Below, one piece after another: positions 1-64,000 of a DNA stretch of 64,000 nucleotides. This DNA is from Cytophagales bacterium. GTDB taxonomy: Bacteria; Bacteroidota; Bacteroidia; Cytophagales; UBA9547. Each line of letters opens with the position of its first letter. The stretch's first letter is position 1. The DNA is taken from contig JAAFIH010000018.1 in the NCBI GenBank assembly GCA_013297755.1, positions 1 through 64,000 of the forward strand, given 5' to 3'. The translations under genes were made by a program, and so were the position numbers. The notes under the pieces are model-generated. The model was not told the DNA's origin. It saw only the letters and a list, made by a program, of their open reading frames with translations, and did no database searches.

Positions 1-492
1 AGGGTTCTATCAAAAAAAGAAGGTTTAAAGCATTGTTAAATTCTACAGAAAGGGAAATACTTATGGGTTTAAATTAAGTAATAATTGCATTTAAAATAAT
101 TAATTATCTTAAATGCGTTTGCCCTGGATTATATCAGAAGGGTAACTTATAGAAAAGTAGAATGTCAATAATAAATTAACTAAAACAGTAGTTAAAAAAA
201 TAAAATATATTAATTACTGTTTTATATCTAACCGAAAAATTAAAATTACATTTCTATAATTTTTCTTCCACTTGGGGAGAAATTAAAAGAGGAGTTTAAA
301 ATAAAATTGAAATATTTGTTTTTTGGTTCAATATAATTTAAAATTTTTAATGTAAAACTATGCTAATAACAAAGCAAGATATGCCACGAATGAACGAATG
401 TTATAAAAGTTTCAGTTTTTAATAATAAAATATTACTTTAGTTTTAAAAAAAAGTAATGAGCTTTAAATCTATATAACAATTATTATTAAAC
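1..492. other. AT-rich region without a recognisable gene
   Basis: I see no convincing reading frame, tRNA or known RNA here. The stretch is very AT-rich. Near 268-288 there is a weak hairpin (a TTTCTTCC arm against GGGAGAAA with one wobble). The region ends at a hairpin plus T-run oriented for the + strand, so some + strand transcript may cross it, either from a gene left of the window or from an unrecognised RNA. Confidence 0.4.
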
Positions 493-521
493 GTGCTTAG
501 GTAATATTCCTAAGCACTTTT
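493..521 (+). terminator. Intrinsic terminator hairpin
   Basis: A perfect 9-bp stem (GTGCTTAGG at 493-501, CCTAAGCAC at 509-517) with a 7-nt loop is followed by five T residues. The T-run is on the + strand side. The neighbouring outer-membrane gene is on the minus strand, and the minus-strand read has only a weak T-rich tail. Confidence 0.7.
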
Positions 522-536
522 TGTATATTCTATTTT

Positions 537-2207
537 TCAAAACTCGTGCAACCTTTGGGTTACATTTAATCGTAATCCAAAAGTTGTAAACCAATCATTG
601 TTTGGTAAATTATCGGCTACGCTTTCGTTTCTAATAGTTTGTCTAAAATCCAAAAACAAATTATGCTTGAGCATAAAACTAGCATTGAAACTCAAAAACA
701 ATATTTTTGAAGCCACGCCCTGTCCTACAAAATTTTGATATTCTTTGGTGCGAGTAGTGTAAGATTTGCTAATATCGCCACCAAAATTTTGATTAGCTCC
801 ATCCCTGCCTTGCACGATGTAAAACAACTTTGCAGTAAAAGAAAGTCGATTTAGGGGCTGGTACCTAGCAATACCCAAAAATTCATAAAAGTTAGCCCCC
901 ATGGGATGAGCCAAAGCCTGATTATAGTTGGTATAAGCTGTGGCAGCACTTTTGTCGGCATACACAAATGGCCGCACATAGTTATGCTCTAGTTGCAAAT
1001 CCATATTTTTTAATCCAAAAGCATCTATATACTTGAAGCCAATTTGCCAAGCATATTTGTTGGCCCACCAGCCAGAGGATTTTACAATTTCTTTTAACTT
1101 AAATTCATGTAATGAAAACTGGCCATATAGCGAAAAATGATTGGCAAAATTCCATTTCAAATCCATGCCTACCGATGTTTTGTCTTTGCTACCCAAGTAA
1201 GATTCTAGTTCTCTGTAAAAAATGACAGGGTTTAAATAATTGAGTTCAAATCCAGGATTTCCAGAGCTATCTCTATTAAAAATGATACTTTCAAACAAAC
1301 CAATTTGTATATTTTTTCTTATATTCATACTCAAATGGTGCATAGCAACATATTTACGTGGATTTATTTTATTAGCATTTACTACATCTCCAGTAAGTTC
1401 GGCAAACAGATTGGTGTAGTGTAGTTTCCAAACATGGGTTGTAAATTTCAGAAACATATATTTGCCAGCATAATCTGACAAGAAAAGCGAACGGTAGCCA
1501 TTGCCAATAAAATTTTTGTCGTGGCCAAACTGCACATGTATTTGTTTGATTAAATTAAATGTAATATATCCACGAGAATTGAAGAAATCGTAGCCATTTT
1601 TTTTAAATATTTTAGTAAAGTTTTCTCCCACAAATCCATTTCCTACCTGAGAGCCTATGCTGTCGTTTCGTTGTTGCACATATTCTGGCACAAAGGCTTG
1701 ATTATCAGTAAGATAACTATAAAATCCTATCTTTTTGCCAATGCTCCCACGCAATTCTATACCTCTTGTATTTAAACTCAAAAAGTAAGATTTATTGTCT
1801 AATCTTTGTTCAAAATTAGTAACTGGGTTTACTTGTAGTTCAAAATATTTTTCAGAAACCCTAAACATAGTATTTTGATATTTATAAAGATGTTTTATTG
1901 TATTATTCTTACTAATACCAACATTTAATGAATCATTAAAAAATTCTGGGTTATCGTTTTTTAAGTACAATAAATTAAATTTATCTACCTCTGAGAGTGG
2001 TATTGCAGCGTTTTGAACACTATCTGCAAAAAAGGCTATATCTTTTCTCAAAATAGACTTAAAAGTAGTATTTATATTTGGAGCAAATTTCCCATATCTT
2101 ACTTCATATCTATCCAAAAAATGAAGATAATCAGTATTTAATGGCACAAATACACTCTGTGCAAGTACAATATTTGCAATAAAAATAGAAGCAATTAAAT
2201 ATTTCAT
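537..2207 (-). CDS. Wzi/RemB-like outer-membrane beta-barrel protein
   Basis: A 556-residue protein with an N-terminal signal peptide (about residues 1-17, ending near LAQS), followed by long amphipathic beta-strand-rich sequence with many aromatic residues and no internal hydrophobic helices, as in an outer-membrane barrel. The segment around residues 223-250 (FGHDKNFIGNGYRSLFLSDY) resembles the capsule-assembly Wzi family and the Bacteroidota gliding protein RemB. This similarity is recalled, not searched. The ATG start lies 2 bp beyond the stop of the upstream polymerase-like gene, so the two are surely co-transcribed. That pairing favours a role in export or surface attachment of a polysaccharide rather than gliding alone. 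Confidence 0.65.
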   Translation of the reverse strand: MKYLIASIFIANIVLAQSVFVPLNTDYLHFLDRYEVRYGKFAPNINTTFKSILRKDIAFFADSVQNAAIPLSEVDKFNLLYLKNDNPEFFNDSLNVGISKNNTIKHLYKYQNTMFRVSEKYFELQVNPVTNFEQRLDNKSYFLSLNTRGIELRGSIGKKIGFYSYLTDNQAFVPEYVQQRNDSIGSQVGNGFVGENFTKIFKKNGYDFFNSRGYITFNLIKQIHVQFGHDKNFIGNGYRSLFLSDYAGKYMFLKFTTHVWKLHYTNLFAELTGDVVNANKINPRKYVAMHHLSMNIRKNIQIGLFESIIFNRDSSGNPGFELNYLNPVIFYRELESYLGSKDKTSVGMDLKWNFANHFSLYGQFSLHEFKLKEIVKSSGWWANKYAWQIGFKYIDAFGLKNMDLQLEHNYVRPFVYADKSAATAYTNYNQALAHPMGANFYEFLGIARYQPLNRLSFTAKLFYIVQGRDGANQNFGGDISKSYTTRTKEYQNFVGQGVASKILFLSFNASFMLKHNLFLDFRQTIRNESVADNLPNNDWFTTFGLRLNVTQRLHEF

Positions 2208-2209
2208 GT

Positions 2210-3598
2210 TTAAGTATTTATTTCTTTTATAATTCCTAATTTCTTACCTAGTTTATGTAATCCATACATAGTAAATATACCCCAAAATATGGAATTAAAC
2301 AAAAATTCAAAGCAATTGCCTCGCCAAAATATTTGAAACAATCCTGTATATATCAAGGCTGCACCATAAGTATAACCCCCAAACAAATATTCTGATTTAT
2401 TAGAACACCAAGAAATAATTAGGCCAATAGCAATAAAGACACATACAATAGCAAAATATCCGCCAGTAATATAGGCATCGGCTACCGTTTGTGGCTTTGC
2501 CGAAACAATCGATGAAGCATCTACCACACCTATATTTACTACTCGTTCCATTACCAAACTTTCGATAATTGGTTTGTTTGGATAAAAAAATCGAGGTACA
2601 ATATTCATAAAACCTTGTCCAATGATTTCAAATCCATAGTAATCTATACGACTTGGAACTTCAGCAATATAGATACAAAGCATACCAATCTCTGACAATC
2701 GATTGGTAAGAAAACTCCAGTTTGTTTTATCCATCTCTTCTTCGTCTCTATTTTTTAATTTTTCTAAAGCTAGTTGTGCTGCTACCTCACTTGTGGTTTC
2801 GCCACTCCAAGCATTTGCTCTTATTGTTTCGTTGAAAGTAGGTATAAAATAAAAAATCGTAACCATCAATATTGGTAAACCTATGGCAATTAATTTTTTA
2901 TAAAATGGAAATAAATTTATGCCCAAGAGTAAAAAAGGCACAATCACAGATTCTTTCCACCCTGATAATAAGGCGTTTACCTGATTTGATAAAAATAATC
3001 CTAATGTAATGATAATAATAATTGTTTTGCGTTCGACAACAGCTAGGGTCAAGCTGAGGGTAGATGCCACCAGCGAAAGTTGCAAAAATAGCACCGAAAA
3101 TTGCGACATTCCTGGTATTAGTTTAGCTAAAAATCCTAAAACAAATAACCCAAAAGTAAATTTAATGGTAAGTTTAGACATATTTGTAGAGGTTACAATA
3201 TACGGAGAATATACCTCATGTCTATAGCCTAGAACAAGTCCAGTAGCATAGCTGGCTTGTGCCAAACAATATACAATTTGAGCTTCTACAGCCAATTCAA
3301 TCATTTTGAGGTCTGGCACAAAAAACTCTTTTTCTGTAAAAAAATAATATCCATTAATATCCAAAAAATAGAAAATTGAGCTCAAACTCATATAGGTAGA
3401 AAAAATAAAATTAGTTGTAACCATGGGCCTCATGGGCTTGAGTAGTACAGTTGGGCTGCCTATCATAAACCTGCTCATCGAAAAAAATAAAATTAGAATA
3501 CACCCCACCCAAGCAACTCCAAACGATAATGTTGCATTGGATTTGACTGCTAAAGCGAGTAAAAAAGGTAAATAAAATACTAAAACTCTTAATATCAC
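2210..3598 (-). CDS. Polytopic membrane protein, Wzy-like polysaccharide polymerase
   Basis: A 462-residue, very hydrophobic protein with roughly ten to twelve predicted membrane segments and a large hydrophilic loop at about residues 260-360, the layout of O-antigen or oligosaccharide repeat polymerases (Wzy/O-antigen ligase-like). No catalytic motif is diagnostic in this family, so the substrate cannot be named. The start is GTG: no ATG lies upstream in frame, and the next Met (near residue 42) would remove the first membrane segment. It is the first gene of a tight two-gene operon with the Wzi/RemB-like gene. It is transcribed divergently from trpA, from which an AT-rich gap of about 190 bp separates it. 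Confidence 0.55.
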   Translation of the reverse strand: MILRVLVFYLPFLLALAVKSNATLSFGVAWVGCILILFFSMSRFMIGSPTVLLKPMRPMVTTNFIFSTYMSLSSIFYFLDINGYYFFTEKEFFVPDLKMIELAVEAQIVYCLAQASYATGLVLGYRHEVYSPYIVTSTNMSKLTIKFTFGLFVLGFLAKLIPGMSQFSVLFLQLSLVASTLSLTLAVVERKTIIIIITLGLFLSNQVNALLSGWKESVIVPFLLLGINLFPFYKKLIAIGLPILMVTIFYFIPTFNETIRANAWSGETTSEVAAQLALEKLKNRDEEEMDKTNWSFLTNRLSEIGMLCIYIAEVPSRIDYYGFEIIGQGFMNIVPRFFYPNKPIIESLVMERVVNIGVVDASSIVSAKPQTVADAYITGGYFAIVCVFIAIGLIISWCSNKSEYLFGGYTYGAALIYTGLFQIFWRGNCFEFLFNSIFWGIFTMYGLHKLGKKLGIIKEINT

Positions 3599-3791
3599 AA
3601 AAAAACTACAATTAATATAAATATTACCTCAAATTGTAATAATATATCATTAAAATATAAATTAATAAAATAATAAATTTATTTTTAAATCTTTTTTTTA
3701 AAACATTTTAAAATCAAAACGCACTTATGTAGTGATTGAAATTGTTAAATCAATAATAAATCTATTAATTTGCACCAAAAATAAGCATTTA

Positions 3792-4568
3792 ATGGCAAAC
3801 AGACTCAATGAATTGTTTAAAATAAAAAACAAAAATATACTTTCCATTTATTTCACGGCTGGCTACCCAAATCTGGGCGATACCATGCCTACTTTAGAAT
3901 CTTTGCAAAGTTCTGGGGTTGATTTTGTAGAAATAGGGATGCCTTTTTCTGATCCTTTGGCCGATGGGCCTGTAATTCAGGCCAGTAGTATGGCTGCTAT
4001 TCATAATGGTATGACAATTCCTGTACTATTTGAACAAATAAAAAACGTAAGAAAATCAATACATATTCCACTGATTTTGATGGGTTACATTAACCCAGTA
4101 ATGCAATATGGTATCGAAAATTTTGCTCGAAAAGCATCTGAAATTGGCATAGATGGCGTTATTTTACCTGATTTGCCACTTCAAGAATATCTTGATGAAT
4201 ATAAATCAATCTTTGAAAAATATAATCTAAAAAATATTTTTTTAATCACTCCCCAAACCTCAGATGATCGTATTCGTATGATAGACCAAAATACTGATGG
4301 CTTCATTTATATGGTATCATCGGCAAGTACAACAGGTACCAAAGAAGGAACTTCTGATTCTCAATTAGCATATTTTGAAAAAGTAGAAGCACTAAAATTA
4401 AAAAATCCTAAAGTAATAGGATTTGGAATAAAAGATAAAAATAGTTTCAATAAAGCCTGCCAATACGCCAATGGAGCCATTATAGGTACAGCTTTTGTCA
4501 AAAATTTAGAAAACTCTGATTTGAGTTTAGACAAAACGATACATCAATTTATAAAAAATATTTTATAA
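3792..4568 (+). CDS. trpA: Tryptophan synthase alpha chain
   Basis: TrpA cleaves indole-3-glycerol phosphate to indole and glyceraldehyde 3-phosphate in the cytoplasmic TrpA-TrpB complex. The protein (258 residues from this ATG) is a TIM barrel of normal family length. It contains the signature IGMPFSDPLADGP, with Glu47 and Asp58 matching the catalytic pair of the enteric enzyme. An in-frame TTG-type extension upstream (from 3732) would add 20 hydrophobic residues not typical of the family, so the ATG followed by ANRLNELF is chosen. No other trp gene is in the window: upstream is a divergent polysaccharide gene, and downstream is a small basic protein with its own promoter. Confidence 0.95.
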   Translation: MANRLNELFKIKNKNILSIYFTAGYPNLGDTMPTLESLQSSGVDFVEIGMPFSDPLADGPVIQASSMAAIHNGMTIPVLFEQIKNVRKSIHIPLILMGYINPVMQYGIENFARKASEIGIDGVILPDLPLQEYLDEYKSIFEKYNLKNIFLITPQTSDDRIRMIDQNTDGFIYMVSSASTTGTKEGTSDSQLAYFEKVEALKLKNPKVIGFGIKDKNSFNKACQYANGAIIGTAFVKNLENSDLSLDKTIHQFIKNIL

Positions 4569-4571
4569 AAA

Positions 4572-4602
4572 TTTGTTGATAACTGAAAAAAAGTTAATTT
4601 TG
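4572..4602 (+). promoter_or_regulatory. Bacteroidota-type promoter for the 53-residue protein
   Basis: A TTTG at 4572-4575 is spaced 19 nt from TAATTTTG at 4595-4602. This matches the -33/-7 pattern of the Bacteroidota primary sigma factor (TTG and TAnnTTTG). The downstream ATG is at 4628, giving a leader of about 20 nt. Confidence 0.6.
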
Positions 4603-4627
4603 CATTTCGATTTAAAGTCAAAAAGAT

Positions 4628-4789
4628 ATGTCATTTACACAAAGAAAATTAAATAGATTAAAAGTTTGGGATTTGCGTGCTGCTGGTCTTAAAAAATATA
4701 GCAAAAAACCATTGATAAAAAATGTAGATATAGAAGAATTGAAAAAACAATTTACTACATCTCCTGTTGCTGCTGTTGTAGCCGAGTAA
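4628..4789 (+). CDS. Small basic protein of unknown function
   Basis: A 53-residue frame (starts MSFTQRKLNRLKVWDLRAAG, ends SPVAAVVAE). The first 40 residues are rich in Lys and Arg and the tail is short and Ala/Val-rich. I do not recognise a family. It is supported by its signals: a strong -33/-7 promoter ends 25 nt upstream and a perfect stem-loop with T-run begins 20 nt downstream, making a compact monocistronic unit. The basic N-terminal half could bind nucleic acid or the ribosome, but that is a guess from composition only. Confidence 0.6.
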   Translation: MSFTQRKLNRLKVWDLRAAGLKKYSKKPLIKNVDIEELKKQFTTSPVAAVVAE

Positions 4790-4809
4790 TTTATCATACA
4801 TTGATATTA

Positions 4810-4844
4810 AGCCCTAAGTAATTTTAATTTATTTAGGGCTTTTC
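4810..4844 (+). terminator. Intrinsic terminator after the small basic protein
   Basis: An 8-bp stem (AGCCCTAA at 4810-4817 with TTAGGGCT at 4833-4840) is followed by a T-run. It closes the transcription unit of the 53-residue protein 31 nt before the next gene starts. Confidence 0.75.
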
Positions 4845-4874
4845 GTTTTAATTATTTTTTTTATATTTACGAGC

Positions 4875-6608
4875 ATGAAAGTATATAAATATCTGATTTT
4901 TATTTTTGCCACTTTGGTTAGTTTTGCTCAAGATGACTCACTAATTAGGTGTTATATGCCACCAAAAGTAAAATCAGGTACTGGTGTTCCAAAACAACAT
5001 TCTTCTCAAAGGCTTTCTGCCTCAACAGGTATTATCAAAATTCCTGTGGTAGTTCACGTCATTCATAATCAACAAAATAATGCTGTTGGAGTAGGAAATA
5101 ACATTTCAAAAGCACAAATTGAATCACAAATTAGGGTATTAAACGAGGATTTTAGACGAAAAATTAACACCAGAGGATATAACACAAATCCAGTTGGGGC
5201 AGACACAGAAATCGAATTTCATTTGGCCTACACAGACACCAATTGTATGCCTTTTGATGGGATTACTAGAAGTTACTACATGAGAGATAATTTACACATA
5301 TTCGATGACGAAAATTTAATTAAATCAATTGACTATTTTCCAACCAACCAATACCTAAATATATGGGTTTGTTCGCTTACTTCAAAATATCTAGGTGGTG
5401 CTCAGTTCCCTGAAGGCTCTGGCTTAATTGGCTTACAAGATGAAACTTTTTTTGAAAAAAAAGATGGAATAATTATTTCTTCACGTGCTTTTGGCGACCA
5501 AATGGGTACTGCCAATACTGGTAATTATAAATATGGACGCACAACAACCCATGAAATTGGACACTGGCTTGGTCTACTCCACACTTGGGGAGATCAAGAC
5601 TGTGGAGACGACCATTGCTCTGATACACCCACTGTTTTAGATCCAAACTATGGCGATTGCTCTCAAAGAATTACCAATTGCAACAATAAGCAAACTGTTG
5701 CCATGATCGAAAACTATTTGGATTATTCTCGAGATATATGTATGAATATATTTACAAACGACCAAAAACAGAGAATGAGAACAGCCCTCGTAAACTCTCC
5801 ACGAAGAGCTGCCCTCACAACATCGCCTGGACAAAATCAATTTGATATAAAACAACTCCCATTTCAATCAGATTTTAGTGGGTTCAACAAATTAAGCGAC
5901 CTAGGATGGGAACAAAACACCAGTCTTTTGCAATGGAACAAATCCGCTGACAATATTTTTATTAATTGTGCAAATATTTCAACAACTGGCATCTCAAATA
6001 TCTTGAAAACACCCTTTTTTGCACTCCCTACTACGAATCAAATCAATCCAGTAGTAACAATTACTTTTATGCTAAAATATCCTAATATTACCAAAACAGA
6101 TAGTGTAGTTATTAGTTTATATAATGGTTGCAAAAAACCAAAAACTTTTTTAAAATCAATTTTTGGTAATAATCTTACAAGTGCAGATACTTTCAAATTG
6201 CACACCATCACGTTGTTGGGTTCCCAAAATTTAAAACATATAAAACTCGAAATAGAAACTTTTTCAAAAGGAAAATCAGATATTTATTTAGATAATTTTA
6301 GTGTAAACATTCCTCCATTAATTACTGATTTGAACACTAAAAGCCAAGATGGGACTCATCCACTAAAGGCAAAATATGATAACAAAAACAGCAATTTAGT
6401 TGCTTTCATACAAACCATCGACACGACAAATTTTACTTTTGAACTAATGGATATGTTGGGTCAAAAAGTTGAAATTAGCAACCAATCTTACCAAAGTTCT
6501 AATCAGTATACTATGAATGTTACTAATTTTAGCTCAGGAATTTATCTATTGGTTGCAAGATCCAATACCCATATTTACACCACAAAAGTTCTACTTTTAA
6601 GAGAATGA
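4875..6608 (+). CDS. Secreted M43 (pappalysin-like) zinc metalloprotease with T9SS sorting domain
   Basis: A 577-residue secreted protease. A signal peptide covers about residues 1-18. The zinc site HEIGHWLGLLH places His226, Glu227, His230 and His236 in the extended HExxHxxGxxH motif of metzincins, followed by a Met-turn in CMNIF (near residue 290). Together these fit the M43 cytophagalysin/pappalysin family. Residues about 330-490 look like a beta-sandwich accessory domain. The last 75 residues (FELMDMLGQKVE and FSSGIYLLVA motifs) form a type A sorting domain for the type IX secretion system, so the enzyme is probably exported across the outer membrane and attached or released. Its stop overlaps the start of comEC by 4 bp (ATGA), implying translational coupling. 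Confidence 0.88.
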   Translation: MKVYKYLIFIFATLVSFAQDDSLIRCYMPPKVKSGTGVPKQHSSQRLSASTGIIKIPVVVHVIHNQQNNAVGVGNNISKAQIESQIRVLNEDFRRKINTRGYNTNPVGADTEIEFHLAYTDTNCMPFDGITRSYYMRDNLHIFDDENLIKSIDYFPTNQYLNIWVCSLTSKYLGGAQFPEGSGLIGLQDETFFEKKDGIIISSRAFGDQMGTANTGNYKYGRTTTHEIGHWLGLLHTWGDQDCGDDHCSDTPTVLDPNYGDCSQRITNCNNKQTVAMIENYLDYSRDICMNIFTNDQKQRMRTALVNSPRRAALTTSPGQNQFDIKQLPFQSDFSGFNKLSDLGWEQNTSLLQWNKSADNIFINCANISTTGISNILKTPFFALPTTNQINPVVTITFMLKYPNITKTDSVVISLYNGCKKPKTFLKSIFGNNLTSADTFKLHTITLLGSQNLKHIKLEIETFSKGKSDIYLDNFSVNIPPLITDLNTKSQDGTHPLKAKYDNKNSNLVAFIQTIDTTNFTFELMDMLGQKVEISNQSYQSSNQYTMNVTNFSSGIYLLVARSNTHIYTTKVLLLRE

Positions 6609-8623
6609 TTTTTAGGGCTGCACCCTTTATAAGATATGCCCTAGTGGCCATAGTAAGTATACTTTTTTCAATTTATAACTTAAATGTAATACGTTTTTTT
6701 AATATATTTTACTTATATTACATCGTATTTATTCTGATAATTTTCTATTTTTTTTCAAAAAAATTTAGAACACTTCAATCATTTTTAGGCATTACTGTTT
6801 TGTCAATTATTTTTGTGATTGCAGTAAAATTAAAGACAGAGAAATTTGATCCACTTCATATAAATAATACCAAAGAAACCATCAATTATTACAAAGGAAT
6901 TATAGACAACGAACCAGAAGAAAAGGAAAAAACATATAAATATACACTTCTAGTAACCCAAATTTTTACAAAAAATGGTTGGCAAACTGCCACAGGAAAG
7001 GTTCTGACCTATATTTATAAAGATAAAATAAATACAAAACCAAAATATGGAGACATTATACTTTTTAAAGGTAAGCCAGACACAACTACACATCCCAAAA
7101 ATCCTGGAGAGTTTAATTTAAAGAACTTTTATTCTTTTCATCAAATATACAATCAAAAGTTTTGCTCTTTCAACGACCTCATTATTATTGGTAATCAACC
7201 ACGAAATCAACTTATTTTAGTGGCCATCAACATACGATCATGGGCCGAAAAACTATTTAAAAGTTACATAAAATCCGACCGTGAACAAAAAGTAGCCTCT
7301 GCTTTGATTTTAGGTATCAAAGGCACTTTGGATTGGGAAATCATGCAGGCCTATGCCAATACAGGTACTATGCACGTGTTGGCTGTATCTGGGTTACATG
7401 TAGGAATTATTTATGAAATATTACTTTTATTGTGTTTTTGGAGCAAAAAATTTAAACATGGTTCAGTATTAAAAGCAGTGTTTTTACTCACTGCTTTGTG
7501 GTTTTATGCCTTAGTTACAGGTCTATGTCCTTCTATTTTACGATCTGTAACCATGTTTTCTTTTATTATTTTGGCCGAAGCCATGCACCGCAAATCAAAT
7601 ATTTATAATACTTTGGCGGCTTCTTGTTTATTTTTATTGTTGTTTAATCCTTATATGATTTTGGAGGTTGGTTTTCAGCTTTCTTACTTGGCAGTGCTTG
7701 GCATTGTGTATATACAACCCAAAATATACGAACTCATCAATACCGAAGAGTTGGAAATAAACGTAAGTAAATACGAATTTGTAAACAAATCTTTACACTT
7801 TATTATAGATTGGACTTGGGCCATTAGTTGTATTTCTTTGGCGGCTCAAGTGGCTACTTTCCCTTTGGGAATTTTATATTTTCATCAGTTTCCTACTTAT
7901 TTTCTTATTTCTAATCTAGTTGTAATACCAGCTGCTTTAGGAATCATGTGGGTAGGTTTGTCTTTTGTGTTTTTATCCTACTTTGATGGAGTGGCAAAAA
8001 TATTGGGGTTTTGTATCGAAAAAACAGTTTTTTTGCTCAATAATCTCATTATTTTTATTGAAGATTTGCCTTTTTCAGTTTGGGAAGGATTGAGTATATC
8101 TGTATTAAATACTTGGCATATTTATATACTTATATTACTTTTCTTTGTATGGATTACATTTTATAAATTTCAATATTTTATTACTTTTAGTATTACTTTT
8201 ATCGCTTTAATGATTAGTTTAACTTATAGAATTATAGAAACCAAAAATCAAAATAATATTACCATTTATGCTATCAACAAAGGATATGCTATTGACAAGT
8301 TTATTGGCCACAGTAGGCAGTCATTTGTAGATAGCAACACCATAAAAAATCCATCTAAAATGCAATTTCATATTTTAAATAATCGTTGGAATAGTTATGT
8401 AAACGAAGAATCAAATTTCGAGAATTTAGAAATCATCCACAAACAAAATATTCTGTTTGTGTATCAAAATAAGTCTTTTTTTGTGTATAAATATTATACT
8501 CAAAAATTTAAAAACATTCATTTTGACTATAAAATATGCACCAATAAATTTGATTTACAAAAATCAGATTCTTCGATTTATATTATACCAATCAAGGGGG
8601 CTTTTACAAAATCATTTCTTTGA
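6605..8623 (+). CDS. comEC: ComEC/Rec2-family DNA uptake channel protein
   Basis: A 672-residue polytopic inner-membrane protein. It has two hydrophobic segments at the N-terminus, a soluble OB-fold-like stretch (about 85-210), and then the competence core with the signature VLAVSGLHVGI around residues 257-268 and a further set of membrane helices to about residue 545. ComEC forms the channel that takes transforming single-stranded DNA into the cytoplasm. The tail (about 550-672) is soluble but has no HxHxDH metal motif, so the metallo-beta-lactamase nuclease domain of longer homologues is absent, as I recall for many Bacteroidota members. The start overlaps the protease stop by 4 bp. The 3' end overlaps the convergent menE by 20 bp. 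Confidence 0.88.
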   Translation: MIFRAAPFIRYALVAIVSILFSIYNLNVIRFFNIFYLYYIVFILIIFYFFSKKFRTLQSFLGITVLSIIFVIAVKLKTEKFDPLHINNTKETINYYKGIIDNEPEEKEKTYKYTLLVTQIFTKNGWQTATGKVLTYIYKDKINTKPKYGDIILFKGKPDTTTHPKNPGEFNLKNFYSFHQIYNQKFCSFNDLIIIGNQPRNQLILVAINIRSWAEKLFKSYIKSDREQKVASALILGIKGTLDWEIMQAYANTGTMHVLAVSGLHVGIIYEILLLLCFWSKKFKHGSVLKAVFLLTALWFYALVTGLCPSILRSVTMFSFIILAEAMHRKSNIYNTLAASCLFLLLFNPYMILEVGFQLSYLAVLGIVYIQPKIYELINTEELEINVSKYEFVNKSLHFIIDWTWAISCISLAAQVATFPLGILYFHQFPTYFLISNLVVIPAALGIMWVGLSFVFLSYFDGVAKILGFCIEKTVFLLNNLIIFIEDLPFSVWEGLSISVLNTWHIYILILLFFVWITFYKFQYFITFSITFIALMISLTYRIIETKNQNNITIYAINKGYAIDKFIGHSRQSFVDSNTIKNPSKMQFHILNNRWNSYVNEESNFENLEIIHKQNILFVYQNKSFFVYKYYTQKFKNIHFDYKICTNKFDLQKSDSSIYIIPIKGAFTKSFL

Positions 8624-9629
8624 TTTTATTACGCATTACTTTTCCATTTTCATTGATTGGAAATAAATCAATGTATATGATTTTTTTTGGACATTCATAT
8701 TTATTAAGTTCATTTTTGAGTAATTTTAGTAATAAAATGTTGTCATCTAAATAATCTTTTTTTTCTAAAACCAACACTAGCATTTCGCCCAATAATTGAT
8801 CAGGAATGGATGATAATATAAAACTTGTAAAAATATTATTTTTTTTAAATATTGAATTTATAGTATTTTCTAACGATTCACAATATATTTTGATGCCACC
8901 TGAATTGATAACAAAATCGTTTCTGCCAAGCCAATAAAATTTATTTTTATCTATTATTTTAACTACATCAGTCGTTTCTATCCATTGATTATTTGTAACA
9001 TCTGATTTTATTTTTAGGCAATTATTACTACAATAGTCAATTTCTGTTTTTGGTAAAGTCAAATAATATTCGCTCTTGTAGGCGCCATTCAAAAGCCTAG
9101 TGGCTATATGAGTAGCCGTTTCTGTCATGCCAAATGTTTGATAAACGGGTATTTTCAGTGCGTTTATTTGTTGCATTAGTGCATCATCAATGGTTGCTCC
9201 GCCAACTAAAATAGAAGTATGATTATTTAAAAAATCTTTTCCTTTTGGTTCTTTAAAAATTTTATTTAATTGAATAGGAACATAGGATGCAAAATTTACT
9301 CTTTCATTAATTTCTAAAATATCTGGTACTGAAGTCGATGAAATGATTAAATTAGCATCAGCTTCAATTGCCCTGACAATCTGCATTTTAGAGGCTATAA
9401 AATTTGGATTAAGACAAAGCAGCAAATTACTTTTTTCTTTAATTTGTAATAAATCAATCGTTTTTTGAGCCGATAATTGAAGTTGTTTTTTTGTAAAAAC
9501 CACCTTTTTGGGCGATGCAGTTGTACCAGAGGTATAAAATTCTAATATTTCTGAATTTTTGTATTCATTTATAAATTCTTCATTTTTACTTTTATCTAAA
9601 TCAGTAATTTTTTTTATCAATATTTCCAT
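8604..9629 (-). CDS. menE: o-Succinylbenzoate-CoA ligase-like AMP-forming enzyme
   Basis: An ANL-superfamily adenylating enzyme of 341 residues. The phosphate-binding loop TSGTTASPKK lies at 33-42, the ATP/aryl site QTFGMTET near 164-171, the hinge motif LGRNDFVINSGG near 229-240, and the C-terminal catalytic lysine is probably in NENGKVMRNK near 330. The short length with no large N-terminal lobe fits Bacteroidota MenE, which activates o-succinylbenzoate with CoA in menaquinone synthesis. Other small acyl-CoA ligases cannot be excluded, since no men gene lies nearby. It converges on comEC with a 20-bp tail overlap. Confidence 0.78.
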   Translation of the reverse strand: MEILIKKITDLDKSKNEEFINEYKNSEILEFYTSGTTASPKKVVFTKKQLQLSAQKTIDLLQIKEKSNLLLCLNPNFIASKMQIVRAIEADANLIISSTSVPDILEINERVNFASYVPIQLNKIFKEPKGKDFLNNHTSILVGGATIDDALMQQINALKIPVYQTFGMTETATHIATRLLNGAYKSEYYLTLPKTEIDYCSNNCLKIKSDVTNNQWIETTDVVKIIDKNKFYWLGRNDFVINSGGIKIYCESLENTINSIFKKNNIFTSFILSSIPDQLLGEMLVLVLEKKDYLDDNILLLKLLKNELNKYECPKKIIYIDLFPINENGKVMRNKIKEMIL

Positions 9630-9717
9630 AATTTACATATTTTTGCAAATTATTAAATAATATTTTTTTAGTTTATTTTATTTTAATAATTTTACTCAAA
9701 AATGAATCAAACAAATA

Positions 9718-11820
9718 ATGAAACCTAATCTTATGTCTATAAAAGTTTTTTTTTCAGTTTTAATTTTATCACTCTCAATTTCGATTTCAACTCTGGCACA
9801 AGATGTCATCTGGGCCGACAAACTTATAAGTTACACCGACAGATTTCAGTTAGAAAATAATTTTTCTGAATATGTGCTTGGCCTCCCCTCTGTGTATCCT
9901 AATTCTGACCTCAATGATCCACACGATCCTTATTCTGAAGGTTATTTGGTACATTATGAAACTACAAAAAAAGAAAATATTTTTGAAGTTGGTTTCCCAA
10001 AGCCTCTCAATGCAAGGCAAATTTTGATTGGCGGTATATTCAATGTGGGTACTATCAAAGAAATATACGTTATTTTAAAAGATAATTCTAGAAAGTTAGT
10101 TTATACTAATCTTACTGAAGTAGGTAAAGTAAAGTTTAAATCATTTTCAACTTTTATTCCTCTAAACACTGTTTATGGGCTCAAAATAGTTCTTGATCAT
10201 ACAAAAATTAATAATTGGAATCTTATCAAAGGTATTGGAATTACCAACGATGACAATCAATATGTGATAGAACCAGATTTGATAGAAGACACAACCCATA
10301 AACATAAAAAAGAAATGATTGGCGAAAACATAAACAGTAAAGATTGTTTTGAATTTAGCCCAAAAATTGCACCTGATGGCAAATCTATGTATTTTGTAAA
10401 AGAATGTGAAAATCAGGCGGATCAAGATATATGGTATTCTCAAAAAGACAGCTTGACAGGCAAATGGAGTGAGGCCAAAAATGTTGGTGCTCCTTTGAAC
10501 AATAAAGGGCACAATTTTGTGGCTTCTATAAGCCCAGATGGCCAAACTTTGATTGTAGGAAACCGATATAACCCAGATGGAACTGAGGCAGGTGAGGGTG
10601 TATCTATATCTAAGAAAAATGAAAATGGCGAATGGTCTACTCCTACTCCTATTGATATTCCTAATTATAAAAATAAAAACGATCATTCCAATTTCTTTTT
10701 AAGTGCTAATAGTGATGTATTGTTGATAGCCAAAGAAGATGATAAAACAATTGGAGAATTGGATTTGTATGTAAGTCTTTACAATAAAAACACAAAATCT
10801 TGGTCTGAAACTATCAATTTGGGCAAAAAAATAAATACAGCTTATGCCGAAGACTACCCTTATTTGGCTATTGATGGCAAAACTCTTTATTTTAGCTCCA
10901 AAGGACAAGTTGGCTATGGCGGACACGATATATATGTGAGTACCCGCTTAGACGATAGTTGGACAAATTGGAGTAAACCACAAAATTTGGGTCCTTTTGT
11001 TAATACCAAAGCTGATGACAAAGGTTTTAGTATTGCCAGCGAGGGCGACCATGCTTTTTTCAACTCTGCAGGTTTCAATTCAGATTTGCACCACATGGAT
11101 ATATATAGAATAGATTTGCCCAAAATGTTACATCAAACACCAAGAGTATTGCTGAGTGGCGTGTGCTTAGATAGCCGTACAAAAGCACCTCTCAGAGCAG
11201 TTATTACTATAAAAAACAGTCAAGATGAAGCAGTGGCTTTTTGTTCGTCTAACCCCAAAACTGGTGCTTATGTGATGTCGGTACCACATGGAAAAAAATA
11301 CAAAATACTGGGCGAAGCCATAGAATATTTTAATTTTAAAGAGAATCTTGATTTCTCAGGAAAGTTTGAAAAATTGGAATCTAAATACAACGTAGAATTG
11401 AAAGCATTTTTGGATACTGGTATAGTAATGAAGATAGAAAATATACAGTTTGGCTATAATATAGCAACAATTTTAGAATCATCGTACGAAAGTTTGATGA
11501 AAGTGGCCGATATTATGAAACAACAATCACGCTCGGTTTTTGAGATTGATGGTCATACAGATAATGTAGGTTCTGAAGAGAGTAATCAAAAATTATCAGA
11601 AGACCGAGCAACAGCAGTAGTTACATATCTTACTCAAAGGGGCATAAATGCAAATAGATTTAGAACAAAAGGATATGGCGAAAAAATACCAATTGCCTCC
11701 AATGACACTGAAGAGGGGAGAACCCTTAATAGAAGAGTAGAATTTAAAGTATTGGAAAAATACGCTTTTGAAGCCGAAAAAAAGAAAATGCCCAAAATAT
11801 CTAAATTTAAGAAAAAGTAA
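9718..11820 (+). CDS. OmpA-family protein with PD40 beta-propeller repeats
   Basis: A 700-residue envelope protein. A signal peptide (about 1-28, ending STLAQ) is followed by a beta-rich N-domain, then WD40-like PD40 repeats at about 205-450 (SPKIAPDGKSMYF, ASISPDGQTL and YLAIDGKTLYFSS), a carboxypeptidase-regulatory-like beta-sandwich near 475-560, and a C-terminal OmpA peptidoglycan-binding domain at about 575-690 (IDGHTDNVGSEESN, LSEDRATAV, LNRRVEF). The order PD40-CNA/CarbD-OmpA is common in Bacteroidota and is related to the PorE-type proteins that anchor the type IX machinery to peptidoglycan. Which of these it is cannot be decided here. It stands alone, followed by a perfect 17-bp hairpin. 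Confidence 0.85.
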   Translation: MKPNLMSIKVFFSVLILSLSISISTLAQDVIWADKLISYTDRFQLENNFSEYVLGLPSVYPNSDLNDPHDPYSEGYLVHYETTKKENIFEVGFPKPLNARQILIGGIFNVGTIKEIYVILKDNSRKLVYTNLTEVGKVKFKSFSTFIPLNTVYGLKIVLDHTKINNWNLIKGIGITNDDNQYVIEPDLIEDTTHKHKKEMIGENINSKDCFEFSPKIAPDGKSMYFVKECENQADQDIWYSQKDSLTGKWSEAKNVGAPLNNKGHNFVASISPDGQTLIVGNRYNPDGTEAGEGVSISKKNENGEWSTPTPIDIPNYKNKNDHSNFFLSANSDVLLIAKEDDKTIGELDLYVSLYNKNTKSWSETINLGKKINTAYAEDYPYLAIDGKTLYFSSKGQVGYGGHDIYVSTRLDDSWTNWSKPQNLGPFVNTKADDKGFSIASEGDHAFFNSAGFNSDLHHMDIYRIDLPKMLHQTPRVLLSGVCLDSRTKAPLRAVITIKNSQDEAVAFCSSNPKTGAYVMSVPHGKKYKILGEAIEYFNFKENLDFSGKFEKLESKYNVELKAFLDTGIVMKIENIQFGYNIATILESSYESLMKVADIMKQQSRSVFEIDGHTDNVGSEESNQKLSEDRATAVVTYLTQRGINANRFRTKGYGEKIPIASNDTEEGRTLNRRVEFKVLEKYAFEAEKKKMPKISKFKKK

Positions 11821-12129
11821 TTTTTATTAAAAATATTTATATATTATTCCTTTAATTAGGTAGAATAGATTAGAAAGCTATTCTACCTAATTAAAATGAC
11901 TTTACCCTTTTCTGATTTCCATGCATCAAATAAAATTTGTTGGGGCAAGGCTAAATTAAGAAAATATATAGCAATTTGGGCTATCCTATATTCAAAATTG
12001 CATTTAATTGATACTATATAAAATAACTTTTATACTAATTATTTTCTAACAAGTCATAAAAGTACACTTTGATTTTCAACATTTTTGTAGCACATTCGTA
12101 CACATTTTAAAATATTTAATCATCTTAAA
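11821..12129. other. Intergenic region before yceD
   Basis: Apart from the hairpin at 11852-11894, I see no gene here. The last 60 nt before yceD are AT-rich and should contain its promoter, but no clear TAnnTTTG stands out. Confidence 0.4.
11852..11894 (+). terminator. Perfect 17-bp stem-loop after the OmpA-family gene
   Basis: TTAATTAGGTAGAATAG (11852-11868) is exactly complementary to 11878-11894 across a 9-nt loop. It lies 31 nt beyond the stop codon. There is no long T-run after it on either strand, so it may terminate, stabilise the 3' end, or serve another role. Confidence 0.5.
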
Positions 12130-12675
12130 ATGAACAAAAAAAATCCCTATCAAATAGATATTTCAACATTAGCTGTTGGTAAGCATACATTTGAGTTTAC
12201 ATTTAATGATAGTTTTTTTGAAAATATAGAACAAGAAATTATCCAAAAAGGAAGTATCCAATCTACTGTTTTGATTGATAAAACAGAATTGATGCTGCGT
12301 GTAAATATAAAAAACAAAGGTAAAGTAGCCTTGATATGCGATCGTACATTATTGCCATTTGATTACGATTTAGTATCAGACAACAAACTTACTTTTAATT
12401 TTAGTGATAGGAATGAGGAGATAAACGAAGAAATAATTCTAATCAAAAGAGATACTATATTCTTGGATTTATCAACATATATATATGAATTTATAATTTT
12501 AGCTGTTCCATTAAAAAAAATTCATCCAGATTATAAGCGAATTGATGAAGATGAAAATAACGATAACATCCTCATTTACAGTTCGGTAAGTGATGAATCA
12601 GAACCCGAAGACAACAACATAGACATCTTAGATCCACGGTGGGCAGCATTAAAAAAATTAAAAGAAAATTTATAA
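12130..12675 (+). CDS. yceD: YceD/DUF177 family protein
   Basis: A 181-residue acidic cytoplasmic protein of the DUF177/YceD family. Members are needed for 23S rRNA accumulation and almost always precede rpmF. The family features seen are an N-terminal region ending in repeated short hydrophobic beta-strands, a middle segment around LICDRTLLPFDYDL in place of the usual cysteine-containing stretch, an acidic region (DEDENNDN, SDESEPEDNN), and the typical end DPRWAALKKLKENL. rpmF starts 51 bp downstream, and the organisation yceD-rpmF-plsX-fabH supports the call. Confidence 0.85.
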   Translation: MNKKNPYQIDISTLAVGKHTFEFTFNDSFFENIEQEIIQKGSIQSTVLIDKTELMLRVNIKNKGKVALICDRTLLPFDYDLVSDNKLTFNFSDRNEEINEEIILIKRDTIFLDLSTYIYEFIILAVPLKKIHPDYKRIDEDENNDNILIYSSVSDESEPEDNNIDILDPRWAALKKLKENL

Positions 12676-12691
12676 TTATAAAAAAAAGAGA

Positions 12692-12699
12692 TATATTTG
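12692..12699 (+). promoter_or_regulatory. -7 promoter box before rpmF
   Basis: TATATTTG matches the Bacteroidota -7 consensus TAnnTTTG and lies 27 nt before the rpmF ATG, inside the yceD-rpmF gap. It would allow rpmF-plsX-fabH to be transcribed independently of yceD. Confidence 0.5.
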
Positions 12700-12726
12700 C
12701 AGTCCTTTAAAAAGAAATAAGATAAA

Positions 12727-12918
12727 ATGGCACATCCAAAGCATAAGATTTCGAGAACGAGAAGAGACAAACGCAGAACGCATGACAAAGCTGCGATGCC
12801 TACATTAGCAACATGCCCAACTACAGGTATGCCTCACGAGTTCCACAAAGCACATTGGCACGAAGGTAAAATGTATTACAAAGGAAAAGTTGTAATAGAA
12901 AAGGCTTTAGCTATATAA
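12727..12918 (+). CDS. rpmF: 50S ribosomal protein L32
   Basis: A 63-residue protein with the L32 signature at its N-terminus ([20 protein letters not shown]), a highly basic stretch that packs into 23S rRNA, and a short C-terminal beta region. The zinc-ribbon cysteines of some L32 proteins are reduced to a single Cys (ATCPTTG), so this is a zinc-free form. It lies between yceD and plsX, with plsX starting 4 bp after its stop. Confidence 0.97.
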
Positions 12919-12922
12919 AACC

Positions 12923-13870
12923 ATGATAAAGATTGCAGTAGATGCTATGGGTGGAGATTTTGCACCCAAAGTAGCCATTGAAGGTGCTATTCAGGCTCGT
13001 AAAGAGATGGGTAGTGATATTGCTATTATACTTATTGGTCAAGAAGAGATTATAAAACCAACTTTATCAAGTTTTGGTATATCTGAATCAATCATACCTG
13101 TAATACATGCTCCTGAAGTCATAGGTATGGAAGAGCATGGTACAAACGCCATTAGATCAAAACAAGAATCATCTATTGTAAAAGGCATAGGAGCTGTTGC
13201 TCAAGGAAAAGTGGATGTTTTTGCGAGTGCAGGCAACACTGGTGCCATGATGGTTGGTTCAGTTTTTATCCTCAAGACTATTGAGGGTGTTTTAAGACCT
13301 GGTATAGCTGGTTTTTTGCCCAAAGAAAAAAGTAATTCCTACAGAATTACTTTAGATGTAGGTGCTAATGCTGAATGTAAACCTGAAGTTTTGGCACAAT
13401 TTGCCGAAATTGGTTCTATTGTTACCAAACATTTATATGGAATAGCCACTCCAAGAGTGGGCTTGATGAGCCTTGGAACTGAAGAAGGAAAAGGAAACAC
13501 CACAACACAAAGTGCTTATTCTTTAATCAAAGAAAATGCAAGAGTAAATTTTGTAGGGAATATCGAAGGTCGCAATGTTTTTGACGACACCTGTGATGTA
13601 ATTATATGTGATGGTTTTGTTGGTAATGTGATGCTCAAAATGGGTGAATCAATTTATCCTTTTCTGAAATCTCGTGGATTTGTTGATGATTTTGTGGAGC
13701 TTTTTAATTGGGAAAATGTGGGAGGAAGCCCCATCGTAGGTATCAATGGCAATATTGTTATTGGTCATGGTGCATCTACATCAAAGGCTATAAAAAATAT
13801 GATTCGTGTTTCTGCTGATTTAGCTAAAGCTGATTTGGTAAATCAAATAAAAATATCTTTAGGAAAATAA
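12923..13870 (+). CDS. plsX: Phosphate acyltransferase PlsX
   Basis: PlsX converts acyl-ACP and phosphate to acyl-phosphate, the donor for PlsY in phospholipid synthesis. It is a peripheral membrane enzyme. The 315-residue protein starts with the family signature VDAMGGDFAP. Further family motifs seen are GxxAxFASAGNTGAMM-like sequence near residue 100 and DVGANAECKPE near 150. The ATG is 4 bp after rpmF, and fabH follows 65 bp later on the same strand, the standard order that links ribosome and membrane lipid synthesis. Confidence 0.96.
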   Translation: MIKIAVDAMGGDFAPKVAIEGAIQARKEMGSDIAIILIGQEEIIKPTLSSFGISESIIPVIHAPEVIGMEEHGTNAIRSKQESSIVKGIGAVAQGKVDVFASAGNTGAMMVGSVFILKTIEGVLRPGIAGFLPKEKSNSYRITLDVGANAECKPEVLAQFAEIGSIVTKHLYGIATPRVGLMSLGTEEGKGNTTTQSAYSLIKENARVNFVGNIEGRNVFDDTCDVIICDGFVGNVMLKMGESIYPFLKSRGFVDDFVELFNWENVGGSPIVGINGNIVIGHGASTSKAIKNMIRVSADLAKADLVNQIKISLGK

Positions 13871-13935
13871 AAATTCATTAACTATTGCTAGTTTGCAACT
13901 TTATTTTTCTTTTAAATTCATACAAAAGCTTATAG

Positions 13936-14940
13936 ATGAGTCCAATTAGAGCTGTAATCAAAGGAGTTGGTGGATATGTTCCAGAATATATTCTTACCAA
14001 TCAAGAACTCGAAAAAATGGTGGAAACCAATGACGAATGGATTACATCTCGCACTGGAATTAAAGAGAGAAGGTTATTAAAAGGTGATGATCAGGGTACT
14101 TCTGCAATGGCTGTAAAAGCTGTAAGAGAATTGCTCGAAAAAACAAATACCAACCCTGAAGATATAGACTTTATCCTTTGTTCTACTATCACTCCAGATT
14201 TTTTATGCCCTGTTACCTCAAATCTCATTTGCGATATGGTAGGAGCTAAGAATGCGTTTAGTTTTGATTTAATGGCTGCCTGTTCAGGATTTTTGTTTGC
14301 ACTCTCTACAGGTGCAAATTTTATAGAATCTGGCAGATATAAAAAAGGAATAATCATAGGTGGCGATAAAATGTCGAGTATAGTTAATTATACAGACCGC
14401 AATACTTGTATACTTTTTGGAGATGGAGCAGGTTGTGTATTATTAGAAGCCGAAGAAAATTCGCCTTATGGTATTATAGATATGGCTATGAAAACTGATG
14501 GTTCTGGTCTACCATACCTCAATATCAGAGGTGGAGGCAGCCGCTTGGCACCACAAGAATATAATAAAGACAACCATGAAAAATATTTTATCTACCAAGA
14601 AGGAGCCACAGTATTCAAGACTGCTGTAACCAGAATGGCCGATATTGCAGCTCATATCATGGAAAGAAATAATTTGACAGGCGAAGATGTGCAGTGGCTT
14701 GTGCCACATCAAGCAAATAAAAGAATCATTGATGCAACCGCAGATAGAATGGGTGTAAGTGCATCTAAAGTAACATTAAATATCGAAAAATACGGAAATA
14801 CAACCAATGGTACTTTGCCTTTGTGTTTTTGGGATTTTGAAAAACAATTTAAAAAAGGCGATAATATCATATTGGCTGCATTTGGTGGTGGGTTTACTTG
14901 GGGCAGTATGTATATAAAGTGGGCTTATGATAGCCATTGA
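13936..14940 (+). CDS. fabH: Beta-ketoacyl-ACP synthase III
   Basis: FabH condenses acetyl-CoA (or a branched acyl-CoA primer) with malonyl-ACP to start type II fatty-acid synthesis. The 334-residue thiolase-fold enzyme carries the catalytic triad: Cys116 in AACSGF, His258 in VPHQAN and Asn288 in YGNTTNG. N-terminal GVGGYVPE and the TRTGI-like SRTGIKERR near residue 40 fit the family. It follows plsX in the lipid cluster. A 13-unit octamer tandem array starts 2 bp after its stop codon. Confidence 0.96.
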   Translation: MSPIRAVIKGVGGYVPEYILTNQELEKMVETNDEWITSRTGIKERRLLKGDDQGTSAMAVKAVRELLEKTNTNPEDIDFILCSTITPDFLCPVTSNLICDMVGAKNAFSFDLMAACSGFLFALSTGANFIESGRYKKGIIIGGDKMSSIVNYTDRNTCILFGDGAGCVLLEAEENSPYGIIDMAMKTDGSGLPYLNIRGGGSRLAPQEYNKDNHEKYFIYQEGATVFKTAVTRMADIAAHIMERNNLTGEDVQWLVPHQANKRIIDATADRMGVSASKVTLNIEKYGNTTNGTLPLCFWDFEKQFKKGDNIILAAFGGGFTWGSMYIKWAYDSH

Positions 14941-14942
14941 TT

Positions 14943-15046
14943 GGTAGAATGGTAGAATGGTAGATTGGTAGATTGGTAGATTGGTAGAATGGTAGAATGG
15001 TAGAATGGTAGGTTGGTAGAGTGGTAGGTTGGTAGAAAGGTAGAAA
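14943..15046. repeat. Octanucleotide tandem array (13 units)
   Basis: Thirteen contiguous 8-bp units of GGTAGAAT-type sequence (variants GGTAGATT, GGTAGGTT, GGTAGAGT, GGTAGAAA) are in perfect phase, with variation limited to the last three positions. The array fills most of the fabH-efp gap. With no internal complementarity it is unlikely to fold into hairpins. It resembles a slippage-expanded simple repeat. Confidence 0.95.
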
Positions 15047-15092
15047 TATATTTAATAAAAAAAATAACTCAAAAACATAAAATAATACTATT

Positions 15093-15665
15093 TTGGCAAG
15101 TACAGCAGATTTTAGAATGGGGCTTTGTTTGAATCATTCCAATGGTGATTTGGTTCAAATCATTGATTTTCAGCATGTTAAACCAGGCAAAGGCGGTGCA
15201 TTTGTACGCACTAAATTTAAAAGTTTAAAAAATGGAAAAATTTACGAACACACTTTTAATGCAGGCGAAAAAATAGATACTGCTAGAGTTGTTACAAGAG
15301 AATATCAATATCTGTACAAAGAAGAATTTGGTTATGTATTTATGAACAACGAAACTTTTGATCAAGTAACCATTGATGAGAAACTCGTTACTGGATATGA
15401 ATACATGAAGGAAGGACAAATTGTACTTATACAATTCCACGAACAAACCGAAACAGCACTTTCTTGCGAGTTACCAGCATTTGTCAATTTGATGATAACC
15501 TACTCAGAACCAGCCGTAAAAGGAAATACAGCAACCAATGCCATGAAAAAAGCAGTCTTAGAAACTGGAGCAGAAATATTAGTTCCCATGTTTGTAGACC
15601 AAGACGAATTGATAAAAATTGATACCAGGGAAGGAAAATATGTAGAAAGAGTAAAAGTTAAATAA
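15093..15665 (+). CDS. efp: Elongation factor P
   Basis: EF-P relieves ribosome stalling at polyproline. The 190-residue protein has the three-domain eIF5A-like length and sequence, with the domain I loop HVKPGKGGAF placing Lys33 at the position that is modified in enterobacteria. The start is TTG at 15093, giving ASTADFR, which matches EF-P N-termini. The first ATG (15117) would delete conserved residues. It sits between the octamer array and accB, 36 bp before accB. No epmA/epmB-type modification gene is nearby. Confidence 0.95.
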   Translation: MASTADFRMGLCLNHSNGDLVQIIDFQHVKPGKGGAFVRTKFKSLKNGKIYEHTFNAGEKIDTARVVTREYQYLYKEEFGYVFMNNETFDQVTIDEKLVTGYEYMKEGQIVLIQFHEQTETALSCELPAFVNLMITYSEPAVKGNTATNAMKKAVLETGAEILVPMFVDQDELIKIDTREGKYVERVKVK

Positions 15666-15701
15666 TTATTGACTATAACACTATTTTAAACAACATTAGC
15701 A

Positions 15702-16187
15702 ATGAAACCTAAAGAAATACAAGAGATACTAGAATTTATAGCCACATCTGGGCTTGAGGAAGTAAACATAGAGATGGAAAATGTTAAGATTACTACCAAA
15801 AAATCTTACCAACCAACAGCTGTTGCCGCCACTCAAATGATAGCTGCACCCATAGTAGCACCTGCACCTGTGGCACTGGCTGCACCAGTAGTAGAAACAA
15901 CACCTGTAGTGTTGGCCTCTACTACAACTACTGCACCCTCTGAGAGCAACTATAAAGTAATAAAATCACCGATGATAGGTACTTTTTATAGATCATCTGG
16001 GCCTAATGAAGATGCTTTTGTCAATGTTGGCGACTCTGTGAGCAAAGGAACTACTGTTTGTATTATTGAAGCCATGAAATTATTTAACGAAATAGAATCA
16101 GAAATTTCAGGAAAAATTGTCAAAATATTGGTTCAAGATGCTACTCCAGTAGAGTATGACCAACCTTTGTTTTACATTGAGGCTTAA
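15702..16187 (+). CDS. accB: Biotin carboxyl carrier protein of acetyl-CoA carboxylase
   Basis: A 161-residue AccB. A short N-terminal helical region ([10 protein letters not shown]) is followed by an Ala/Pro/Val-rich flexible linker at about 38-82 and the biotinyl domain with the attachment motif EAMKLFNEI, where Lys126 would be biotinylated. The thumb-containing biotinyl domain begins at [14 protein letters not shown]. AccB carries CO2 from biotin carboxylase (AccC) to the transferase. accC normally follows directly, but here a terminator and a convergent gene follow instead. Confidence 0.96.
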
Positions 16188-16240
16188 AGCAAATTGTTTC
16201 GCTAGTTTTACTGTTTAAAAGCAATCAATTTTTTTTATAA

Positions 16241-16276
16241 AATTACTCTTTCTCCTTTGATAGAGTAATTTTTTAT
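16241..16276 (+). terminator. Intrinsic terminator after accB
   Basis: A 9-bp stem (AATTACTCT at 16241-16249 with AGAGTAATT at 16262-16270) is followed by a T-run. It lies between accB and the convergent methyltransferase. The reverse strand also has a short T-rich tail, so it may act in both directions. Confidence 0.75.
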
Positions 16277-16287
16277 TTTTATTAGAT

Positions 16288-16971
16288 TTATTTTTTGGCT
16301 ATAATAATGTATCTAAATGCCCACTTCCAAGCAATGGTATACGAGTTTATGGATGCTATTTTAAAATAATATTCCCATTCTTTTTTCTTAAAACCACGTT
16401 CTACTGATAGAGGTGCATCGTTTTTTACTAGATAAGATTTAGAAAAAAAATAAGTAAGCCATTTAATACTCCACTTTGCTAAATTATTTCTATGGAGATC
16501 GTTTATAATAAAACCAATATTTGATTTGGTATGACACCATTTTAGAAAATGAATAATCTCTACATCTTTTAGATGATGACAAAACAAAGCTGAAGTAATA
16601 ATATCAAATTTTTGAGTTATATCTCTGTAATCAGAAACAATAAAACTAATTTCAGGGAATCCTTTACAATGATTTATTGCATAATCAATACAATCTTTTT
16701 TGAGGTCTATACCTATAAATTTAATTTTTATTTTGTGAGAACGAGCCCATACAGCCATTGCTTTTAGAGTATCGCCACCACCACAGGCTATATCTGCTAA
16801 AGTATATGATTTTTTAGGATCAAAATTAATTTTTTTTAAGGCTTCAATCGTAATTTTATGCCCCCCAAGATAGGAATTAATAATATTTAATTCTTTGAGA
16901 TTTTGGTTTAAATCTTTGGTTTCTATTTGATTTAAGTCTAAAAATTCTAATTTTTTTGAACGCAGATTCAA
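16288..16971 (-). CDS. Class I SAM-dependent methyltransferase
   Basis: A 227-residue Rossmann-fold methyltransferase. Motif I is ADIACGGGD at about 59-67, the acidic residue ending beta-2 is in FIGIDLKK near 94, and a motif-II-like ITSALFCHHL lies near 130-139. The C-terminal half contains hydrophobic stretches (IGFIINDL, YIIIAKK). The substrate cannot be inferred. Some Bacteroidota homologues sit beside lipid or pigment genes, but none is here. The start must be TTG, since a stop codon lies two codons upstream and the next Met (near 72) would remove motif I. A palindromic repeat element lies just upstream of it. Confidence 0.75.
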   Translation of the reverse strand: MNLRSKKLEFLDLNQIETKDLNQNLKELNIINSYLGGHKITIEALKKINFDPKKSYTLADIACGGGDTLKAMAVWARSHKIKIKFIGIDLKKDCIDYAINHCKGFPEISFIVSDYRDITQKFDIITSALFCHHLKDVEIIHFLKWCHTKSNIGFIINDLHRNNLAKWSIKWLTYFFSKSYLVKNDAPLSVERGFKKKEWEYYFKIASINSYTIAWKWAFRYIIIAKK

Positions 16972-16987
16972 ATTTTACCTGTATTAA

Positions 16988-17077
16988 ATTATCATTTACT
17001 TAGGCATTTTTTATTACCTCTATCTTGGTCTTTCTCCAAAAAAGAAAGATAATCAGATTCTTAAGTAAACGACATTG
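16988..17077 (+). repeat. Palindromic dispersed repeat, copy 1
   Basis: The element has imperfect terminal inverted repeats (left ATCATTTACTTAGG near 16991, right CTTAAGTAAACGACATT ending near 17075; 13 of 17 positions complementary) and a central hairpin around TCTTTCTCC/GAAAGA. Its reverse complement aligns without gaps to 54195-54285, with about 63 of 80 positions matching by eye. This is a MITE- or ERIC-like non-coding repeat. Confidence 0.7.
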
Positions 17078-17537
17078 TGTATTTTATTATCATTTACATA
17101 CAATTTTAATGATAAATATTGATATTTTTTATTTATACTTAAATAATATTTAATAATTGAAACCTCACAATATAATTTTAAAATAATCAATGGGTCAGTA
17201 AAATGTTTTTTAATTTTTCATTCTAATTTTATTTTTTTTTATAAATAGAAGTTTATTATATTACTTTTTTTTAAGAGATTTCACAAAAAGCTCAGTTTAT
17301 AAATTGCTAATAATTGTGAACTTCAAAAATGATATTCTAAATGTTTTTAAGAAAAATAAAAATAATATTTTACCATTTTAAATTCTTGAATATTACTTAT
17401 TTTTTAGTGATTTATTTACTTTTTTTGATAATTGACACTTTGATATTAAGATTTATTAAAGCAAAAAATTCACAAGCAATGATTATTTATTTTATTTAAG
17501 CAATTCAAAATTACTTTTTGTTGAATCAAAAAAAATC

Positions 17538-17545
17538 TACATTTG
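17538..17545 (+). promoter_or_regulatory. -7 promoter box of FucP-like gene
   Basis: TACATTTG matches TAnnTTTG and is preceded by TTTG at 17517-17520 (17-nt spacing). It lies 34 nt before the ATG. Confidence 0.55.
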
Positions 17546-17579
17546 TAAGTATTTTAAAACAAGACTAAATTATAATTTT

Positions 17580-18992
17580 ATGACAACTTACAAGCAATCC
17601 CAATTATATGTAATATGCACAATTTGGTTTTTTTGGGGCTTTGTGGCTGCTTCCAATGGCATTTTTATACCTTTTTGTAAATCTTACTTTCATTTAACTC
17701 AATTTCAATCACAACTTATAGAATTTGCCTTTTATGGGGCCTATTTTATAGGTTCTATTTTGCTTTGGGCCTTTTCGCAATGGATTGGTTACGATATTCT
17801 TAATAAAATTGGTTATAAAAATGGTATGATTTATGGACTTTTGATTTCAATCATTGGAGCTTTGTGTATTATTCCTGCTGTGTACACTGGCCAGTTTGGA
17901 TTTATATTGGGTGCATTTTTTATTGTAGCCCTAGGTTTTTCGCTCCAACAAACAGCCACTCAACCTTATATTATAGCCATGGGGCCACCACAAAGCGGCA
18001 CCCATCGAATCAATTTGGCGGCTTCACTCAATTCGCTTGGCACTACTCTAGGGCCTTTGGTGGTAAGTGTTATTTTGTTTGGGAGTGTTTCGGCCGATGT
18101 TTCTACTGCTTCTATTGCCTCAATAAATACACTTTATTTAATGTTATCGGTACTTTTTGCTGGGGCAGTGGCTTTACTTTGGTTTTCAGATTTGCCAGTA
18201 GTCAAAAATGAAGAGAAATTTGAACGTGGATTTGGAGCACTTTCGCACAGTCAGTTGCTATGGTCTATGTTGGCCATATTTGTATATGTGGGTGTAGAAG
18301 TTACTATTCAATCAAACATGGGCGAATTGCTCAAAGACAAAGCCTTTGGCGGGTACGATACAGCCCATATTTCTTCATTTATTTCTTTGTATTGGGGCAG
18401 TTTAATGATTGGTCGTATGACAGGGGCGTTGAGTGCTTTTAATTTATCAAAAGTAGCAAAAACGGTAGGCACTTTTGTAGTTCCATTTATTGGATTTGCC
18501 ATAATATTACTTGTAAATGTAATAAAAGGCAACGATGTGAGCGATTTTTATAGTTATACATTTTTTGTACTATTATTGGCTTTTGGGTTATGGTATGGAC
18601 AAGACAAACCATTCAAAACATTGCTTATTTTTAGTCTTATGGGGGTTTTTGCAATGCTTACAGGTTTATTGACAGAAGGCAAAATTGCACTATATTCATT
18701 TATAACGGGTGGCCTTTGTTGTTCTATTATGTGGCCTTGTATATTCCCAGCAGGGTTGGCAGGTTTAGGCAAATATACCAACCAAGGAGCTACTTTTATG
18801 ATTATGATGATACTTGGCGGAGCTGTAATACCACCATTGCAAGGATTAATTTCTGATAGTTTCAATATACATATTTCTTACATCATTCCATTAATAGGAT
18901 TTGCCTATCTTGCTTATTTTGCTATTGTAGTAAAGAGAATTTTAATTTCAAAAGGATTAGATTTCGACAATATGCAAGCTGGAGGGCATTGA
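17580..18992 (+). CDS. FucP-like sugar:H+ symporter (MFS)
   Basis: A 470-residue major facilitator with about 12 membrane helices. The N-terminus (CTIWFFWGFVAASNGIFIPF) and the GxxxG-rich helix 4 region near residue 125 resemble the fucose/glucose/galactose permease family FHS (FucP, GluP). The acidic and polar residues expected for proton-coupled sugar transport lie in helices 1 and 4. The sugar is not determinable, and no sugar catabolic operon adjoins. It is monocistronic by context, with its own promoter. A second family member of 427 residues is at 49571-50854 on the other strand. Confidence 0.82.
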   Translation: MTTYKQSQLYVICTIWFFWGFVAASNGIFIPFCKSYFHLTQFQSQLIEFAFYGAYFIGSILLWAFSQWIGYDILNKIGYKNGMIYGLLISIIGALCIIPAVYTGQFGFILGAFFIVALGFSLQQTATQPYIIAMGPPQSGTHRINLAASLNSLGTTLGPLVVSVILFGSVSADVSTASIASINTLYLMLSVLFAGAVALLWFSDLPVVKNEEKFERGFGALSHSQLLWSMLAIFVYVGVEVTIQSNMGELLKDKAFGGYDTAHISSFISLYWGSLMIGRMTGALSAFNLSKVAKTVGTFVVPFIGFAIILLVNVIKGNDVSDFYSYTFFVLLLAFGLWYGQDKPFKTLLIFSLMGVFAMLTGLLTEGKIALYSFITGGLCCSIMWPCIFPAGLAGLGKYTNQGATFMIMMILGGAVIPPLQGLISDSFNIHISYIIPLIGFAYLAYFAIVVKRILISKGLDFDNMQAGGH

Positions 18993-19151
18993 TTTGATAT
19001 GAAAAAAAAGTTATTCTAAATCATTTTTACTATAAATACTGGCTTCGTACTTGGATTTAATGGCATAGTTGAAAAAAAATATCTTTAAATACTTATTTTT
19101 TTTTGATTTAAAAATAAATATTATTAAAATTGTATTCTAAAAAATATTAAA

Positions 19152-19271
19152 ATGAAAAAACTAATAGTTGTTGCCATAGGTTTGGCTATTTTTGCAAGTT
19201 GTGCTCCTCAAAAAACTTGTCCAACTTATTTGAAAAACTCTAAAAAAGTAGACTTGTCTCAAAAAGTATAG
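19152..19271 (+). CDS. Tiny lipoprotein (39 residues)
   Basis: The frame starts MKKLIVVAIGLAIFASCAPQ: two lysines, a hydrophobic core and a lipobox IFASC with Cys17 as the acylated residue. The mature part would be only about 23 residues, with a second Cys (KTCPTY). It resembles an entericidin-like or generic short lipoprotein, but I do not recognise a family. A clean terminator lies 92 nt downstream, and the gene stands alone between the transporter and recG. Confidence 0.6.
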   Translation: MKKLIVVAIGLAIFASCAPQKTCPTYLKNSKKVDLSQKV

Positions 19272-19362
19272 TCTAATGCTTTATCTCATTTATACTTATT
19301 TATAATTTTAATTATTTTATAGTTATAGATAGGCTGTAAAATATTATTTTTTAATCAACCTG

Positions 19363-19389
19363 ACCAAACAATATTCTTGTTTGGTTTTT
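19363..19389 (+). terminator. Intrinsic terminator after tiny lipoprotein
   Basis: A 9-bp stem (ACCAAACAA at 19363-19371 with TTGTTTGGT at 19377-19385), a 5-nt loop and a T-run on the + strand. It separates the small lipoprotein from convergent recG. Confidence 0.8.
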
Positions 19390-19436
19390 GTTATTAATAT
19401 TAGATTACTTTTGTTTATAAGGTAAAGTATATTTTT

Positions 19437-21536
19437 TCAACTAATTCGTGCCCAGTTGATGGTGTTTTTAGACAAACTTAGTACATGATTTTTGATAATT
19501 TCGTTTTCTGGTTTTTCTAAATTAGGGTCGTTGGCAAGCAAGTTTAGTACTTCTTCACGTGCTGTTTTGAGCAATTCTTGGTCTTTGGCCAAATCAGCGA
19601 TGAGCAAATCCAAAACGCCACTTTGCTGCGTTCCCATCATATCGCCAGGGCCACGAAGTTGCAAATCGGCCTCTGCTATCTCAAATCCATTGTTTGTACG
19701 AACCAAAGTGGCCAGTTTTTCTCTTGATTCTTGAGTTACTTTGGGCCCAGACATCAAAATACAGTAGCTTTGCTCGGCTCCTCTACCAACTCGTCCACGT
19801 AGTTGGTGTAGTTGTGCCAAGCCAAATCGCTCGGCATTTTCTATCAACATTACAGAAGCATTGGGCACATTTACACCAACTTCTATCACAGTAGTAGCAA
19901 GCATGATGTGGGTTTCTTTTTTTATAAAACGCTGCATTTCGTACTCTTTTTCGGCAGGTTTGAGGCGGCCATGCACCACACTTGTCTGAAAATCAGGCAT
20001 TGGAAAATGATCTAAGATTCTATCATAACCATTGTATAAATCTTGCAAATCCATTTTTTCGGATTCTTCTATTAAAGGATACACAATATAGACTTGTCGG
20101 CCAAGTAATATTTCTTGTTTAATAAATCCAAAAACGGCTAGTCTTTGGCTTTCAAATCTATGCACTGTTTTGATGGGTTTACGGCCAGCAGGTAGCTCGT
20201 CAATGACCGACACATCGAGGTCGCCATAAAAAGTCATGGCCAATGTCCTAGGTATGGGTGTAGCTGTCATCACGAGTACATGAGGTGCAATATTTTGATT
20301 TTTGGCCCAGAGTTTGGCCCTTTGTGCAACTCCAAATTTGTGCTGCTCGTCTATTACACACAAACCTAGATTCTGAAATTTGACAGGGTCTTCTATCAAA
20401 GCATGGGTGCCTACAATTATTTTTATAGAGCCATTTTCTAGTTCATTTAGTAATATTTTTCTTTCAGATTTTTTGGTAGAACCAGTAAGAATTGCTATTT
20501 TAATATTTAATTTATCTGCAAAAATTTTGAGTCCTTGAATATGCTGCTCGGCCAATATTTCGGTAGGCGCCATCAAGCAACATTGTGCATTGTAGTCGAG
20601 CAACATGAGCATACATACAAAGGCCACTATCGTTTTGCCACTACCTACATCGCCCTGCAAAAGGCGATTCATTTGCTTGCCAGTGTGCATATCGTTATAT
20701 ATTTCTCGAATTACTTTTTTTTGTGCATTGGTAAGTTCAAAAGGCAAATGATTTTTATAAAATTGGTTCAATAATGGAACTTGATGTACTATTATCCCAG
20801 CGTTTTGTGCTTTTCGTACAGTCCTGATTCTCAGTATTTTAAGCTGAGCATAAAACAATTCCTCAAATTTTAGTCTATAATTTGCTTGGTCGAGTTCAAA
20901 TTGAGTTTTAGGGAAATGAATGTAAGAAATAGCATTCTTTTTTGGTATTAGATTATATTTTTTAGTAATATTTTGGCTTAATGTTTCATTGATATTATTG
21001 ATAGCGTTTGGCAATAAATGAGCCATCAGTTTAGACATTCCTTTGCTGTCAAGCCCTATGTTTTTCATTTTTTCAGAAGTGTGATACACTGCTTGCCATT
21101 TGCCATTGTTTTCACTAGCTGGGGTGTATATTTCTATCTCTGGATGTGTTATACTAAGGGCGTTTCTAAAAAAAGAAGGTCGCCCATACACCAAATATTC
21201 AACGCCTATTTGTAAGTTTTTTGAAATCCAAGCAATAGACTGAAACCAAACCAATTCGGCCAGCCCAGTGCCATCTCTGATGGTGGCTGTAAGTCTTTTT
21301 TTTGTACCCTCGCCTGCAGTTTGCATACTTACAATTTTGCAACGAAGTTGCACAAAAGCCATCTCTTCTGAGGCAGAGGCTATGGTATGCACAATGGTTC
21401 GGTCTTCGTGCCTGTAAGGATATTGTTGAATAAAATCGCCAAAAGTAAACACGCCCAAATCTTTGTTGAGAATGGTAGCTTTTACGGGACCTATGCCTTT
21501 TAAAAATTCAATTTTAGTTTCAAAAAATGTCGACAA
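19437..21536 (-). CDS. recG: ATP-dependent DNA helicase RecG
   Basis: RecG remodels stalled forks and branched DNA. The 699-residue protein has the wedge OB-domain in the first 240 residues, Walker A GDVGSGKT around 294-301, a DEQH box (CVIDEQHKFG), motif III VMTATPIPRTLAM and C-terminal helicase motifs ending QLRGRVGRG. The start must be TTG (MSTFFETKIEFLKGIGP), because TGA directly precedes it and the conserved IEFLKGIGP sequence must be kept. A TAATTTTG promoter box lies 21 nt upstream. The gene is monocistronic here. Confidence 0.96.
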   Translation of the reverse strand: MSTFFETKIEFLKGIGPVKATILNKDLGVFTFGDFIQQYPYRHEDRTIVHTIASASEEMAFVQLRCKIVSMQTAGEGTKKRLTATIRDGTGLAELVWFQSIAWISKNLQIGVEYLVYGRPSFFRNALSITHPEIEIYTPASENNGKWQAVYHTSEKMKNIGLDSKGMSKLMAHLLPNAINNINETLSQNITKKYNLIPKKNAISYIHFPKTQFELDQANYRLKFEELFYAQLKILRIRTVRKAQNAGIIVHQVPLLNQFYKNHLPFELTNAQKKVIREIYNDMHTGKQMNRLLQGDVGSGKTIVAFVCMLMLLDYNAQCCLMAPTEILAEQHIQGLKIFADKLNIKIAILTGSTKKSERKILLNELENGSIKIIVGTHALIEDPVKFQNLGLCVIDEQHKFGVAQRAKLWAKNQNIAPHVLVMTATPIPRTLAMTFYGDLDVSVIDELPAGRKPIKTVHRFESQRLAVFGFIKQEILLGRQVYIVYPLIEESEKMDLQDLYNGYDRILDHFPMPDFQTSVVHGRLKPAEKEYEMQRFIKKETHIMLATTVIEVGVNVPNASVMLIENAERFGLAQLHQLRGRVGRGAEQSYCILMSGPKVTQESREKLATLVRTNNGFEIAEADLQLRGPGDMMGTQQSGVLDLLIADLAKDQELLKTAREEVLNLLANDPNLEKPENEIIKNHVLSLSKNTINWARIS

Positions 21537-21556
21537 TCAATATTTTATAATGTGTT

Positions 21557-21564
21557 CAAAATTA
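21557..21564 (-). promoter_or_regulatory. -7 promoter box of recG
   Basis: The minus strand reads TAATTTTG, matching TAnnTTTG, 21 nt upstream of the TTG start. Confidence 0.45.
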
Positions 21565-21628
21565 TAAGATTTAATTTTATTTATCATTAAAAAAAAATAA
21601 TCATTTCATTAAAATATATTAATAAAAT

Positions 21629-21709
21629 ATGAAGTGGCTTAAATTGATTCTGAGTTTATTTTTCATTTTGTTTTACTATTTTTTTGAAACAAACCCCAAA
21701 AAGCAATAA
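21629..21709 (+). CDS. Possible 26-residue membrane peptide
   Basis: The frame MKWLKLILSLFFILFYYFFE continues with TNPKKQ and a stop. It is one strongly hydrophobic helix flanked by lysines, as in small membrane peptides. There is no clear promoter or ribosome site, and chance is quite possible in AT-rich DNA, which favours Phe/Leu/Ile codons. Confidence 0.2.
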   Translation: MKWLKLILSLFFILFYYFFETNPKKQ

Positions 21710-21716
21710 ATTGTCT

Positions 21717-21724
21717 TACATTTG
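21717..21724 (+). promoter_or_regulatory. -7 promoter box of J-domain gene
   Basis: TACATTTG matches TAnnTTTG and lies 58 nt before the ATG. Confidence 0.45.
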
Positions 21725-21782
21725 TGTTTTAAATTCAAAAAAAATCAAAAGTATTGTGTATTTCACAATCAAAAAATAAAAT

Positions 21783-22229
21783 ATGAAGCGAATAATTGAT
21801 TCAAAAAAACTATTTAATCTTACTCAGGATACAGATTTGGCTAATCTTAAAATTATATACAGAAATTTGATTAAAGAATGGCACCCTGATAAATTTCAAG
21901 ATGCTGACAAAAAAACAGAAGCTGAACTTAAAAGTACTGCCATCATAGAGGCTTATCATTTTTTGGTAAGTATTCATCCAGAAACTCACTTGGCCAACGA
22001 AGAAGAGTACAATAATATGACTTCAAATGTGGGTATTTCTAAATATACTTACAAAGGACAAACGCTCAAAATTACTTTTCAGGATGGCAACGAGTACGAG
22101 TATTTTGGAGTTTCCAAAAATATTTACAATAATTTTAGCACTGCCACAGCCATTTCTAGATACGCTCGCAGACATATTTTTAATTCTTTTACTTACAGAA
22201 GTGTTGGAAAAAGCGAGATAGCTCTATAA
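21783..22229 (+). CDS. J-domain plus KTSC-domain protein
   Basis: A 148-residue cytoplasmic protein. Residues about 8-62 form a DnaJ-like domain with the HPD motif at 34-36 (EWHPDKF), the site that stimulates DnaK ATPase. A short linker follows, and residues about 83-143 form a KTSC domain (YEYFGVSKNIYNNF, SRYARRHI), a small domain found alone or fused to nucleases, helicases and lysyl-tRNA-synthetase-like proteins. There is no G/F region or zinc domain, so it is a specialised co-chaperone rather than DnaJ itself. The KTSC part may bind nucleic acid, which is an inference. It stands alone before the histidine kinase. Confidence 0.75.
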   Translation: MKRIIDSKKLFNLTQDTDLANLKIIYRNLIKEWHPDKFQDADKKTEAELKSTAIIEAYHFLVSIHPETHLANEEEYNNMTSNVGISKYTYKGQTLKITFQDGNEYEYFGVSKNIYNNFSTATAISRYARRHIFNSFTYRSVGKSEIAL

Positions 22230-22395
22230 GATACTGTTTTATTATGATGATAATCTTAATAATTATGTAAAGAAATGTTATTTATATTTTATTATTATTA
22301 TTATTACTAAAACTGCAATTTTGACTATGTCATTTTTACATTAGTATTAAGTTGAAAATCATTTTAAAAAGTAATTTTAACAAAAATGCTTCACA

Positions 22396-23244
22396 ATGGA
22401 TTTGAAAATATCTGAACTTGTATTTTTATTAGAAAAAAAGAACCAATCGTTAATTGATAGCGAAAACGAATTACGAGAAAAAAGTGAAGAGTTAGAGGCT
22501 CAAAAAGAAGAGCTTACTGCTGCAGTTGAAGAGTTGATTGATAAAAACAAAGTTTTAAATACCACCCTTGATACACTCAAAGAGCGGAATTTGGAACTCG
22601 ACCAATTAGTTTACAGAACCTCGCACGACCTCAAAACTCCAATCACATCCACTTTGGGTATTATTAGTTTGATAGAAGCCCAGCCTGGTGCCAATAACAT
22701 TCAAAACTATTTGGAGTACATAAAAACATCGATGGAGCAGATGAAAAACTTACTCTTTTCTATAAGTTTATTCACTGAAGTATCGCAACATAAAATTGAT
22801 TTGCAACACATCAATTTGTCTGAATTAATCAAAAATACATTAAAATTAGTAACAAATACAATTCAATTTGACAAAGTAAGTTTTGATTTAAAATTAAATG
22901 GCACCATTTATATACAATCAGATGTCAATTTGATGCAGGAATTGCTAAAAAATATCATTGCTAACGCCCTTGTTTTTTCGGATCCAAACAAACCTAAAAT
23001 CACTATTTCAACTATTCAAGTAGGCAAAAATATTGAAATAAATATTACTGATAATGGCGATGGTATAGATCCCAAAGTATTACCTTTTGTGTTTGATATT
23101 TTTTATAGAGGCAGCAATAAATCTAAAGGTTCTGGTCTAGGGTTGTATGTATCTAAAAAAATAATAACATTACTAAAAGGGAGTATAAAACTACACTCAA
23201 CAACAGACGGTTTGAGTGTAGTAATTGTGCATCCTATGGATTAG
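22396..23244 (+). CDS. Soluble sensor histidine kinase
   Basis: A 282-residue kinase without membrane segments. An N-terminal coiled coil (about 8-70, rich in Glu, Lys and Leu) leads into a HisKA domain with His77 in YRTSHDLKTPI. A HATPase_c domain follows, with N-box LLKNIIANAL near 191-200, G1 DNGDGID from 219 and G2 GSGLGL from 245. There is no PAS, GAF or receiver domain, so the signal must enter through the coiled coil or a partner. No response regulator adjoins. The convergent coiled-coil gene overlaps its last 11 bp. It may work with the nearby STAS-like and SiaB-like proteins or with the orphan HPt protein at 52.7 kb. Confidence 0.9.
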   Translation: MDLKISELVFLLEKKNQSLIDSENELREKSEELEAQKEELTAAVEELIDKNKVLNTTLDTLKERNLELDQLVYRTSHDLKTPITSTLGIISLIEAQPGANNIQNYLEYIKTSMEQMKNLLFSISLFTEVSQHKIDLQHINLSELIKNTLKLVTNTIQFDKVSFDLKLNGTIYIQSDVNLMQELLKNIIANALVFSDPNKPKITISTIQVGKNIEINITDNGDGIDPKVLPFVFDIFYRGSNKSKGSGLGLYVSKKIITLLKGSIKLHSTTDGLSVVIVHPMD

Positions 23245-23455
23245 ATTTGGCATTTGATTCTTTGAAAACTGCAAATTCTTGCTCCATTTTTTCTATAAAC
23301 TCAATAGCGTCTTTGAACATCAATGTTTGAGATTCGTATTGTTCTTTCAAAAAAGCAATTTCGTTTTCTAGCGATTGTTTATGCTGGGCGGTAGACGATT
23401 GCAGGTCGGCCAATCTTTTATCGCAATCAGACTTCGATATTAAATCATCTTCCAT
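23234..23455 (-). CDS. Short coiled-coil protein
   Basis: A 73-residue acidic, almost wholly helical protein (heptads in LQSSTAQHKQSLENEIAFLK and IEFIEKMEQEF-like sequence). No family is recognised. It starts 17 bp after the stop of the 140-residue STAS-like gene and is likely its operon partner. Its 3' end overlaps the histidine kinase gene tail to tail by 11 bp. Confidence 0.6.
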   Translation of the reverse strand: MEDDLISKSDCDKRLADLQSSTAQHKQSLENEIAFLKEQYESQTLMFKDAIEFIEKMEQEFAVFKESNAKSNP

Positions 23456-23472
23456 ATATAGTTGATAAAAAT

Positions 23473-23895
23473 TTAGTTTAAAATAGCCTCTTCTATTGAG
23501 TTAGCATATTGAATGTCCATCATCGTAAATTTGCCTTGAGGAAAATTTTGTTTTATTTTTTCTCGACCAATTTTGACACTATGTTTGAAAATAGCATTGT
23601 CAGGCAATATTTTTCGGTGGGTTTTGAGCCCTAAATGGTACATTTGCTCTTTCCACTCTACAAAATACCATTCCATAGAAGGTTGATGAAAAACGGTAAG
23701 GTTTCTTTTATCAAAAATTAATTTTGTGATATTGTGTTGGGGTACCAAGCTACCAACTGCCTCAAAAATTTGTTTAAAATCTTCGATTGGTATATAAGAC
23801 GTAGAGGCTTCTACAATCAAAATATGTGGCAAATCTGCTACTGTGAGCAATTTGGCATGTTTAAATTCTGTTTCTGTAATCAGTTGGTAAGGCAT
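23473..23895 (-). CDS. STAS/SpoIIAA-like small protein (uncertain)
   Basis: A 140-residue soluble protein with alternating beta-alpha pattern: strand HILIVEA, helix IEDFKQIFEAVG, strand KLIFDKRNLTVF, helix SMEWYFVEWKEQMY. This resembles the STAS/SEC14-like (SpoIIAA-like) fold found in Bacteroidota, although the phosphorylatable Ser/Thr of anti-sigma antagonists is not obvious. It is divergent from the SiaB-like gene (365-bp gap) and followed by a coiled-coil gene and the convergent histidine kinase, which hints at a signalling role. The family assignment is by pattern only. Confidence 0.45.
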   Translation of the reverse strand: MPYQLITETEFKHAKLLTVADLPHILIVEASTSYIPIEDFKQIFEAVGSLVPQHNITKLIFDKRNLTVFHQPSMEWYFVEWKEQMYHLGLKTHRKILPDNAIFKHSVKIGREKIKQNFPQGKFTMMDIQYANSIEEAILN

Positions 23896-24260
23896 TTGAG
23901 TATGTTTATTTCAATATTAACTTTTATAGTGAAATCAATGTTTGATATATGTTTTATATTTTTTTAAAAACTATAAATTAAATGGTATTTTTTTTACTTT
24001 ATTTAATTAAACATTTTTTTGGGATAAGATATTTATTTTAAATGAAATTGAATATCGTTTTCTAAAAAATTGTTTATAACTACTGTTTACTGTTTCTATT
24101 TTTTTATTTTTTTATGTTGAAATTTAATAATTTTAGCGTTTTCATGGAATATTTCTTCACATATATAATATTATTTTATTAATTTTAATATTTTTATAAA
24201 ATGTTGCATTATATTTGTATGAAATCACAGAAAAATTGATTTTTTTAAATACTACCAAAA
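23896..24260. other. Divergent control region between STAS-like and SiaB-like genes
   Basis: A 365-bp AT-rich gap with the SiaB-like promoter box at 24210-24217. No further gene is seen. Confidence 0.4.
24210..24217 (+). promoter_or_regulatory. -7 promoter box of SiaB-like gene
   Basis: TATATTTG is a full match to TAnnTTTG, 43 nt before the ATG. Confidence 0.5.
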
Positions 24261-24836
24261 ATGATTGAATTAAAACCAAAACTAAGTCATGTAATAAAAC
24301 TACATAATGATTTGTCGAGTCAAAAAATAATGCTTGCATTTGAAGGTGGTTTTACTCAAAATCTTACTAATAATATTTTACTTTTAGCTGAAAATACGCT
24401 TAATCATGCCAAAGAACATATAACTGTGAAGAAAAAGGTTTTTAATGTGATGGTAGAATGTTTACAAAATATATCAAAACATGCAAATAATACCAAACCT
24501 GAGGATTGGATTCAAGATGGATTGTTTGTTATAGGAAAAGATGATTATGGCTATTTTTTGATTTCTGGCAATTTTATAGAAAATACACAAATAGCAAACC
24601 TTGAATCTAAAATAAATCAAGTAAACCAACTTGATAAAGAGGGACTTAGAGAATTGTATTTGAATAAACTACAAGAAGGCGAACTCAAAGCCAATAGCAC
24701 TGCTGGCTTAGGTTTAATAGATATTGCACGAAAGTCGGGCAATAAATTGATGTATAAATTTGAAAACATTAATGCTACACATTCTTTTTATTCATTGTCT
24801 ACGTATGTAGTTCGTGCCGAAAACTTAGTACAATAG
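24261..24836 (+). CDS. SiaB-family GHKL protein kinase
   Basis: A 191-residue soluble protein of the SiaB/DUF6272 type. In the GHKL fold the N-box is VECLQNISKHA with Glu66 and Asn70, and the glycine box is TAGLGLIDIARKSG near 147-160. In Pseudomonas SiaB is a kinase that phosphorylates SiaC, opposed by the PP2C phosphatase SiaA, in control of biofilm formation. Bacteroidota homologues occur without that full operon, as here. Neither a DUF1987 (SiaC) nor a PP2C gene is in the window. The bcp gene follows 27 bp later on the same strand, so they may be co-transcribed. Confidence 0.72.
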   Translation: MIELKPKLSHVIKLHNDLSSQKIMLAFEGGFTQNLTNNILLLAENTLNHAKEHITVKKKVFNVMVECLQNISKHANNTKPEDWIQDGLFVIGKDDYGYFLISGNFIENTQIANLESKINQVNQLDKEGLRELYLNKLQEGELKANSTAGLGLIDIARKSGNKLMYKFENINATHSFYSLSTYVVRAENLVQ

Positions 24837-24863
24837 TAGTCTTAAAAGCTATAATATATAAAT

Positions 24864-25313
24864 ATGAAACTTAAAATTGGCGATAAAGCCCCATCTATCT
24901 CAAGCAAAGACCAAAATGGTAATTTAATCCAATTATCCGATTTTTTGGGAAAAAAAGTAATTTTGTATTTTTATCCTAAAGATAATACTCCTGGCTGCAC
25001 AGAGCAATCATGCAATTTGAGAGACAATGAAATGGCTCTAAAAGCCAAAGGTTATCAAATTCTAGGTGTGAGTGTAGACGATGAAAAATCACATGTAAAA
25101 TTTATTGAAAAATTTTCTTTACCATTTCCTCTTATTGCAGATACTGACAAAGTTGTGGTGCAGGATTATGGTGTTTGGGTCGAAAAATCAATGTATGGAA
25201 AAACATACATGGGCATAGCTCGCACTACTTTTGTGATTGACGAATCAGGAATTATTACTAATATAATAAGCAAAGTTAATACTAAAGAACACGCTTTGCA
25301 GATTTTGGAATAA
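24864..25313 (+). CDS. bcp: Thiol peroxidase Bcp (peroxiredoxin Q)
   Basis: A 149-residue peroxiredoxin that reduces H2O2 and lipid hydroperoxides using thioredoxin. The active site PKDNTPGCTEQSC has the peroxidatic Cys45 and, five residues on, Cys50 as resolving cysteine, the same positions as in the E. coli enzyme. The length and the N-terminus (KIGDKAPSISSKDQNG) are typical. It follows the SiaB-like gene by 27 bp. Confidence 0.95.
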   Translation: MKLKIGDKAPSISSKDQNGNLIQLSDFLGKKVILYFYPKDNTPGCTEQSCNLRDNEMALKAKGYQILGVSVDDEKSHVKFIEKFSLPFPLIADTDKVVVQDYGVWVEKSMYGKTYMGIARTTFVIDESGIITNIISKVNTKEHALQILE

Positions 25314-25556
25314 ATTTACTATTTTCGGCATCTTAGAAGTACTCAACTGTTTCATATTTGGGTACTCCATGTTATATATTTTATATTAATTTTTTATGCA
25401 GCATTGTTAAAATATCAATTTTAAAAAAAAGAGTTTTTCTATATCAATTTAGCCTTTTAAAATTTAATAGTACTTTATTTTTTATTTTAGTAATATATTA
25501 TTAATAATAGTGTTACTAATTAAGTATTATATGTATGTATATTAAACTATTTGTTC

Positions 25557-25564
25557 TATATTTG
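25557..25564 (+). promoter_or_regulatory. -7 promoter box of TPR-CHAT gene
   Basis: TATATTTG matches TAnnTTTG, 33 nt before the ATG. Confidence 0.5.
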
Positions 25565-25597
25565 TTGAACAAAAATTAATTTTTAATAAATACTTAA

Positions 25598-28500
25598 ATG
25601 AAAAAGGTACTTAATCTTACATATATATATATATTGGTTTTTTCAGCTAACCATTTCAAGTTGCTTGGTCAGACTTCTACAGATGTAGGTTTTGAAAAGA
25701 AATATGAGAAAGGTGCCTATAAAAGTGTTTACAAGGCTAGTTCTGCCCAACTTAAATCCCAAAAATCTGCTTTAAATTATATCTACAAAGCCAAGGCCGC
25801 TGAAGCTTGTGCGAAATATGCAGAAATGGATAGCTTACTAAATCTAGGCTTGGCTGCATATCAAGGCAACACCAACACTGAAGAGTACACCACAGCATTG
25901 AGATTAGTTGCAGATACTTGGTATGGCTATGGGGCTTACCAAAAATCTACTGAATATTATCAAAAATCTTTAGAAAATTACCAAAATTTGAAAGGTACTG
26001 ATTCTGTTTTTAAGTTTGATTTAAAATTAAATATAGGCAAGAGTTTATTAAAACAGGGTTTCAACAACGAAGCATTTGACATTGTAAACGAACAATTTAA
26101 TTTTAGATTATCAAAGATAGGAAAAGCTAATTTGACTGATAAAACCCCAAATGAAGTGTTCAAAAAATTACCAAAAAGTGTAAGAAAATCGCATATTGCC
26201 AGTATGGCCAAAACTTTAGCATTAAGAGATGCAGCTTGGCTTAATAGAGGTGAGTTTAGGTTACTAGATAGTAACCTGACCAAAGACTATACTTGGGTGA
26301 AAAAAAACAATGGTAAATCAAGCATAGAATCGAGAGATTTGTTGGTAATACAAGCAAAAAAATACGAAGTTGAAAAACAAAAAGGAAAAGCAACCAGCTA
26401 TTATCTAAAGGCATTTCATAAAAGTAAAGCTAAGTTTAGTGAAAAAACAGTGTTAGATATTTTGGAAAAAGTGGTTTACAGCTACAATGCCGAAAATGAT
26501 CGCCATAGAGCCAGAAAATATGTAAGAAAACTAGAAAGTGCCCTCAATTTACAATATGGCCGTAAAAGTCCACAGTATATCAGATATCCAATGCTTGATG
26601 TAGCTACTGCCTTTCAGTTTAGTAAATTTAATAAATCGTTTAAAAATTTATCGAAAGTTTATAAAGGTAAAATCGCTATACCTCAAAACCATCCTCTGCT
26701 AGCCAAAATGTTGCTTTACAGCTATGATTTAGATATTAAAAACAGCAATTATGACCAAGCAAAAGATTCTTTAGAAAAACTATTACTTGTCAAAAAATAT
26801 TTATTTGGAGAAAAATCGCCTGAATACCACAAAACTAAATTGGAATGGGCCAATTTTTTGGCTGTTTATGGTAATAATTTTAAAAAATCTCAAGAAATTG
26901 AAGACGAAAGTTGGGACAAAATAGTAGCTCCACAATATTCACCCCAAAATCTTGAATATACGTATCAAATACAACAACTTGCAGGTCTATATGATTTGAT
27001 AGATAAATATGACATGGCCATCGAACGTCTCAATTTGGCAGCAACAACTATCGAAAAATATTACGGAAAAGAAAATCCAGCTTATGCTTCTGCTTTACAA
27101 AAACTGGCCGAAGAGTACATAAAAAAAGGAGATTTCAAAAAAGGAGAAACTTTGATAAATGAAGCTGTCGATTTAATGAAAAAAGTAGGAACTAAAGAAA
27201 ATGCTTCAAACAAAGCTGCCACATATCTTACTTTGAGCAAATTATATACTACGATTGGCAATTATCCAGAAGCTGCAAAAGCATTGAAGGTAGCTAAAAA
27301 AACTTCAAAAAAAGCCAAAGACTCAGGAGCTGAAGATGCTGCTGCCAAATCTACTGACGAGCTTGCCGATTTCTACATCAAAAATGGAAGGTACAACGAT
27401 GCCGAAAATTTATTAGACAGAACATTATTTTTAAAAGAAAAAAGGTTTGGAAAAGAGAACAAAGAGTTGATAGCTACACTAAATCAAATGTCAGCATTGC
27501 ATCTGATCAAAGGAAACTATGGAAGTGCCGAAAAATCAATAACTAGATCCACAAATCTTACTTCTAAAATTTTTGGCGATAGTTCCATCAAATATACTGA
27601 AACTATCAAAATGAGAGAAGACTTACTTAAAAAAATAGGAGAGTTTGTAAAAGCGGAAGAGAGTGCCGTTCAAAGACTTCAAATTCAACGCAAAAATCTA
27701 GGAAATAACCATATAGAATTGGCTTCTACTTATTCAAATATTGCTATGTTGAGGTTTTTTTCATCAAAAGATGTATCTAAATCTATTGGATTTGTAAATA
27801 ATGGTTTGCAAATAGTAAAAAACAATATTGGTACCGAAAACCCTCAATATGCCACTCAAATAACAAATTTGGCCACTTTTTACATAGAATTGAAGCAATA
27901 TGACAAAGCAGATAGCTTGCTCAATGTAGCAGATGCTGTTTGGAAAAAATTAATAGGTCTAAAAAACGTCAATTCAGCTGATATAGCTATGTTGCGTGGT
28001 GCCATAGACTACAAACAAGAAAAATATTCAGAAGCAAAATCAAATTTTTTGAATGCAAAAATATTATATGCTAGTATTTTTTCTAAACAACATCCTGGTT
28101 ATGTAAAAGCATCTAGTAGATTAGCTCACACTTATTTTGTTCAGAAAGAATATAACAAGTCTTTGTCAATTATGGATGAAATAACAAAAACTTACTTAAC
28201 TTATACAAGAAAATATTTTCCATCACTTAGTTTTAACGAAAAAGCTAAATATTGGAATTTAATAAAAGATGATTTTGAGTTTTATAATTCTTTGGCTTTA
28301 AAACTAAAAGATGCTAAACCAGAGCTCATAGGCAAAATGTATGATATGACTATGGCCACAAAAGCCATTATGCTAAGCTCGTCTATCAAAGTTCGTGAAC
28401 GAATTATGAATAGCAAAGACGAGCAATTAATCAATAGATATAACGATTGGATTGGCAAAAAGGAGTTTTTGTCATCAATTATTTCGTTGAGCAATGAATC

Positions 28501-29902
28501 TCTAAAAGAAATGGGAGTAAATGTACCTCAATTAGAAAAAGAAATTAATATAGCTGAAAAAGAATTGAGCGAAAGTTCTGAGATCTTTGCATCTAATAAT
28601 GACAAGAAATTCTTTCATTGGACAGATGTAAAATCAAAATTGAAAGACAATGAAAATGCTGTAGAAATACTAAGATTTAGAAATTTTACTACAAATTTTA
28701 CAGACGAACCAATTTATGCAGCCCTAATAATAAACAAATTAACGAGCAAAAAACCAGCATTGGTTATTTTCGATAATGGCAAAGAACTAGAAACTAGATA
28801 TTTGAAATATTACAGAAATGCAACCAAAAATCGTGTAGACGATGCCTATTCTTATGATAAATATTGGAGTCCTATCAAACAAAAAATAGCTGATGGTAGC
28901 ACTATATATATGTCTGCTGAAGGTGTTTTTAATCAAGTAAATGTAGAGGCTATGATGGCTCAAGACAATAGTTTTGCTATCGACAAAAACGATTTTATAT
29001 TTGTAAGCAACACCAAAGATATTATCATTAATACAGAAAAAGAAAGAAGACCCAATGGCCAAATTGCTGTATTGGTTGGTAATCCTACATTTTATGCCAG
29101 TATTGCAGAACCACAAAAATCAGAAATTGCACTTCCTGCACGAGCCAATCCTAATGATAGAGGTGTAACTAATACAACGCCAGTAAAAAAACCTACAAAA
29201 AAATCAGATGTTATAGCCAAAGATTTGCAACGTGATTTTCAATCGAATACAGAAATTTCTCAACTTCCTGGCACAGAAGAGGAGGTAAACAATCTGGAGG
29301 GATATTTGCTGACTAAAAATTGGACTGTAAAAAAATACATGGAAAACAATGCAGTAGAAGATACAGTGAAAGCCATACGCCAACCCAAAGTTTTTCATAT
29401 TGCCACTCATGGTTTTTTCAAGGAAGATGTAGGCGAAGAAGAGGTCTCAGGACTTTCGGCTTCTGAGGCAGAATTTACCCAAAACCCACTTTTAAGATCT
29501 GGTTTACTACTCAAAGGTGCTGGAGATGTGCTTAAATCAAATTCAATTTTAGATATAAATTCCGAAAAAGGTGTATTGACAGCCTACGAAGCCATGAATA
29601 TGAATTTAGATAATACTGAATTGGTGGTATTATCAGCTTGCGAAACTGGCCTTGGGCAAGTGCAAGTAGGAGAGGGGGTTTTTGGTTTGCAAAGGTCGTT
29701 TTTAGTGGCAGGTGCTAATACAGTAATTATGTCGCTTTTTAAAGTAAACGATGAGGTTACCCAAAAATTGATGACTCGTTTTTATGAATTATGGCTCAAA
29801 ACTGGCGATAAACGTAAGTCTTTTGCAGATGCAAAACGTGAAATAAAAAAAATATACCCAGAACCAATTTTTTGGGGTAGCTTTGTAATGAGTGGTATTT
29901 AA
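25598..29902 (+). CDS. Large TPR-repeat protein with C-terminal CHAT (caspase-like) domain
   Basis: A 1434-residue protein. It has a probable signal peptide or anchor (about 1-25, hydrophobic, ending LLGQ), then TPR-like helical repeats to about residue 860 (recurrent tetratricopeptide spacing such as NYPEAAKALKVAKK and EKYSEAKSNFLNA), a helical linker, and a CHAT domain at about 1060-1434. The caspase-type dyad is intact: His1271 in IATHGFF and Cys1348 in LSACETG. CHAT proteins are cysteine proteases or derived scaffolds. TPR-CHAT proteins include Craspase/TPR-CHAT and many uncharacterised Bacteroidota proteins. An exported localisation would be unlike the cytosolic defence proteases. No gasdermin, reverse transcriptase or CRISPR gene is adjacent. 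A tandem AT-rich promoter precedes it, and TspO converges downstream. Confidence 0.85.
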   Translation: MKKVLNLTYIYILVFSANHFKLLGQTSTDVGFEKKYEKGAYKSVYKASSAQLKSQKSALNYIYKAKAAEACAKYAEMDSLLNLGLAAYQGNTNTEEYTTALRLVADTWYGYGAYQKSTEYYQKSLENYQNLKGTDSVFKFDLKLNIGKSLLKQGFNNEAFDIVNEQFNFRLSKIGKANLTDKTPNEVFKKLPKSVRKSHIASMAKTLALRDAAWLNRGEFRLLDSNLTKDYTWVKKNNGKSSIESRDLLVIQAKKYEVEKQKGKATSYYLKAFHKSKAKFSEKTVLDILEKVVYSYNAENDRHRARKYVRKLESALNLQYGRKSPQYIRYPMLDVATAFQFSKFNKSFKNLSKVYKGKIAIPQNHPLLAKMLLYSYDLDIKNSNYDQAKDSLEKLLLVKKYLFGEKSPEYHKTKLEWANFLAVYGNNFKKSQEIEDESWDKIVAPQYSPQNLEYTYQIQQLAGLYDLIDKYDMAIERLNLAATTIEKYYGKENPAYASALQKLAEEYIKKGDFKKGETLINEAVDLMKKVGTKENASNKAATYLTLSKLYTTIGNYPEAAKALKVAKKTSKKAKDSGAEDAAAKSTDELADFYIKNGRYNDAENLLDRTLFLKEKRFGKENKELIATLNQMSALHLIKGNYGSAEKSITRSTNLTSKIFGDSSIKYTETIKMREDLLKKIGEFVKAEESAVQRLQIQRKNLGNNHIELASTYSNIAMLRFFSSKDVSKSIGFVNNGLQIVKNNIGTENPQYATQITNLATFYIELKQYDKADSLLNVADAVWKKLIGLKNVNSADIAMLRGAIDYKQEKYSEAKSNFLNAKILYASIFSKQHPGYVKASSRLAHTYFVQKEYNKSLSIMDEITKTYLTYTRKYFPSLSFNEKAKYWNLIKDDFEFYNSLALKLKDAKPELIGKMYDMTMATKAIMLSSSIKVRERIMNSKDEQLINRYNDWIGKKEFLSSIISLSNESLKEMGVNVPQLEKEINIAEKELSESSEIFASNNDKKFFHWTDVKSKLKDNENAVEILRFRNFTTNFTDEPIYAALIINKLTSKKPALVIFDNGKELETRYLKYYRNATKNRVDDAYSYDKYWSPIKQKIADGSTIYMSAEGVFNQVNVEAMMAQDNSFAIDKNDFIFVSNTKDIIINTEKERRPNGQIAVLVGNPTFYASIAEPQKSEIALPARANPNDRGVTNTTPVKKPTKKSDVIAKDLQRDFQSNTEISQLPGTEEEVNNLEGYLLTKNWTVKKYMENNAVEDTVKAIRQPKVFHIATHGFFKEDVGEEEVSGLSASEAEFTQNPLLRSGLLLKGAGDVLKSNSILDINSEKGVLTAYEAMNMNLDNTELVVLSACETGLGQVQVGEGVFGLQRSFLVAGANTVIMSLFKVNDEVTQKLMTRFYELWLKTGDKRKSFADAKREIKKIYPEPIFWGSFVMSGI

Positions 29903-29931
29903 TAATTGTATTTTTATTTTTGAAAAAAAAT

Positions 29932-30408
29932 CTAATTTAAAATAAATATAAAGTAGTTTAAAATAGCAGCAAAACTTACCCAAGTTAAGTAAGGTATGTT
30001 TGCATAAGCTGCTATTCTATTTGATTTATAAAATGTAATAATCATTGCAAAAATACTAAGCCACAACAATAATATTTCAATCATGGCAATACCAATCCAA
30101 TGAAATTGAAAAAACAGAAAACTCCAAATTGAATTTAAAATAAGCTGAAAAGTAAATGAATAAACTATTCTGCTTTTATTACTTTTTTCTGCATTTGTAA
30201 ATGCTAAATAAAATGAAATCCCCATAGCTAAGTATAAAATTGTCCAAACTGGTGCAAATATATCATTTGGAGGATTAAAGCTAGGTTTATGCAGTGAAGC
30301 ATACCAAGTAGGAATATTTGGGGAAGTAAAATAGCTTGATAATGCACCCACAATCAAAGGGAGAACAAGGCAAAAGGTAAGAAAAATTATTTTTTTCATT
30401 TTTTTCAT
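29932..30408 (-). CDS. tspO: TspO/MBR family membrane protein
   Basis: A five-helix membrane protein of 158 residues from this ATG. Family marks are WYASLHKPSFNPP near 33-45, PVWTILYLAMG near 50-60 and helix sequences rich in Trp and Asn (NSIWSFLFFQFHW). TspO proteins bind porphyrins and steroids and affect oxidative-stress responses. The frame can be read upstream only to a TTG at 30429, and another ATG lies 9 bp further in, so the exact start is uncertain. It converges with the TPR-CHAT gene and follows the TonB-dependent receptor by about 60 bp on the same strand. Confidence 0.85.
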   Translation of the reverse strand: MKKMKKIIFLTFCLVLPLIVGALSSYFTSPNIPTWYASLHKPSFNPPNDIFAPVWTILYLAMGISFYLAFTNAEKSNKSRIVYSFTFQLILNSIWSFLFFQFHWIGIAMIEILLLWLSIFAMIITFYKSNRIAAYANIPYLTWVSFAAILNYFIFILN

Positions 30409-30471
30409 TTTGTAATTAATTACTTTCAACTTTTAAAAGAATGATAGTTTAATAAGATATTCAAAAAAATC

Positions 30472-32916
30472 TTAAATTTTTATACCAAAACTTATAAAAA
30501 ATCTTATTGGCGTAGCAGGCATTATTCCTGGCCCAGGATATGATGTTGCTCTACGTGTAAAATATAGTTGGTTTGTAAAATTATTAATACTAGCTTCTAT
30601 ATAAAACTTAGAAAAGTTATATTTACTAGAAAAATCTGCCACATGGTATGTAGGAATTATACCATACAAACCATCTCCAAGGGTAGATTCGTTGGCTTGC
30701 AAATTTGTGGCATCTGCAAATTGTTGAGAAATGTAACAAAAAGTAATCGTTGAAGACCAATTTTTATAACTATAAGTAACCCCAGATCTGGCCGAAAACA
30801 TTGGTGTATTTTCTACAATCTTATTAAAAACTTGTGGATTATCAGCACTGATATATTTTGCATTGTTGATGGATGTAGTAACAAAAGTAGATAAACTATG
30901 TTTGCCTTGATAATTTTTGTTTAATAATTCAATCCAATTCATTTCTCCAAAAAATTCTAAACCAAAAGTTTGAGAATCTGAAATATTGGTACGCCAAACG
31001 TAGGGAATAAAAAAATTTTGAGCATCGTCTGACTTAAAAATCTCTCCTATTCTGTTGGAATAATATAAATAAAAAAGGCTGAAGTCATAATTAAAGATTT
31101 TTTTTATTGTACCTCTTATTCCAACATCTGATGTTATTCCTTTTTCATCTTGTATATTTGGGTCTATTTTAAAGTTTGGATTTTGAATACGAATATCTGA
31201 AAAAGTTACTGCTCGATAGTTTTGGGAGATATTGCCATATATCTCAATACTGCTATTAGGTCTGTAACTTGAGCCAACACCAGCCAATACAAATGCTCTA
31301 GGTATTGATTTGTTTTCTGCAAATTTATTGTCAGATATTACATCGTTGGCTCTATTCCTTTGAATAAATCGGTAATAACCGTCCATATTTGTTTCAATAT
31401 ATTCTATTCTCAAACCTGGTGTAACAGTCCATTTATCAGTAATAAAAAATAGATTTTCTATAAAAAAAGAAGCATTGTAGTTGTGAAATTTATATGAAAA
31501 TTTTTCGGGATTTTCGGGGTTCAAAAGCCTAAAATCTGCATCCTTACTCGCAGTTCCATCGCCTTGTTTTGAGTCTGTAAATCCTTTATATACTCTACAT
31601 CCAGTGGCAAATGCTGCACTTATATTTTTTATTCTATATTTATGTAGAAGTCTAGCCTCTGCTCCAACATTTACAAAATGGTCGTAAATGATAGTTCTAT
31701 TTTGATTTAAGTCAATTCTACTTATTCTATCTAAATTGCCAAGAGATTCTCTGTAAGAAAAGTTAGAAAATACTTTAATATTAAATTTTGTTTTATTTGA
31801 AAAATCGTAATTAAAATTAAGAGCAGCAACATTCCAAATTACCTTAAACCAGTTACGAGCTCTAAACGATGAATCTGGTTTTAAAGCAAACCAATAATCG
31901 TTGAGTCCGCCAGGTTGTTGAGCTAAATTATGTCTTAAAGTATAATCAAAACTAATCGAGCATCGTTCGTTTAGTGTATGATTTAATGTGAAAAAAGAAG
32001 TGTGAACTTGAAAAGCAGAATTTTGGCGCCAAGCATTGCCTCTCCTAAATTGATAAAACAGAGATGCTGATGTTTTTTTATGTTTTGAAGCCATCCAAAT
32101 GGAACCTTTGTAAAAACCATAACTGCCCACGGTATGGCTTGTATGTAGCGACCAAGGTTTAGTAGCAGATTTATAATCTTTCATTACAAAATTAATCATT
32201 CCGCCAAATTGAGTTCCATACTGAAGCGATGCGGCACCTCGTAATATTTCTATTTTTTCAACAGCTTCGAGTGGTGGAGTGTAGTAGCTTTCTGGGTATC
32301 CAATAGCATCAGCACTTATATCATATCCATTCTGTTTTATATTAAAATTGGATGATCTGTTAGGGCTTAGTCCACGGCTTCCAATGCCTAGTTGCACTCC
32401 TGACTCATCGCTTTCCCAAATATTTAAACCTGGTATTTTTGAGTAAGCCTCTCTTGGGTTGTCAATAGATAAATTTACATTAATTTTTTCTATATTTATT
32501 ACTTCGCTTTTTTTGCTTTCATATATACCAACCCCTTCTATGCCCCTCAAATGAAGTTTTCCTACATCTGCTTGTCTAGTATCTTTTATATCTACCTCTT
32601 CTAATGTTGTAGCAATTTCAGTAATATAAAAGTCTATTTCAATATCTTTATCTATAATCTCTATACTTTTTTTATCTATAAAACTATTATTTTCAGATAC
32701 TATCAATGTGTAGTTTCCTTTGGTTAGACTATCAAAAACAAATTTGCCGTTTGGTAATATTTCTATTGATTTATTAGTATTTTGAATCACAATTTTAAAG
32801 GCACCTTTTTCTTTTTTTGAGCTAGATTCTACCACTCTACCAGATATTTTATAAAACTGAGCAAGTGTTGTAAAAGTAAGAATAAGATTTACAAATGTGA
32901 AATAAATTAACTTCAA
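30472..32916 (-). CDS. TonB-dependent outer-membrane receptor
   Basis: An 814-residue receptor. A signal peptide (1-20, ending TLAQF), a carboxypeptidase-regulatory-like domain at about 21-100, a plug near 130-245 (DISADAIGYPESYYTPP and IEILRGAASLQYGTQFGG), and a 22-strand-type barrel to the C-terminus. It resembles FecA-type siderophore or citrate receptors more than SusC, and there is no SusD partner. The start must be TTG (MKLIYFTFVN), since a stop lies three codons upstream. A -7 box is present at 32947-32954. The substrate is unknown, with iron chelates most likely. The energising TonB may be the one encoded at 61.7 kb. Confidence 0.9.
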   Translation of the reverse strand: MKLIYFTFVNLILTFTTLAQFYKISGRVVESSSKKEKGAFKIVIQNTNKSIEILPNGKFVFDSLTKGNYTLIVSENNSFIDKKSIEIIDKDIEIDFYITEIATTLEEVDIKDTRQADVGKLHLRGIEGVGIYESKKSEVINIEKINVNLSIDNPREAYSKIPGLNIWESDESGVQLGIGSRGLSPNRSSNFNIKQNGYDISADAIGYPESYYTPPLEAVEKIEILRGAASLQYGTQFGGMINFVMKDYKSATKPWSLHTSHTVGSYGFYKGSIWMASKHKKTSASLFYQFRRGNAWRQNSAFQVHTSFFTLNHTLNERCSISFDYTLRHNLAQQPGGLNDYWFALKPDSSFRARNWFKVIWNVAALNFNYDFSNKTKFNIKVFSNFSYRESLGNLDRISRIDLNQNRTIIYDHFVNVGAEARLLHKYRIKNISAAFATGCRVYKGFTDSKQGDGTASKDADFRLLNPENPEKFSYKFHNYNASFFIENLFFITDKWTVTPGLRIEYIETNMDGYYRFIQRNRANDVISDNKFAENKSIPRAFVLAGVGSSYRPNSSIEIYGNISQNYRAVTFSDIRIQNPNFKIDPNIQDEKGITSDVGIRGTIKKIFNYDFSLFYLYYSNRIGEIFKSDDAQNFFIPYVWRTNISDSQTFGLEFFGEMNWIELLNKNYQGKHSLSTFVTTSINNAKYISADNPQVFNKIVENTPMFSARSGVTYSYKNWSSTITFCYISQQFADATNLQANESTLGDGLYGIIPTYHVADFSSKYNFSKFYIEASINNFTNQLYFTRRATSYPGPGIMPATPIRFFISFGIKI

Positions 32917-33336
32917 TTTTAATTAGACTAATTATATATAATAGTGCAAATCTAATGAATATTTTTAAAATTAATATTTCATTTTTTACTCTGCATCTTC
33001 ATTTTTTATATTTTCTTTTTCATTAATCTCCATTATCATTATATCTTTTTGATTTATTTAAAATTTGTATTAATTTTAAATTTATAAACCTAAATAGCTT
33101 TTTTAGTTCTTCTTCATTTATTTTAATTCTCTTTTATACATTATGTGGTATGATGTTGAATTAAGTTTTAATAAAATGATTTGAGGTTTTAGAAAAATGT
33201 TTTTATAGTTGGATGTATGATTAATTATAATAATAGTATGATTTTCTTTTTTTAAAATTCAAAATTTCATATTCTAATCAAATAATCATACATAAACTTC
33301 AGTTTTATTTAAGTAATATTTTTTTGATTCAAAATT
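32917..33336. other. Divergent intergenic region, receptor and purM
   Basis: 420 bp of AT-rich sequence with no gene seen. It contains the receptor -7 box. I looked for a cobalamin or other riboswitch upstream of the receptor and saw no conserved box. Confidence 0.4.
32947..32954 (-). promoter_or_regulatory. -7 promoter box of TonB-dependent receptor gene
   Basis: The minus strand reads TAGATTTG, matching TAnnTTTG, 30 nt upstream of the TTG start. Confidence 0.45.
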
Positions 33337-34521
33337 ATGATAGATAAATATATGTTGCGTGGTGTGTCTGCCACAAAGGAAGATGTGCATGCTGCTATAA
33401 AAAATTTGGATAAAGGGTTGTATCCAAATGCTTTTTGCAAAATTAGCCCTGATATTTTAGGTGGAGATTCTGATTATTGCAACATCATGCATGCTGATGG
33501 TGCAGGTACAAAATCTGCCTTAGCCTATATGTATTGGCGCGAAACTGGAGATTTATCCGTTTGGAAAGGTATTGCCCAAGATGCCATAGTTATGAATACA
33601 GACGATTTGTTGTGTGTGGGTGCTACTGGACCAATTTTACTATCCTCAACCATTGGAAGAAACAAAAATTTGATTCCAGGTGATGTTATATCTGCTATTA
33701 TTTCTGGCACAGAAGACGTGCTTGCCATGATGAGAAACCATGGAATTGACATACACAGTACTGGTGGCGAAACTGCCGATGTGGGCGACATCGTACGTAC
33801 AATTATTGTTGATAGCACTGTAACTGCTCGTATGAAAAAAAGTGAAGTTATTCAAAACAATCGTGTTGTACCAGGTCAGGTAATTGTAGGTTTTGCTTCT
33901 TTTGGAAAAGCATCTTATGAAAACGAATACAATGGTGGCATGGGCAGCAATGGTCTTACTTCGGCACGCCATGATGTGTTTTCAAAATATTTATCAGTAA
34001 AATACCCTGAAAGTTTTAACCCAGACATTGATAACACTTTGATATACAGTGGTTCTAAAACCTTAAAAGATTCTATTCTGATTCATCATAACAACCAAAA
34101 TATTACTACAACTGTTGGTAAATTGGTACTTTCTCCAACTCGAACTTATGCTCCTTTGGTTAAAGAAATATTAAAATATCATACCAAATCTATCGGAGCC
34201 ATGATCCATTGCAGTGGTGGTGGTCAGACCAAAATATTGCACTTCTGTCCTCCAAATTTACATATAGTCAAAGATAATTTGTTTTCGTTGCCCCCATTAT
34301 TTAAACTTATTCAAAACGAAAGTAAAACTGATTGGCGCGAAATGTACCAAGTTTTCAATATGGGGCATAGATTAGAAATTTATACAGATATAGATTCCGC
34401 AAAAGCAATGATAGAAATATCAAAATCTTTTGAAATAGATGCTCAAATCGTGGGCTACACTGAAGCATCAGAAAGCAAGAAACTTACTATAAAATCAAGT
34501 TTTGGAGAGTTTATGTATTGA
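33337..34521 (+). CDS. purM: Phosphoribosylformylglycinamidine cyclo-ligase
   Basis: PurM closes the imidazole ring of AIR in purine synthesis. The 394-residue protein carries the family signatures HADGAGTKSALAYMY (substrate and ATP region, near 51-65), MNTDDLLCVGA near 87-97, GGETADVGD near 142-150 and a C-terminal half with HCSGGGQTKILHF. It is about 50 residues longer than the E. coli enzyme, which I recall as usual for Bacteroidota. It stands alone: no other pur gene is in the window. Confidence 0.93.
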   Translation: MIDKYMLRGVSATKEDVHAAIKNLDKGLYPNAFCKISPDILGGDSDYCNIMHADGAGTKSALAYMYWRETGDLSVWKGIAQDAIVMNTDDLLCVGATGPILLSSTIGRNKNLIPGDVISAIISGTEDVLAMMRNHGIDIHSTGGETADVGDIVRTIIVDSTVTARMKKSEVIQNNRVVPGQVIVGFASFGKASYENEYNGGMGSNGLTSARHDVFSKYLSVKYPESFNPDIDNTLIYSGSKTLKDSILIHHNNQNITTTVGKLVLSPTRTYAPLVKEILKYHTKSIGAMIHCSGGGQTKILHFCPPNLHIVKDNLFSLPPLFKLIQNESKTDWREMYQVFNMGHRLEIYTDIDSAKAMIEISKSFEIDAQIVGYTEASESKKLTIKSSFGEFMY

Positions 34522-34555
34522 ATTAATTCTCCAAAATAAATATTTCTTTTTTTAA

Positions 34556-35515
34556 TTAAGCCAGTTTTATTCCCCATTTACTAGAAGTTTTTTGCAAAGA
34601 CTGCAACTGAATAAGCCCCATACCATTATTGAAACTATCAGGTGCACAGGTCATTGGTTCGATAGCAATAGAATTGCGATGTGGTGGGATATAAGTTTGA
34701 AAAAAATTGTACTTGTTTACTCCATTTTCTTGCCAAATATCTACTCTAACATTGTTTTCTGAGTCTATCAACGCTATGGTTGAAATATCTGTATTAGTAA
34801 TAATTCTAAAACAATTATCTAAATTTGTGGTATTTACGCTATCAGTAAACTTAAACAATTTTGTTGGAAAAACATTACCCGTAGGAATACCATTCGTATC
34901 GAGTTCTACAGATTCGCAACTTGGAAAATGCAATAACATATCGTCTATTTTGCCACTAGTTTTATAATATGGATGCCATCCAAACCCCACTGGCATAGCA
35001 TTATTGCCATGATTAATCACACTTGTGTTTATCGATAATCCATAAATTGAATGTAGCGTATATTGCACCAAAACAGAGTAATGAAATGGATAAGAGGAGT
35101 CGATTCCTGATGTTTTATACAAAAAATCAAGTTCTGCTTTATCTTCAAACGCTTCAAATCTAGTAATATGAAATTTTTGATCGTGCAAAGTGCCATGTAG
35201 CGCGTTGGTGCTACCATTACTATCATTACATTCAAAATTGTAAGTTACATTATCATAGCTGTATTGTCCATTTTTTAACCTATTTGGAAAAGGAAACAAA
35301 AACGAGCCTTTATATTCTGACAAACCATGCAGTAATAAATCTTCATAAGATTCGCTTCCATCTATTAAATCAAATAATTTATCGCCTTTTTTTAATACTA
35401 AACTATTTATAGCACATCCACAATCGGCCAAAATAGCCACATACTCGCCAGTATGCGTGTTTATTAACTTTATTTGGGCTATTTTGCCAAATGGTTCGGT
35501 TTTGAAAGTAAACAT
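34556..35515 (-). CDS. Aldose 1-epimerase family protein
   Basis: A 319-residue galactose-mutarotase-fold protein, probably interconverting the anomers of an aldohexose in the cytoplasm. Visible family marks are FPFPNRLKNGQY (the N-R of the substrate loop) near 79-90, NALHGTLHDQ near 113-122 with the conserved His, and PVGFGWHPYYK near 188-198 with the second catalytic His. An in-frame extension of 18 residues to 35569 is possible, but the ATG before FTFKTEPFG gives the usual N-terminus. It converges on purM across a 34-bp gap. Confidence 0.85.
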   Translation of the reverse strand: MFTFKTEPFGKIAQIKLINTHTGEYVAILADCGCAINSLVLKKGDKLFDLIDGSESYEDLLLHGLSEYKGSFLFPFPNRLKNGQYSYDNVTYNFECNDSNGSTNALHGTLHDQKFHITRFEAFEDKAELDFLYKTSGIDSSYPFHYSVLVQYTLHSIYGLSINTSVINHGNNAMPVGFGWHPYYKTSGKIDDMLLHFPSCESVELDTNGIPTGNVFPTKLFKFTDSVNTTNLDNCFRIITNTDISTIALIDSENNVRVDIWQENGVNKYNFFQTYIPPHRNSIAIEPMTCAPDSFNNGMGLIQLQSLQKTSSKWGIKLA

Positions 35516-35785
35516 GAAAGTAGTTTTAGTGTAAACAGATTGTTTTATATCAACTACAAATAAAATCAAGTTTTACGTAAATGTATACTATTATTAAAAA
35601 TTATTTTTTTAATTTATTCTAATAAATTAAAGTATCAATGTTTAAGATAGATTTTACTTTAATTAGTATGATTTTTAATTTTTTTAAATTAGAGTAATTT
35701 GTTTAATGATTTGTACATTAGTAATTTATTTGACTAATTCCAAGCTATTAAGATCTAATTAAGAGAAAAATGAATAATTGAAAGG

Positions 35786-36367
35786 TTAAATTTTGCCAAA
35801 CCATAAAGAAACACCTAAAGTAGGCATAGTAGAAGAAAAATTAAACAAATCTAAACTACCGTCTTTATTTTTTATCGAATAGGACGCAGAAAAAATATTA
35901 CCAAGCGAAAAATTTAGTGATACTTTTTTGTAAGGAAAGTAAATTATTCCTGGCAAAATACCTGCTGAAGCAATAGTGGAATAGTCTGTATATGAAACTG
36001 TATTTTGATTTAATACTTGTAAACTTGGCATAATATAAATAGATAATTTTTCGGATAATGAAAAAAAAATTGGAATCCCAATGACTGCAAAATATGCATT
36101 ATTAAATTTGGTTTGTGAATGATTTTCATAAGAATTAAAATCACTACCAAAGTTAGAATAGCCCAAACTAAGTTGCACTCCAACTTTATTTGAAATCATA
36201 TAACCTACACTTGGCATAAATTTGAATATCATAGAAGTGCCATATTGTTTACTTCCATAAACTAAACTCCAACCCATCTCTCCTCCCACAAAAACTCGAT
36301 TTTTTTTAGGTTGTGTATACCCTTCAATAGACAATAATATTAAAACAGAAAATATCAAAAACCTCAT
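35786..36367 (-). CDS. Outer-membrane beta-barrel protein, tandem copy 2
   Basis: A 193-residue protein with a signal peptide (MRFLIFSVLILLSIEGYTQ) and a small barrel of alternating hydrophobic strands ending in PTLGVSLWFGKI. It is a diverged paralogue of the upstream neighbour, sharing FVGGEMGW/FIGGDFG, GVQLSLGYSN/GLELNFGYSN and the same C-terminal motif. An upstream in-frame ATG (36397) would overlap the neighbour and lack the signal-peptide position, so the ATG at 36367 is chosen, leaving an 8-bp gap. The function is unknown (porin-family/PorT-like barrel fold). Confidence 0.72.
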   Translation of the reverse strand: MRFLIFSVLILLSIEGYTQPKKNRVFVGGEMGWSLVYGSKQYGTSMIFKFMPSVGYMISNKVGVQLSLGYSNFGSDFNSYENHSQTKFNNAYFAVIGIPIFFSLSEKLSIYIMPSLQVLNQNTVSYTDYSTIASAGILPGIIYFPYKKVSLNFSLGNIFSASYSIKNKDGSLDLFNFSSTMPTLGVSLWFGKI

Positions 36368-36375
36368 ATCAAAAT

Positions 36376-37050
36376 TTATTCTATTTTGCCAAACCAAAAA
36401 TTAATACCTAAAGTGGGACCATTAGTAGAAAAATTGATTATATCAAACCTGCCATCGTTGTTAGAAGTACTTTGAATAAAATTAAAAAACCGACCAAGAG
36501 TAAAATTCAAACCAATTCGTTTGTGAGGAAAATAGAGAAACCCTAAACTAATGCCAGCATTTATATAAATTTCAGAAACATCTGATTTTAAAATTGGGTT
36601 TCCATTATTGTCAAAGCTTATTTTCCTAGACTGAAAAAACACATCTTTTTTTTTAACCACTTTTATTACACTAAACCCTGGTGAGTAATAAAAATAAAAC
36701 TCTTTGGAAATAGGTATATATATTGGAACCGTAACACCAGACCAATAGCTTTTTGCTTCTGCAATTAAATCATAATAACTAGGTTGGTTATAAAAATAGG
36801 GTATGTTTGAATAACCAAAATTAAGTTCTAGGCCAACTCTATTGGAAAGCATTATTCCAACATAAGGCGAAACTTTAACTTTCATACTATAAGCAGGATT
36901 TGGCAAATTAGCAGATTTTCCACCAAATTTAATATTTCCAATTCCAAAGTCGCCACCTATAAAAATACGTTTTGCTTTTAGTTGTGCAAATCCACTGTAA
37001 CTTAGTAGTAGAGTTATGAAAATAAATCTTACAACATTAAAGTTTTTCAC
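36376..37050 (-). CDS. Outer-membrane beta-barrel protein, tandem copy 1
   Basis: A 224-residue protein with a GTG start, signal peptide MKNFNVVRFIFITLLLSYSG, and an 8- to 10-strand barrel ending PTLGINFWFGKIE. It has the same architecture as the next gene, with which it forms a two-gene operon (8-bp gap). It lies 63 bp downstream of atpG on the same strand, so read-through from the ATP synthase operon is possible. It is a hypothetical porin-like barrel with no assigned substrate. Confidence 0.72.
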   Translation of the reverse strand: MKNFNVVRFIFITLLLSYSGFAQLKAKRIFIGGDFGIGNIKFGGKSANLPNPAYSMKVKVSPYVGIMLSNRVGLELNFGYSNIPYFYNQPSYYDLIAEAKSYWSGVTVPIYIPISKEFYFYYSPGFSVIKVVKKKDVFFQSRKISFDNNGNPILKSDVSEIYINAGISLGFLYFPHKRIGLNFTLGRFFNFIQSTSNNDGRFDIINFSTNGPTLGINFWFGKIE

Positions 37051-37113
37051 GCTTGTTTGTTTAAAAATAAAAATTACTTTACATTATTAATTTATAGAAT
37101 TATAACTTCTAAC

Positions 37114-37995
37114 CTATTTTGCAGCTAAAGCCTCGGCTCCACCTACTATTTCTAAGATTTCTTTTGTGATAGAGGCTTGCCTTGAGCGGTTGTAGGTTAC
37201 TTTTAGGTCTTTCAACATTTCGCCAGCATTTTCGGTAGCTTTGTCCATAGCACTCATTCTGGCACCATGCTCTGATGCGTTTGATTCTAAAAGTGATTTG
37301 TAAAATTTAATTTTAAGTGATTTTGGCACTAGGTCATTGACTATAAAATCAGCCGAAGGTTCAAAAATATAGTCAGTATTTGATTTTTTTTCTGTATTTA
37401 CTTTGGCTACAACAGGCAAAAATTGTTCTGTACGCACAATTTGAGTAGCCACGTTTTTAAATTCATTGTAAATAACCTCTACCACATCGTATTTTTGAGC
37501 CACAAAATCGGCCATGATAGATTCTGCTGCTACTTTTACAGTATCAAAAGTCATTTTTTGAAGTAAAGTTGCATAGTCGCTATTTACTTTTATATTTCTT
37601 TTTGCGTAATATTCATTACTTTTTCTACCCACACAAAACAAAGTAAGATTACCATTTTGATTGATTGATTCATATTTTTCGGCAATCAATGCGTTGGTAG
37701 CTTTCATGATGTTTGTATTGAAAGGGCCACAAAGTCCTCTATCTGAGGTTATAACTACTATCAATACATTTTTTATGTCTCTAACCTTGGTGTAGGGGTT
37801 TTCTGCCAGTACTTCTTCGTTTGTTGTCAAATTAGAAAGCACTTCGTTTAATTTGCTAGAGTAAGGACGCAGTTGTATGGTTGCCTCTTGAGCTTTACGC
37901 AACTTTGCAGCAGCCACCATTTTCATGGCTTTTGTTATTTGTTGTGTACTTTGTACTGAGCGTATTCTATTTCTAACTTCTTTTAAACTTGGCAT
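37114..37995 (-). CDS. atpG: ATP synthase F1 gamma subunit
   Basis: The 293-residue rotor shaft of F1. The N-terminal helix SLKEVRNRIRSVQSTQQITKAMKMV and the C-terminal helix ending RQASITKEILEIVGGAEAL are the two family signatures and form the coiled-coil axle. GDRGLCGPFNTN-like sequence (SDRGLCGPFNTN) lies near residue 85. It is the last gene of the operon, separated from atpA by 109 bp that contain a 13-bp perfect stem-loop. Confidence 0.97.
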   Translation of the reverse strand: MPSLKEVRNRIRSVQSTQQITKAMKMVAAAKLRKAQEATIQLRPYSSKLNEVLSNLTTNEEVLAENPYTKVRDIKNVLIVVITSDRGLCGPFNTNIMKATNALIAEKYESINQNGNLTLFCVGRKSNEYYAKRNIKVNSDYATLLQKMTFDTVKVAAESIMADFVAQKYDVVEVIYNEFKNVATQIVRTEQFLPVVAKVNTEKKSNTDYIFEPSADFIVNDLVPKSLKIKFYKSLLESNASEHGARMSAMDKATENAGEMLKDLKVTYNRSRQASITKEILEIVGGAEALAAK

Positions 37996-38059
37996 TTTCT
38001 TTAATTATAAATTATTGATTATAAATTATAAATGTTATTTATTGATAAAATTAATTTTG

Positions 38060-38093
38060 ATTGAGAATGAAAAATTAAACTTTCATTCTCAAT
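38060..38093 (-). promoter_or_regulatory. Stem-loop between atpA and atpG
   Basis: A 13-bp perfect inverted repeat (ATTGAGAATGAAA at 38060-38072, partner at 38081-38093) with an 8-nt loop sits in the 109-bp atpA-atpG gap, the widest in the operon. The long T-run is on the + strand side. On the operon strand the tail is only mixed A/T, so it may be an RNA-processing or weak attenuation site rather than a strong terminator. Confidence 0.5.
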
Positions 38094-38104
38094 TTTTTCA
38101 ATTT

Positions 38105-39685
38105 TTATATCATTGATTTAACTAAGTCTTTAGCAGCTTGTTTCAAAACATCTGTTACAGAATCGTCTAATTTTCCAGCTTTTAAGGCATCTAAAGTCGA
38201 GCGATGTGAAGCATTCATTACTTTATAAAATTCAGTTTCAAATTTTTTCACTTTATTGACAGGCAATTTATCAATAAAACCATTGTTTGATACATAAATC
38301 ATAGCCACTTGATTTTCTACCGAAACGGGCGAAAATTGTGGTTGTTTTAACATTTCAAGGTTTTTTCGACCACGTTCGATAATCAATTTAGTAGCAGCAT
38401 CCAAATCAGAACCAAATTTAGCAAACGCTTCTAGCTCTCTAAACTGGGCTTGGTCTAATTTAAGTGTACCTGCCACTTTTTTCATAGATTTGATTTGTGC
38501 ATTACCACCCACACGAGATACCGAAATACCTACGTTGATGGCAGGACGAATACCTGACAAAAACAAATTTGTTTCCAAGAATATCTGACCATCTGTAATG
38601 GAAATTACGTTGGTAGGGATATAAGCCGAAACGTCTCCAGCTTGCGTTTCTATGATTGGCAAAGCCGTAAGCGAACCACCACCTTTTACCAAATGCTTGA
38701 TAGAATCTGGCAAATCGTTCATTTTTTGAGCGATAGCGTCTTGGGAGTTTATTTTTGCAGCTCTTTCTAGCAAACGTGAGTGCAAATAAAACACGTCTCC
38801 AGGATATGCCTCACGTCCTGGTGGTCGTCTTAGCAACAAAGAAACTTCACGGTAAGCCACAGCTTGTTTTGATAAATCGTCATACACACAAAGGGCAGGG
38901 CGACCAGTATCTCTAAAAAACTCGCCCACAGCAGCACCAGTAAAAGGAGCATAAAATTGCATAGGAGCAGGATCAGAAGCATTAGCAGCTACAATCACAG
39001 TATATTTCATGGCACCTGCTTTTTCAAGAGCTGCATAAATACCTGCTACTGTTGATGCTTTTTGGCCAATGGCCACATATATACAATATACAGGCTGACC
39101 TTTGTCATAAAACTCTTTTTGATTGATGATTGTATCAATAACAACGGCAGTTTTGCCTGTTTGTCTATCACCAATAACTAATTCACGTTGTCCACGCCCA
39201 ATAGGAATCATAGCATCTATGGCTTTTACTCCAGTTTGTAGTGGTTCTGTTACTGGTTGGCGAAATATTACACCTGGTGCACGTCTTTCGATGGGCATTT
39301 CATATAATTGTCCTTCTATTTTGCCTTTACCGTCTATTGGGTTACCCAAAGTATCAATTACACGACCAAGTAAGCCTTCGCCTACCTGCACAGATGCAAT
39401 TTGTTTTGTTCTTTTTACAGAATCACCTTCTTTAATACCTGCCGAATTTCCCAAAAGTACCGCTCCCACATTGTCTTCTTCAAGGTTCAATGTGATACCA
39501 CGAGTGCCATTTTGAAATTCGATGAGCTCCCCTGATTGCACTTGAGTAAGTCCATACACACGAGCCACACCGTCTCCAATGCTTAAAACTGTACCTACTT
39601 CTTCTAATTCGGCTTCTGTTTTTGTTCCAGAAAGTTGCTGTCTTAATATTGCCGATATTTCATCGGGTCTTATTGCTGATACCAT
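38105..39685 (-). CDS. atpA: ATP synthase F1 alpha subunit
   Basis: The 526-residue non-catalytic nucleotide-binding subunit. The P-loop GDRQTGKT lies near residue 170, the family signature [20 protein letters not shown] near 285-305, and [20 protein letters not shown] near 340. The DELSEED-type C-terminal helical domain is present. It lies 3 bp after atpH. The catalytic beta subunit is not in this operon, as usual in Bacteroidota, where beta and epsilon are encoded elsewhere. Confidence 0.98.
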
Positions 39686-39688
39686 GAT

Positions 39689-40246
39689 TTATATTTTGGA
39701 TAGATATGGATTACTTGTAAATTGATTCTTAAATTTAGATACTTTTGATTTTACAGACGCATCAAACTGCAAACCTCCAGTAGTTACCACAAAGCCACCA
39801 ACGATGGTAGGGTCTACTTTTGTTGTTATTTCTAATTTTTTGTCCGAAATTTTGGCCAAAAAAGTACTCATTTGTTCTTGTAAAATGCTATCAATGGCAA
39901 TAGCTGTTGTTACTACTGCTGGCTGAATGCCGTGCATTGATTTGAATTGTGCAATATATTCTTTTGAAACGCCATAAAGTGCAGCCTCACGACCTTTGGC
40001 AGACATCAATCTTACAAAACTTAATGTAAGTGCTGTAACTCTTGAAGAAAAAATTTGATTAAAAATTTCTACTTTTTTGCTGCTAGCTATGATAGGACTT
40101 TCGGCTACGTTTCTCAATTCTGAACTTCCTTCAAAAGTTGCAGCAATCATTTGCATATCTTCAAATACTTGGTTGATTACATATTGTTCTTGTGCCAACT
40201 CTAATAGTGATTTTGCATACGCTGACGATACTCTATAATTAATCAT
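39689..40246 (-). CDS. atpH: ATP synthase F1 delta subunit
   Basis: A 185-residue stalk subunit linking F1 to the b dimer. The N-terminal helical domain (INYRVSSAYAKSLLELAQEQ) and the C-terminal motif VDPTIVGGFVVTTGGLQFDASVKSKV are family hallmarks. It is the gene between atpF (20 bp before) and atpA (3 bp after). Confidence 0.95.
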   Translation of the reverse strand: MINYRVSSAYAKSLLELAQEQYVINQVFEDMQMIAATFEGSSELRNVAESPIIASSKKVEIFNQIFSSRVTALTLSFVRLMSAKGREAALYGVSKEYIAQFKSMHGIQPAVVTTAIAIDSILQEQMSTFLAKISDKKLEITTKVDPTIVGGFVVTTGGLQFDASVKSKVSKFKNQFTSNPYLSKI

Positions 40247-40266
40247 TTATATATATATTTTAATAA

Positions 40267-40761
40267 TTAATTAAATTTAGATTCTTTAAGATAAGCATCA
40301 ATCAAATCTTTTTGAGAAGATTCAGATGACAAATCTTTTTTCATGATTTGTTCTGCTATTTCTAATGATGTAGTAGCAACAAGGTTTTTTAACTCAAGTA
40401 TAGCAGCATTTTTTTCATTTATAATCTGTAATCTAGCATTTGCTACCATTTTGTCAGATTCTGATTGAGCTTTTTCTTTGGCTTCGGCCATAGTAGCAGC
40501 AGCCACTGTTTGGGCATCTTTCAATATTTTATCCCTCTCTTGACGTGCTTGTAGTAACAAGGCTTCGTTGTCGGATTTCAATTTCGACATCTCTTCTTTT
40601 GCTTTGTTGGCTTGGTCCAAAGCATCAGAAATAAATTTTTCACGCTCTTCTAAAGCCCCAACGATGGGTTTCCAAGCAAATTTTGTTAGTATAAATAATA
40701 GCGTTGCAAATATAATTGCAGACCAAAAAAGTAAGCCTAAACTAGGGGTTATTAATTCCAT
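40267..40761 (-). CDS. atpF: ATP synthase F0 b subunit
   Basis: A 164-residue subunit with one N-terminal membrane helix (LGLLFWSAIIFATLLFILTKF) followed by a long charged coiled coil (EREKFISDALDQANKAKEEM onward) that forms the peripheral stalk. It is preceded by a 99-bp gap containing a strong stem-loop and followed by atpH. Confidence 0.96.
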   Translation of the reverse strand: MELITPSLGLLFWSAIIFATLLFILTKFAWKPIVGALEEREKFISDALDQANKAKEEMSKLKSDNEALLLQARQERDKILKDAQTVAAATMAEAKEKAQSESDKMVANARLQIINEKNAAILELKNLVATTSLEIAEQIMKKDLSSESSQKDLIDAYLKESKFN

Positions 40762-40804
40762 CTTGAGATGATTTTTAAATTTTTTAAAATAAATTAATAC
40801 ATAT

Positions 40805-40844
40805 ACAAAAAATAGACAAATGCAGTATTTCTACTGCATTTGTC
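40805..40844 (-). terminator. Probable attenuator after atpE
   Basis: A perfect 13-bp stem (GACAAATGCAGTA at 40815-40827, partner 40832-40844) is closed, on the operon strand, by a GAAA tetraloop and followed by TATTTTTTG. That is an intrinsic-terminator shape placed 17 nt after the atpE stop and before atpF. Partial termination here would give more c-subunit mRNA than downstream mRNA. Confidence 0.65.
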
Positions 40845-40860
40845 AAAATTTATTTGAGAA

Positions 40861-41124
<264 letters not shown>

Positions 41125-41152
41125 TTAGTGTTACAATTTATTAAAATATAGA

Positions 41153-42187
41153 TTAATGGTGGTCGTCATGATGCTCGTGTTCGGCAACCGCCTGACCGAT
41201 AAATAAAGCCGAAAGCAGTGTAAATATGTAGGCCTGCAAAGCCGCAACAAACACCTCCATCAAACTCATAACTACTGCAAATGGCACTGATACGCCTGCC
41301 ACTGCAAAACTTTTGAACATAAATATAAAACTCAATATACTTAATATAATAATGTGGCCTGCGGTAATATTGGCAAAAAGACGAATCATTAAGGCAAATG
41401 GTTTAGTAAAAATACCTATAACCTCTACAGGTAGCATGATTACCCTAAGTGGCAAAGGCACGCCTGGTGTCCAAAATATATGTGCCCAATATTCTTTGTT
41501 GCCAGAAAATAAAGTAAACAAAAGTGTAATGGCAGCTAAAGTAAGCGTAAAAGCTATATTACCAGAAGCATTGGCTCCAGTAGGAATAAGACCTAATAGA
41601 TTATTAACCCAAATAAAGAAAAATACTGTTAATAAATAAGGGAGATATTTGGCATATTTTGGACCAATATTTGGAGAGGCTATTTCGTCTCTCACAAATG
41701 TTATTAATGGTTCAAATACAGATTGCATTCCACTTGGTGCTTGTCCTACATTTTTTTTGTAAGATGCAGAAATGCTTAAAAATATAATCATAATAATGAT
41801 AGCTGCCAACATCATCGAAGCCACATTTTTTGTAATAGATATATCATAGATTTTTTCAGATTCGTCTAAGCATATTATATGATTGTGGTCTATCCTATAT
41901 CCATTGTAAGATTCAGTTCCATGATGAAAATTAGAGGATGAAAATATTTGAAGACCTTTGGTGGTAGAGTATAATATCACAGGTAGAGGCATAGAAACAG
42001 AGGCGTGTCCTTCGCCAAAAAAATGCCAGTCATAAGCATCAGCTATATGGTGTTTAATCATTTCGGCAGCATTAAACTTTTGCTCCTTACCAGTTGAGTT
42101 ATCTTCATTAGAAGAAAAACTAGGAAAAGAGGCCAAAAAGCTCAAGCTAAGTAGCAAAATCAGTATATTTTTTATTCTATTTTTCAT
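41153..42187 (-). CDS. atpB: ATP synthase F0 a subunit
   Basis: The 344-residue proton-channel subunit. The essential Arg is Arg269 in MIRLFANITAGH. Helices with MLPVEVIGIFTKPFALMIRL and the final QAYIFTLLSALFIGQAV are typical. It has a signal-peptide-like N-terminus and an extra region of about 130 residues before the first core helix, a Bacteroidota trait as I recall. It ends in a His/Asp-rich tail (EHEHHDDHH). The start overlaps the preceding atpI-like gene by 11 bp, and atpE follows 43 bp later. Confidence 0.96.
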   Translation of the reverse strand: MKNRIKNILILLLSLSFLASFPSFSSNEDNSTGKEQKFNAAEMIKHHIADAYDWHFFGEGHASVSMPLPVILYSTTKGLQIFSSSNFHHGTESYNGYRIDHNHIICLDESEKIYDISITKNVASMMLAAIIIMIIFLSISASYKKNVGQAPSGMQSVFEPLITFVRDEIASPNIGPKYAKYLPYLLTVFFFIWVNNLLGLIPTGANASGNIAFTLTLAAITLLFTLFSGNKEYWAHIFWTPGVPLPLRVIMLPVEVIGIFTKPFALMIRLFANITAGHIIILSILSFIFMFKSFAVAGVSVPFAVVMSLMEVFVAALQAYIFTLLSALFIGQAVAEHEHHDDHH

Positions 42188-42590
42188 TCTCTTTGGTATC
42201 GCCTTTGGAATTTGGATGCAAACTTAGTAATAAGGTTTTAATTTCAAAAAAAGAGTACATAAAATATAATATAAAAAATATAAAAAGAAAGGAAGTTGTG
42301 TTTTGTTTAACAAAATAAAAGTAAGAAAACAGAACTATTGCAGATATAACTATTTTGAGACTGCTCGATAACATAAAGTAGTTTTGAGCATCAAGTGGGG
42401 TCTTAGAAAAGCCTTTTAAGACTAAAATATGCGTAAAATAAGACATTAGAGCAAAAAACAGTACTAGAATGTATGAATAAATAGTAATGATATTATTGCC
42501 AAAAATACCCTCGATGATGGCCAAACAAAAAATAATTGATGTAGATAAAAAAAATATTTTTTTTTGATATGTATTTAAAATTGATAACAT
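42177..42590 (-). CDS. AtpI-like small membrane protein heading the ATP synthase operon
   Basis: A 137-residue protein with four predicted membrane helices. It lies first in the operon and overlaps atpB by 11 bp. By position and topology it corresponds to AtpI/UncI, a c-ring assembly and Mg2+-related factor. Sequence similarity in this family is weak, so the identification rests mainly on context. No atpZ-like gene precedes it. Confidence 0.6.
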   Translation of the reverse strand: MLSILNTYQKKIFFLSTSIIFCLAIIEGIFGNNIITIYSYILVLFFALMSYFTHILVLKGFSKTPLDAQNYFMLSSSLKIVISAIVLFSYFYFVKQNTTSFLFIFFILYFMYSFFEIKTLLLSLHPNSKGDTKENEK

Positions 42591-42835
42591 AAAAACATGT
42601 GTCTGCTTTTGATTTTAAAATTCCGTAATTCTCTACAATGCTACTGCTTTATTTGTTATATACAAAATCTATTTTTAATTTCATTTATTTTTGTAAAACA
42701 TCAAATGTTGTTAATTTTTGAATTAATTTATCAATATATTTTAATTTCGTTTAATTATAAATCCTATTAACTTTTTGTTTTGGAAAAAGTCAAAGATAGT
42801 GGCATTAAAAAATGCTTTATTATTCGACATTGCAT

Positions 42836-42843
42836 TATATTTG
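42836..42843 (+). promoter_or_regulatory. -7 promoter box of DUF1599 gene
   Basis: TATATTTG matches TAnnTTTG, 17 nt before the ATG at 42860. It supports that start over an upstream in-frame ATG (42812), which lies in front of the box. Confidence 0.5.
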
Positions 42844-42859
42844 TAAAAAATTATCATCA

Positions 42860-43396
42860 ATGGTTCAAACTGAAAACCAATACATATATATCATAGAAAA
42901 ATGTAAATCACTTTTTGAAAACAAAACTAAAGATTATGGTACTGCTTGGCGAATTATGCGTTTGCCTTCCATAACTGATCAAATTTTTATAAAAGCCCAG
43001 CGCATTAGATCTATTCAAGAAAAGGGTACTCAAAAGATTGGGGACGATATCAATTCAGAATTTATTGGGATTATCAATTATTGTATTATTGCTATGTTAC
43101 AAATAGATTTAAAAAATGATTCTCAAATGGATATTCCGCTAGATAAAATTTTGAATTTATACGATAGTTGTGTACACAAAACACTAGATTTGCTACGAAA
43201 CAAAAACCATGATTATGGCGAAGCCTGGCGTGATATGAGAGTTTCGTCTATGACAGATCTTATTTTGATGAAAATAAAAAGGGTAAAACAAATGGAGGAC
43301 AACGATGGCAAAACCCTAGTATCAGAGGGGGTAGAAGCTAATTATCAAGATATGATGAACTATGCTGTTTTTTGTTTGATAAAGTTAGAAATCTAG
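42860..43396 (+). CDS. DUF1599 (nucleotide modification associated) protein
   Basis: A 178-residue cytoplasmic protein with an internal duplication. Residues about 24-55 (TKDYGTAWRIMRLPSITDQI) and 117-148 (NHDYGEAWRDMRVSSMTDLI) are repeats of one another, the DUF1599 / nucleotide-modification-associated domain 1. The function is unproven. The domain also appears near phage nucleotide hypermodification genes, but in Bacteroidota it is a lone chromosomal gene, as here. The start is chosen by the -7 box directly upstream of the second ATG. Confidence 0.8.
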   Translation: MVQTENQYIYIIEKCKSLFENKTKDYGTAWRIMRLPSITDQIFIKAQRIRSIQEKGTQKIGDDINSEFIGIINYCIIAMLQIDLKNDSQMDIPLDKILNLYDSCVHKTLDLLRNKNHDYGEAWRDMRVSSMTDLILMKIKRVKQMEDNDGKTLVSEGVEANYQDMMNYAVFCLIKLEI

Positions 43397-43497
43397 GATT
43401 GGTATTCTTTTTCTTTAAATAATGAAATTATTTATTGCTAGATTCATATTTGTTAATATTTTTGTACTCCAATCACGAAATCTTTTTATATTTTATT

Positions 43498-45459
43498 ATG
43501 TTAAAAAATCAAAAAATATTTTTAAATATTATTTTTTTAGTTCTTATAACAATATCAATATTTAGTTGTAAGAAAATAGAAAAACAAGTTACTAAATGGC
43601 AAGTTTTTTCGCCTGATAGTTCCAATACTATTAATTTTTTATTAAAGAATGATTCCTTATTTTACAATGTAGTTTCTAATAAAGACACAGTAATTTTGAA
43701 CTCTCCACTTGGCTTAGTTTTGAGTGATAGAAGTTTTGATGATTCGCTAAGATGTGTGTCTGTGTCTTCTATCAACAAAATTGAAACCAATTATGAATTG
43801 ATGCATGGCAAATGCAGCAAAGTTTCTGTTGAAGCCAATGAAATATCGGCAGTGTTAGAGAATAGTACGAAAAATAAAATTACTATCATAGCCAGAGCAA
43901 GCAAAGATGGAGTGGCTTTTAGGTATGCAATTACAGAAAATGATACTGTAACAAAGACATTTTTATCAGAAAATACAACTTTCAAAATGGATACTACAAA
44001 TGGAAAAGCTTGGCTTCAAAATTTTGGTTTAACTACTGATTGGGGACCAGCTTATGAAGATTATTACAACACTCAACCTATCGGACAAAGTGCTAAAGAT
44101 TCGAGTGGATTTAGCTTTCCGATGTTGTTTAAATCTAAAAATCATTGGATATTAATTACAGAAACAAACCTAAATGAGAGCTATTGTGGCACTAGAATTG
44201 CACAAAATTGTGCTAATGGGTTATATAAAGTAAGATACCCTGCGGCTGGCGATGGACAAAAAACTGGTTTAGTTAATCCAGTGTCAAAAATGCCTTGGAT
44301 GTCGCCCTGGAGAGTGATTATTACTTCTGATACGATTGCTAATGTAGTGCAATCTACTATGGTAACAGACCTTGCAGACCCTCAAATGGCAGGAAATTTT
44401 GACTGGGTAAAACCTGGACGTAGTTCGTGGAGTTGGTGGGGCGAACATGATAGCCCTAAAGATTTTAAAAGACTAAAAGCATATATTGACTTTGCAAAAT
44501 CTCTTGGCTGGGAGTATTCTTTGATAGATGCCAACTGGGATTTGATGGTAAATGGTGGCGATATAAAAGCATTGTGCGATTATGCTAAATCACAAGGTGT
44601 TGGTCTATTGTTTTGGTATAATTCTGGTGGCCCACACAATAACGTCACTGAAAGACCACGTGATATCATGTGTGATGCTACAAAACGAAAAGAAGAGTTC
44701 AAAAAAATAGCTGCTTGGGGAGTAAAGGGTATTAAAGTAGATTTTTTTCAATCAGATAAGCAAAATATTATCCAACTTTACACAGATATTTTGAAAGACG
44801 CAGCTGCAGCTCAGATAATGGTTAATTTTCATGGTTGCACGTTGCCTAGAGGCTGGAACCGTACTTATCCAAATTTAGTGTCTATGGAAGCCGTTTATGG
44901 AGCCGAACAATATGGATGGAGCAAAACTTTCCCCCCAAAGGCTGCCCAACACAATGTCAATTTGGTGTTTACAAGAAATATTGTAGGACCTATGGACTAT
45001 ACACCAACTACATTTAGCGATTACAAAGGATCAGAACATATTACATCTAATACTCACGAGTTGGCCTTGCCAATTGTGTTTGAATCTGGTATAACCCATT
45101 GGGCAGATAGAGAGTATGAATATCGCAAAATGGATAAATCTATTTTAAACATCATGTCGAAAATACCAGCAAAATGGGACCAAACTATGTTGATAAACGG
45201 AGAGCCTGATAAACAAGCTATATTGGCTAGAAGAAGTGGAAATGATTGGTTTGTGGCTGGTATCAATGGAGAAACTATGGTCAAAGACTTAACTATAAAA
45301 CTACCGTTTATTACAATAGATAGTGCCAAAGTAAGCCTTTTTGCAGATGGTAAAACGAGTAGAATTATAGATTTTTCAGAATTTACACTATCACAGGATA
45401 AATCTTTGTCAATAAAAATGGCTTCTAGTGGTGGCTTTGTGGCTTGGATAAGAAAGTAA
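43498..45459 (+). CDS. Glycoside hydrolase family 97 lipoprotein
   Basis: A 653-residue secreted enzyme. The N-terminus is a lipoprotein signal with lipobox ISIFSC, so an upstream in-frame start (43435) is rejected. Residues about 25-290 form the family N-terminal beta-sandwich, 295-560 the TIM barrel (SLIDANWDL, FWYNSGGPHN, GIKVDFFQSD), and the end is a beta-sheet domain. Asp415 in KVDFF and Glu464 in SMEAVYGAE sit where retaining alpha-galactosidase-type GH97 enzymes keep nucleophile and acid/base, so a retaining mechanism is likely. The substrate is an alpha-gluco- or alpha-galactoside. It is not in a Sus-type locus. Confidence 0.85.
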   Translation: MLKNQKIFLNIIFLVLITISIFSCKKIEKQVTKWQVFSPDSSNTINFLLKNDSLFYNVVSNKDTVILNSPLGLVLSDRSFDDSLRCVSVSSINKIETNYELMHGKCSKVSVEANEISAVLENSTKNKITIIARASKDGVAFRYAITENDTVTKTFLSENTTFKMDTTNGKAWLQNFGLTTDWGPAYEDYYNTQPIGQSAKDSSGFSFPMLFKSKNHWILITETNLNESYCGTRIAQNCANGLYKVRYPAAGDGQKTGLVNPVSKMPWMSPWRVIITSDTIANVVQSTMVTDLADPQMAGNFDWVKPGRSSWSWWGEHDSPKDFKRLKAYIDFAKSLGWEYSLIDANWDLMVNGGDIKALCDYAKSQGVGLLFWYNSGGPHNNVTERPRDIMCDATKRKEEFKKIAAWGVKGIKVDFFQSDKQNIIQLYTDILKDAAAAQIMVNFHGCTLPRGWNRTYPNLVSMEAVYGAEQYGWSKTFPPKAAQHNVNLVFTRNIVGPMDYTPTTFSDYKGSEHITSNTHELALPIVFESGITHWADREYEYRKMDKSILNIMSKIPAKWDQTMLINGEPDKQAILARRSGNDWFVAGINGETMVKDLTIKLPFITIDSAKVSLFADGKTSRIIDFSEFTLSQDKSLSIKMASSGGFVAWIRK

Positions 45460-45871
45460 CTATTTTGAAAAATATTATTTTTATTTGTTAATTCAGGTCA
45501 AAAGTCTTTAAATATAAGAGTTTTACAAAAATATTATGATTATTCATTGACTAGAAAGAGTTAATGATGTCTAGTTCTTCTGTTGAAAATCCTTAAAAAC
45601 ACTATATAAATAGTTAGTTTGAGGTAATAACTATTTTAAGGTAACTTCTATAAATTTCTTTTTTTTATATTTTCTTCTCCTAACAAGAAAGTTACTAAGA
45701 GACTTTTGATAATAAAAATGAGGTTTTTAGAGGTTCTTTAAATGTGAATAAGACTTTTTAATACTACAAATTATTACTTCAATTTTGATTTTTTTAAAAA
45801 AAGTACATAAAAACTTATAACACTTATTTCATTTTAAGTAATATTGTAGTGTAGATTACGTTTTTACAATA
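45460..45871. other. AT-rich intergenic region upstream of SprE/PorW gene
   Basis: 412 bp with no gene seen. A weak hairpin-like stretch near 45675-45700 (TTCTTCTCC then AAGAAAGTTA) recalls the centre of the palindromic repeats at 17.0 and 54.2 kb, but its flanks do not match. Confidence 0.35.
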
Positions 45872-48451
45872 TTGAAAAAATTAATTGTAGTAAGTGTTGG
45901 ATTTTTTTTGGTAGCATGTATGTTTCCAAGTTGTTCGCCCAATGCAGGAGGCCCAGTGGCCATGTTTTATCATAATACAACTTCAAAGTATAATGCTTAT
46001 TTTTTGGCACGTGAGCGTATGAAAGAAATGGAACTTGAGCTACTCAAAGCTGATAAAAATAACTACAACAAATTTCTTAATATTTACCCTAAAGTAGATT
46101 GTACATTGGCCAAATCTAACAAAGATAGGCTTGATAAAATTATAAAAACAGCGTCTATTCCTATACAATGGCACAAACCAAGCCACTGGCTGGATGACTG
46201 CTATCTATTGATTGGCAAATGTAGATACTATGACTATGACAGAGAAAATGCCATCAACACTTTTAGATATATCAACAATAAATATAAAGACGATGAGGTA
46301 AAACACGAAGCACTTACCAACTTGATTCATACATATTTGGATATGGGTGATAATCAGACAGCATCTGAGTGGATTGCAAAATTGGATGATGCACCCATGA
46401 CACGTAAGAATTTGGCAAAATTTGGCCTTGTTGCAGCTCACTATCATCTACAATCTGGTGAGTATGTAGAAGCCTATCAAAAATTGAAAGTGGGTGCCAA
46501 ATATTTAAAGCCACGTTGGTATAAACTTAAAATGATGTACTTATTGGGACAGATTGCAGAAAAAGCAAAATTAAAAAAAGAAGCCCTAGAAAATTATGAT
46601 ATCGCACGAAGGCGTAATATAGACTATGAAATGTCGTTTTATGCACTTCTCAAAACTTTTTTGATGAAGGATTATAAAACTGAAGTTGATTACAAAAAAA
46701 CATATTCATTTTATAAAAAAGCGTTAAAAGATTTTAAAAACGAAGACTATAAAGATAAGATATATTACGATTGGGCTACTTTGGAACAAGAAAGGCCAAA
46801 CCTTGAAGAAGCCATAGAAAAGTACAAAGCATCTTTGAAGAGTAGTAAAAAAAATCCATTTGTGAAATCATTTTCTTATTTGAGGGTAGCAGAAATATAT
46901 TATGACACCCAAAGATTTGAACCTTCTAAATATTACTACGATAGTGCAGTAGCCATTTTGGACAAAGACCTGCCAGAATATCCTAAGGCTGCCAAAAGAC
47001 AAAAAATTTTAGAAGAGTTTGTAAGGCAATTAAAAATAGTGAGAAAAGAAGATAGCCTTCAAAAATTAGCAAAAATGCCTCCCAAAGACTTAGATGCTTT
47101 GGTAGATAAATGGATAAAGGATGAAGACCAAAAATCAAAAGACGAATTGAAAAAAGCCGAAAAATTGGCAAGGCAACTCGAGGGTACTGATACATCCTCT
47201 TTTAACGCCAACAACTCTAAGCCTGTAGAGGGTAACGAAAAATGGTATTTTTATAATCCAGCATTGGTTCAAGGTGGATTAATAGATTTTAACAGAAAAT
47301 GGGGAGTGCGTGTAAATGAAGATAATTGGCGAAGACAAAGCAAAGAAAGAGAAAATGAAGAAGCTGAAGTTCTAACAAAAACCACTACAAAAGAGGTAAA
47401 AAAAGATACAATAAAAAAAGCTGAACCAACGTCAGAAGATAGAAAAAAAGCCTATTTGGCCACTATTCCTACTGAACCTGCTAAGATGGATTCTTCAAAA
47501 TCAAAGTTAAAAAAAGCACTTTTTAAACTTGCTAGGATTTATGATTTTAATTTGGAAGAATATAAAAATGCTACCAAAACGTATATACGCTATTATACAG
47601 AATTTGAAGACGATGAACGTGCCCCAGAAGCTGCCTATGCAGTTTATCTCATTTGTTCTAACAAAGTCATAGATGCAGCATGTGCAGAGAATTGCAAAAA
47701 TTTATTACTTCAAAAATACCCTAATTCACTCTATGCCAACTTAATACTAGACCCAGATTATTTGCAAAAAAATAAAATAAAAGGCGAAAAAGTAAAAGCT
47801 CAGTATAGATTGGCTTTCGAGGCTTATGAAAATGGAAAATACTTATTATCTCAATCTTTGTGCGATACTACACTCAAATATTATCCCAAGAGTGATTTTC
47901 AAGATAGATTAATTATTCTTAAAGCCATGATTACTGGACAAACACAAAGTTTAAATAATTATCAAACGGCTTTGAATAATTTTATGACAGATTATCCAAA
48001 ATCGTTACTAAAATCGTATGCCGAAAAATTACTAAAAATGTCTGAAAAAGTAGCAAAAGAAGATTCTACTGGTAGGCTTCAAAATAAAATTACTTGGGAT
48101 TTGGATATTAACTATCCTCATTATTTCTGTGTTATATCCCAAGATAAATCAACGATTCAAGAATTAAAATCTAAATTTGAAGTTTATAATAAAGATTTTT
48201 TTACAGACGAAAAATATAAAATTAGTCAATTAGAATTGGATAGCACACATACATTGTTATCTATAGAATTATTTGTAAATAAAATTCAAGGAATGAATTA
48301 TTGGGAAAAACAAAAAGGTAAAAGTTCGCCTTTATTGCAGTTTCCAAATACTACTTTTGATTTTTTTGTGATTTCACAAAATAATTATGCCATCATGACC
48401 AAAGAAAAAAGCTACAAAGGATATAAAGAATTTTTTAGTAAGAATTATTGA
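45872..48451 (+). CDS. sprE: SprE/PorW-like type IX secretion lipoprotein
   Basis: An 859-residue outer-membrane lipoprotein. The lipobox is LVAC (Cys16), or alternatively FPSC (Cys21). Directly after the signal comes FYHNTTSKYNAYFLARERM, the conserved start of SprE/PorW. TPR-like helical repeats run through about 120-400 (CRYYDYDRENAINTFRYIN) and 560-720. PorW links the type IX ring to the energising PorL-PorM motor, and SprE is needed for gliding. The start is TTG at 45872: upstream in frame there is a stop 11 codons away and no ATG or GTG. This fits the sorting-domain protease at 4.9 kb. Confidence 0.85.
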   Translation: MKKLIVVSVGFFLVACMFPSCSPNAGGPVAMFYHNTTSKYNAYFLARERMKEMELELLKADKNNYNKFLNIYPKVDCTLAKSNKDRLDKIIKTASIPIQWHKPSHWLDDCYLLIGKCRYYDYDRENAINTFRYINNKYKDDEVKHEALTNLIHTYLDMGDNQTASEWIAKLDDAPMTRKNLAKFGLVAAHYHLQSGEYVEAYQKLKVGAKYLKPRWYKLKMMYLLGQIAEKAKLKKEALENYDIARRRNIDYEMSFYALLKTFLMKDYKTEVDYKKTYSFYKKALKDFKNEDYKDKIYYDWATLEQERPNLEEAIEKYKASLKSSKKNPFVKSFSYLRVAEIYYDTQRFEPSKYYYDSAVAILDKDLPEYPKAAKRQKILEEFVRQLKIVRKEDSLQKLAKMPPKDLDALVDKWIKDEDQKSKDELKKAEKLARQLEGTDTSSFNANNSKPVEGNEKWYFYNPALVQGGLIDFNRKWGVRVNEDNWRRQSKERENEEAEVLTKTTTKEVKKDTIKKAEPTSEDRKKAYLATIPTEPAKMDSSKSKLKKALFKLARIYDFNLEEYKNATKTYIRYYTEFEDDERAPEAAYAVYLICSNKVIDAACAENCKNLLLQKYPNSLYANLILDPDYLQKNKIKGEKVKAQYRLAFEAYENGKYLLSQSLCDTTLKYYPKSDFQDRLIILKAMITGQTQSLNNYQTALNNFMTDYPKSLLKSYAEKLLKMSEKVAKEDSTGRLQNKITWDLDINYPHYFCVISQDKSTIQELKSKFEVYNKDFFTDEKYKISQLELDSTHTLLSIELFVNKIQGMNYWEKQKGKSSPLLQFPNTTFDFFVISQNNYAIMTKEKSYKGYKEFFSKNY

Positions 48452-48465
48452 TTTTAGGTTAAAGG

Positions 48466-48654
48466 TTATTAATTATTGATTATTAATTATTGATTATTGA
48501 ATATTGAATATTGATTATTGATTATTGATTATTGATTATTGATTATTGAATATTGAATATTGATTATTGATTATTGATTATTGATTATTGATTATTGATT
48601 ATTGAATATTGATTATTGGTTATTGATTATTGGTTATTGATTATTGGTTATTGA
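48466..48654. repeat. Heptanucleotide tandem array A (27 units)
   Basis: Twenty-seven contiguous 7-bp units of consensus TTATTGA (variants ATATTGA, TTATTAA, TTATTGG) run in unbroken phase from 15 bp after the SprE/PorW stop. Only the first and the last two positions vary. Because 7 is not a multiple of 3, it reads through all frames. Confidence 0.97.
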
Positions 48655-48663
48655 TACTTTTTT

Positions 48664-48901
48664 ACTCCCAACTCCCAACTCCCAACTACGAACTCCCAAC
48701 TCCGAACTCCAAACTCCGAACTCCGAACTCCGAACTCCGAACTACGAACTCCGAACTCCGAACTCCAAACTCCAAACTCCGAACTCCGAACTCCAAACTC
48801 CAAACTCCCAACTACGAACTCCGAACTCCCAACTACGAACTCCGAACTCCCAACTCCCAACTCCCAACTCCCAACTCCCAACTCCGAACTCCCAACTACC
48901 A
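48664..48901. repeat. Heptanucleotide tandem array B (34 units)
   Basis: Thirty-four contiguous 7-bp units of form ACT[C/A]C[C/G/A]A are in unbroken phase, starting 9 bp after array A. Four main unit types occur (ACTCCCA, ACTCCGA, ACTCCAA, ACTACGA), plus a last ACTACCA that contains the stop codon (minus strand TAG) and final Trp codon of ung. Strand composition is extremely skewed: the + strand has almost no G outside position 6. Confidence 0.97.
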
Positions 48902-49558
48902 TACAATTTTATCAAATCCTTTAGAGACTAAAAAATCATTGGCACGACTGAAAGGCCTGCTGCCATAAAAACCTTTATCAGCCGAAAAAGGGGAGGGGTG
49001 AGCTGATTCTATGACCAAGTGTTTATTTTTATCAATTATTTGTCCTTTTTTTTGAGCATAAGCACCCCAAAGTATAAAAACGAGGGATTCTTTTTCTGAA
49101 TTTAATTTTTCTATTACAGTATCAGTGAAAGTTTCCCAGCCTTTGTTTTGGTGTGAGCCTGGATTGTGAGCCCTCACAGTAAGAGTAGCATTGAGCAAAA
49201 GAACACCTTGTTGAGCCCATTTATCTAAATTACCGTCAGCAGTAGTTACATTTCCAATATCAGTTGTCAATTCCTTAAAAATATTTTTGAGAGATGGTGG
49301 CAGTTTAGGACAATCTTTTACCGAAAAACTCAATCCATGAGCCTGTCCCTCGTTGTGGTATGGATCCTGACCTACAATAACAACTTTGGTTTTGGTAAAA
49401 GGGGTATAGTCAAATGCCGCAAAAATATCTTTACCTTTGGGGTAAATGATATGATTTTTGTACTCTTCTCTTATAAAATCGGCCAATTGAATAAAATATG
49501 GTTTTGTAAATTCATTTTTGAGAACCTCAAGCCAACTTGATTCTATTTTTACCTGCAT
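48896..49558 (-). CDS. ung: Uracil-DNA glycosylase
   Basis: The 220-residue family 1 UDG, which excises uracil from DNA. Motif A is GQDPYHNEGQAHGLSFS with catalytic Asp65, and motif B is HPSPFSADKGFYGSRPF with His187. Asn in LLNATLTV supplies base recognition. The length is normal. Its stop codon lies inside the last unit of heptamer array B, so the array abuts or has expanded into the 3' end. The start is 12 bp beyond the stop of the FucP-like transporter gene, and the two may be co-transcribed. Confidence 0.97.
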   Translation of the reverse strand: MQVKIESSWLEVLKNEFTKPYFIQLADFIREEYKNHIIYPKGKDIFAAFDYTPFTKTKVVIVGQDPYHNEGQAHGLSFSVKDCPKLPPSLKNIFKELTTDIGNVTTADGNLDKWAQQGVLLLNATLTVRAHNPGSHQNKGWETFTDTVIEKLNSEKESLVFILWGAYAQKKGQIIDKNKHLVIESAHPSPFSADKGFYGSRPFSRANDFLVSKGFDKIVW

Positions 49559-49570
49559 AGTTTCTCTTGA

Positions 49571-50854
49571 TTAGGATATACTTTTATAGTTACTACCCAG
49601 TGCTCCATACAAAGCTATAAGCAAATAACAAACAACAATGACTAAAAAGGAAAGTTGTAAACCAACCACTCCTGCTAGTGAAATAAGTAAGAAAGGTACA
49701 ATAGCACCACCAACAATAGATGCGATAAGAACCCCAGAACCTTCTTCTAAAAAATGCCCTAATCCACTTGTGCCTAGCGTAAAAAGACAAGGAAATAGTA
49801 TAGAATTAAAAAAACCTATTGCAATAAGAGAAACCATAGAAATCTTACCATAGCTTACGATTGAGATAAGAGCAAAAATAGCAGCTGTAAAGGCAAATCC
49901 AGTTGTAACTTTGCGTAATGAAATATCTTTGAGTATAAATCCGCCAATTATTCGGCCCACGAAAGCACTACCCCAGTAATATTGTAGCATTTTTATTGAT
50001 TCTTTATCTGGCAAAAATCGTCCACCAACATTGGGTAAACTCATATATTGAACCAAATAAGTTCCTATGGATACTTCTGCACCTACATACAAAAAAATAG
50101 CTAAAGCAGCCAGATTAGTATGTTTAAAATACCAAACAGACGTAGGATTGTACGCACCTGTATCTACCAAAATGGGTAATTCAGAGGTTTTTATTTCTGG
50201 TAATTTTGAAAAATAAATTAAAATTGCTGTAAAAAATATTATGAATCCCATCCATAAATAGGGTGTTTGAATTAGATTTATTTCTGTAATAATATAGTCA
50301 TCTGGTGAGAGAGAATAAAAATCTTCAATCGAAATTCCACTTAATATAAAAAAGATAGATGTACTAAATACGATTATTAACAAACGACCAAAGCTATTAA
50401 AAACTTGCAAAAATGTAAGATTTGATGCTGCCTTTGTTGGTTCACTTGTTAAAATTATATATCCATTTCCTGCAATTTGTAAAAATGTAACGCCACTACC
50501 AGTAATAAATAATGAAATTAAATATAAATAAAAATTATTTGTACCAACAATAAAATAAAACATCAAACTGCCCAAAGCACACACAGAAAGTCCTATAAAA
50601 AGTCCATTTTTATAACCAAATCTGTCAATGATTTTGGCAGATGGATACGACATAATTAAATAAGCAGCAAAAAAAATGAATTGTAAAAGTATAATTTGAG
50701 GTAAATTTAATCCAAATTCAAATAAATGGGGCAAAGTTATATCATTGAGTTGTGTAAAACATCCCCAAATAAAAAAAATCAAAGCCAAAATAATTTTATC
50801 TACAAAACTTGTTTGTGTTTTAAAATTATTACGAATAGCAGATAATGATTTCAT
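49571..50854 (-). CDS. FucP-like sugar MFS transporter, second copy
   Basis: A 427-residue, roughly 12-helix transporter of the FHS family. Helix 1 FFIWGCFTQLNDITLPHL matches the FucP/GluP pattern, with Asn and Asp near the substrate path. It is only distantly similar to the 17.6-kb copy (shared IWGxF, GRxxGG and GGAxxP motifs). It is upstream of ung by 12 bp and downstream of glyS, separated from it by a hairpin. The sugar is unknown. Confidence 0.8.
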   Translation of the reverse strand: MKSLSAIRNNFKTQTSFVDKIILALIFFIWGCFTQLNDITLPHLFEFGLNLPQIILLQFIFFAAYLIMSYPSAKIIDRFGYKNGLFIGLSVCALGSLMFYFIVGTNNFYLYLISLFITGSGVTFLQIAGNGYIILTSEPTKAASNLTFLQVFNSFGRLLIIVFSTSIFFILSGISIEDFYSLSPDDYIITEINLIQTPYLWMGFIIFFTAILIYFSKLPEIKTSELPILVDTGAYNPTSVWYFKHTNLAALAIFLYVGAEVSIGTYLVQYMSLPNVGGRFLPDKESIKMLQYYWGSAFVGRIIGGFILKDISLRKVTTGFAFTAAIFALISIVSYGKISMVSLIAIGFFNSILFPCLFTLGTSGLGHFLEEGSGVLIASIVGGAIVPFLLISLAGVVGLQLSFLVIVVCYLLIALYGALGSNYKSIS

Positions 50855-50902
50855 TTTATTGCAAAATATGCAAATTTGAGGATTATTCTAAACATTTAAT
50901 AA

Positions 50903-50929
50903 AAGCAGAATTTTTTTTAAACTCTGCTT
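50903..50929 (-). terminator. Stem-loop after glycyl-tRNA synthetase gene
   Basis: A 7-bp stem (AAGCAGA at 50903-50909, TCTGCTT at 50923-50929) has an AT-rich loop and a short T-rich tail on the minus strand. It would separate the synthetase gene from the transporter gene. Confidence 0.45.
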
Positions 50930-50991
50930 GAAATACTTATTATTTTTTGGTGGAATATAACATAGAAATAGGCAAAGACTATTGCTAGAAT

Positions 50992-52494
50992 TTATATTTT
51001 TTCAAAAATACGCTTAAAACTTACTTCATTTGCTACTAAACTATGCAATTCTTTGATGGCAATACGTTTTTGCTCTGTGGTATCTCTAAATCTTACAGTA
51101 ACCATATTATCAGTCAAGGATTCGTAGTCTACGGTTACACAAAAAGGCGTTCCTATCAAATCTTGGCGTGTATATCTTTTTCCAACAGAATCTCGCTCTT
51201 CATAAACCACATTAAAATCATATTTCAATAATTCTATAATTTCTTTTGCTTTTTCGGGCAATCCGTCTTTTTTTACTAATGGAAAAACAGCAACTTTTAT
51301 GGGAGCTATACATGGATGTAATTGTAAGAATATACGAGTTTTAGTTTCGTTTTTTTCTGTGCCATCCTCAGTTTTGCTTGTTTGAGTTACAGTTTCTTCT
51401 TGGTATGCGTTGCACATTACAGCCAAAAAAGCTCTATCTGCCCCTACTGAAGTTTCTACTACATAAGGTATGTAGTTTTGATTTAGTTCTGCATCAAAAT
51501 ATTGTTGTTTCTTACCCGAAAGTTGTTGGTGATTTTTCAAATCAAAATCTGTACGAGAATGTATGCCTTCTATTTCTTTGAAACCAAACGGAAATTCATA
51601 TTCTATATCCACGGCTGCATTGGCGTAGTGAGCTAGTTTTTCGTGGTCATGAAATTTTAATTTATCACTTGGCAAACCTAAGGCTTTGTGCCATTGAAGT
51701 CTAGTTTGTTTCCATTTATTGTACCATTCCATTTCTGTACCAGGTCTTACAAAAAACTGCATTTCCATTTGTTCAAACTCCCTCATTCTAAAAATAAACT
51801 GGCGAGCCACAATTTCATTTCTAAATGCTTTACCAATTTGGGCTATTCCAAAAGGAATTTTCATGCGTCCTGATTTTTGGACATTCAAAAAATTTACAAA
51901 TATTCCTTGAGCAGTTTCTGGCCGCAAATATATTTTGCTAGCATCCTCGGCTACAGCCCCAACTTCGGTCGAAAACATGAGATTAAATTGGCGTATATCT
52001 GTCCAATTGGCGGTTTTTGACACTTGGCACACTATTTTTTCGGCATCCATGAGGTCTTTTAGCTTACCAAACTCTTCTTTTGCCAAATACTTATTCATAC
52101 GTTCGAGCAATCGCTCTGCATCTCCATTTTTGCCTGCCAGCGTCAGTTCATCAGCTCTAGCTTCTATCAAATGGTCTACTCTATATCTTTTTTGACTATC
52201 TTTGTTGTCTATCATAGGGTCGCTAAAACCATCCACATGACCAGATGCTTTCCAAGTAAGTGGGTGCATAAAAATGGCTGCATCAATGCCTACAATGTTG
52301 TCGTTGAGCTGAGTCATGGTTTTCCACCATAGCTGTTTTATATTATTTTTGAGCTCTACGCCATATTCACCATAATCATATACTGCCGCTAATCCATCAT
52401 AAATTTCGCTTGATGGAAACACAAATCCATATTCTTTGGCATGAGAAATAATTTTTTGAAACACATTGCGATCTTCTGAAACACTTGATGACAT
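50992..52494 (-). CDS. glyQS: Glycyl-tRNA synthetase, homodimeric type
   Basis: The 500-residue class II synthetase of the alpha-2 type found in archaea, eukaryotes and several bacterial phyla. Visible landmarks are the N-terminal YGFVFPSSEIYDGLAAVYDYG, motif 2 with RNEIVARQFIFRMREFEQME near 215-235, motif 3 GADRAFLAVM near 365-375, and a C-terminal anticodon-binding domain (IAPIKVAVFPLVKKDGLPE). It charges tRNA-Gly. It is monocistronic by context. Confidence 0.96.
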   Translation of the reverse strand: MSSSVSEDRNVFQKIISHAKEYGFVFPSSEIYDGLAAVYDYGEYGVELKNNIKQLWWKTMTQLNDNIVGIDAAIFMHPLTWKASGHVDGFSDPMIDNKDSQKRYRVDHLIEARADELTLAGKNGDAERLLERMNKYLAKEEFGKLKDLMDAEKIVCQVSKTANWTDIRQFNLMFSTEVGAVAEDASKIYLRPETAQGIFVNFLNVQKSGRMKIPFGIAQIGKAFRNEIVARQFIFRMREFEQMEMQFFVRPGTEMEWYNKWKQTRLQWHKALGLPSDKLKFHDHEKLAHYANAAVDIEYEFPFGFKEIEGIHSRTDFDLKNHQQLSGKKQQYFDAELNQNYIPYVVETSVGADRAFLAVMCNAYQEETVTQTSKTEDGTEKNETKTRIFLQLHPCIAPIKVAVFPLVKKDGLPEKAKEIIELLKYDFNVVYEERDSVGKRYTRQDLIGTPFCVTVDYESLTDNMVTVRFRDTTEQKRIAIKELHSLVANEVSFKRIFEKI

Positions 52495-52692
52495 AATTTT
52501 GATAATTTTTTGAAATTGTTTTTTACACTTATATATAATGTTTTCGCCTTTGCTATATTACATTTTATCGAAAATCGAATTTTATTAAAAGCAAATCATA
52601 TACTTTTGAAACATATTAATAATTGCAAATATCAAAATAATCTTTGAAATGAGATAATTTTTAGAAAAAATACACTAAAATAACCAACTATT

Positions 52693-53046
52693 ATGAACTA
52701 CAACTATATCAACTTTGAATACTTAGATGAGATTTTTGCCAATGATGTCGAAATTAAAAAGAAATATATTCTTACTTATTTAGAAGCCTCCGACAAAAAC
52801 TGGGATTTATTGACGGATTTGTTACAAAAAAATAATGCAAGAGAAATTAAAATGAAATTGCATCAAATGAAGCCAACTTTTACCACTTTTGGCTGTAGTC
52901 AAGCAGCAGATATATGTTTTGATTTAGAACAAAAACTGGTCTTACCCCAAATTTCTTGGTCTTATATTTCTACAAAAATAGATACTCTTAAAATGCTCGA
53001 AACTTTTATTATACTCGAACTTAAATTTTGGTTAAGTAATAATTGA
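52693..53046 (+). CDS. Orphan HPt (histidine phosphotransfer) protein
   Basis: A 117-residue, all-helical soluble protein with the HPt motif MKLHQMKPTFTTFG, placing the phospho-accepting His57 and Lys60 as in other HPt domains. It has no attached kinase or receiver domain. No response regulator or hybrid kinase is adjacent; the only histidine kinase in the window is 30 kb away. It is followed on the same strand, after 101 bp, by the nucleoid-associated protein, which has its own promoter box. Confidence 0.65.
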   Translation: MNYNYINFEYLDEIFANDVEIKKKYILTYLEASDKNWDLLTDLLQKNNAREIKMKLHQMKPTFTTFGCSQAADICFDLEQKLVLPQISWSYISTKIDTLKMLETFIILELKFWLSNN

Positions 53047-53110
53047 TAGAAGATTTATTTGTTTAATCAACAAATATTTTATAAAAAAAATAATATCAAA
53101 AATTAAAATA

Positions 53111-53118
53111 TAAATTTG
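53111..53118 (+). promoter_or_regulatory. -7 promoter box of nucleoid-associated protein gene
   Basis: TAAATTTG matches TAnnTTTG, 29 nt before the ATG. Confidence 0.45.
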
Positions 53119-53147
53119 TGGATATATTAACGTATAAACACTAATTT

Positions 53148-54191
53148 ATGATTCAATTAAGCCAAAGTACCATGAGCAGTGTTGCTGTACATGCCATTGG
53201 AAACAAAGGAAACGATGAACCACTAGTAATATCTAAAGGCTTACTAAAAATAGATGAAAACGTACAAATATTACTTACAGATTATTTTTTAACCCCATTT
53301 AAAAAATCAATTTTTTCTACTTTTACCCATAGTTCTGATTTGCAACTCAACGAAATGTTTACTTTTGTAAGTAAGATTTTTGCCGATCCCGAAAGTATAT
53401 ATTTACATTCGATTTCTATTGCCAAGCATTTGTACGATCAATCAACTCACCCAAACATCAAACCAGGCGAATTGTATGTGGCCTATTTTGATGGCTGTAT
53501 GATAGAAAACGAAACTTTGGATGCTATTGGAATTTTTAAATCAGAAAACAAAGACACTTTTTTGAAAGTATTACCTACTAATGAAAATTATCAAATTAAT
53601 TCTGAAATAGGCATCAATACCAACAAATTAGACAAAGGATGCCTAATTTTCAATACTGAAAAAGAAAAAGGATACAAATTGTGTGTAATAGACCAAACTA
53701 ACAAAGGCGATGAGGCACAGTATTGGAAAAACGATTTTTTGCAAATCATACCACGTAACGATAGCTACCACTATACCGAAAATTATATGGATTTATGCAA
53801 AAATTTTGTCACCGAAAAATTACCTAACGAATTTGAAATATCCAAAACCGAACAAATTGATTTACTCAATCGATCTGCAAATTTTTTTAAAAATAAAGAA
53901 ACTTTCGATTGGAATGAATTTAGTAGCGAAGTAATACAGCAACCCGAAATTATTGAAACTTTCAAAGATTTTAAAAAAGAATATACCACAGAACGACAAA
54001 TTCCGCTTGTAGATGCCTTTGATATTTCAGAAACTGCCGTAAAAAAACAAGTCAAAATATTCAAATCTGTATTGAAATTAGACAAAAATTTTCATATTTA
54101 CATTCATGGAAATAAAGATTTGATAGAATCAGGTATAGATCCAGCCAATGGTATGAAATATTATAAAATTTTCTATAAAGAAGAATCTTAG
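53148..54191 (+). CDS. NdpA/YejK-type nucleoid-associated protein
   Basis: A 347-residue protein of the 37-kDa nucleoid-associated family. Family features are the N-terminal VAVHAIGNKGNDEPLVISK, the central GELYVAYFDGCMIENETLDAIGIFKSE-like region (near 105-135), and a C-terminal FDISETAVKKQVKIFKSVLKLD. The enterobacterial homologue binds the nucleoid, but the exact role is unclear; phage homologues act in transcription or defence contexts. Length and order fit the family. A palindromic repeat element begins 4 bp after its stop. Confidence 0.8.
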   Translation: MIQLSQSTMSSVAVHAIGNKGNDEPLVISKGLLKIDENVQILLTDYFLTPFKKSIFSTFTHSSDLQLNEMFTFVSKIFADPESIYLHSISIAKHLYDQSTHPNIKPGELYVAYFDGCMIENETLDAIGIFKSENKDTFLKVLPTNENYQINSEIGINTNKLDKGCLIFNTEKEKGYKLCVIDQTNKGDEAQYWKNDFLQIIPRNDSYHYTENYMDLCKNFVTEKLPNEFEISKTEQIDLLNRSANFFKNKETFDWNEFSSEVIQQPEIIETFKDFKKEYTTERQIPLVDAFDISETAVKKQVKIFKSVLKLDKNFHIYIHGNKDLIESGIDPANGMKYYKIFYKEES

Positions 54192-54194
54192 GTC

Positions 54195-54285
54195 CCTGTC
54201 GTTTACACTAGAATCAAATTATCTTTCTCTTTTGGAGAAAGATAAATATTGTGGCAATGAATAATGCTTAAGCAATCGACATTGA
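54195..54285 (-). repeat. Palindromic dispersed repeat, copy 2
   Basis: The ends are imperfect inverted repeats (CCTGTCGTTTACAC at the left, GCAATCGACATTG at the right). The centre is a perfect hairpin ATCTTTCTC/GAGAAAGAT. Read on the minus strand it aligns without gaps to 16988-17077 at about 63 of 80 positions. It lies in the ndpA-nadE gap and may double as a terminator for the nucleoid-associated protein gene. Confidence 0.7.
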
Positions 54286-54343
54286 ATCTTAGGTTTATAT
54301 TTATTTGATTTAGTATTTTTAATAGTAATTTTAATTATAAATA

Positions 54344-56179
54344 ATGATAAAAATAGGTGGAGCAGCACTTAATCAAACTCCAATTGCTTGGGAGCATAAT
54401 AAGCAAAACATCATTTATGCTATCGAATATGCACGTATGAATGGCGTAGAATTGTTATGCTTGCCCGAAATGTGTATCTCTGGATATGGTTGTGAGGATT
54501 TATTTTTGAGCCAATGGATTTATGATACATCTTTGATAAAACTTACTGAATTACTGCCATATACTTACGACATAGCTGTATGTATTGGTTTACCAATTTT
54601 TTACAAAGGCACTCGATACAATGGTTCATGTTTGATACAAAATCATAAGATCTTAGGCATATATATAAAACAACATTTGGCCAATGATGGCATTTTTTAT
54701 GAAAATAGATGGTTTGAGCCTTGGCCATTTCCCCAAAAAACTGATGTAATTTTTATTGATAAACTTCAATTAAATATTCCTATTGGAGACATAGTTTTTG
54801 AACTCAAATTTAATGACACTAAAACATATAAAATAGCATTTGAGATTTGTGAAGATGCCTGGAAAGGCGACCAACGCCCTGCACACGCACACTTAAAACG
54901 AAATGTAGATATTATTTTAAATCCCAGTGCTAGCAATTTTGAATTTGGCAAATCTACCCGCAGGCATCAATTAGTGGTACAATCATCTAGCCAGTTTAGC
55001 TGTTGCTATGTATATGCGAATTTGCTTGGAAATGAATCAGGAAAAATAATTTTTGATGGAGAAATTTTAATAGCCCAAAAAGGAAAATTATTACGAAACA
55101 ATACTCTACTTTCTTTTCAAGATTTCAATGTTATTTGGACCGATGTAGATATAGAAAATACCGAAAAGTCTATCACATATTTTAATAATTATGACTACAA
55201 AAGTCAAGAAATAGCCTTTAGAGATGCTGTTTCGTTGGCCTTGTTTGATTATATGCGAAAAAGCAAATCACAAGGTTTTGTGTTGTCGCTAAGTGGCGGA
55301 GCCGATTCTTGCTGCTGTGCTGTATTAGTAGCCGAAATGATAAAAAGAGCAAAACTAGAACTTAGCGAAACTTACTTTTTATCTAAGTCAGGGTTGAAAG
55401 AAAATATAAACATTCTTACCTGTGCATATCAAGGCACTACTAATTCATCGGAAGCTACTTTTGTATCGGCCAAGAATCTAGCCAATAGTATTGATGCTAC
55501 CTTTTATCATTGGAATATTGATACAGAAGTAGAAACTTATACCCAAAAAATAGAAAATGTAATCAACCGAAAACTTACTTGGACACAAGACGATTTGGCT
55601 TTACAAAACATCCAAGCACGCACACGAAGCCCTATCATTTGGATGCTTGCTAATACACTGAATGCACTTTTGATTACAACTTCCAATCGCTCAGAGGGCG
55701 ATGTAGGCTACTGCACTATGGATGGCGACACCTCTGGCAGCATAGCTCCCATTGCAGGTGTAGATAAGTTTTTTGTTAAAAAATGGCTTATCTGGGCTCA
55801 GCAAGAGCTTGGTTATGAAGCCTTGCAGTTTGTCAATGATATGCAACCCACGGCCGAATTGCGACCCTTGGAATCGCACCAGACCGATGAAAAAGATTTA
55901 ATGCCTTATTTTATATTGAATGAAATAGAAAAACTAGCAATAAGAGAATGGAAATCTCCTAAAGAAGTACTAGAAATATTAAAACAAAAAAACTTAGAAT
56001 CTTACGATTTGTTAAAGCAACATATCAAAACTTTTTATCGGATGTGGGCCCGCAGCCAATGGAAACGTGAGCGATATGCTCCATCTTTTCATATTGATGT
56101 TCATAATATAGATCCACGAAGCTGGTGTCGTTTTCCTATATTGAGTGGCGGATTTGACGAAGAGTTAAGTAAGTTTTAA
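54344..56179 (+). CDS. nadE: Glutamine-dependent NAD+ synthetase
   Basis: A 611-residue two-domain enzyme for the last step of NAD synthesis. The N-terminal nitrilase-type glutaminase (1-270) has the triad Glu42 (CLPEM), Lys near 108 (YIKQHL) and Cys169 (FEICEDAW). The C-terminal ATP-pyrophosphatase domain has SGGADS at 317-322 and TSNRSEGDVGYCTMDGD near 445. The length matches the fused form. The 3' end converges on a DUF2851 gene that is co-oriented with 3-hydroxyanthranilate dioxygenase, another NAD-pathway gene. Confidence 0.96.
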   Translation: MIKIGGAALNQTPIAWEHNKQNIIYAIEYARMNGVELLCLPEMCISGYGCEDLFLSQWIYDTSLIKLTELLPYTYDIAVCIGLPIFYKGTRYNGSCLIQNHKILGIYIKQHLANDGIFYENRWFEPWPFPQKTDVIFIDKLQLNIPIGDIVFELKFNDTKTYKIAFEICEDAWKGDQRPAHAHLKRNVDIILNPSASNFEFGKSTRRHQLVVQSSSQFSCCYVYANLLGNESGKIIFDGEILIAQKGKLLRNNTLLSFQDFNVIWTDVDIENTEKSITYFNNYDYKSQEIAFRDAVSLALFDYMRKSKSQGFVLSLSGGADSCCCAVLVAEMIKRAKLELSETYFLSKSGLKENINILTCAYQGTTNSSEATFVSAKNLANSIDATFYHWNIDTEVETYTQKIENVINRKLTWTQDDLALQNIQARTRSPIIWMLANTLNALLITTSNRSEGDVGYCTMDGDTSGSIAPIAGVDKFFVKKWLIWAQQELGYEALQFVNDMQPTAELRPLESHQTDEKDLMPYFILNEIEKLAIREWKSPKEVLEILKQKNLESYDLLKQHIKTFYRMWARSQWKRERYAPSFHIDVHNIDPRSWCRFPILSGGFDEELSKF

Positions 56180-56182
56180 TAT

Positions 56183-57454
56183 TTAATTTCGCTTTAAAAT
56201 CTCATTTCCAATACCACATTCTAAGCATTTTTTTTGAGTACAAAAATTGGTGTATAATTCTATTTGAGACTGCGAATCATACGCATTTTTGGCTTTATAG
56301 TCTAAATCTAGCCATTTACGATTGATATAATTATTCTCAGGTGGCAATGTTTCTAATAATTGTATGGCATCAGTAATATATTCTTGTTCGTCTTTCCAAA
56401 TACCATAACCAGATTTTATCTGACAAACAGTATTAATGATTACATTTTCGATAGATTGACCGCCTATACTCGAAATTTTTGTTTTAGATAATTTATCGAA
56501 ATTATAGTGATTTTGCCAATATGGATGTGGTTTTATATCCAGATTTTGTTTTAGATCTGATACAGATTTACAATCTAAAAATGGCTGGAGTAGCGATGAC
56601 ATATTTTGAAGAATGGCTGCTATTTGAGCTATTTTTATGGTAGGAAAATTAGGTGGCCTTAGTCTAAAAAATTTCCATTCATGTATGCTCAAAATTGTAT
56701 TTAATTGATATTTTGATTTCAAAAAATCAAACTGATGGGTAAGTTCTTGGTGATATAAATCCAAAGGATTTTCAGATAAAAATCCACCAACACCATATAG
56801 TAAAGATTCTATCAAAATACGATTATCTGTATGTTTTTGAACGAGTTTGTAAGGCAATAATTCGGCAAGTCTGCCAAAAGCTGGAGCGTTGGTTTTGAAC
56901 CCAAAATTGGTAAGCAATACATGATAACATGTTTGTTCCCAATCAAAATTTGATTTTTGAAAAATATCTAGTATTATGTTTGCTTTGCGTTCGAGCCTTT
57001 GCGTAAGTACTCTGTCATACATAAATATCTTAGAAATATTACTTATACTTTGCCATTGACTGGCACAAGCTATGTCATCGTTTGTGTCTAATAATTTGTT
57101 ACAAATCTCTAAAATAGTACTATCAACATAGTTTTTAAGTTCTAAAGTTGGGATTGAAGTATTGTTTTGATAATTGATTTGGGTATCATTTTCATAGACA
57201 ACGTGCAAAATAACATTTTCGTAATCTTGAGCGTGGCCATGTTTGAGCCAATCTGAAGCCAAAACATGAATTTCTACATGACCAGCCCAGGCTATATCTT
57301 CGATTTTAATTTTAGCTTCAGAAAAATCTGGTCCTTGATGGGTGTTTTTATTTCCAAATGCAAAGATTTCTAGTTTTCTGCCATCAGTAGTAGTAAGATT
57401 TTGAGTATTAAAATGTCCAAATTGCCATATATAGTGTAGAATATTTTCTTTCAT
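56183..57454 (-). CDS. DUF2851 family protein
   Basis: A 423-residue cytoplasmic protein of the Bacteroidota-specific DUF2851 family. Typical pieces are LHYIWQFGHFNTQNLTTTDGR-like N-terminus (split here as LHYIWQFGHFN and LTTTDGR), HQGPDFSEAKI, WAGHVEIHVLASDWLKHGH (near 54-72), and a C-terminal Cys cluster (CTQKKCLECGIG) that could bind metal. The function is unknown. It follows the 3-hydroxyanthranilate dioxygenase gene by 10 bp, an apparent two-gene operon. Confidence 0.82.
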   Translation of the reverse strand: MKENILHYIWQFGHFNTQNLTTTDGRKLEIFAFGNKNTHQGPDFSEAKIKIEDIAWAGHVEIHVLASDWLKHGHAQDYENVILHVVYENDTQINYQNNTSIPTLELKNYVDSTILEICNKLLDTNDDIACASQWQSISNISKIFMYDRVLTQRLERKANIILDIFQKSNFDWEQTCYHVLLTNFGFKTNAPAFGRLAELLPYKLVQKHTDNRILIESLLYGVGGFLSENPLDLYHQELTHQFDFLKSKYQLNTILSIHEWKFFRLRPPNFPTIKIAQIAAILQNMSSLLQPFLDCKSVSDLKQNLDIKPHPYWQNHYNFDKLSKTKISSIGGQSIENVIINTVCQIKSGYGIWKDEQEYITDAIQLLETLPPENNYINRKWLDLDYKAKNAYDSQSQIELYTNFCTQKKCLECGIGNEILKRN

Positions 57455-57464
57455 ATTTCAAAAT

Positions 57465-57980
57465 TCAGGGTTTTGTCATAATAGTTCCACATTTCTTACA
57501 AGTACAAAGTTGATTATTATTGTAAAATGCAGCAGTTATGGTTGGTAATTGAGCCACAATATCACTTACAGGAGCAAAAACTTCATGTAATTTTTGATTA
57601 CAATTTTCACAAAACCACATAAAACCATCCAACTCTTCAGTTGTTCTATATCGTTCTACAACTAATCCTATAGTATTTGCTTTTCTTACTGGGCAGTGAG
57701 GCGTTTTAGGAGGCAAAAGAAACATATCGCCTTCACAAATAGTAATATTTCTTATTTTATCGTTTTCAATAATTCTCAATGTAATATCACCTTCTATTTG
57801 ATAAAAAATCTCTTCGCTTTCGTTGTAATGAAAGTCTTTTCGTGCATTGGGGCCACCAACTACCATCACTATGAAATCTGAATTATTTTTATAGATAACT
57901 TGGTTTGAGATAGGAGGTTTTAGCAATTCTCTATTTTCATTAATCCACTTTTGTAAATGAATAGGCTCAGAAATTGGCAT
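57465..57980 (-). CDS. nbaC: 3-hydroxyanthranilate 3,4-dioxygenase
   Basis: A 171-residue cupin enzyme that opens the ring of 3-hydroxyanthranilate in the kynurenine route to quinolinate and NAD. The iron ligands are His51, Glu57 (HYNESEEIF) and His95 (KTPHCPV), with substrate-binding Arg47 in NARKDF. A C-terminal rubredoxin-like site has Cys124, Cys127, Cys161 and Cys164 for a second iron, as in the bacterial enzyme. Other kynurenine genes are absent from the window. nadE lies about 1.3 kb away on the opposite strand. Confidence 0.93.
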   Translation of the reverse strand: MPISEPIHLQKWINENRELLKPPISNQVIYKNNSDFIVMVVGGPNARKDFHYNESEEIFYQIEGDITLRIIENDKIRNITICEGDMFLLPPKTPHCPVRKANTIGLVVERYRTTEELDGFMWFCENCNQKLHEVFAPVSDIVAQLPTITAAFYNNNQLCTCKKCGTIMTKP

Positions 57981-58077
57981 TTTTTTTTATTTTTTGCTAA
58001 TTTAGTAAAAAAGATTTTTATTTATAAAATCTATTAATACCTTTAATAAAATTAAATATAACAACACTACAATAAAT

Positions 58078-58809
58078 ATGAATAATTGGTTTTCTGAAAA
58101 GCGTTTCGAGCGATTTGAACGTGTTATTCACGTTCTTATTTTTTTAAATTTAATTGCATTTGCTTTAGAATCAATTCAATATTTTAAAGAATATATTTTT
58201 TATTTTCAAATTTTTGAGAATTTATCAATACTTGTTTTTTTAATTGAATATGGCCTCAGGGTTTATAGAGCCTACCTCAATGGAAGTCCGTGGAAATACG
58301 TATTTTCTTTGATGGGAATAATAGATTTGATTTCGATAGTTCCTGCTTTTCTTACTATTTCTACTGGTCTTGATTTAAGATTTGCAAAAATGTTACGATT
58401 TTTTCAAATTTTTAGAATTTTCAAACTTTATAGATACTCCGAACATTTACAAACCATCATAGAAGTAATATCTCGCAAAAAAGATGATTTAATTGCCACC
58501 ATGTTTGCTATAATGCTTGTGGTTGTATTTTGTGCTTGCATTACCTATTACTTAGAAAAAGATATTCAACCAGATCGTTTTTCTGATATGTTTCAAGCCA
58601 TATACTGGGCCATCGAAACTTTAACAACAACTGGCTATGGTGATATTTATCCCAAATCTATTGGAGGCAAAATAGTGGCTTCTGTATTGGCTGTCATTGG
58701 TATAGGGCTGGTGGCCATACCAGCGGCTATATTGAGTGCAGGATTTGTAGAAATACAAGACGAAAAAGCTAGAATCAAAGGCAGGAAAAAATTTCAATCT
58801 GAAGGATAA
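58078..58809 (+). CDS. Voltage-gated-type potassium channel
   Basis: A 243-residue channel with six membrane helices. S1 is near 18-35, an arginine/lysine-bearing S4-like helix (FAKMLRFFQIFRIFKLYRY) near 100-118, the pore helix WAIETLTTT, and selectivity filter TTGYGD at 184-189, then S6. A short basic tail follows. It is of KvAP/Kch type without an RCK/TrkA domain. Its last 36 bp are part of the downstream tandem duplication, so a second copy of its tail occurs at 59729-59764. Confidence 0.9.
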   Translation: MNNWFSEKRFERFERVIHVLIFLNLIAFALESIQYFKEYIFYFQIFENLSILVFLIEYGLRVYRAYLNGSPWKYVFSLMGIIDLISIVPAFLTISTGLDLRFAKMLRFFQIFRIFKLYRYSEHLQTIIEVISRKKDDLIATMFAIMLVVVFCACITYYLEKDIQPDRFSDMFQAIYWAIETLTTTGYGDIYPKSIGGKIVASVLAVIGIGLVAIPAAILSAGFVEIQDEKARIKGRKKFQSEG

Positions 58810-58815
58810 TTATTG

Positions 58816-58823
58816 TATATTTG
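58816..58823 (+). promoter_or_regulatory. -7 promoter box of nuclease copy 1, near-leaderless
   Basis: TATATTTG matches TAnnTTTG. The ATG follows only 7 nt after the box, so transcription should start at or within a few nt of the start codon. Confidence 0.55.
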
Positions 58824-58830
58824 CAAAAAT

Positions 58831-59682
58831 ATGAAATACTTAGACCCCAAAAACGATCTAGTTTTTAAACGCATTTTTGGCGAACATCCACGCATTTTGA
58901 AAAGTTTTTTAAATGCAGTTTTGCCTTTGGCTGATGACGAAAAAATTGATTCTATTGAATATCTAACTCCAGAGCAAATACCAGAACTTACTATTCTTAA
59001 AAATTCTATTGTAGATGTAAAATGTGTAGATACAAAAGGCCGAATTTTTATTGTAGAAATGCAAATGAATTGGTCTTCTGCGTTTCAGCAAAGAGTACTT
59101 TTTAATGTAAGCAAGGCTTATGTGCGTCAGTTAGAAAAAAGGCAAAACTATGATTTATTACATCCAGTGTATGGATTAAGCATTTTGGACGATGTTTTTG
59201 AGAAAAATTCAATCGACTTTTATCATCATTACAAAATTGTAAATATAGAAAACACTACAAAAACTATTGATGGACTACAACTGGTTTTTGTGGAATTACC
59301 AAAATTATTTAAAACTGAAAAATACAAAGATAAATTACTTATTTTATGGCTTAGATTTCTGAACGAAGTTGATGAAAAAACAACAACTTTGGATAGTGAA
59401 TTTCTTAGTATTCCAGAAATAAAAGAAGCTGCCGAAATTTCAGAAGTACAAGCCTATACACCAGACCAATTAGAATGGTATGACAAATTTTGGGATGGTG
59501 TAAGAGTTGAAAAAACATTTATAAGTCAATCTTTGAAATCGGGGTACGAAAGTGGTGTTGAAAAAGGAATCGAAATGGGGATTGAAAAAGGAATTGAAAA
59601 AGGTTTGATTATAGCTTTGCAAAAACTAATTGAAAGTGGAATTTCGGAAGCTGAAGCCAAAAAAATATTACATATACATTGA
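58831..59682 (+). CDS. PD-(D/E)XK nuclease (Rpn/PDDEXK_2 family), copy 1
   Basis: A 283-residue protein of the recombination-promoting nuclease / PDDEXK_2 transposase-like family. The N-terminal motif is DLVFKRIFG (Asp9), and the nuclease core has Asp62 in SIVDVKC and the E-x-Q of IVEMQM (Glu76, Gln78). The C-terminal tail has glycine-spaced repeats ([15 protein letters not shown]). Family members act as mobile-element-like endonucleases that promote recA-independent recombination. The ATG at 58831 is chosen because a promoter box lies directly before it; an in-frame TTG at 58813 precedes the box. The protein is identical to copy 2. Confidence 0.82.
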   Translation: MKYLDPKNDLVFKRIFGEHPRILKSFLNAVLPLADDEKIDSIEYLTPEQIPELTILKNSIVDVKCVDTKGRIFIVEMQMNWSSAFQQRVLFNVSKAYVRQLEKRQNYDLLHPVYGLSILDDVFEKNSIDFYHHYKIVNIENTTKTIDGLQLVFVELPKLFKTEKYKDKLLILWLRFLNEVDEKTTTLDSEFLSIPEIKEAAEISEVQAYTPDQLEWYDKFWDGVRVEKTFISQSLKSGYESGVEKGIEMGIEKGIEKGLIIALQKLIESGISEAEAKKILHIH

Positions 59683-59726
59683 TACGAGAAGATTATTTAA
59701 AAGGTAGCAACGAGGGAAGTATTTAA
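59679..59726 (+). pseudogene. ruvB: Truncated 5' fragment of ruvB
   Basis: At the end of nuclease copy 1, the first 14 codons of ruvB (TTG start, [13 protein letters not shown]) are repeated, then run into the duplication junction and a TAA stop. It is a by-product of the tandem duplication and cannot encode a functional protein. Confidence 0.85.
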
Positions 59727-59770
59727 AAATCAAAGGCAGGAAAAAATTTCAATCTGAAGGATAATTATTG

Positions 59771-59778
59771 TATATTTG
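59771..59778 (+). promoter_or_regulatory. -7 promoter box of nuclease copy 2, near-leaderless
   Basis: TATATTTG, identical to copy 1, 7 nt before the ATG. It could also drive ruvB. Confidence 0.55.
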
Positions 59779-59785
59779 CAAAAAT

Positions 59786-60637
59786 ATGAAATATTTAGAC
59801 CCCAAAAACGATCTAGTTTTTAAACGCATTTTTGGCGAACATCCACGCATTTTGAAAAGTTTTTTAAATGCAGTTTTGCCTTTGGCAGATGACGAAAAAA
59901 TTGATTCTATTGAATATTTAACTCCAGAGCAAATACCAGAACTTACTATCCTAAAAAACTCTATTGTAGATGTAAAATGTGTGGATACCAAAGGCCGAAT
60001 TTTTATTGTAGAAATGCAAATGAATTGGTCTTCTGCGTTTCAGCAAAGAGTACTTTTTAATGTAAGCAAGGCTTACGTGCGTCAGTTAGAAAAAAGGCAA
60101 AACTACGATTTATTACATCCTGTATATGGATTAAGCATTTTAGACGATGTTTTTGAGAAAAATTCAATCGACTTTTATCATCATTACAAAATTGTAAATA
60201 TTGAAAACACTACAAAAACTATTGATGGACTACAACTGGTTTTTGTGGAATTACCAAAATTATTTAAAACTGAAAAATACAAAGATAAATTACTTATTTT
60301 ATGGCTTAGATTTCTGAACGAAGTTGATGAAAAAACAACAACTTTGGATAGTGAATTTCTTAGTATTCCAGAAATAAAAGAAGCTGCCGAAATTTCAGAA
60401 GTACAAGCCTATACACCAGACCAATTAGAATGGTATGACAAATTTTGGGATGGTGTAAGAGTTGAAAAAACATTTATAAGTCAATCTTTGAAATCGGGGT
60501 ACGAAAGTGGTGTTGAAAAAGGAATCGAAATGGGGATTGAAAAAGGAATTGAAAAAGGTTTGATTATAGCTTTGCAAAAACTAATTGAAAGTGGAATTTC
60601 GGAAGCTGAAGCCAAAAAAATATTACATATACATTGA
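59786..60637 (+). CDS. PD-(D/E)XK nuclease (Rpn/PDDEXK_2 family), copy 2
   Basis: The amino-acid sequence is identical to copy 1 over all 283 residues, with 14 synonymous differences (for example TAC/TAT at Tyr3 and GCT/GCA at Ala34). The active-site residues Asp9, Asp62, Glu76 and Gln78 are intact. Its TGA stop overlaps the TTG start of full-length ruvB (TTGA), so ruvB translation is probably coupled to it. Confidence 0.82.
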
Positions 60638-61665
60638 TACGAGAAGATTATTTAAAAGGTAGCAACGAGGGAAGTACTCAAACGGATAAAGACATTGAAA
60701 GAGCTTTGAGGCCTCTTAGTTTTGATGATTTTACTGGTCAGGAAAAAATTTTAGAGAATCTCAAAATTTTTGTAGGTGCTGCAAAGCTTCGTGCTGAGCC
60801 ACTAGATCATGTATTGTTGCATGGGCCGCCTGGTCTTGGCAAAACTACTTTATCCAATATTATTGCTAATGAATTGGGTTCGGAAATCAAAATTACATCT
60901 GGCCCAGTATTGGAAAAGCCAGGAGATTTAGCAGGATTGCTTACCAATCTTAATAAGCATGATGTACTTTTTATAGACGAAATTCATAGATTAAACCCAG
61001 TAGTAGAAGAGTATTTGTATTCGGCCATGGAGGATTATCGCATAGATATCATGCTAGATACTGGCCCTAATGCACGCTCAATTCAATTGACATTAAATCC
61101 ATTTACGCTTATAGGTGCTACTACTCGTGCAGGTATGCTAACCTCGCCACTTAGAGCTAGGTTTGGTATCAATGCTAGATTAGAGTATTATGATTCTAAA
61201 CTTTTAACCTCCATTGTTAAACGATCGGCTGCCTTGTTGAAAACCCCCATAGACGAAAATGGTGCTTTTGAGATTGCTCGCAGAAGTCGGGGTACGCCAC
61301 GTATTGCCAATAATTTGCTTCGTAGAACAAGAGATTTTGCTCAAATCAAAGGTACAGGTACTGTTACAATCGAGATTGCTCAAATGGCTTTGGATGCCCT
61401 CAATGTAGACCTCAATGGCCTCGATGAGATGGATAATCGCATACTTTCTACTATCATTGATAAATTTAAAGGTGGCCCTGTTGGGCTCACAACTATTGCT
61501 ACTGCCGTGGGAGACGAGGCCGAAACCATTGAAGAAGTTTATGAGCCATTTCTGATACAAGAAGGCTACATCAAACGAACATCAAGGGGGCGAGAGGCCA
61601 CTGAATTAGCTTACAAACATCTCAAAAAAGTACCACCAGTTACTGTTGGTAAGTTATTTGAGTAA
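60634..61665 (+). CDS. ruvB: Holliday junction branch-migration helicase RuvB
   Basis: The 343-residue AAA+ motor of RuvAB. Walker A is GPPGLGKT at 64-71, Walker B is FIDEIH with Asp115 and Glu116, and sensor-1/signature [18 protein letters not shown] lies near 155-172. The C-terminal winged helix ends with [14 protein letters not shown]. The start is TTG and overlaps the nuclease stop. Without it the first Met would be far inside, and the [10 protein letters not shown]-terminus matches RuvB of this phylum as I recall it. No ruvA or ruvC is nearby. A truncated copy of the 5' end lies 955 bp upstream. Confidence 0.96.
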
Positions 61666-61737
61666 AATTTCAGATTTTTTTTTTAATGTTTTTGAAATTT
61701 TATATTAGTTTTAAATTTTGATATTACATAAATCTTA

Positions 61738-62568
61738 ATGATTCACAACAAAACATATAATGATGTAATTTTTGAATTTAGAAACAAAACTTTTGGTGCT
61801 TATCAATTACGATTGCTACATAATACACACACAAATCGTGCTTTGATTGCTACCTTAATCTTTGCTTTTAGTTTTAGTATGGCATTATTTTATTATATAA
61901 ATTTTATTCAAAATCCACCAATTATATATGAATCAATAGATTATAGAAGTATAATATACGATGCTGATGAAGTTTTCATACCTAACATAAAACAAGATTT
62001 ACCTCCCAAAAAAGCCGAGGCATCAAAGTCTAATAAAGAAAATTTACCACCAACTTTAGTCCAAGATACAAAACCAATTACAAAGCCAGAGTCAGAAATT
62101 AAAAACGATACAAAAACCAAAGAAAATAACCAAATTACTCAAAATACAAGTCTTGGAGTTGGGATTTCAAATACAGGAGGTGAGTCTAAAGAAACAAACA
62201 ATTTGCCAAGCATTTCTAATGACACCACTGGCTCTGCTTTGTATACCAACGAAATATTCATTAAAGTAGACCAAGGTGCAGAGTTTGCAGGTGGCAAAGA
62301 AGCTTTTGCAACTTATTTGAAAAAAAATATTATCTATCCCACTTATGCACTTGAAAACAAAGTCAATGGAATAGTTTTTGTACATATTGTAGTCAATAGA
62401 GATGGTACACTACAAGATTTTAGATTATATAAAGGAATTGAAAAATCATGCAATGATGAAGTAATGAGAGTAGCCAAAGCTATGCCTAATTGGATACCAG
62501 CTCGAAAAAACGGAATTTCTGTCAGACAAAGATTAATTATTCCTATTAATTTTAATGCAACACAATAG
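61738..62568 (+). CDS. tonB: TonB family energy transducer
   Basis: A 276-residue protein with a cytoplasmic N-terminus containing VIFEFRNKTFGAYQLRLL, a motif common in Bacteroidota TonB proteins, one membrane helix at about 35-55, a Pro/Lys/Asn-rich periplasmic linker (about 80-165) and the TonB C-terminal domain at 185-276 (NKVNGIVFVHIVVNRDGTL, MPNWIPARKNG). It transmits the proton-motive force to TonB-dependent receptors. exbB and exbD are not adjacent. It follows ruvB by 72 bp. Confidence 0.9.
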   Translation: MIHNKTYNDVIFEFRNKTFGAYQLRLLHNTHTNRALIATLIFAFSFSMALFYYINFIQNPPIIYESIDYRSIIYDADEVFIPNIKQDLPPKKAEASKSNKENLPPTLVQDTKPITKPESEIKNDTKTKENNQITQNTSLGVGISNTGGESKETNNLPSISNDTTGSALYTNEIFIKVDQGAEFAGGKEAFATYLKKNIIYPTYALENKVNGIVFVHIVVNRDGTLQDFRLYKGIEKSCNDEVMRVAKAMPNWIPARKNGISVRQRLIIPINFNATQ

Positions 62569-62606
62569 AAAAATGGAGATTTTTACAACTTTAATTCTGT
62601 AGAACC

Positions 62607-62666
62607 AGCTTACTTTCCGATAATCCAATGTTTTGAGCAAAATAGTGTTTTGGCGTAAGCTTTTTA
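62607..62666 (+). terminator. Possible terminator after tonB
   Basis: A 7-bp stem (AGCTTAC at 62607-62613, GTAAGCT at 62655-62661) encloses an inner CCAA/TTGG hairpin and is followed by TTTT. The large loop makes it less certain. Confidence 0.4.
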
Positions 62667-62787
62667 CCAAACAAAAATAATAAAATATAGATTTTTATTT
62701 TTTTTCTAAAAAATATGATGTCAAGTTTTTTATCTAATTTAGAGTTTTTATTTTGGTAATGTTTATAAATAAATATAACTGAAATAA

Positions 62788-62815
62788 TTTGTTACACAAA
62801 AAAAAACTAATTTTG
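62788..62815 (+). promoter_or_regulatory. Promoter of bestrophin pair
   Basis: TTTG at 62788-62791 and TAATTTTG at 62808-62815 (16-nt spacing) fit the -33/-7 pattern. The ATG is 42 nt downstream. Confidence 0.5.
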
Positions 62816-62856
62816 CACATAACGACCTAAATATAACCAACATTTAGATAAGCACT

Positions 62857-63735
62857 ATGGCTTTAGAAGGCAAACAACCACCCATGTGGTACTCAGTTGT
62901 ATTTGATTTTTGGGGAACACGCACCCTGCGAAAGCTTTTATATAGTGTAATAGCCGTTGGATGCTACACTGCCATCATTGATTATTTAGAAAACTATGTT
63001 CTTCATGTTGATTTTAAGCCTCCTACAACTATTTTTTCGTTGATGGGTACAGTTTTGGGCTTACTTTTGGTATTTAGAACCAATACAGCCTATGACAGAT
63101 GGTGGTCGGGCAGGATATTACTAAGCACATTATCAAATAATTGCAAAAATTTTGCAATAAAATTAAACTCATTCTTACCAGAAACCGATAAAATAAATCG
63201 TAAATTTTTTGCAGTAATGATGGCCAACCATGCTTACAGCATGAAAGAAAATCTTAGAGATGGCGTAAAATGGGATGAATTGCAAGAAATGGAAGAAGGC
63301 ATAGAAGACAGATTATACAAATGTTACCATATCCCTAACGAAATTATTGCTATCGTAAACGAAAGAATAATTGAATTATATAATGCCAAAAAAATTACTG
63401 ATCCTCAATTAATAGAACTCAACAAACACACAGACATAGCCACCGATACTGTGGGTAGTTGTGAGCGCATACGCACATCCCCAGTGCCATTTTCTTACAA
63501 TGTGCATCTCAAAAAATTTATACTATTTTTTACCCTTGTGCTTCCTTTTGGGTTTATACACGATCTCAATTTATGGTCTATATTGATTGTAATGCTCATT
63601 TTTTATGCTTTGGCAGGGTTAGATGCCATTGGAGAAGAAATAGAAGACCCTTTTGGGCAAGATGAAAACGATTTACCGATTGATAAAATTTGTAAATCCA
63701 TCAAAAACAGTTTAAATGCACTCTTAAAAGTATAA
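62857..63735 (+). CDS. Bestrophin-family ion channel, first tandem copy
   Basis: A 292-residue membrane protein of the bestrophin (UPF0187/YneE) family. Seen are FDFWGTRTLRKLL near the N-terminus, LLLVFRTNTAYDRWWSGR near 70-87 (the most conserved family segment), two to four membrane helices, and the C-terminal GEEIEDPFGQDENDLP, the acidic motif that binds the channel belt. Bacterial bestrophins form pentameric cation or anion channels. It is followed after 2 bp by a second homologue. Confidence 0.88.
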   Translation: MALEGKQPPMWYSVVFDFWGTRTLRKLLYSVIAVGCYTAIIDYLENYVLHVDFKPPTTIFSLMGTVLGLLLVFRTNTAYDRWWSGRILLSTLSNNCKNFAIKLNSFLPETDKINRKFFAVMMANHAYSMKENLRDGVKWDELQEMEEGIEDRLYKCYHIPNEIIAIVNERIIELYNAKKITDPQLIELNKHTDIATDTVGSCERIRTSPVPFSYNVHLKKFILFFTLVLPFGFIHDLNLWSILIVMLIFYALAGLDAIGEEIEDPFGQDENDLPIDKICKSIKNSLNALLKV

Positions 63736-63737
63736 GA

Positions 63738-64000
63738 ATGGCAGATAAATTTTCGATAGCCGACCAAAAATATAGCAATAGCACCAACAAACATTCGTTG
63801 TTGTTTATTGTGTTCTTAGATTTTTTTTCTACCCAAACACTAAGAAAAATATCTCTTGGCGTGTTTCTTATTTCAGCTTATGTTTTTTTGGTAGATTTTT
63901 TAGAAAACCACATCCTGCATGTTGCTTTCAAGCCACCAAGTACGCTTTATACTTTATTAGGTACAGTTTTGGGACTATTGCTTGTATTTAGAACCAATAC
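63738..64000 (+). CDS. Bestrophin-family ion channel, second tandem copy (partial)
   Basis: The reading frame starts at ATG 63738 and runs off the window after about 87 residues. It shows the same family pieces as its neighbour: FLDFFSTQTLRKI, FLENHILHVAFKPPSTLYTL and LLLVFRTNT. The first two differ enough to show an old duplication. The 2-bp gap indicates one operon. Confidence 0.85.
   Translation, partial: MADKFSIADQKYSNSTNKHSLLFIVFLDFFSTQTLRKISLGVFLISAYVFLVDFLENHILHVAFKPPSTLYTLLGTVLGLLLVFRTN

Follow-up and report, generated by a model that had tools for sequence, protein, structure and literature searches.

The window, by which we mean the whole 64,000-nucleotide stretch of DNA analyzed here, has a G+C content of 31.6% and carries three copies of a 91-bp element. 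Their coordinates are given in Table 1, together with the flanking duplications, the neighboring open reading frames (ORFs) and one element each of two other MITE-like families described below. The original prediction had reported two of the copies, in opposite orientation. It placed them at 16988-17077 and 54195-54285, borders that are slightly corrected in the table, and it missed the copy that lies between them. The ORF listed from 42812, on one side of this third copy, probably has its true start downstream. Aligned without gaps, the two sites first reported are identical in 63 of 79 columns (79.7%), near the 63 of 80 that had been claimed, and their local alignment score was 78, whereas 5,000 shuffles reached no more than 33.

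Table 1. Copies of the 91-bp element and associated features in the window
Feature	Position	Strand	Description
T2 copy	224-334		111 bp; ends ATATCAAACCGAAAAA; triplex-motif core
Probable left target-site duplication, copy 1	16980-16989	+	TGTATTAAAT; about 3 bases overlap the eroded left end; 8/10 identical to 17078-17087
Copy 1 of 91-bp element	16987-17077	+	Left end eroded: AATTATCA where CAATGTCG is expected
Right target-site duplication, copy 1	17078-17087	+	TGTATTTTAT
ORF on one side of copy 3	42177-42590	-	
Copy 3 of 91-bp element	42742-42832	-	Flanks AAATATAATG / AAATATATTG; 9/10 duplication
ORF on the other side of copy 3	listed from 42812	+	
Degenerate T4-like element	45640-45738		Ends related to GGGAACTTCTAAAAACC
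Left target-site duplication, copy 2	54184-54193	+	AATCTTAGGT; 10/10 identical to 54285-54294
Copy 2 of 91-bp element	54194-54284	-	Lies between ORF 53148-54191 (+) and ORF 54344-56179 (+)
Core of copy 2	54222-54254	+ (pyrimidine-purine-purine strand)	TCTTTCTCT-TTT-GGAGAAAGA hairpin, then degenerate third arm ATATTGTGG
Right target-site duplication, copy 2	54285-54294	+	AATCTTAGGT

Copy number, anatomy and target sites of the 91-bp family

The original prediction had staked itself on the existence of further copies in the genome, and had proposed a covariance-model search for them. Further copies were plentiful. In a 734-kb sample of this genome, selected around 91-bp copies, a profile detected 137 copies, of which 120 are full length. 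In the whole genome of this uncultured Bacteroidota bacterium (4.24 Mb in 70 contigs), a similarity search with a single copy yielded more than 40 places. A covariance model trained on 35 copies found 147 distinct places at E ≤ 1, and for about 140 of these E was below 1e-4. The strict end pattern was absent from the 240 other genomes of the order, and this genome was the only one among 241 to contain it. Matches to the model in relatives amounted to one good match in G001, a same-genus MAG (Bacteroidetes bacterium isolate PH2015_06S_32_163, RDZG01000069), two weak matches in G002, which belongs to the same genus as well, and one marginal match in G008. The 91-bp family is an expansion of this species.

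The element consists of 18-bp terminal inverted repeats (CAATGTCGTTTACTTAAG) and a central hairpin, and its consensus reads CAATGTCGTTTACTTAAG-CATTTTTTATTG-CCTCTATCT-TAG-TCTTTCTCC-AAA-GGAGAAAGA-TAATCTGATT-CTTAAGTAAACGACATTG. The inverted repeats and the central TCTTTCTCC hairpin are present as had been described. As a single strand, the complete element folds far more strongly than shuffles do (RNA, z -10; DNA, z -9). The center and the right terminus had been taken for the most conserved parts, which did not hold for the family: across many copies, conservation was nearly even, at 0.83-0.91.

Target-site duplications, another of the proposed checks, were found around the copies as repeats of exactly 10 bp in length. 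The identity between flanks was 0.776 at exactly 10 bp, as against 0.466 for mismatched pairs of flanks, and was at background level at 6-9 and 11-14 bp. At least 8 of the 10 duplication bases matched in 62% of the copies (3.6% by chance). The duplicated target is AT-rich and resembles RWTTATAAWY. None of the 120 copies lay inside an ORF of at least 120 aa, where 60% of random positions fall. An empty site for the copy at 54194 was not readable in G001 or G002, in which the neighboring gene order differs.

Judged by sequence, at least one copy has moved recently, because two identical copies, at C12:183333 and C12:188516, are flanked by different duplications (AATTATAATT and CTAAAGGAAT). The median divergence of copies from the consensus is 12%, and the decay is even along the element. 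Among the copies of this genome, no excess of paired changes over shuffles was found in the ends, the hairpin or the third arm. Even decay without compensatory change indicates that the copies are not retained where they lie as structured RNA or DNA. Variants at positions 55, 63, 68 and 69 are linked, which points to at least two source lineages. At L031 1438-1629 (G000:C14:33437-33628), two copies stand in direct tandem with one copy of the 10-bp sequence ATTTAAAAAT between them, and this duplication is therefore present three times.

IS elements with matching ends

A related transposase had also been named as something to look for. In the assembly of this genome, seven IS ends carry the MITE terminal bases, those on C24 and C54 being one base shorter; all seven lack a 91-bp partner and run into contig ends. 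Four left ends (C2, C16, C43 and C44) enter a common sequence and break off after exactly 127 bp of it; the three right ends, on C70, C24 and C54, lead into another common sequence. This is the pattern to be expected where an assembler has collapsed a repeated IS. Two left/right pairs have perfect 10-bp duplications, AATGTTATAC for C2/C70 and AATTATATAT for C44/C54. The IS body is missing from this draft assembly.

G001 holds a complete IS (L065) of 1,417 bp, whose ends CAATGTCGTTTAGTTAAG are nearly equal to those of the MITE, with one base changed. The transposase gene of this copy, the only complete one found, is frameshifted, and its frames were joined with X for the model search. The product scored 122.7 bits against the NCBIfam IS4-family model NF033592 (cut-off 115) and 28.9 against Pfam DDE_Tnp_1 (cut-off 23). 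Its D-D spacer is 82 and its D-E spacer, measured across the joined frames, about 99; as compared with the Y(2)R(3)E(6)K motif, Y(2)R(3)E is present and K is found at +7. The single good MITE copy of the same genome (L071) has a right end, CTTAACTAAACGACATT, that follows the IS of that species, and a duplication of AATTGTAAAT.

Members of the IS4 subgroup have ends of the pattern -AATR--------WTW, duplications of 10-13 bp and a size of 1400-1650 bp (De Palmenaer et al. 2008, PMC2266710). The IS resembles them in its ends, which fit this pattern, its duplications of about 10 bp, its length and its DDE transposase above the IS4 cut-off, but differs in that the K of YREK lies one residue further on and the G001 copy is frameshifted; the 91-bp element differs in having no transposase gene. 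The only two DDE_Tnp_1 matches genome-wide, on C16 and C69, belong to other IS elements without these ends and were rejected as the parent.

The 91-bp element has the features of a MITE: it is short and non-coding, is dispersed in about 140 copies, and has its ends and the 10-bp length of its duplications in common with the IS. An origin by simple internal deletion of the IS was rejected, because the 18-bp ends are the only part in which the MITE clearly resembles the IS. We consider it very probable that the element is a non-coding MITE mobilized in trans by an IS4-subgroup element and inserted at AT-rich intergenic sites. The transposase of a co-resident IS4-family IS (IS4 subgroup) would recognize the common 18-bp ends and move the element into AT-rich intergenic sites resembling RWTTATAAWY. 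Staggered cuts at insertion would leave the 10-bp duplication, and the inserted copies would then drift neutrally. We infer both the movement in trans and an active transposase, the latter because the IS body is missing here and the only complete copy is frameshifted.

The element is ordinary in kind and, as far as the literature and sequence libraries compared can show, new as a family. A Porphyromonas gingivalis MITE (PMC4596501) and an IS982-type MITE of Cardinium (PMC9769881) are likewise short, non-coding and multi-copy, the latter also being tied to a resident IS. These IS-derived MITEs of Bacteroidota belong to another IS family, whereas the 91-bp element has only its ends, and not its interior, in common with its IS.

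A chance likeness of AT-rich intergenic sequences might be suspected in a window of this G+C content, at which weak palindromes are common. This explanation is refuted by the shuffle scores, by the copy number and by the terminal sequence, which has 237 matches as against 5 for a reversed control, and its probability is negligible. The original prediction had called the element a non-coding mobile or REP/ERIC-like family of this genome. The mobile half of this description agrees with the multiple copies, the inverted ends, the 10-bp duplications and an autonomous IS with common ends, whereas the REP/ERIC-like half is not supported. REP units, which are short palindromes tied to RAYT transposases, are not known to make 10-bp target duplications. 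The 91-bp family is like REP and ERIC repeats in being palindromic, intergenic and dispersed, and differs from them in its 10-bp duplications and IS-shared ends. The ERIC consensus of about 127 bp is enterobacterial, and the 91-bp family, compared with it by description, is set apart in both length and host group.

A REP/ERIC-like or structured-RNA element might instead be kept for a local function, as a terminator, an mRNA stabilizer or a nucleoid-protein site. Such a function would suit the intergenic placement and the strong folding of the element as RNA (-35 kcal/mol, z -10). It is nonetheless very improbable in view of the exact 10-bp duplications and the even decay without compensatory change; in addition, the element had no match in Rfam, and no gene-orientation preference of the copies was found (23 convergent, 22 divergent and 36 tandem). 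Ten Y1 (RAYT/IS200-like) transposase genes occur in this genome, G000 (C13:2627, C9:12205, C56:111379 and seven more), and the four of these loci that were checked had no full 91-bp copy and one weak partial match. Ends and 10-bp duplications in common with an IS4-type IS thus speak for a MITE and not for a REP/ERIC repeat.

Triplex-motif cores in the 91-bp family and other MITE-like elements

Read on the opposite strand, the core of the element is TCTTTCTCC-TTT-GGAGAAAGA-CTA-AGATAGAGG, that is, a pyrimidine arm followed by its complement and then by a mirror purine arm. Under the ITxF rules, each of the three stems measures 6-15 nt and each loop 1-6 nt, and the triads must be AAT, GGC or TAT, a single mismatch being tolerated (Holder et al. 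2015, PMC4666352). With 9-nt stems, loops of 3 and 3 nt and nine valid triads, the consensus core is a class II intrastrand-triplex motif (PIT/TM) and thus a predicted triplex, and its single strand TCTTTCTCCTTTGGAGAAAGACTAAGATAGAGG is a candidate for this fold. In the relative from G001, a coupled change, GGGGAAAGA / AGATAGGGG, places the same A-to-G in both purine arms. All nine triads are kept in only 10 of the 120 copies. A scan for 9-nt stems detected 29 motifs inside the 91-bp MITE and another 23 in the rest of the 734 kb, whereas a shuffled genome gave none. Of these 23, a few are MITE copies that escaped the mask, and the majority of the remainder are inside other MITE-like elements; two strict motifs, at C70:45616 and C70:46837, are clearly outside such elements.

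The intrastrand triplex motifs known as PIT or TM-ECO (PMC4666352) are similar in their succession of pyrimidine arm, loop, purine arm, 3-nt loop and mirror purine arm, in their intergenic location, and in a copy number that varies between close relatives. By contrast, the arms are A+T-richer here, and the motif lies inside mobile elements that have terminal repeats and are flanked by target duplications, whereas Holder et al. (2015, PMC4666352) saw no link of the E. coli motif with transposons, phages or plasmids. We looked at one such motif in E. coli K-12, located between yihR and yihS: neither terminal repeats nor a clean duplication were seen around it, so that a link with MITEs was not apparent there, and alleles without it were too different for a clear empty site.

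Three other MITE-like families, T2, T3 and T4, have a triplex-motif core in some members. T2 elements (about 111 bp, ends ATATCAAACCGAAAAA) are nested in and around the 91-bp family (T1), with insertions consistent with TA (2-bp) duplication; 21 end-bounded copies were found in the 734 kb, and a strict search of the whole genome gave 13 matches. T3 has ends CAGGGCAAACGCATTTAA and 9-bp duplications (ATCGTTTAC and GGTTATATT), and T4 has ends GGGAACTTCTAAAAACC and 4-bp duplications (TTAA, AATA and TTAT). Because the four families differ in their ends and in the length of their duplications (10, 2, 9 and 4 bp), different transposases would be implied. Motifs with 8-nt stems were present in 42 of 104 T1, 15 of 21 T2, 1 of 7 T3 and 1 of 6 T4 elements, where shuffles gave 0 to 0.05. 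In T3 and in T4, the automatic scan thus found a single triplex-bearing copy each. Because the 734 kb had been selected around 91-bp copies, the proportions from these scans are not free of bias. T2, T3 and T4 also occur with another common core, TTCTGTGGCATCGTAACAGAA, in a pattern that looks as if cores had been exchanged. This core and its flanks stand between the ends of three MITE-like families at G000:C25:2741-2859, C39:3592-3710, C23:176494-176686 and C45:43845-43974.

Some 91-bp copies are themselves interrupted. A third MITE-like element at L100 19183-19324 (G000:C70:86357-86498), with ends CAGGGCAAACGCATTTAAA, a 9-bp duplication CTTTTGRAG and a perfect triplex motif, sits within the hairpin of one copy. 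Other copies are interrupted by ends of an IS1634-type element (AACCCAACTTGTAT; L042, L018 near 2590, and L049 near 2350-2990) and by an apparent short derivative without a transposase.

In addition to movement by the IS4 transposase, the triplex core might facilitate the movement of an element of this small size, for instance if folding of the 55-bp interior drew the two ends together, and might thus be a recurrent MITE module. All nine triads of the consensus core are of permitted class II types (PMC4666352), and both the coupled change in G001 and the frequency of 8-nt-stem motifs in T1-T4 elements, far above that in shuffles, argue for such a role. However, double changes preserving the hairpin, the ends or the third arm occur no more often among the copies of this genome than in shuffles, few copies have retained the nine triads intact, and a different core is present in most T3 and T4 elements, so that we regard a helping role as rather unlikely. 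The sequences are compatible with a core that may aid transposition as well as with one that is merely carried along. We tentatively suggest that triplex hairpins could be modular cargo of MITEs in this lineage, carried by members of at least four families. The hairpins would then spread by borrowed transposition, and they may in turn help very short elements to transpose.

Triplex motifs have been described in bacteria for decades, with a copy number that is very variable between close relatives and with no known route of spread. Most of the motifs found here lie inside MITEs with target duplications, which would provide a vehicle for motifs that had been reported as unlinked to mobile elements, and the spread of triplex motifs becomes a directly testable question.
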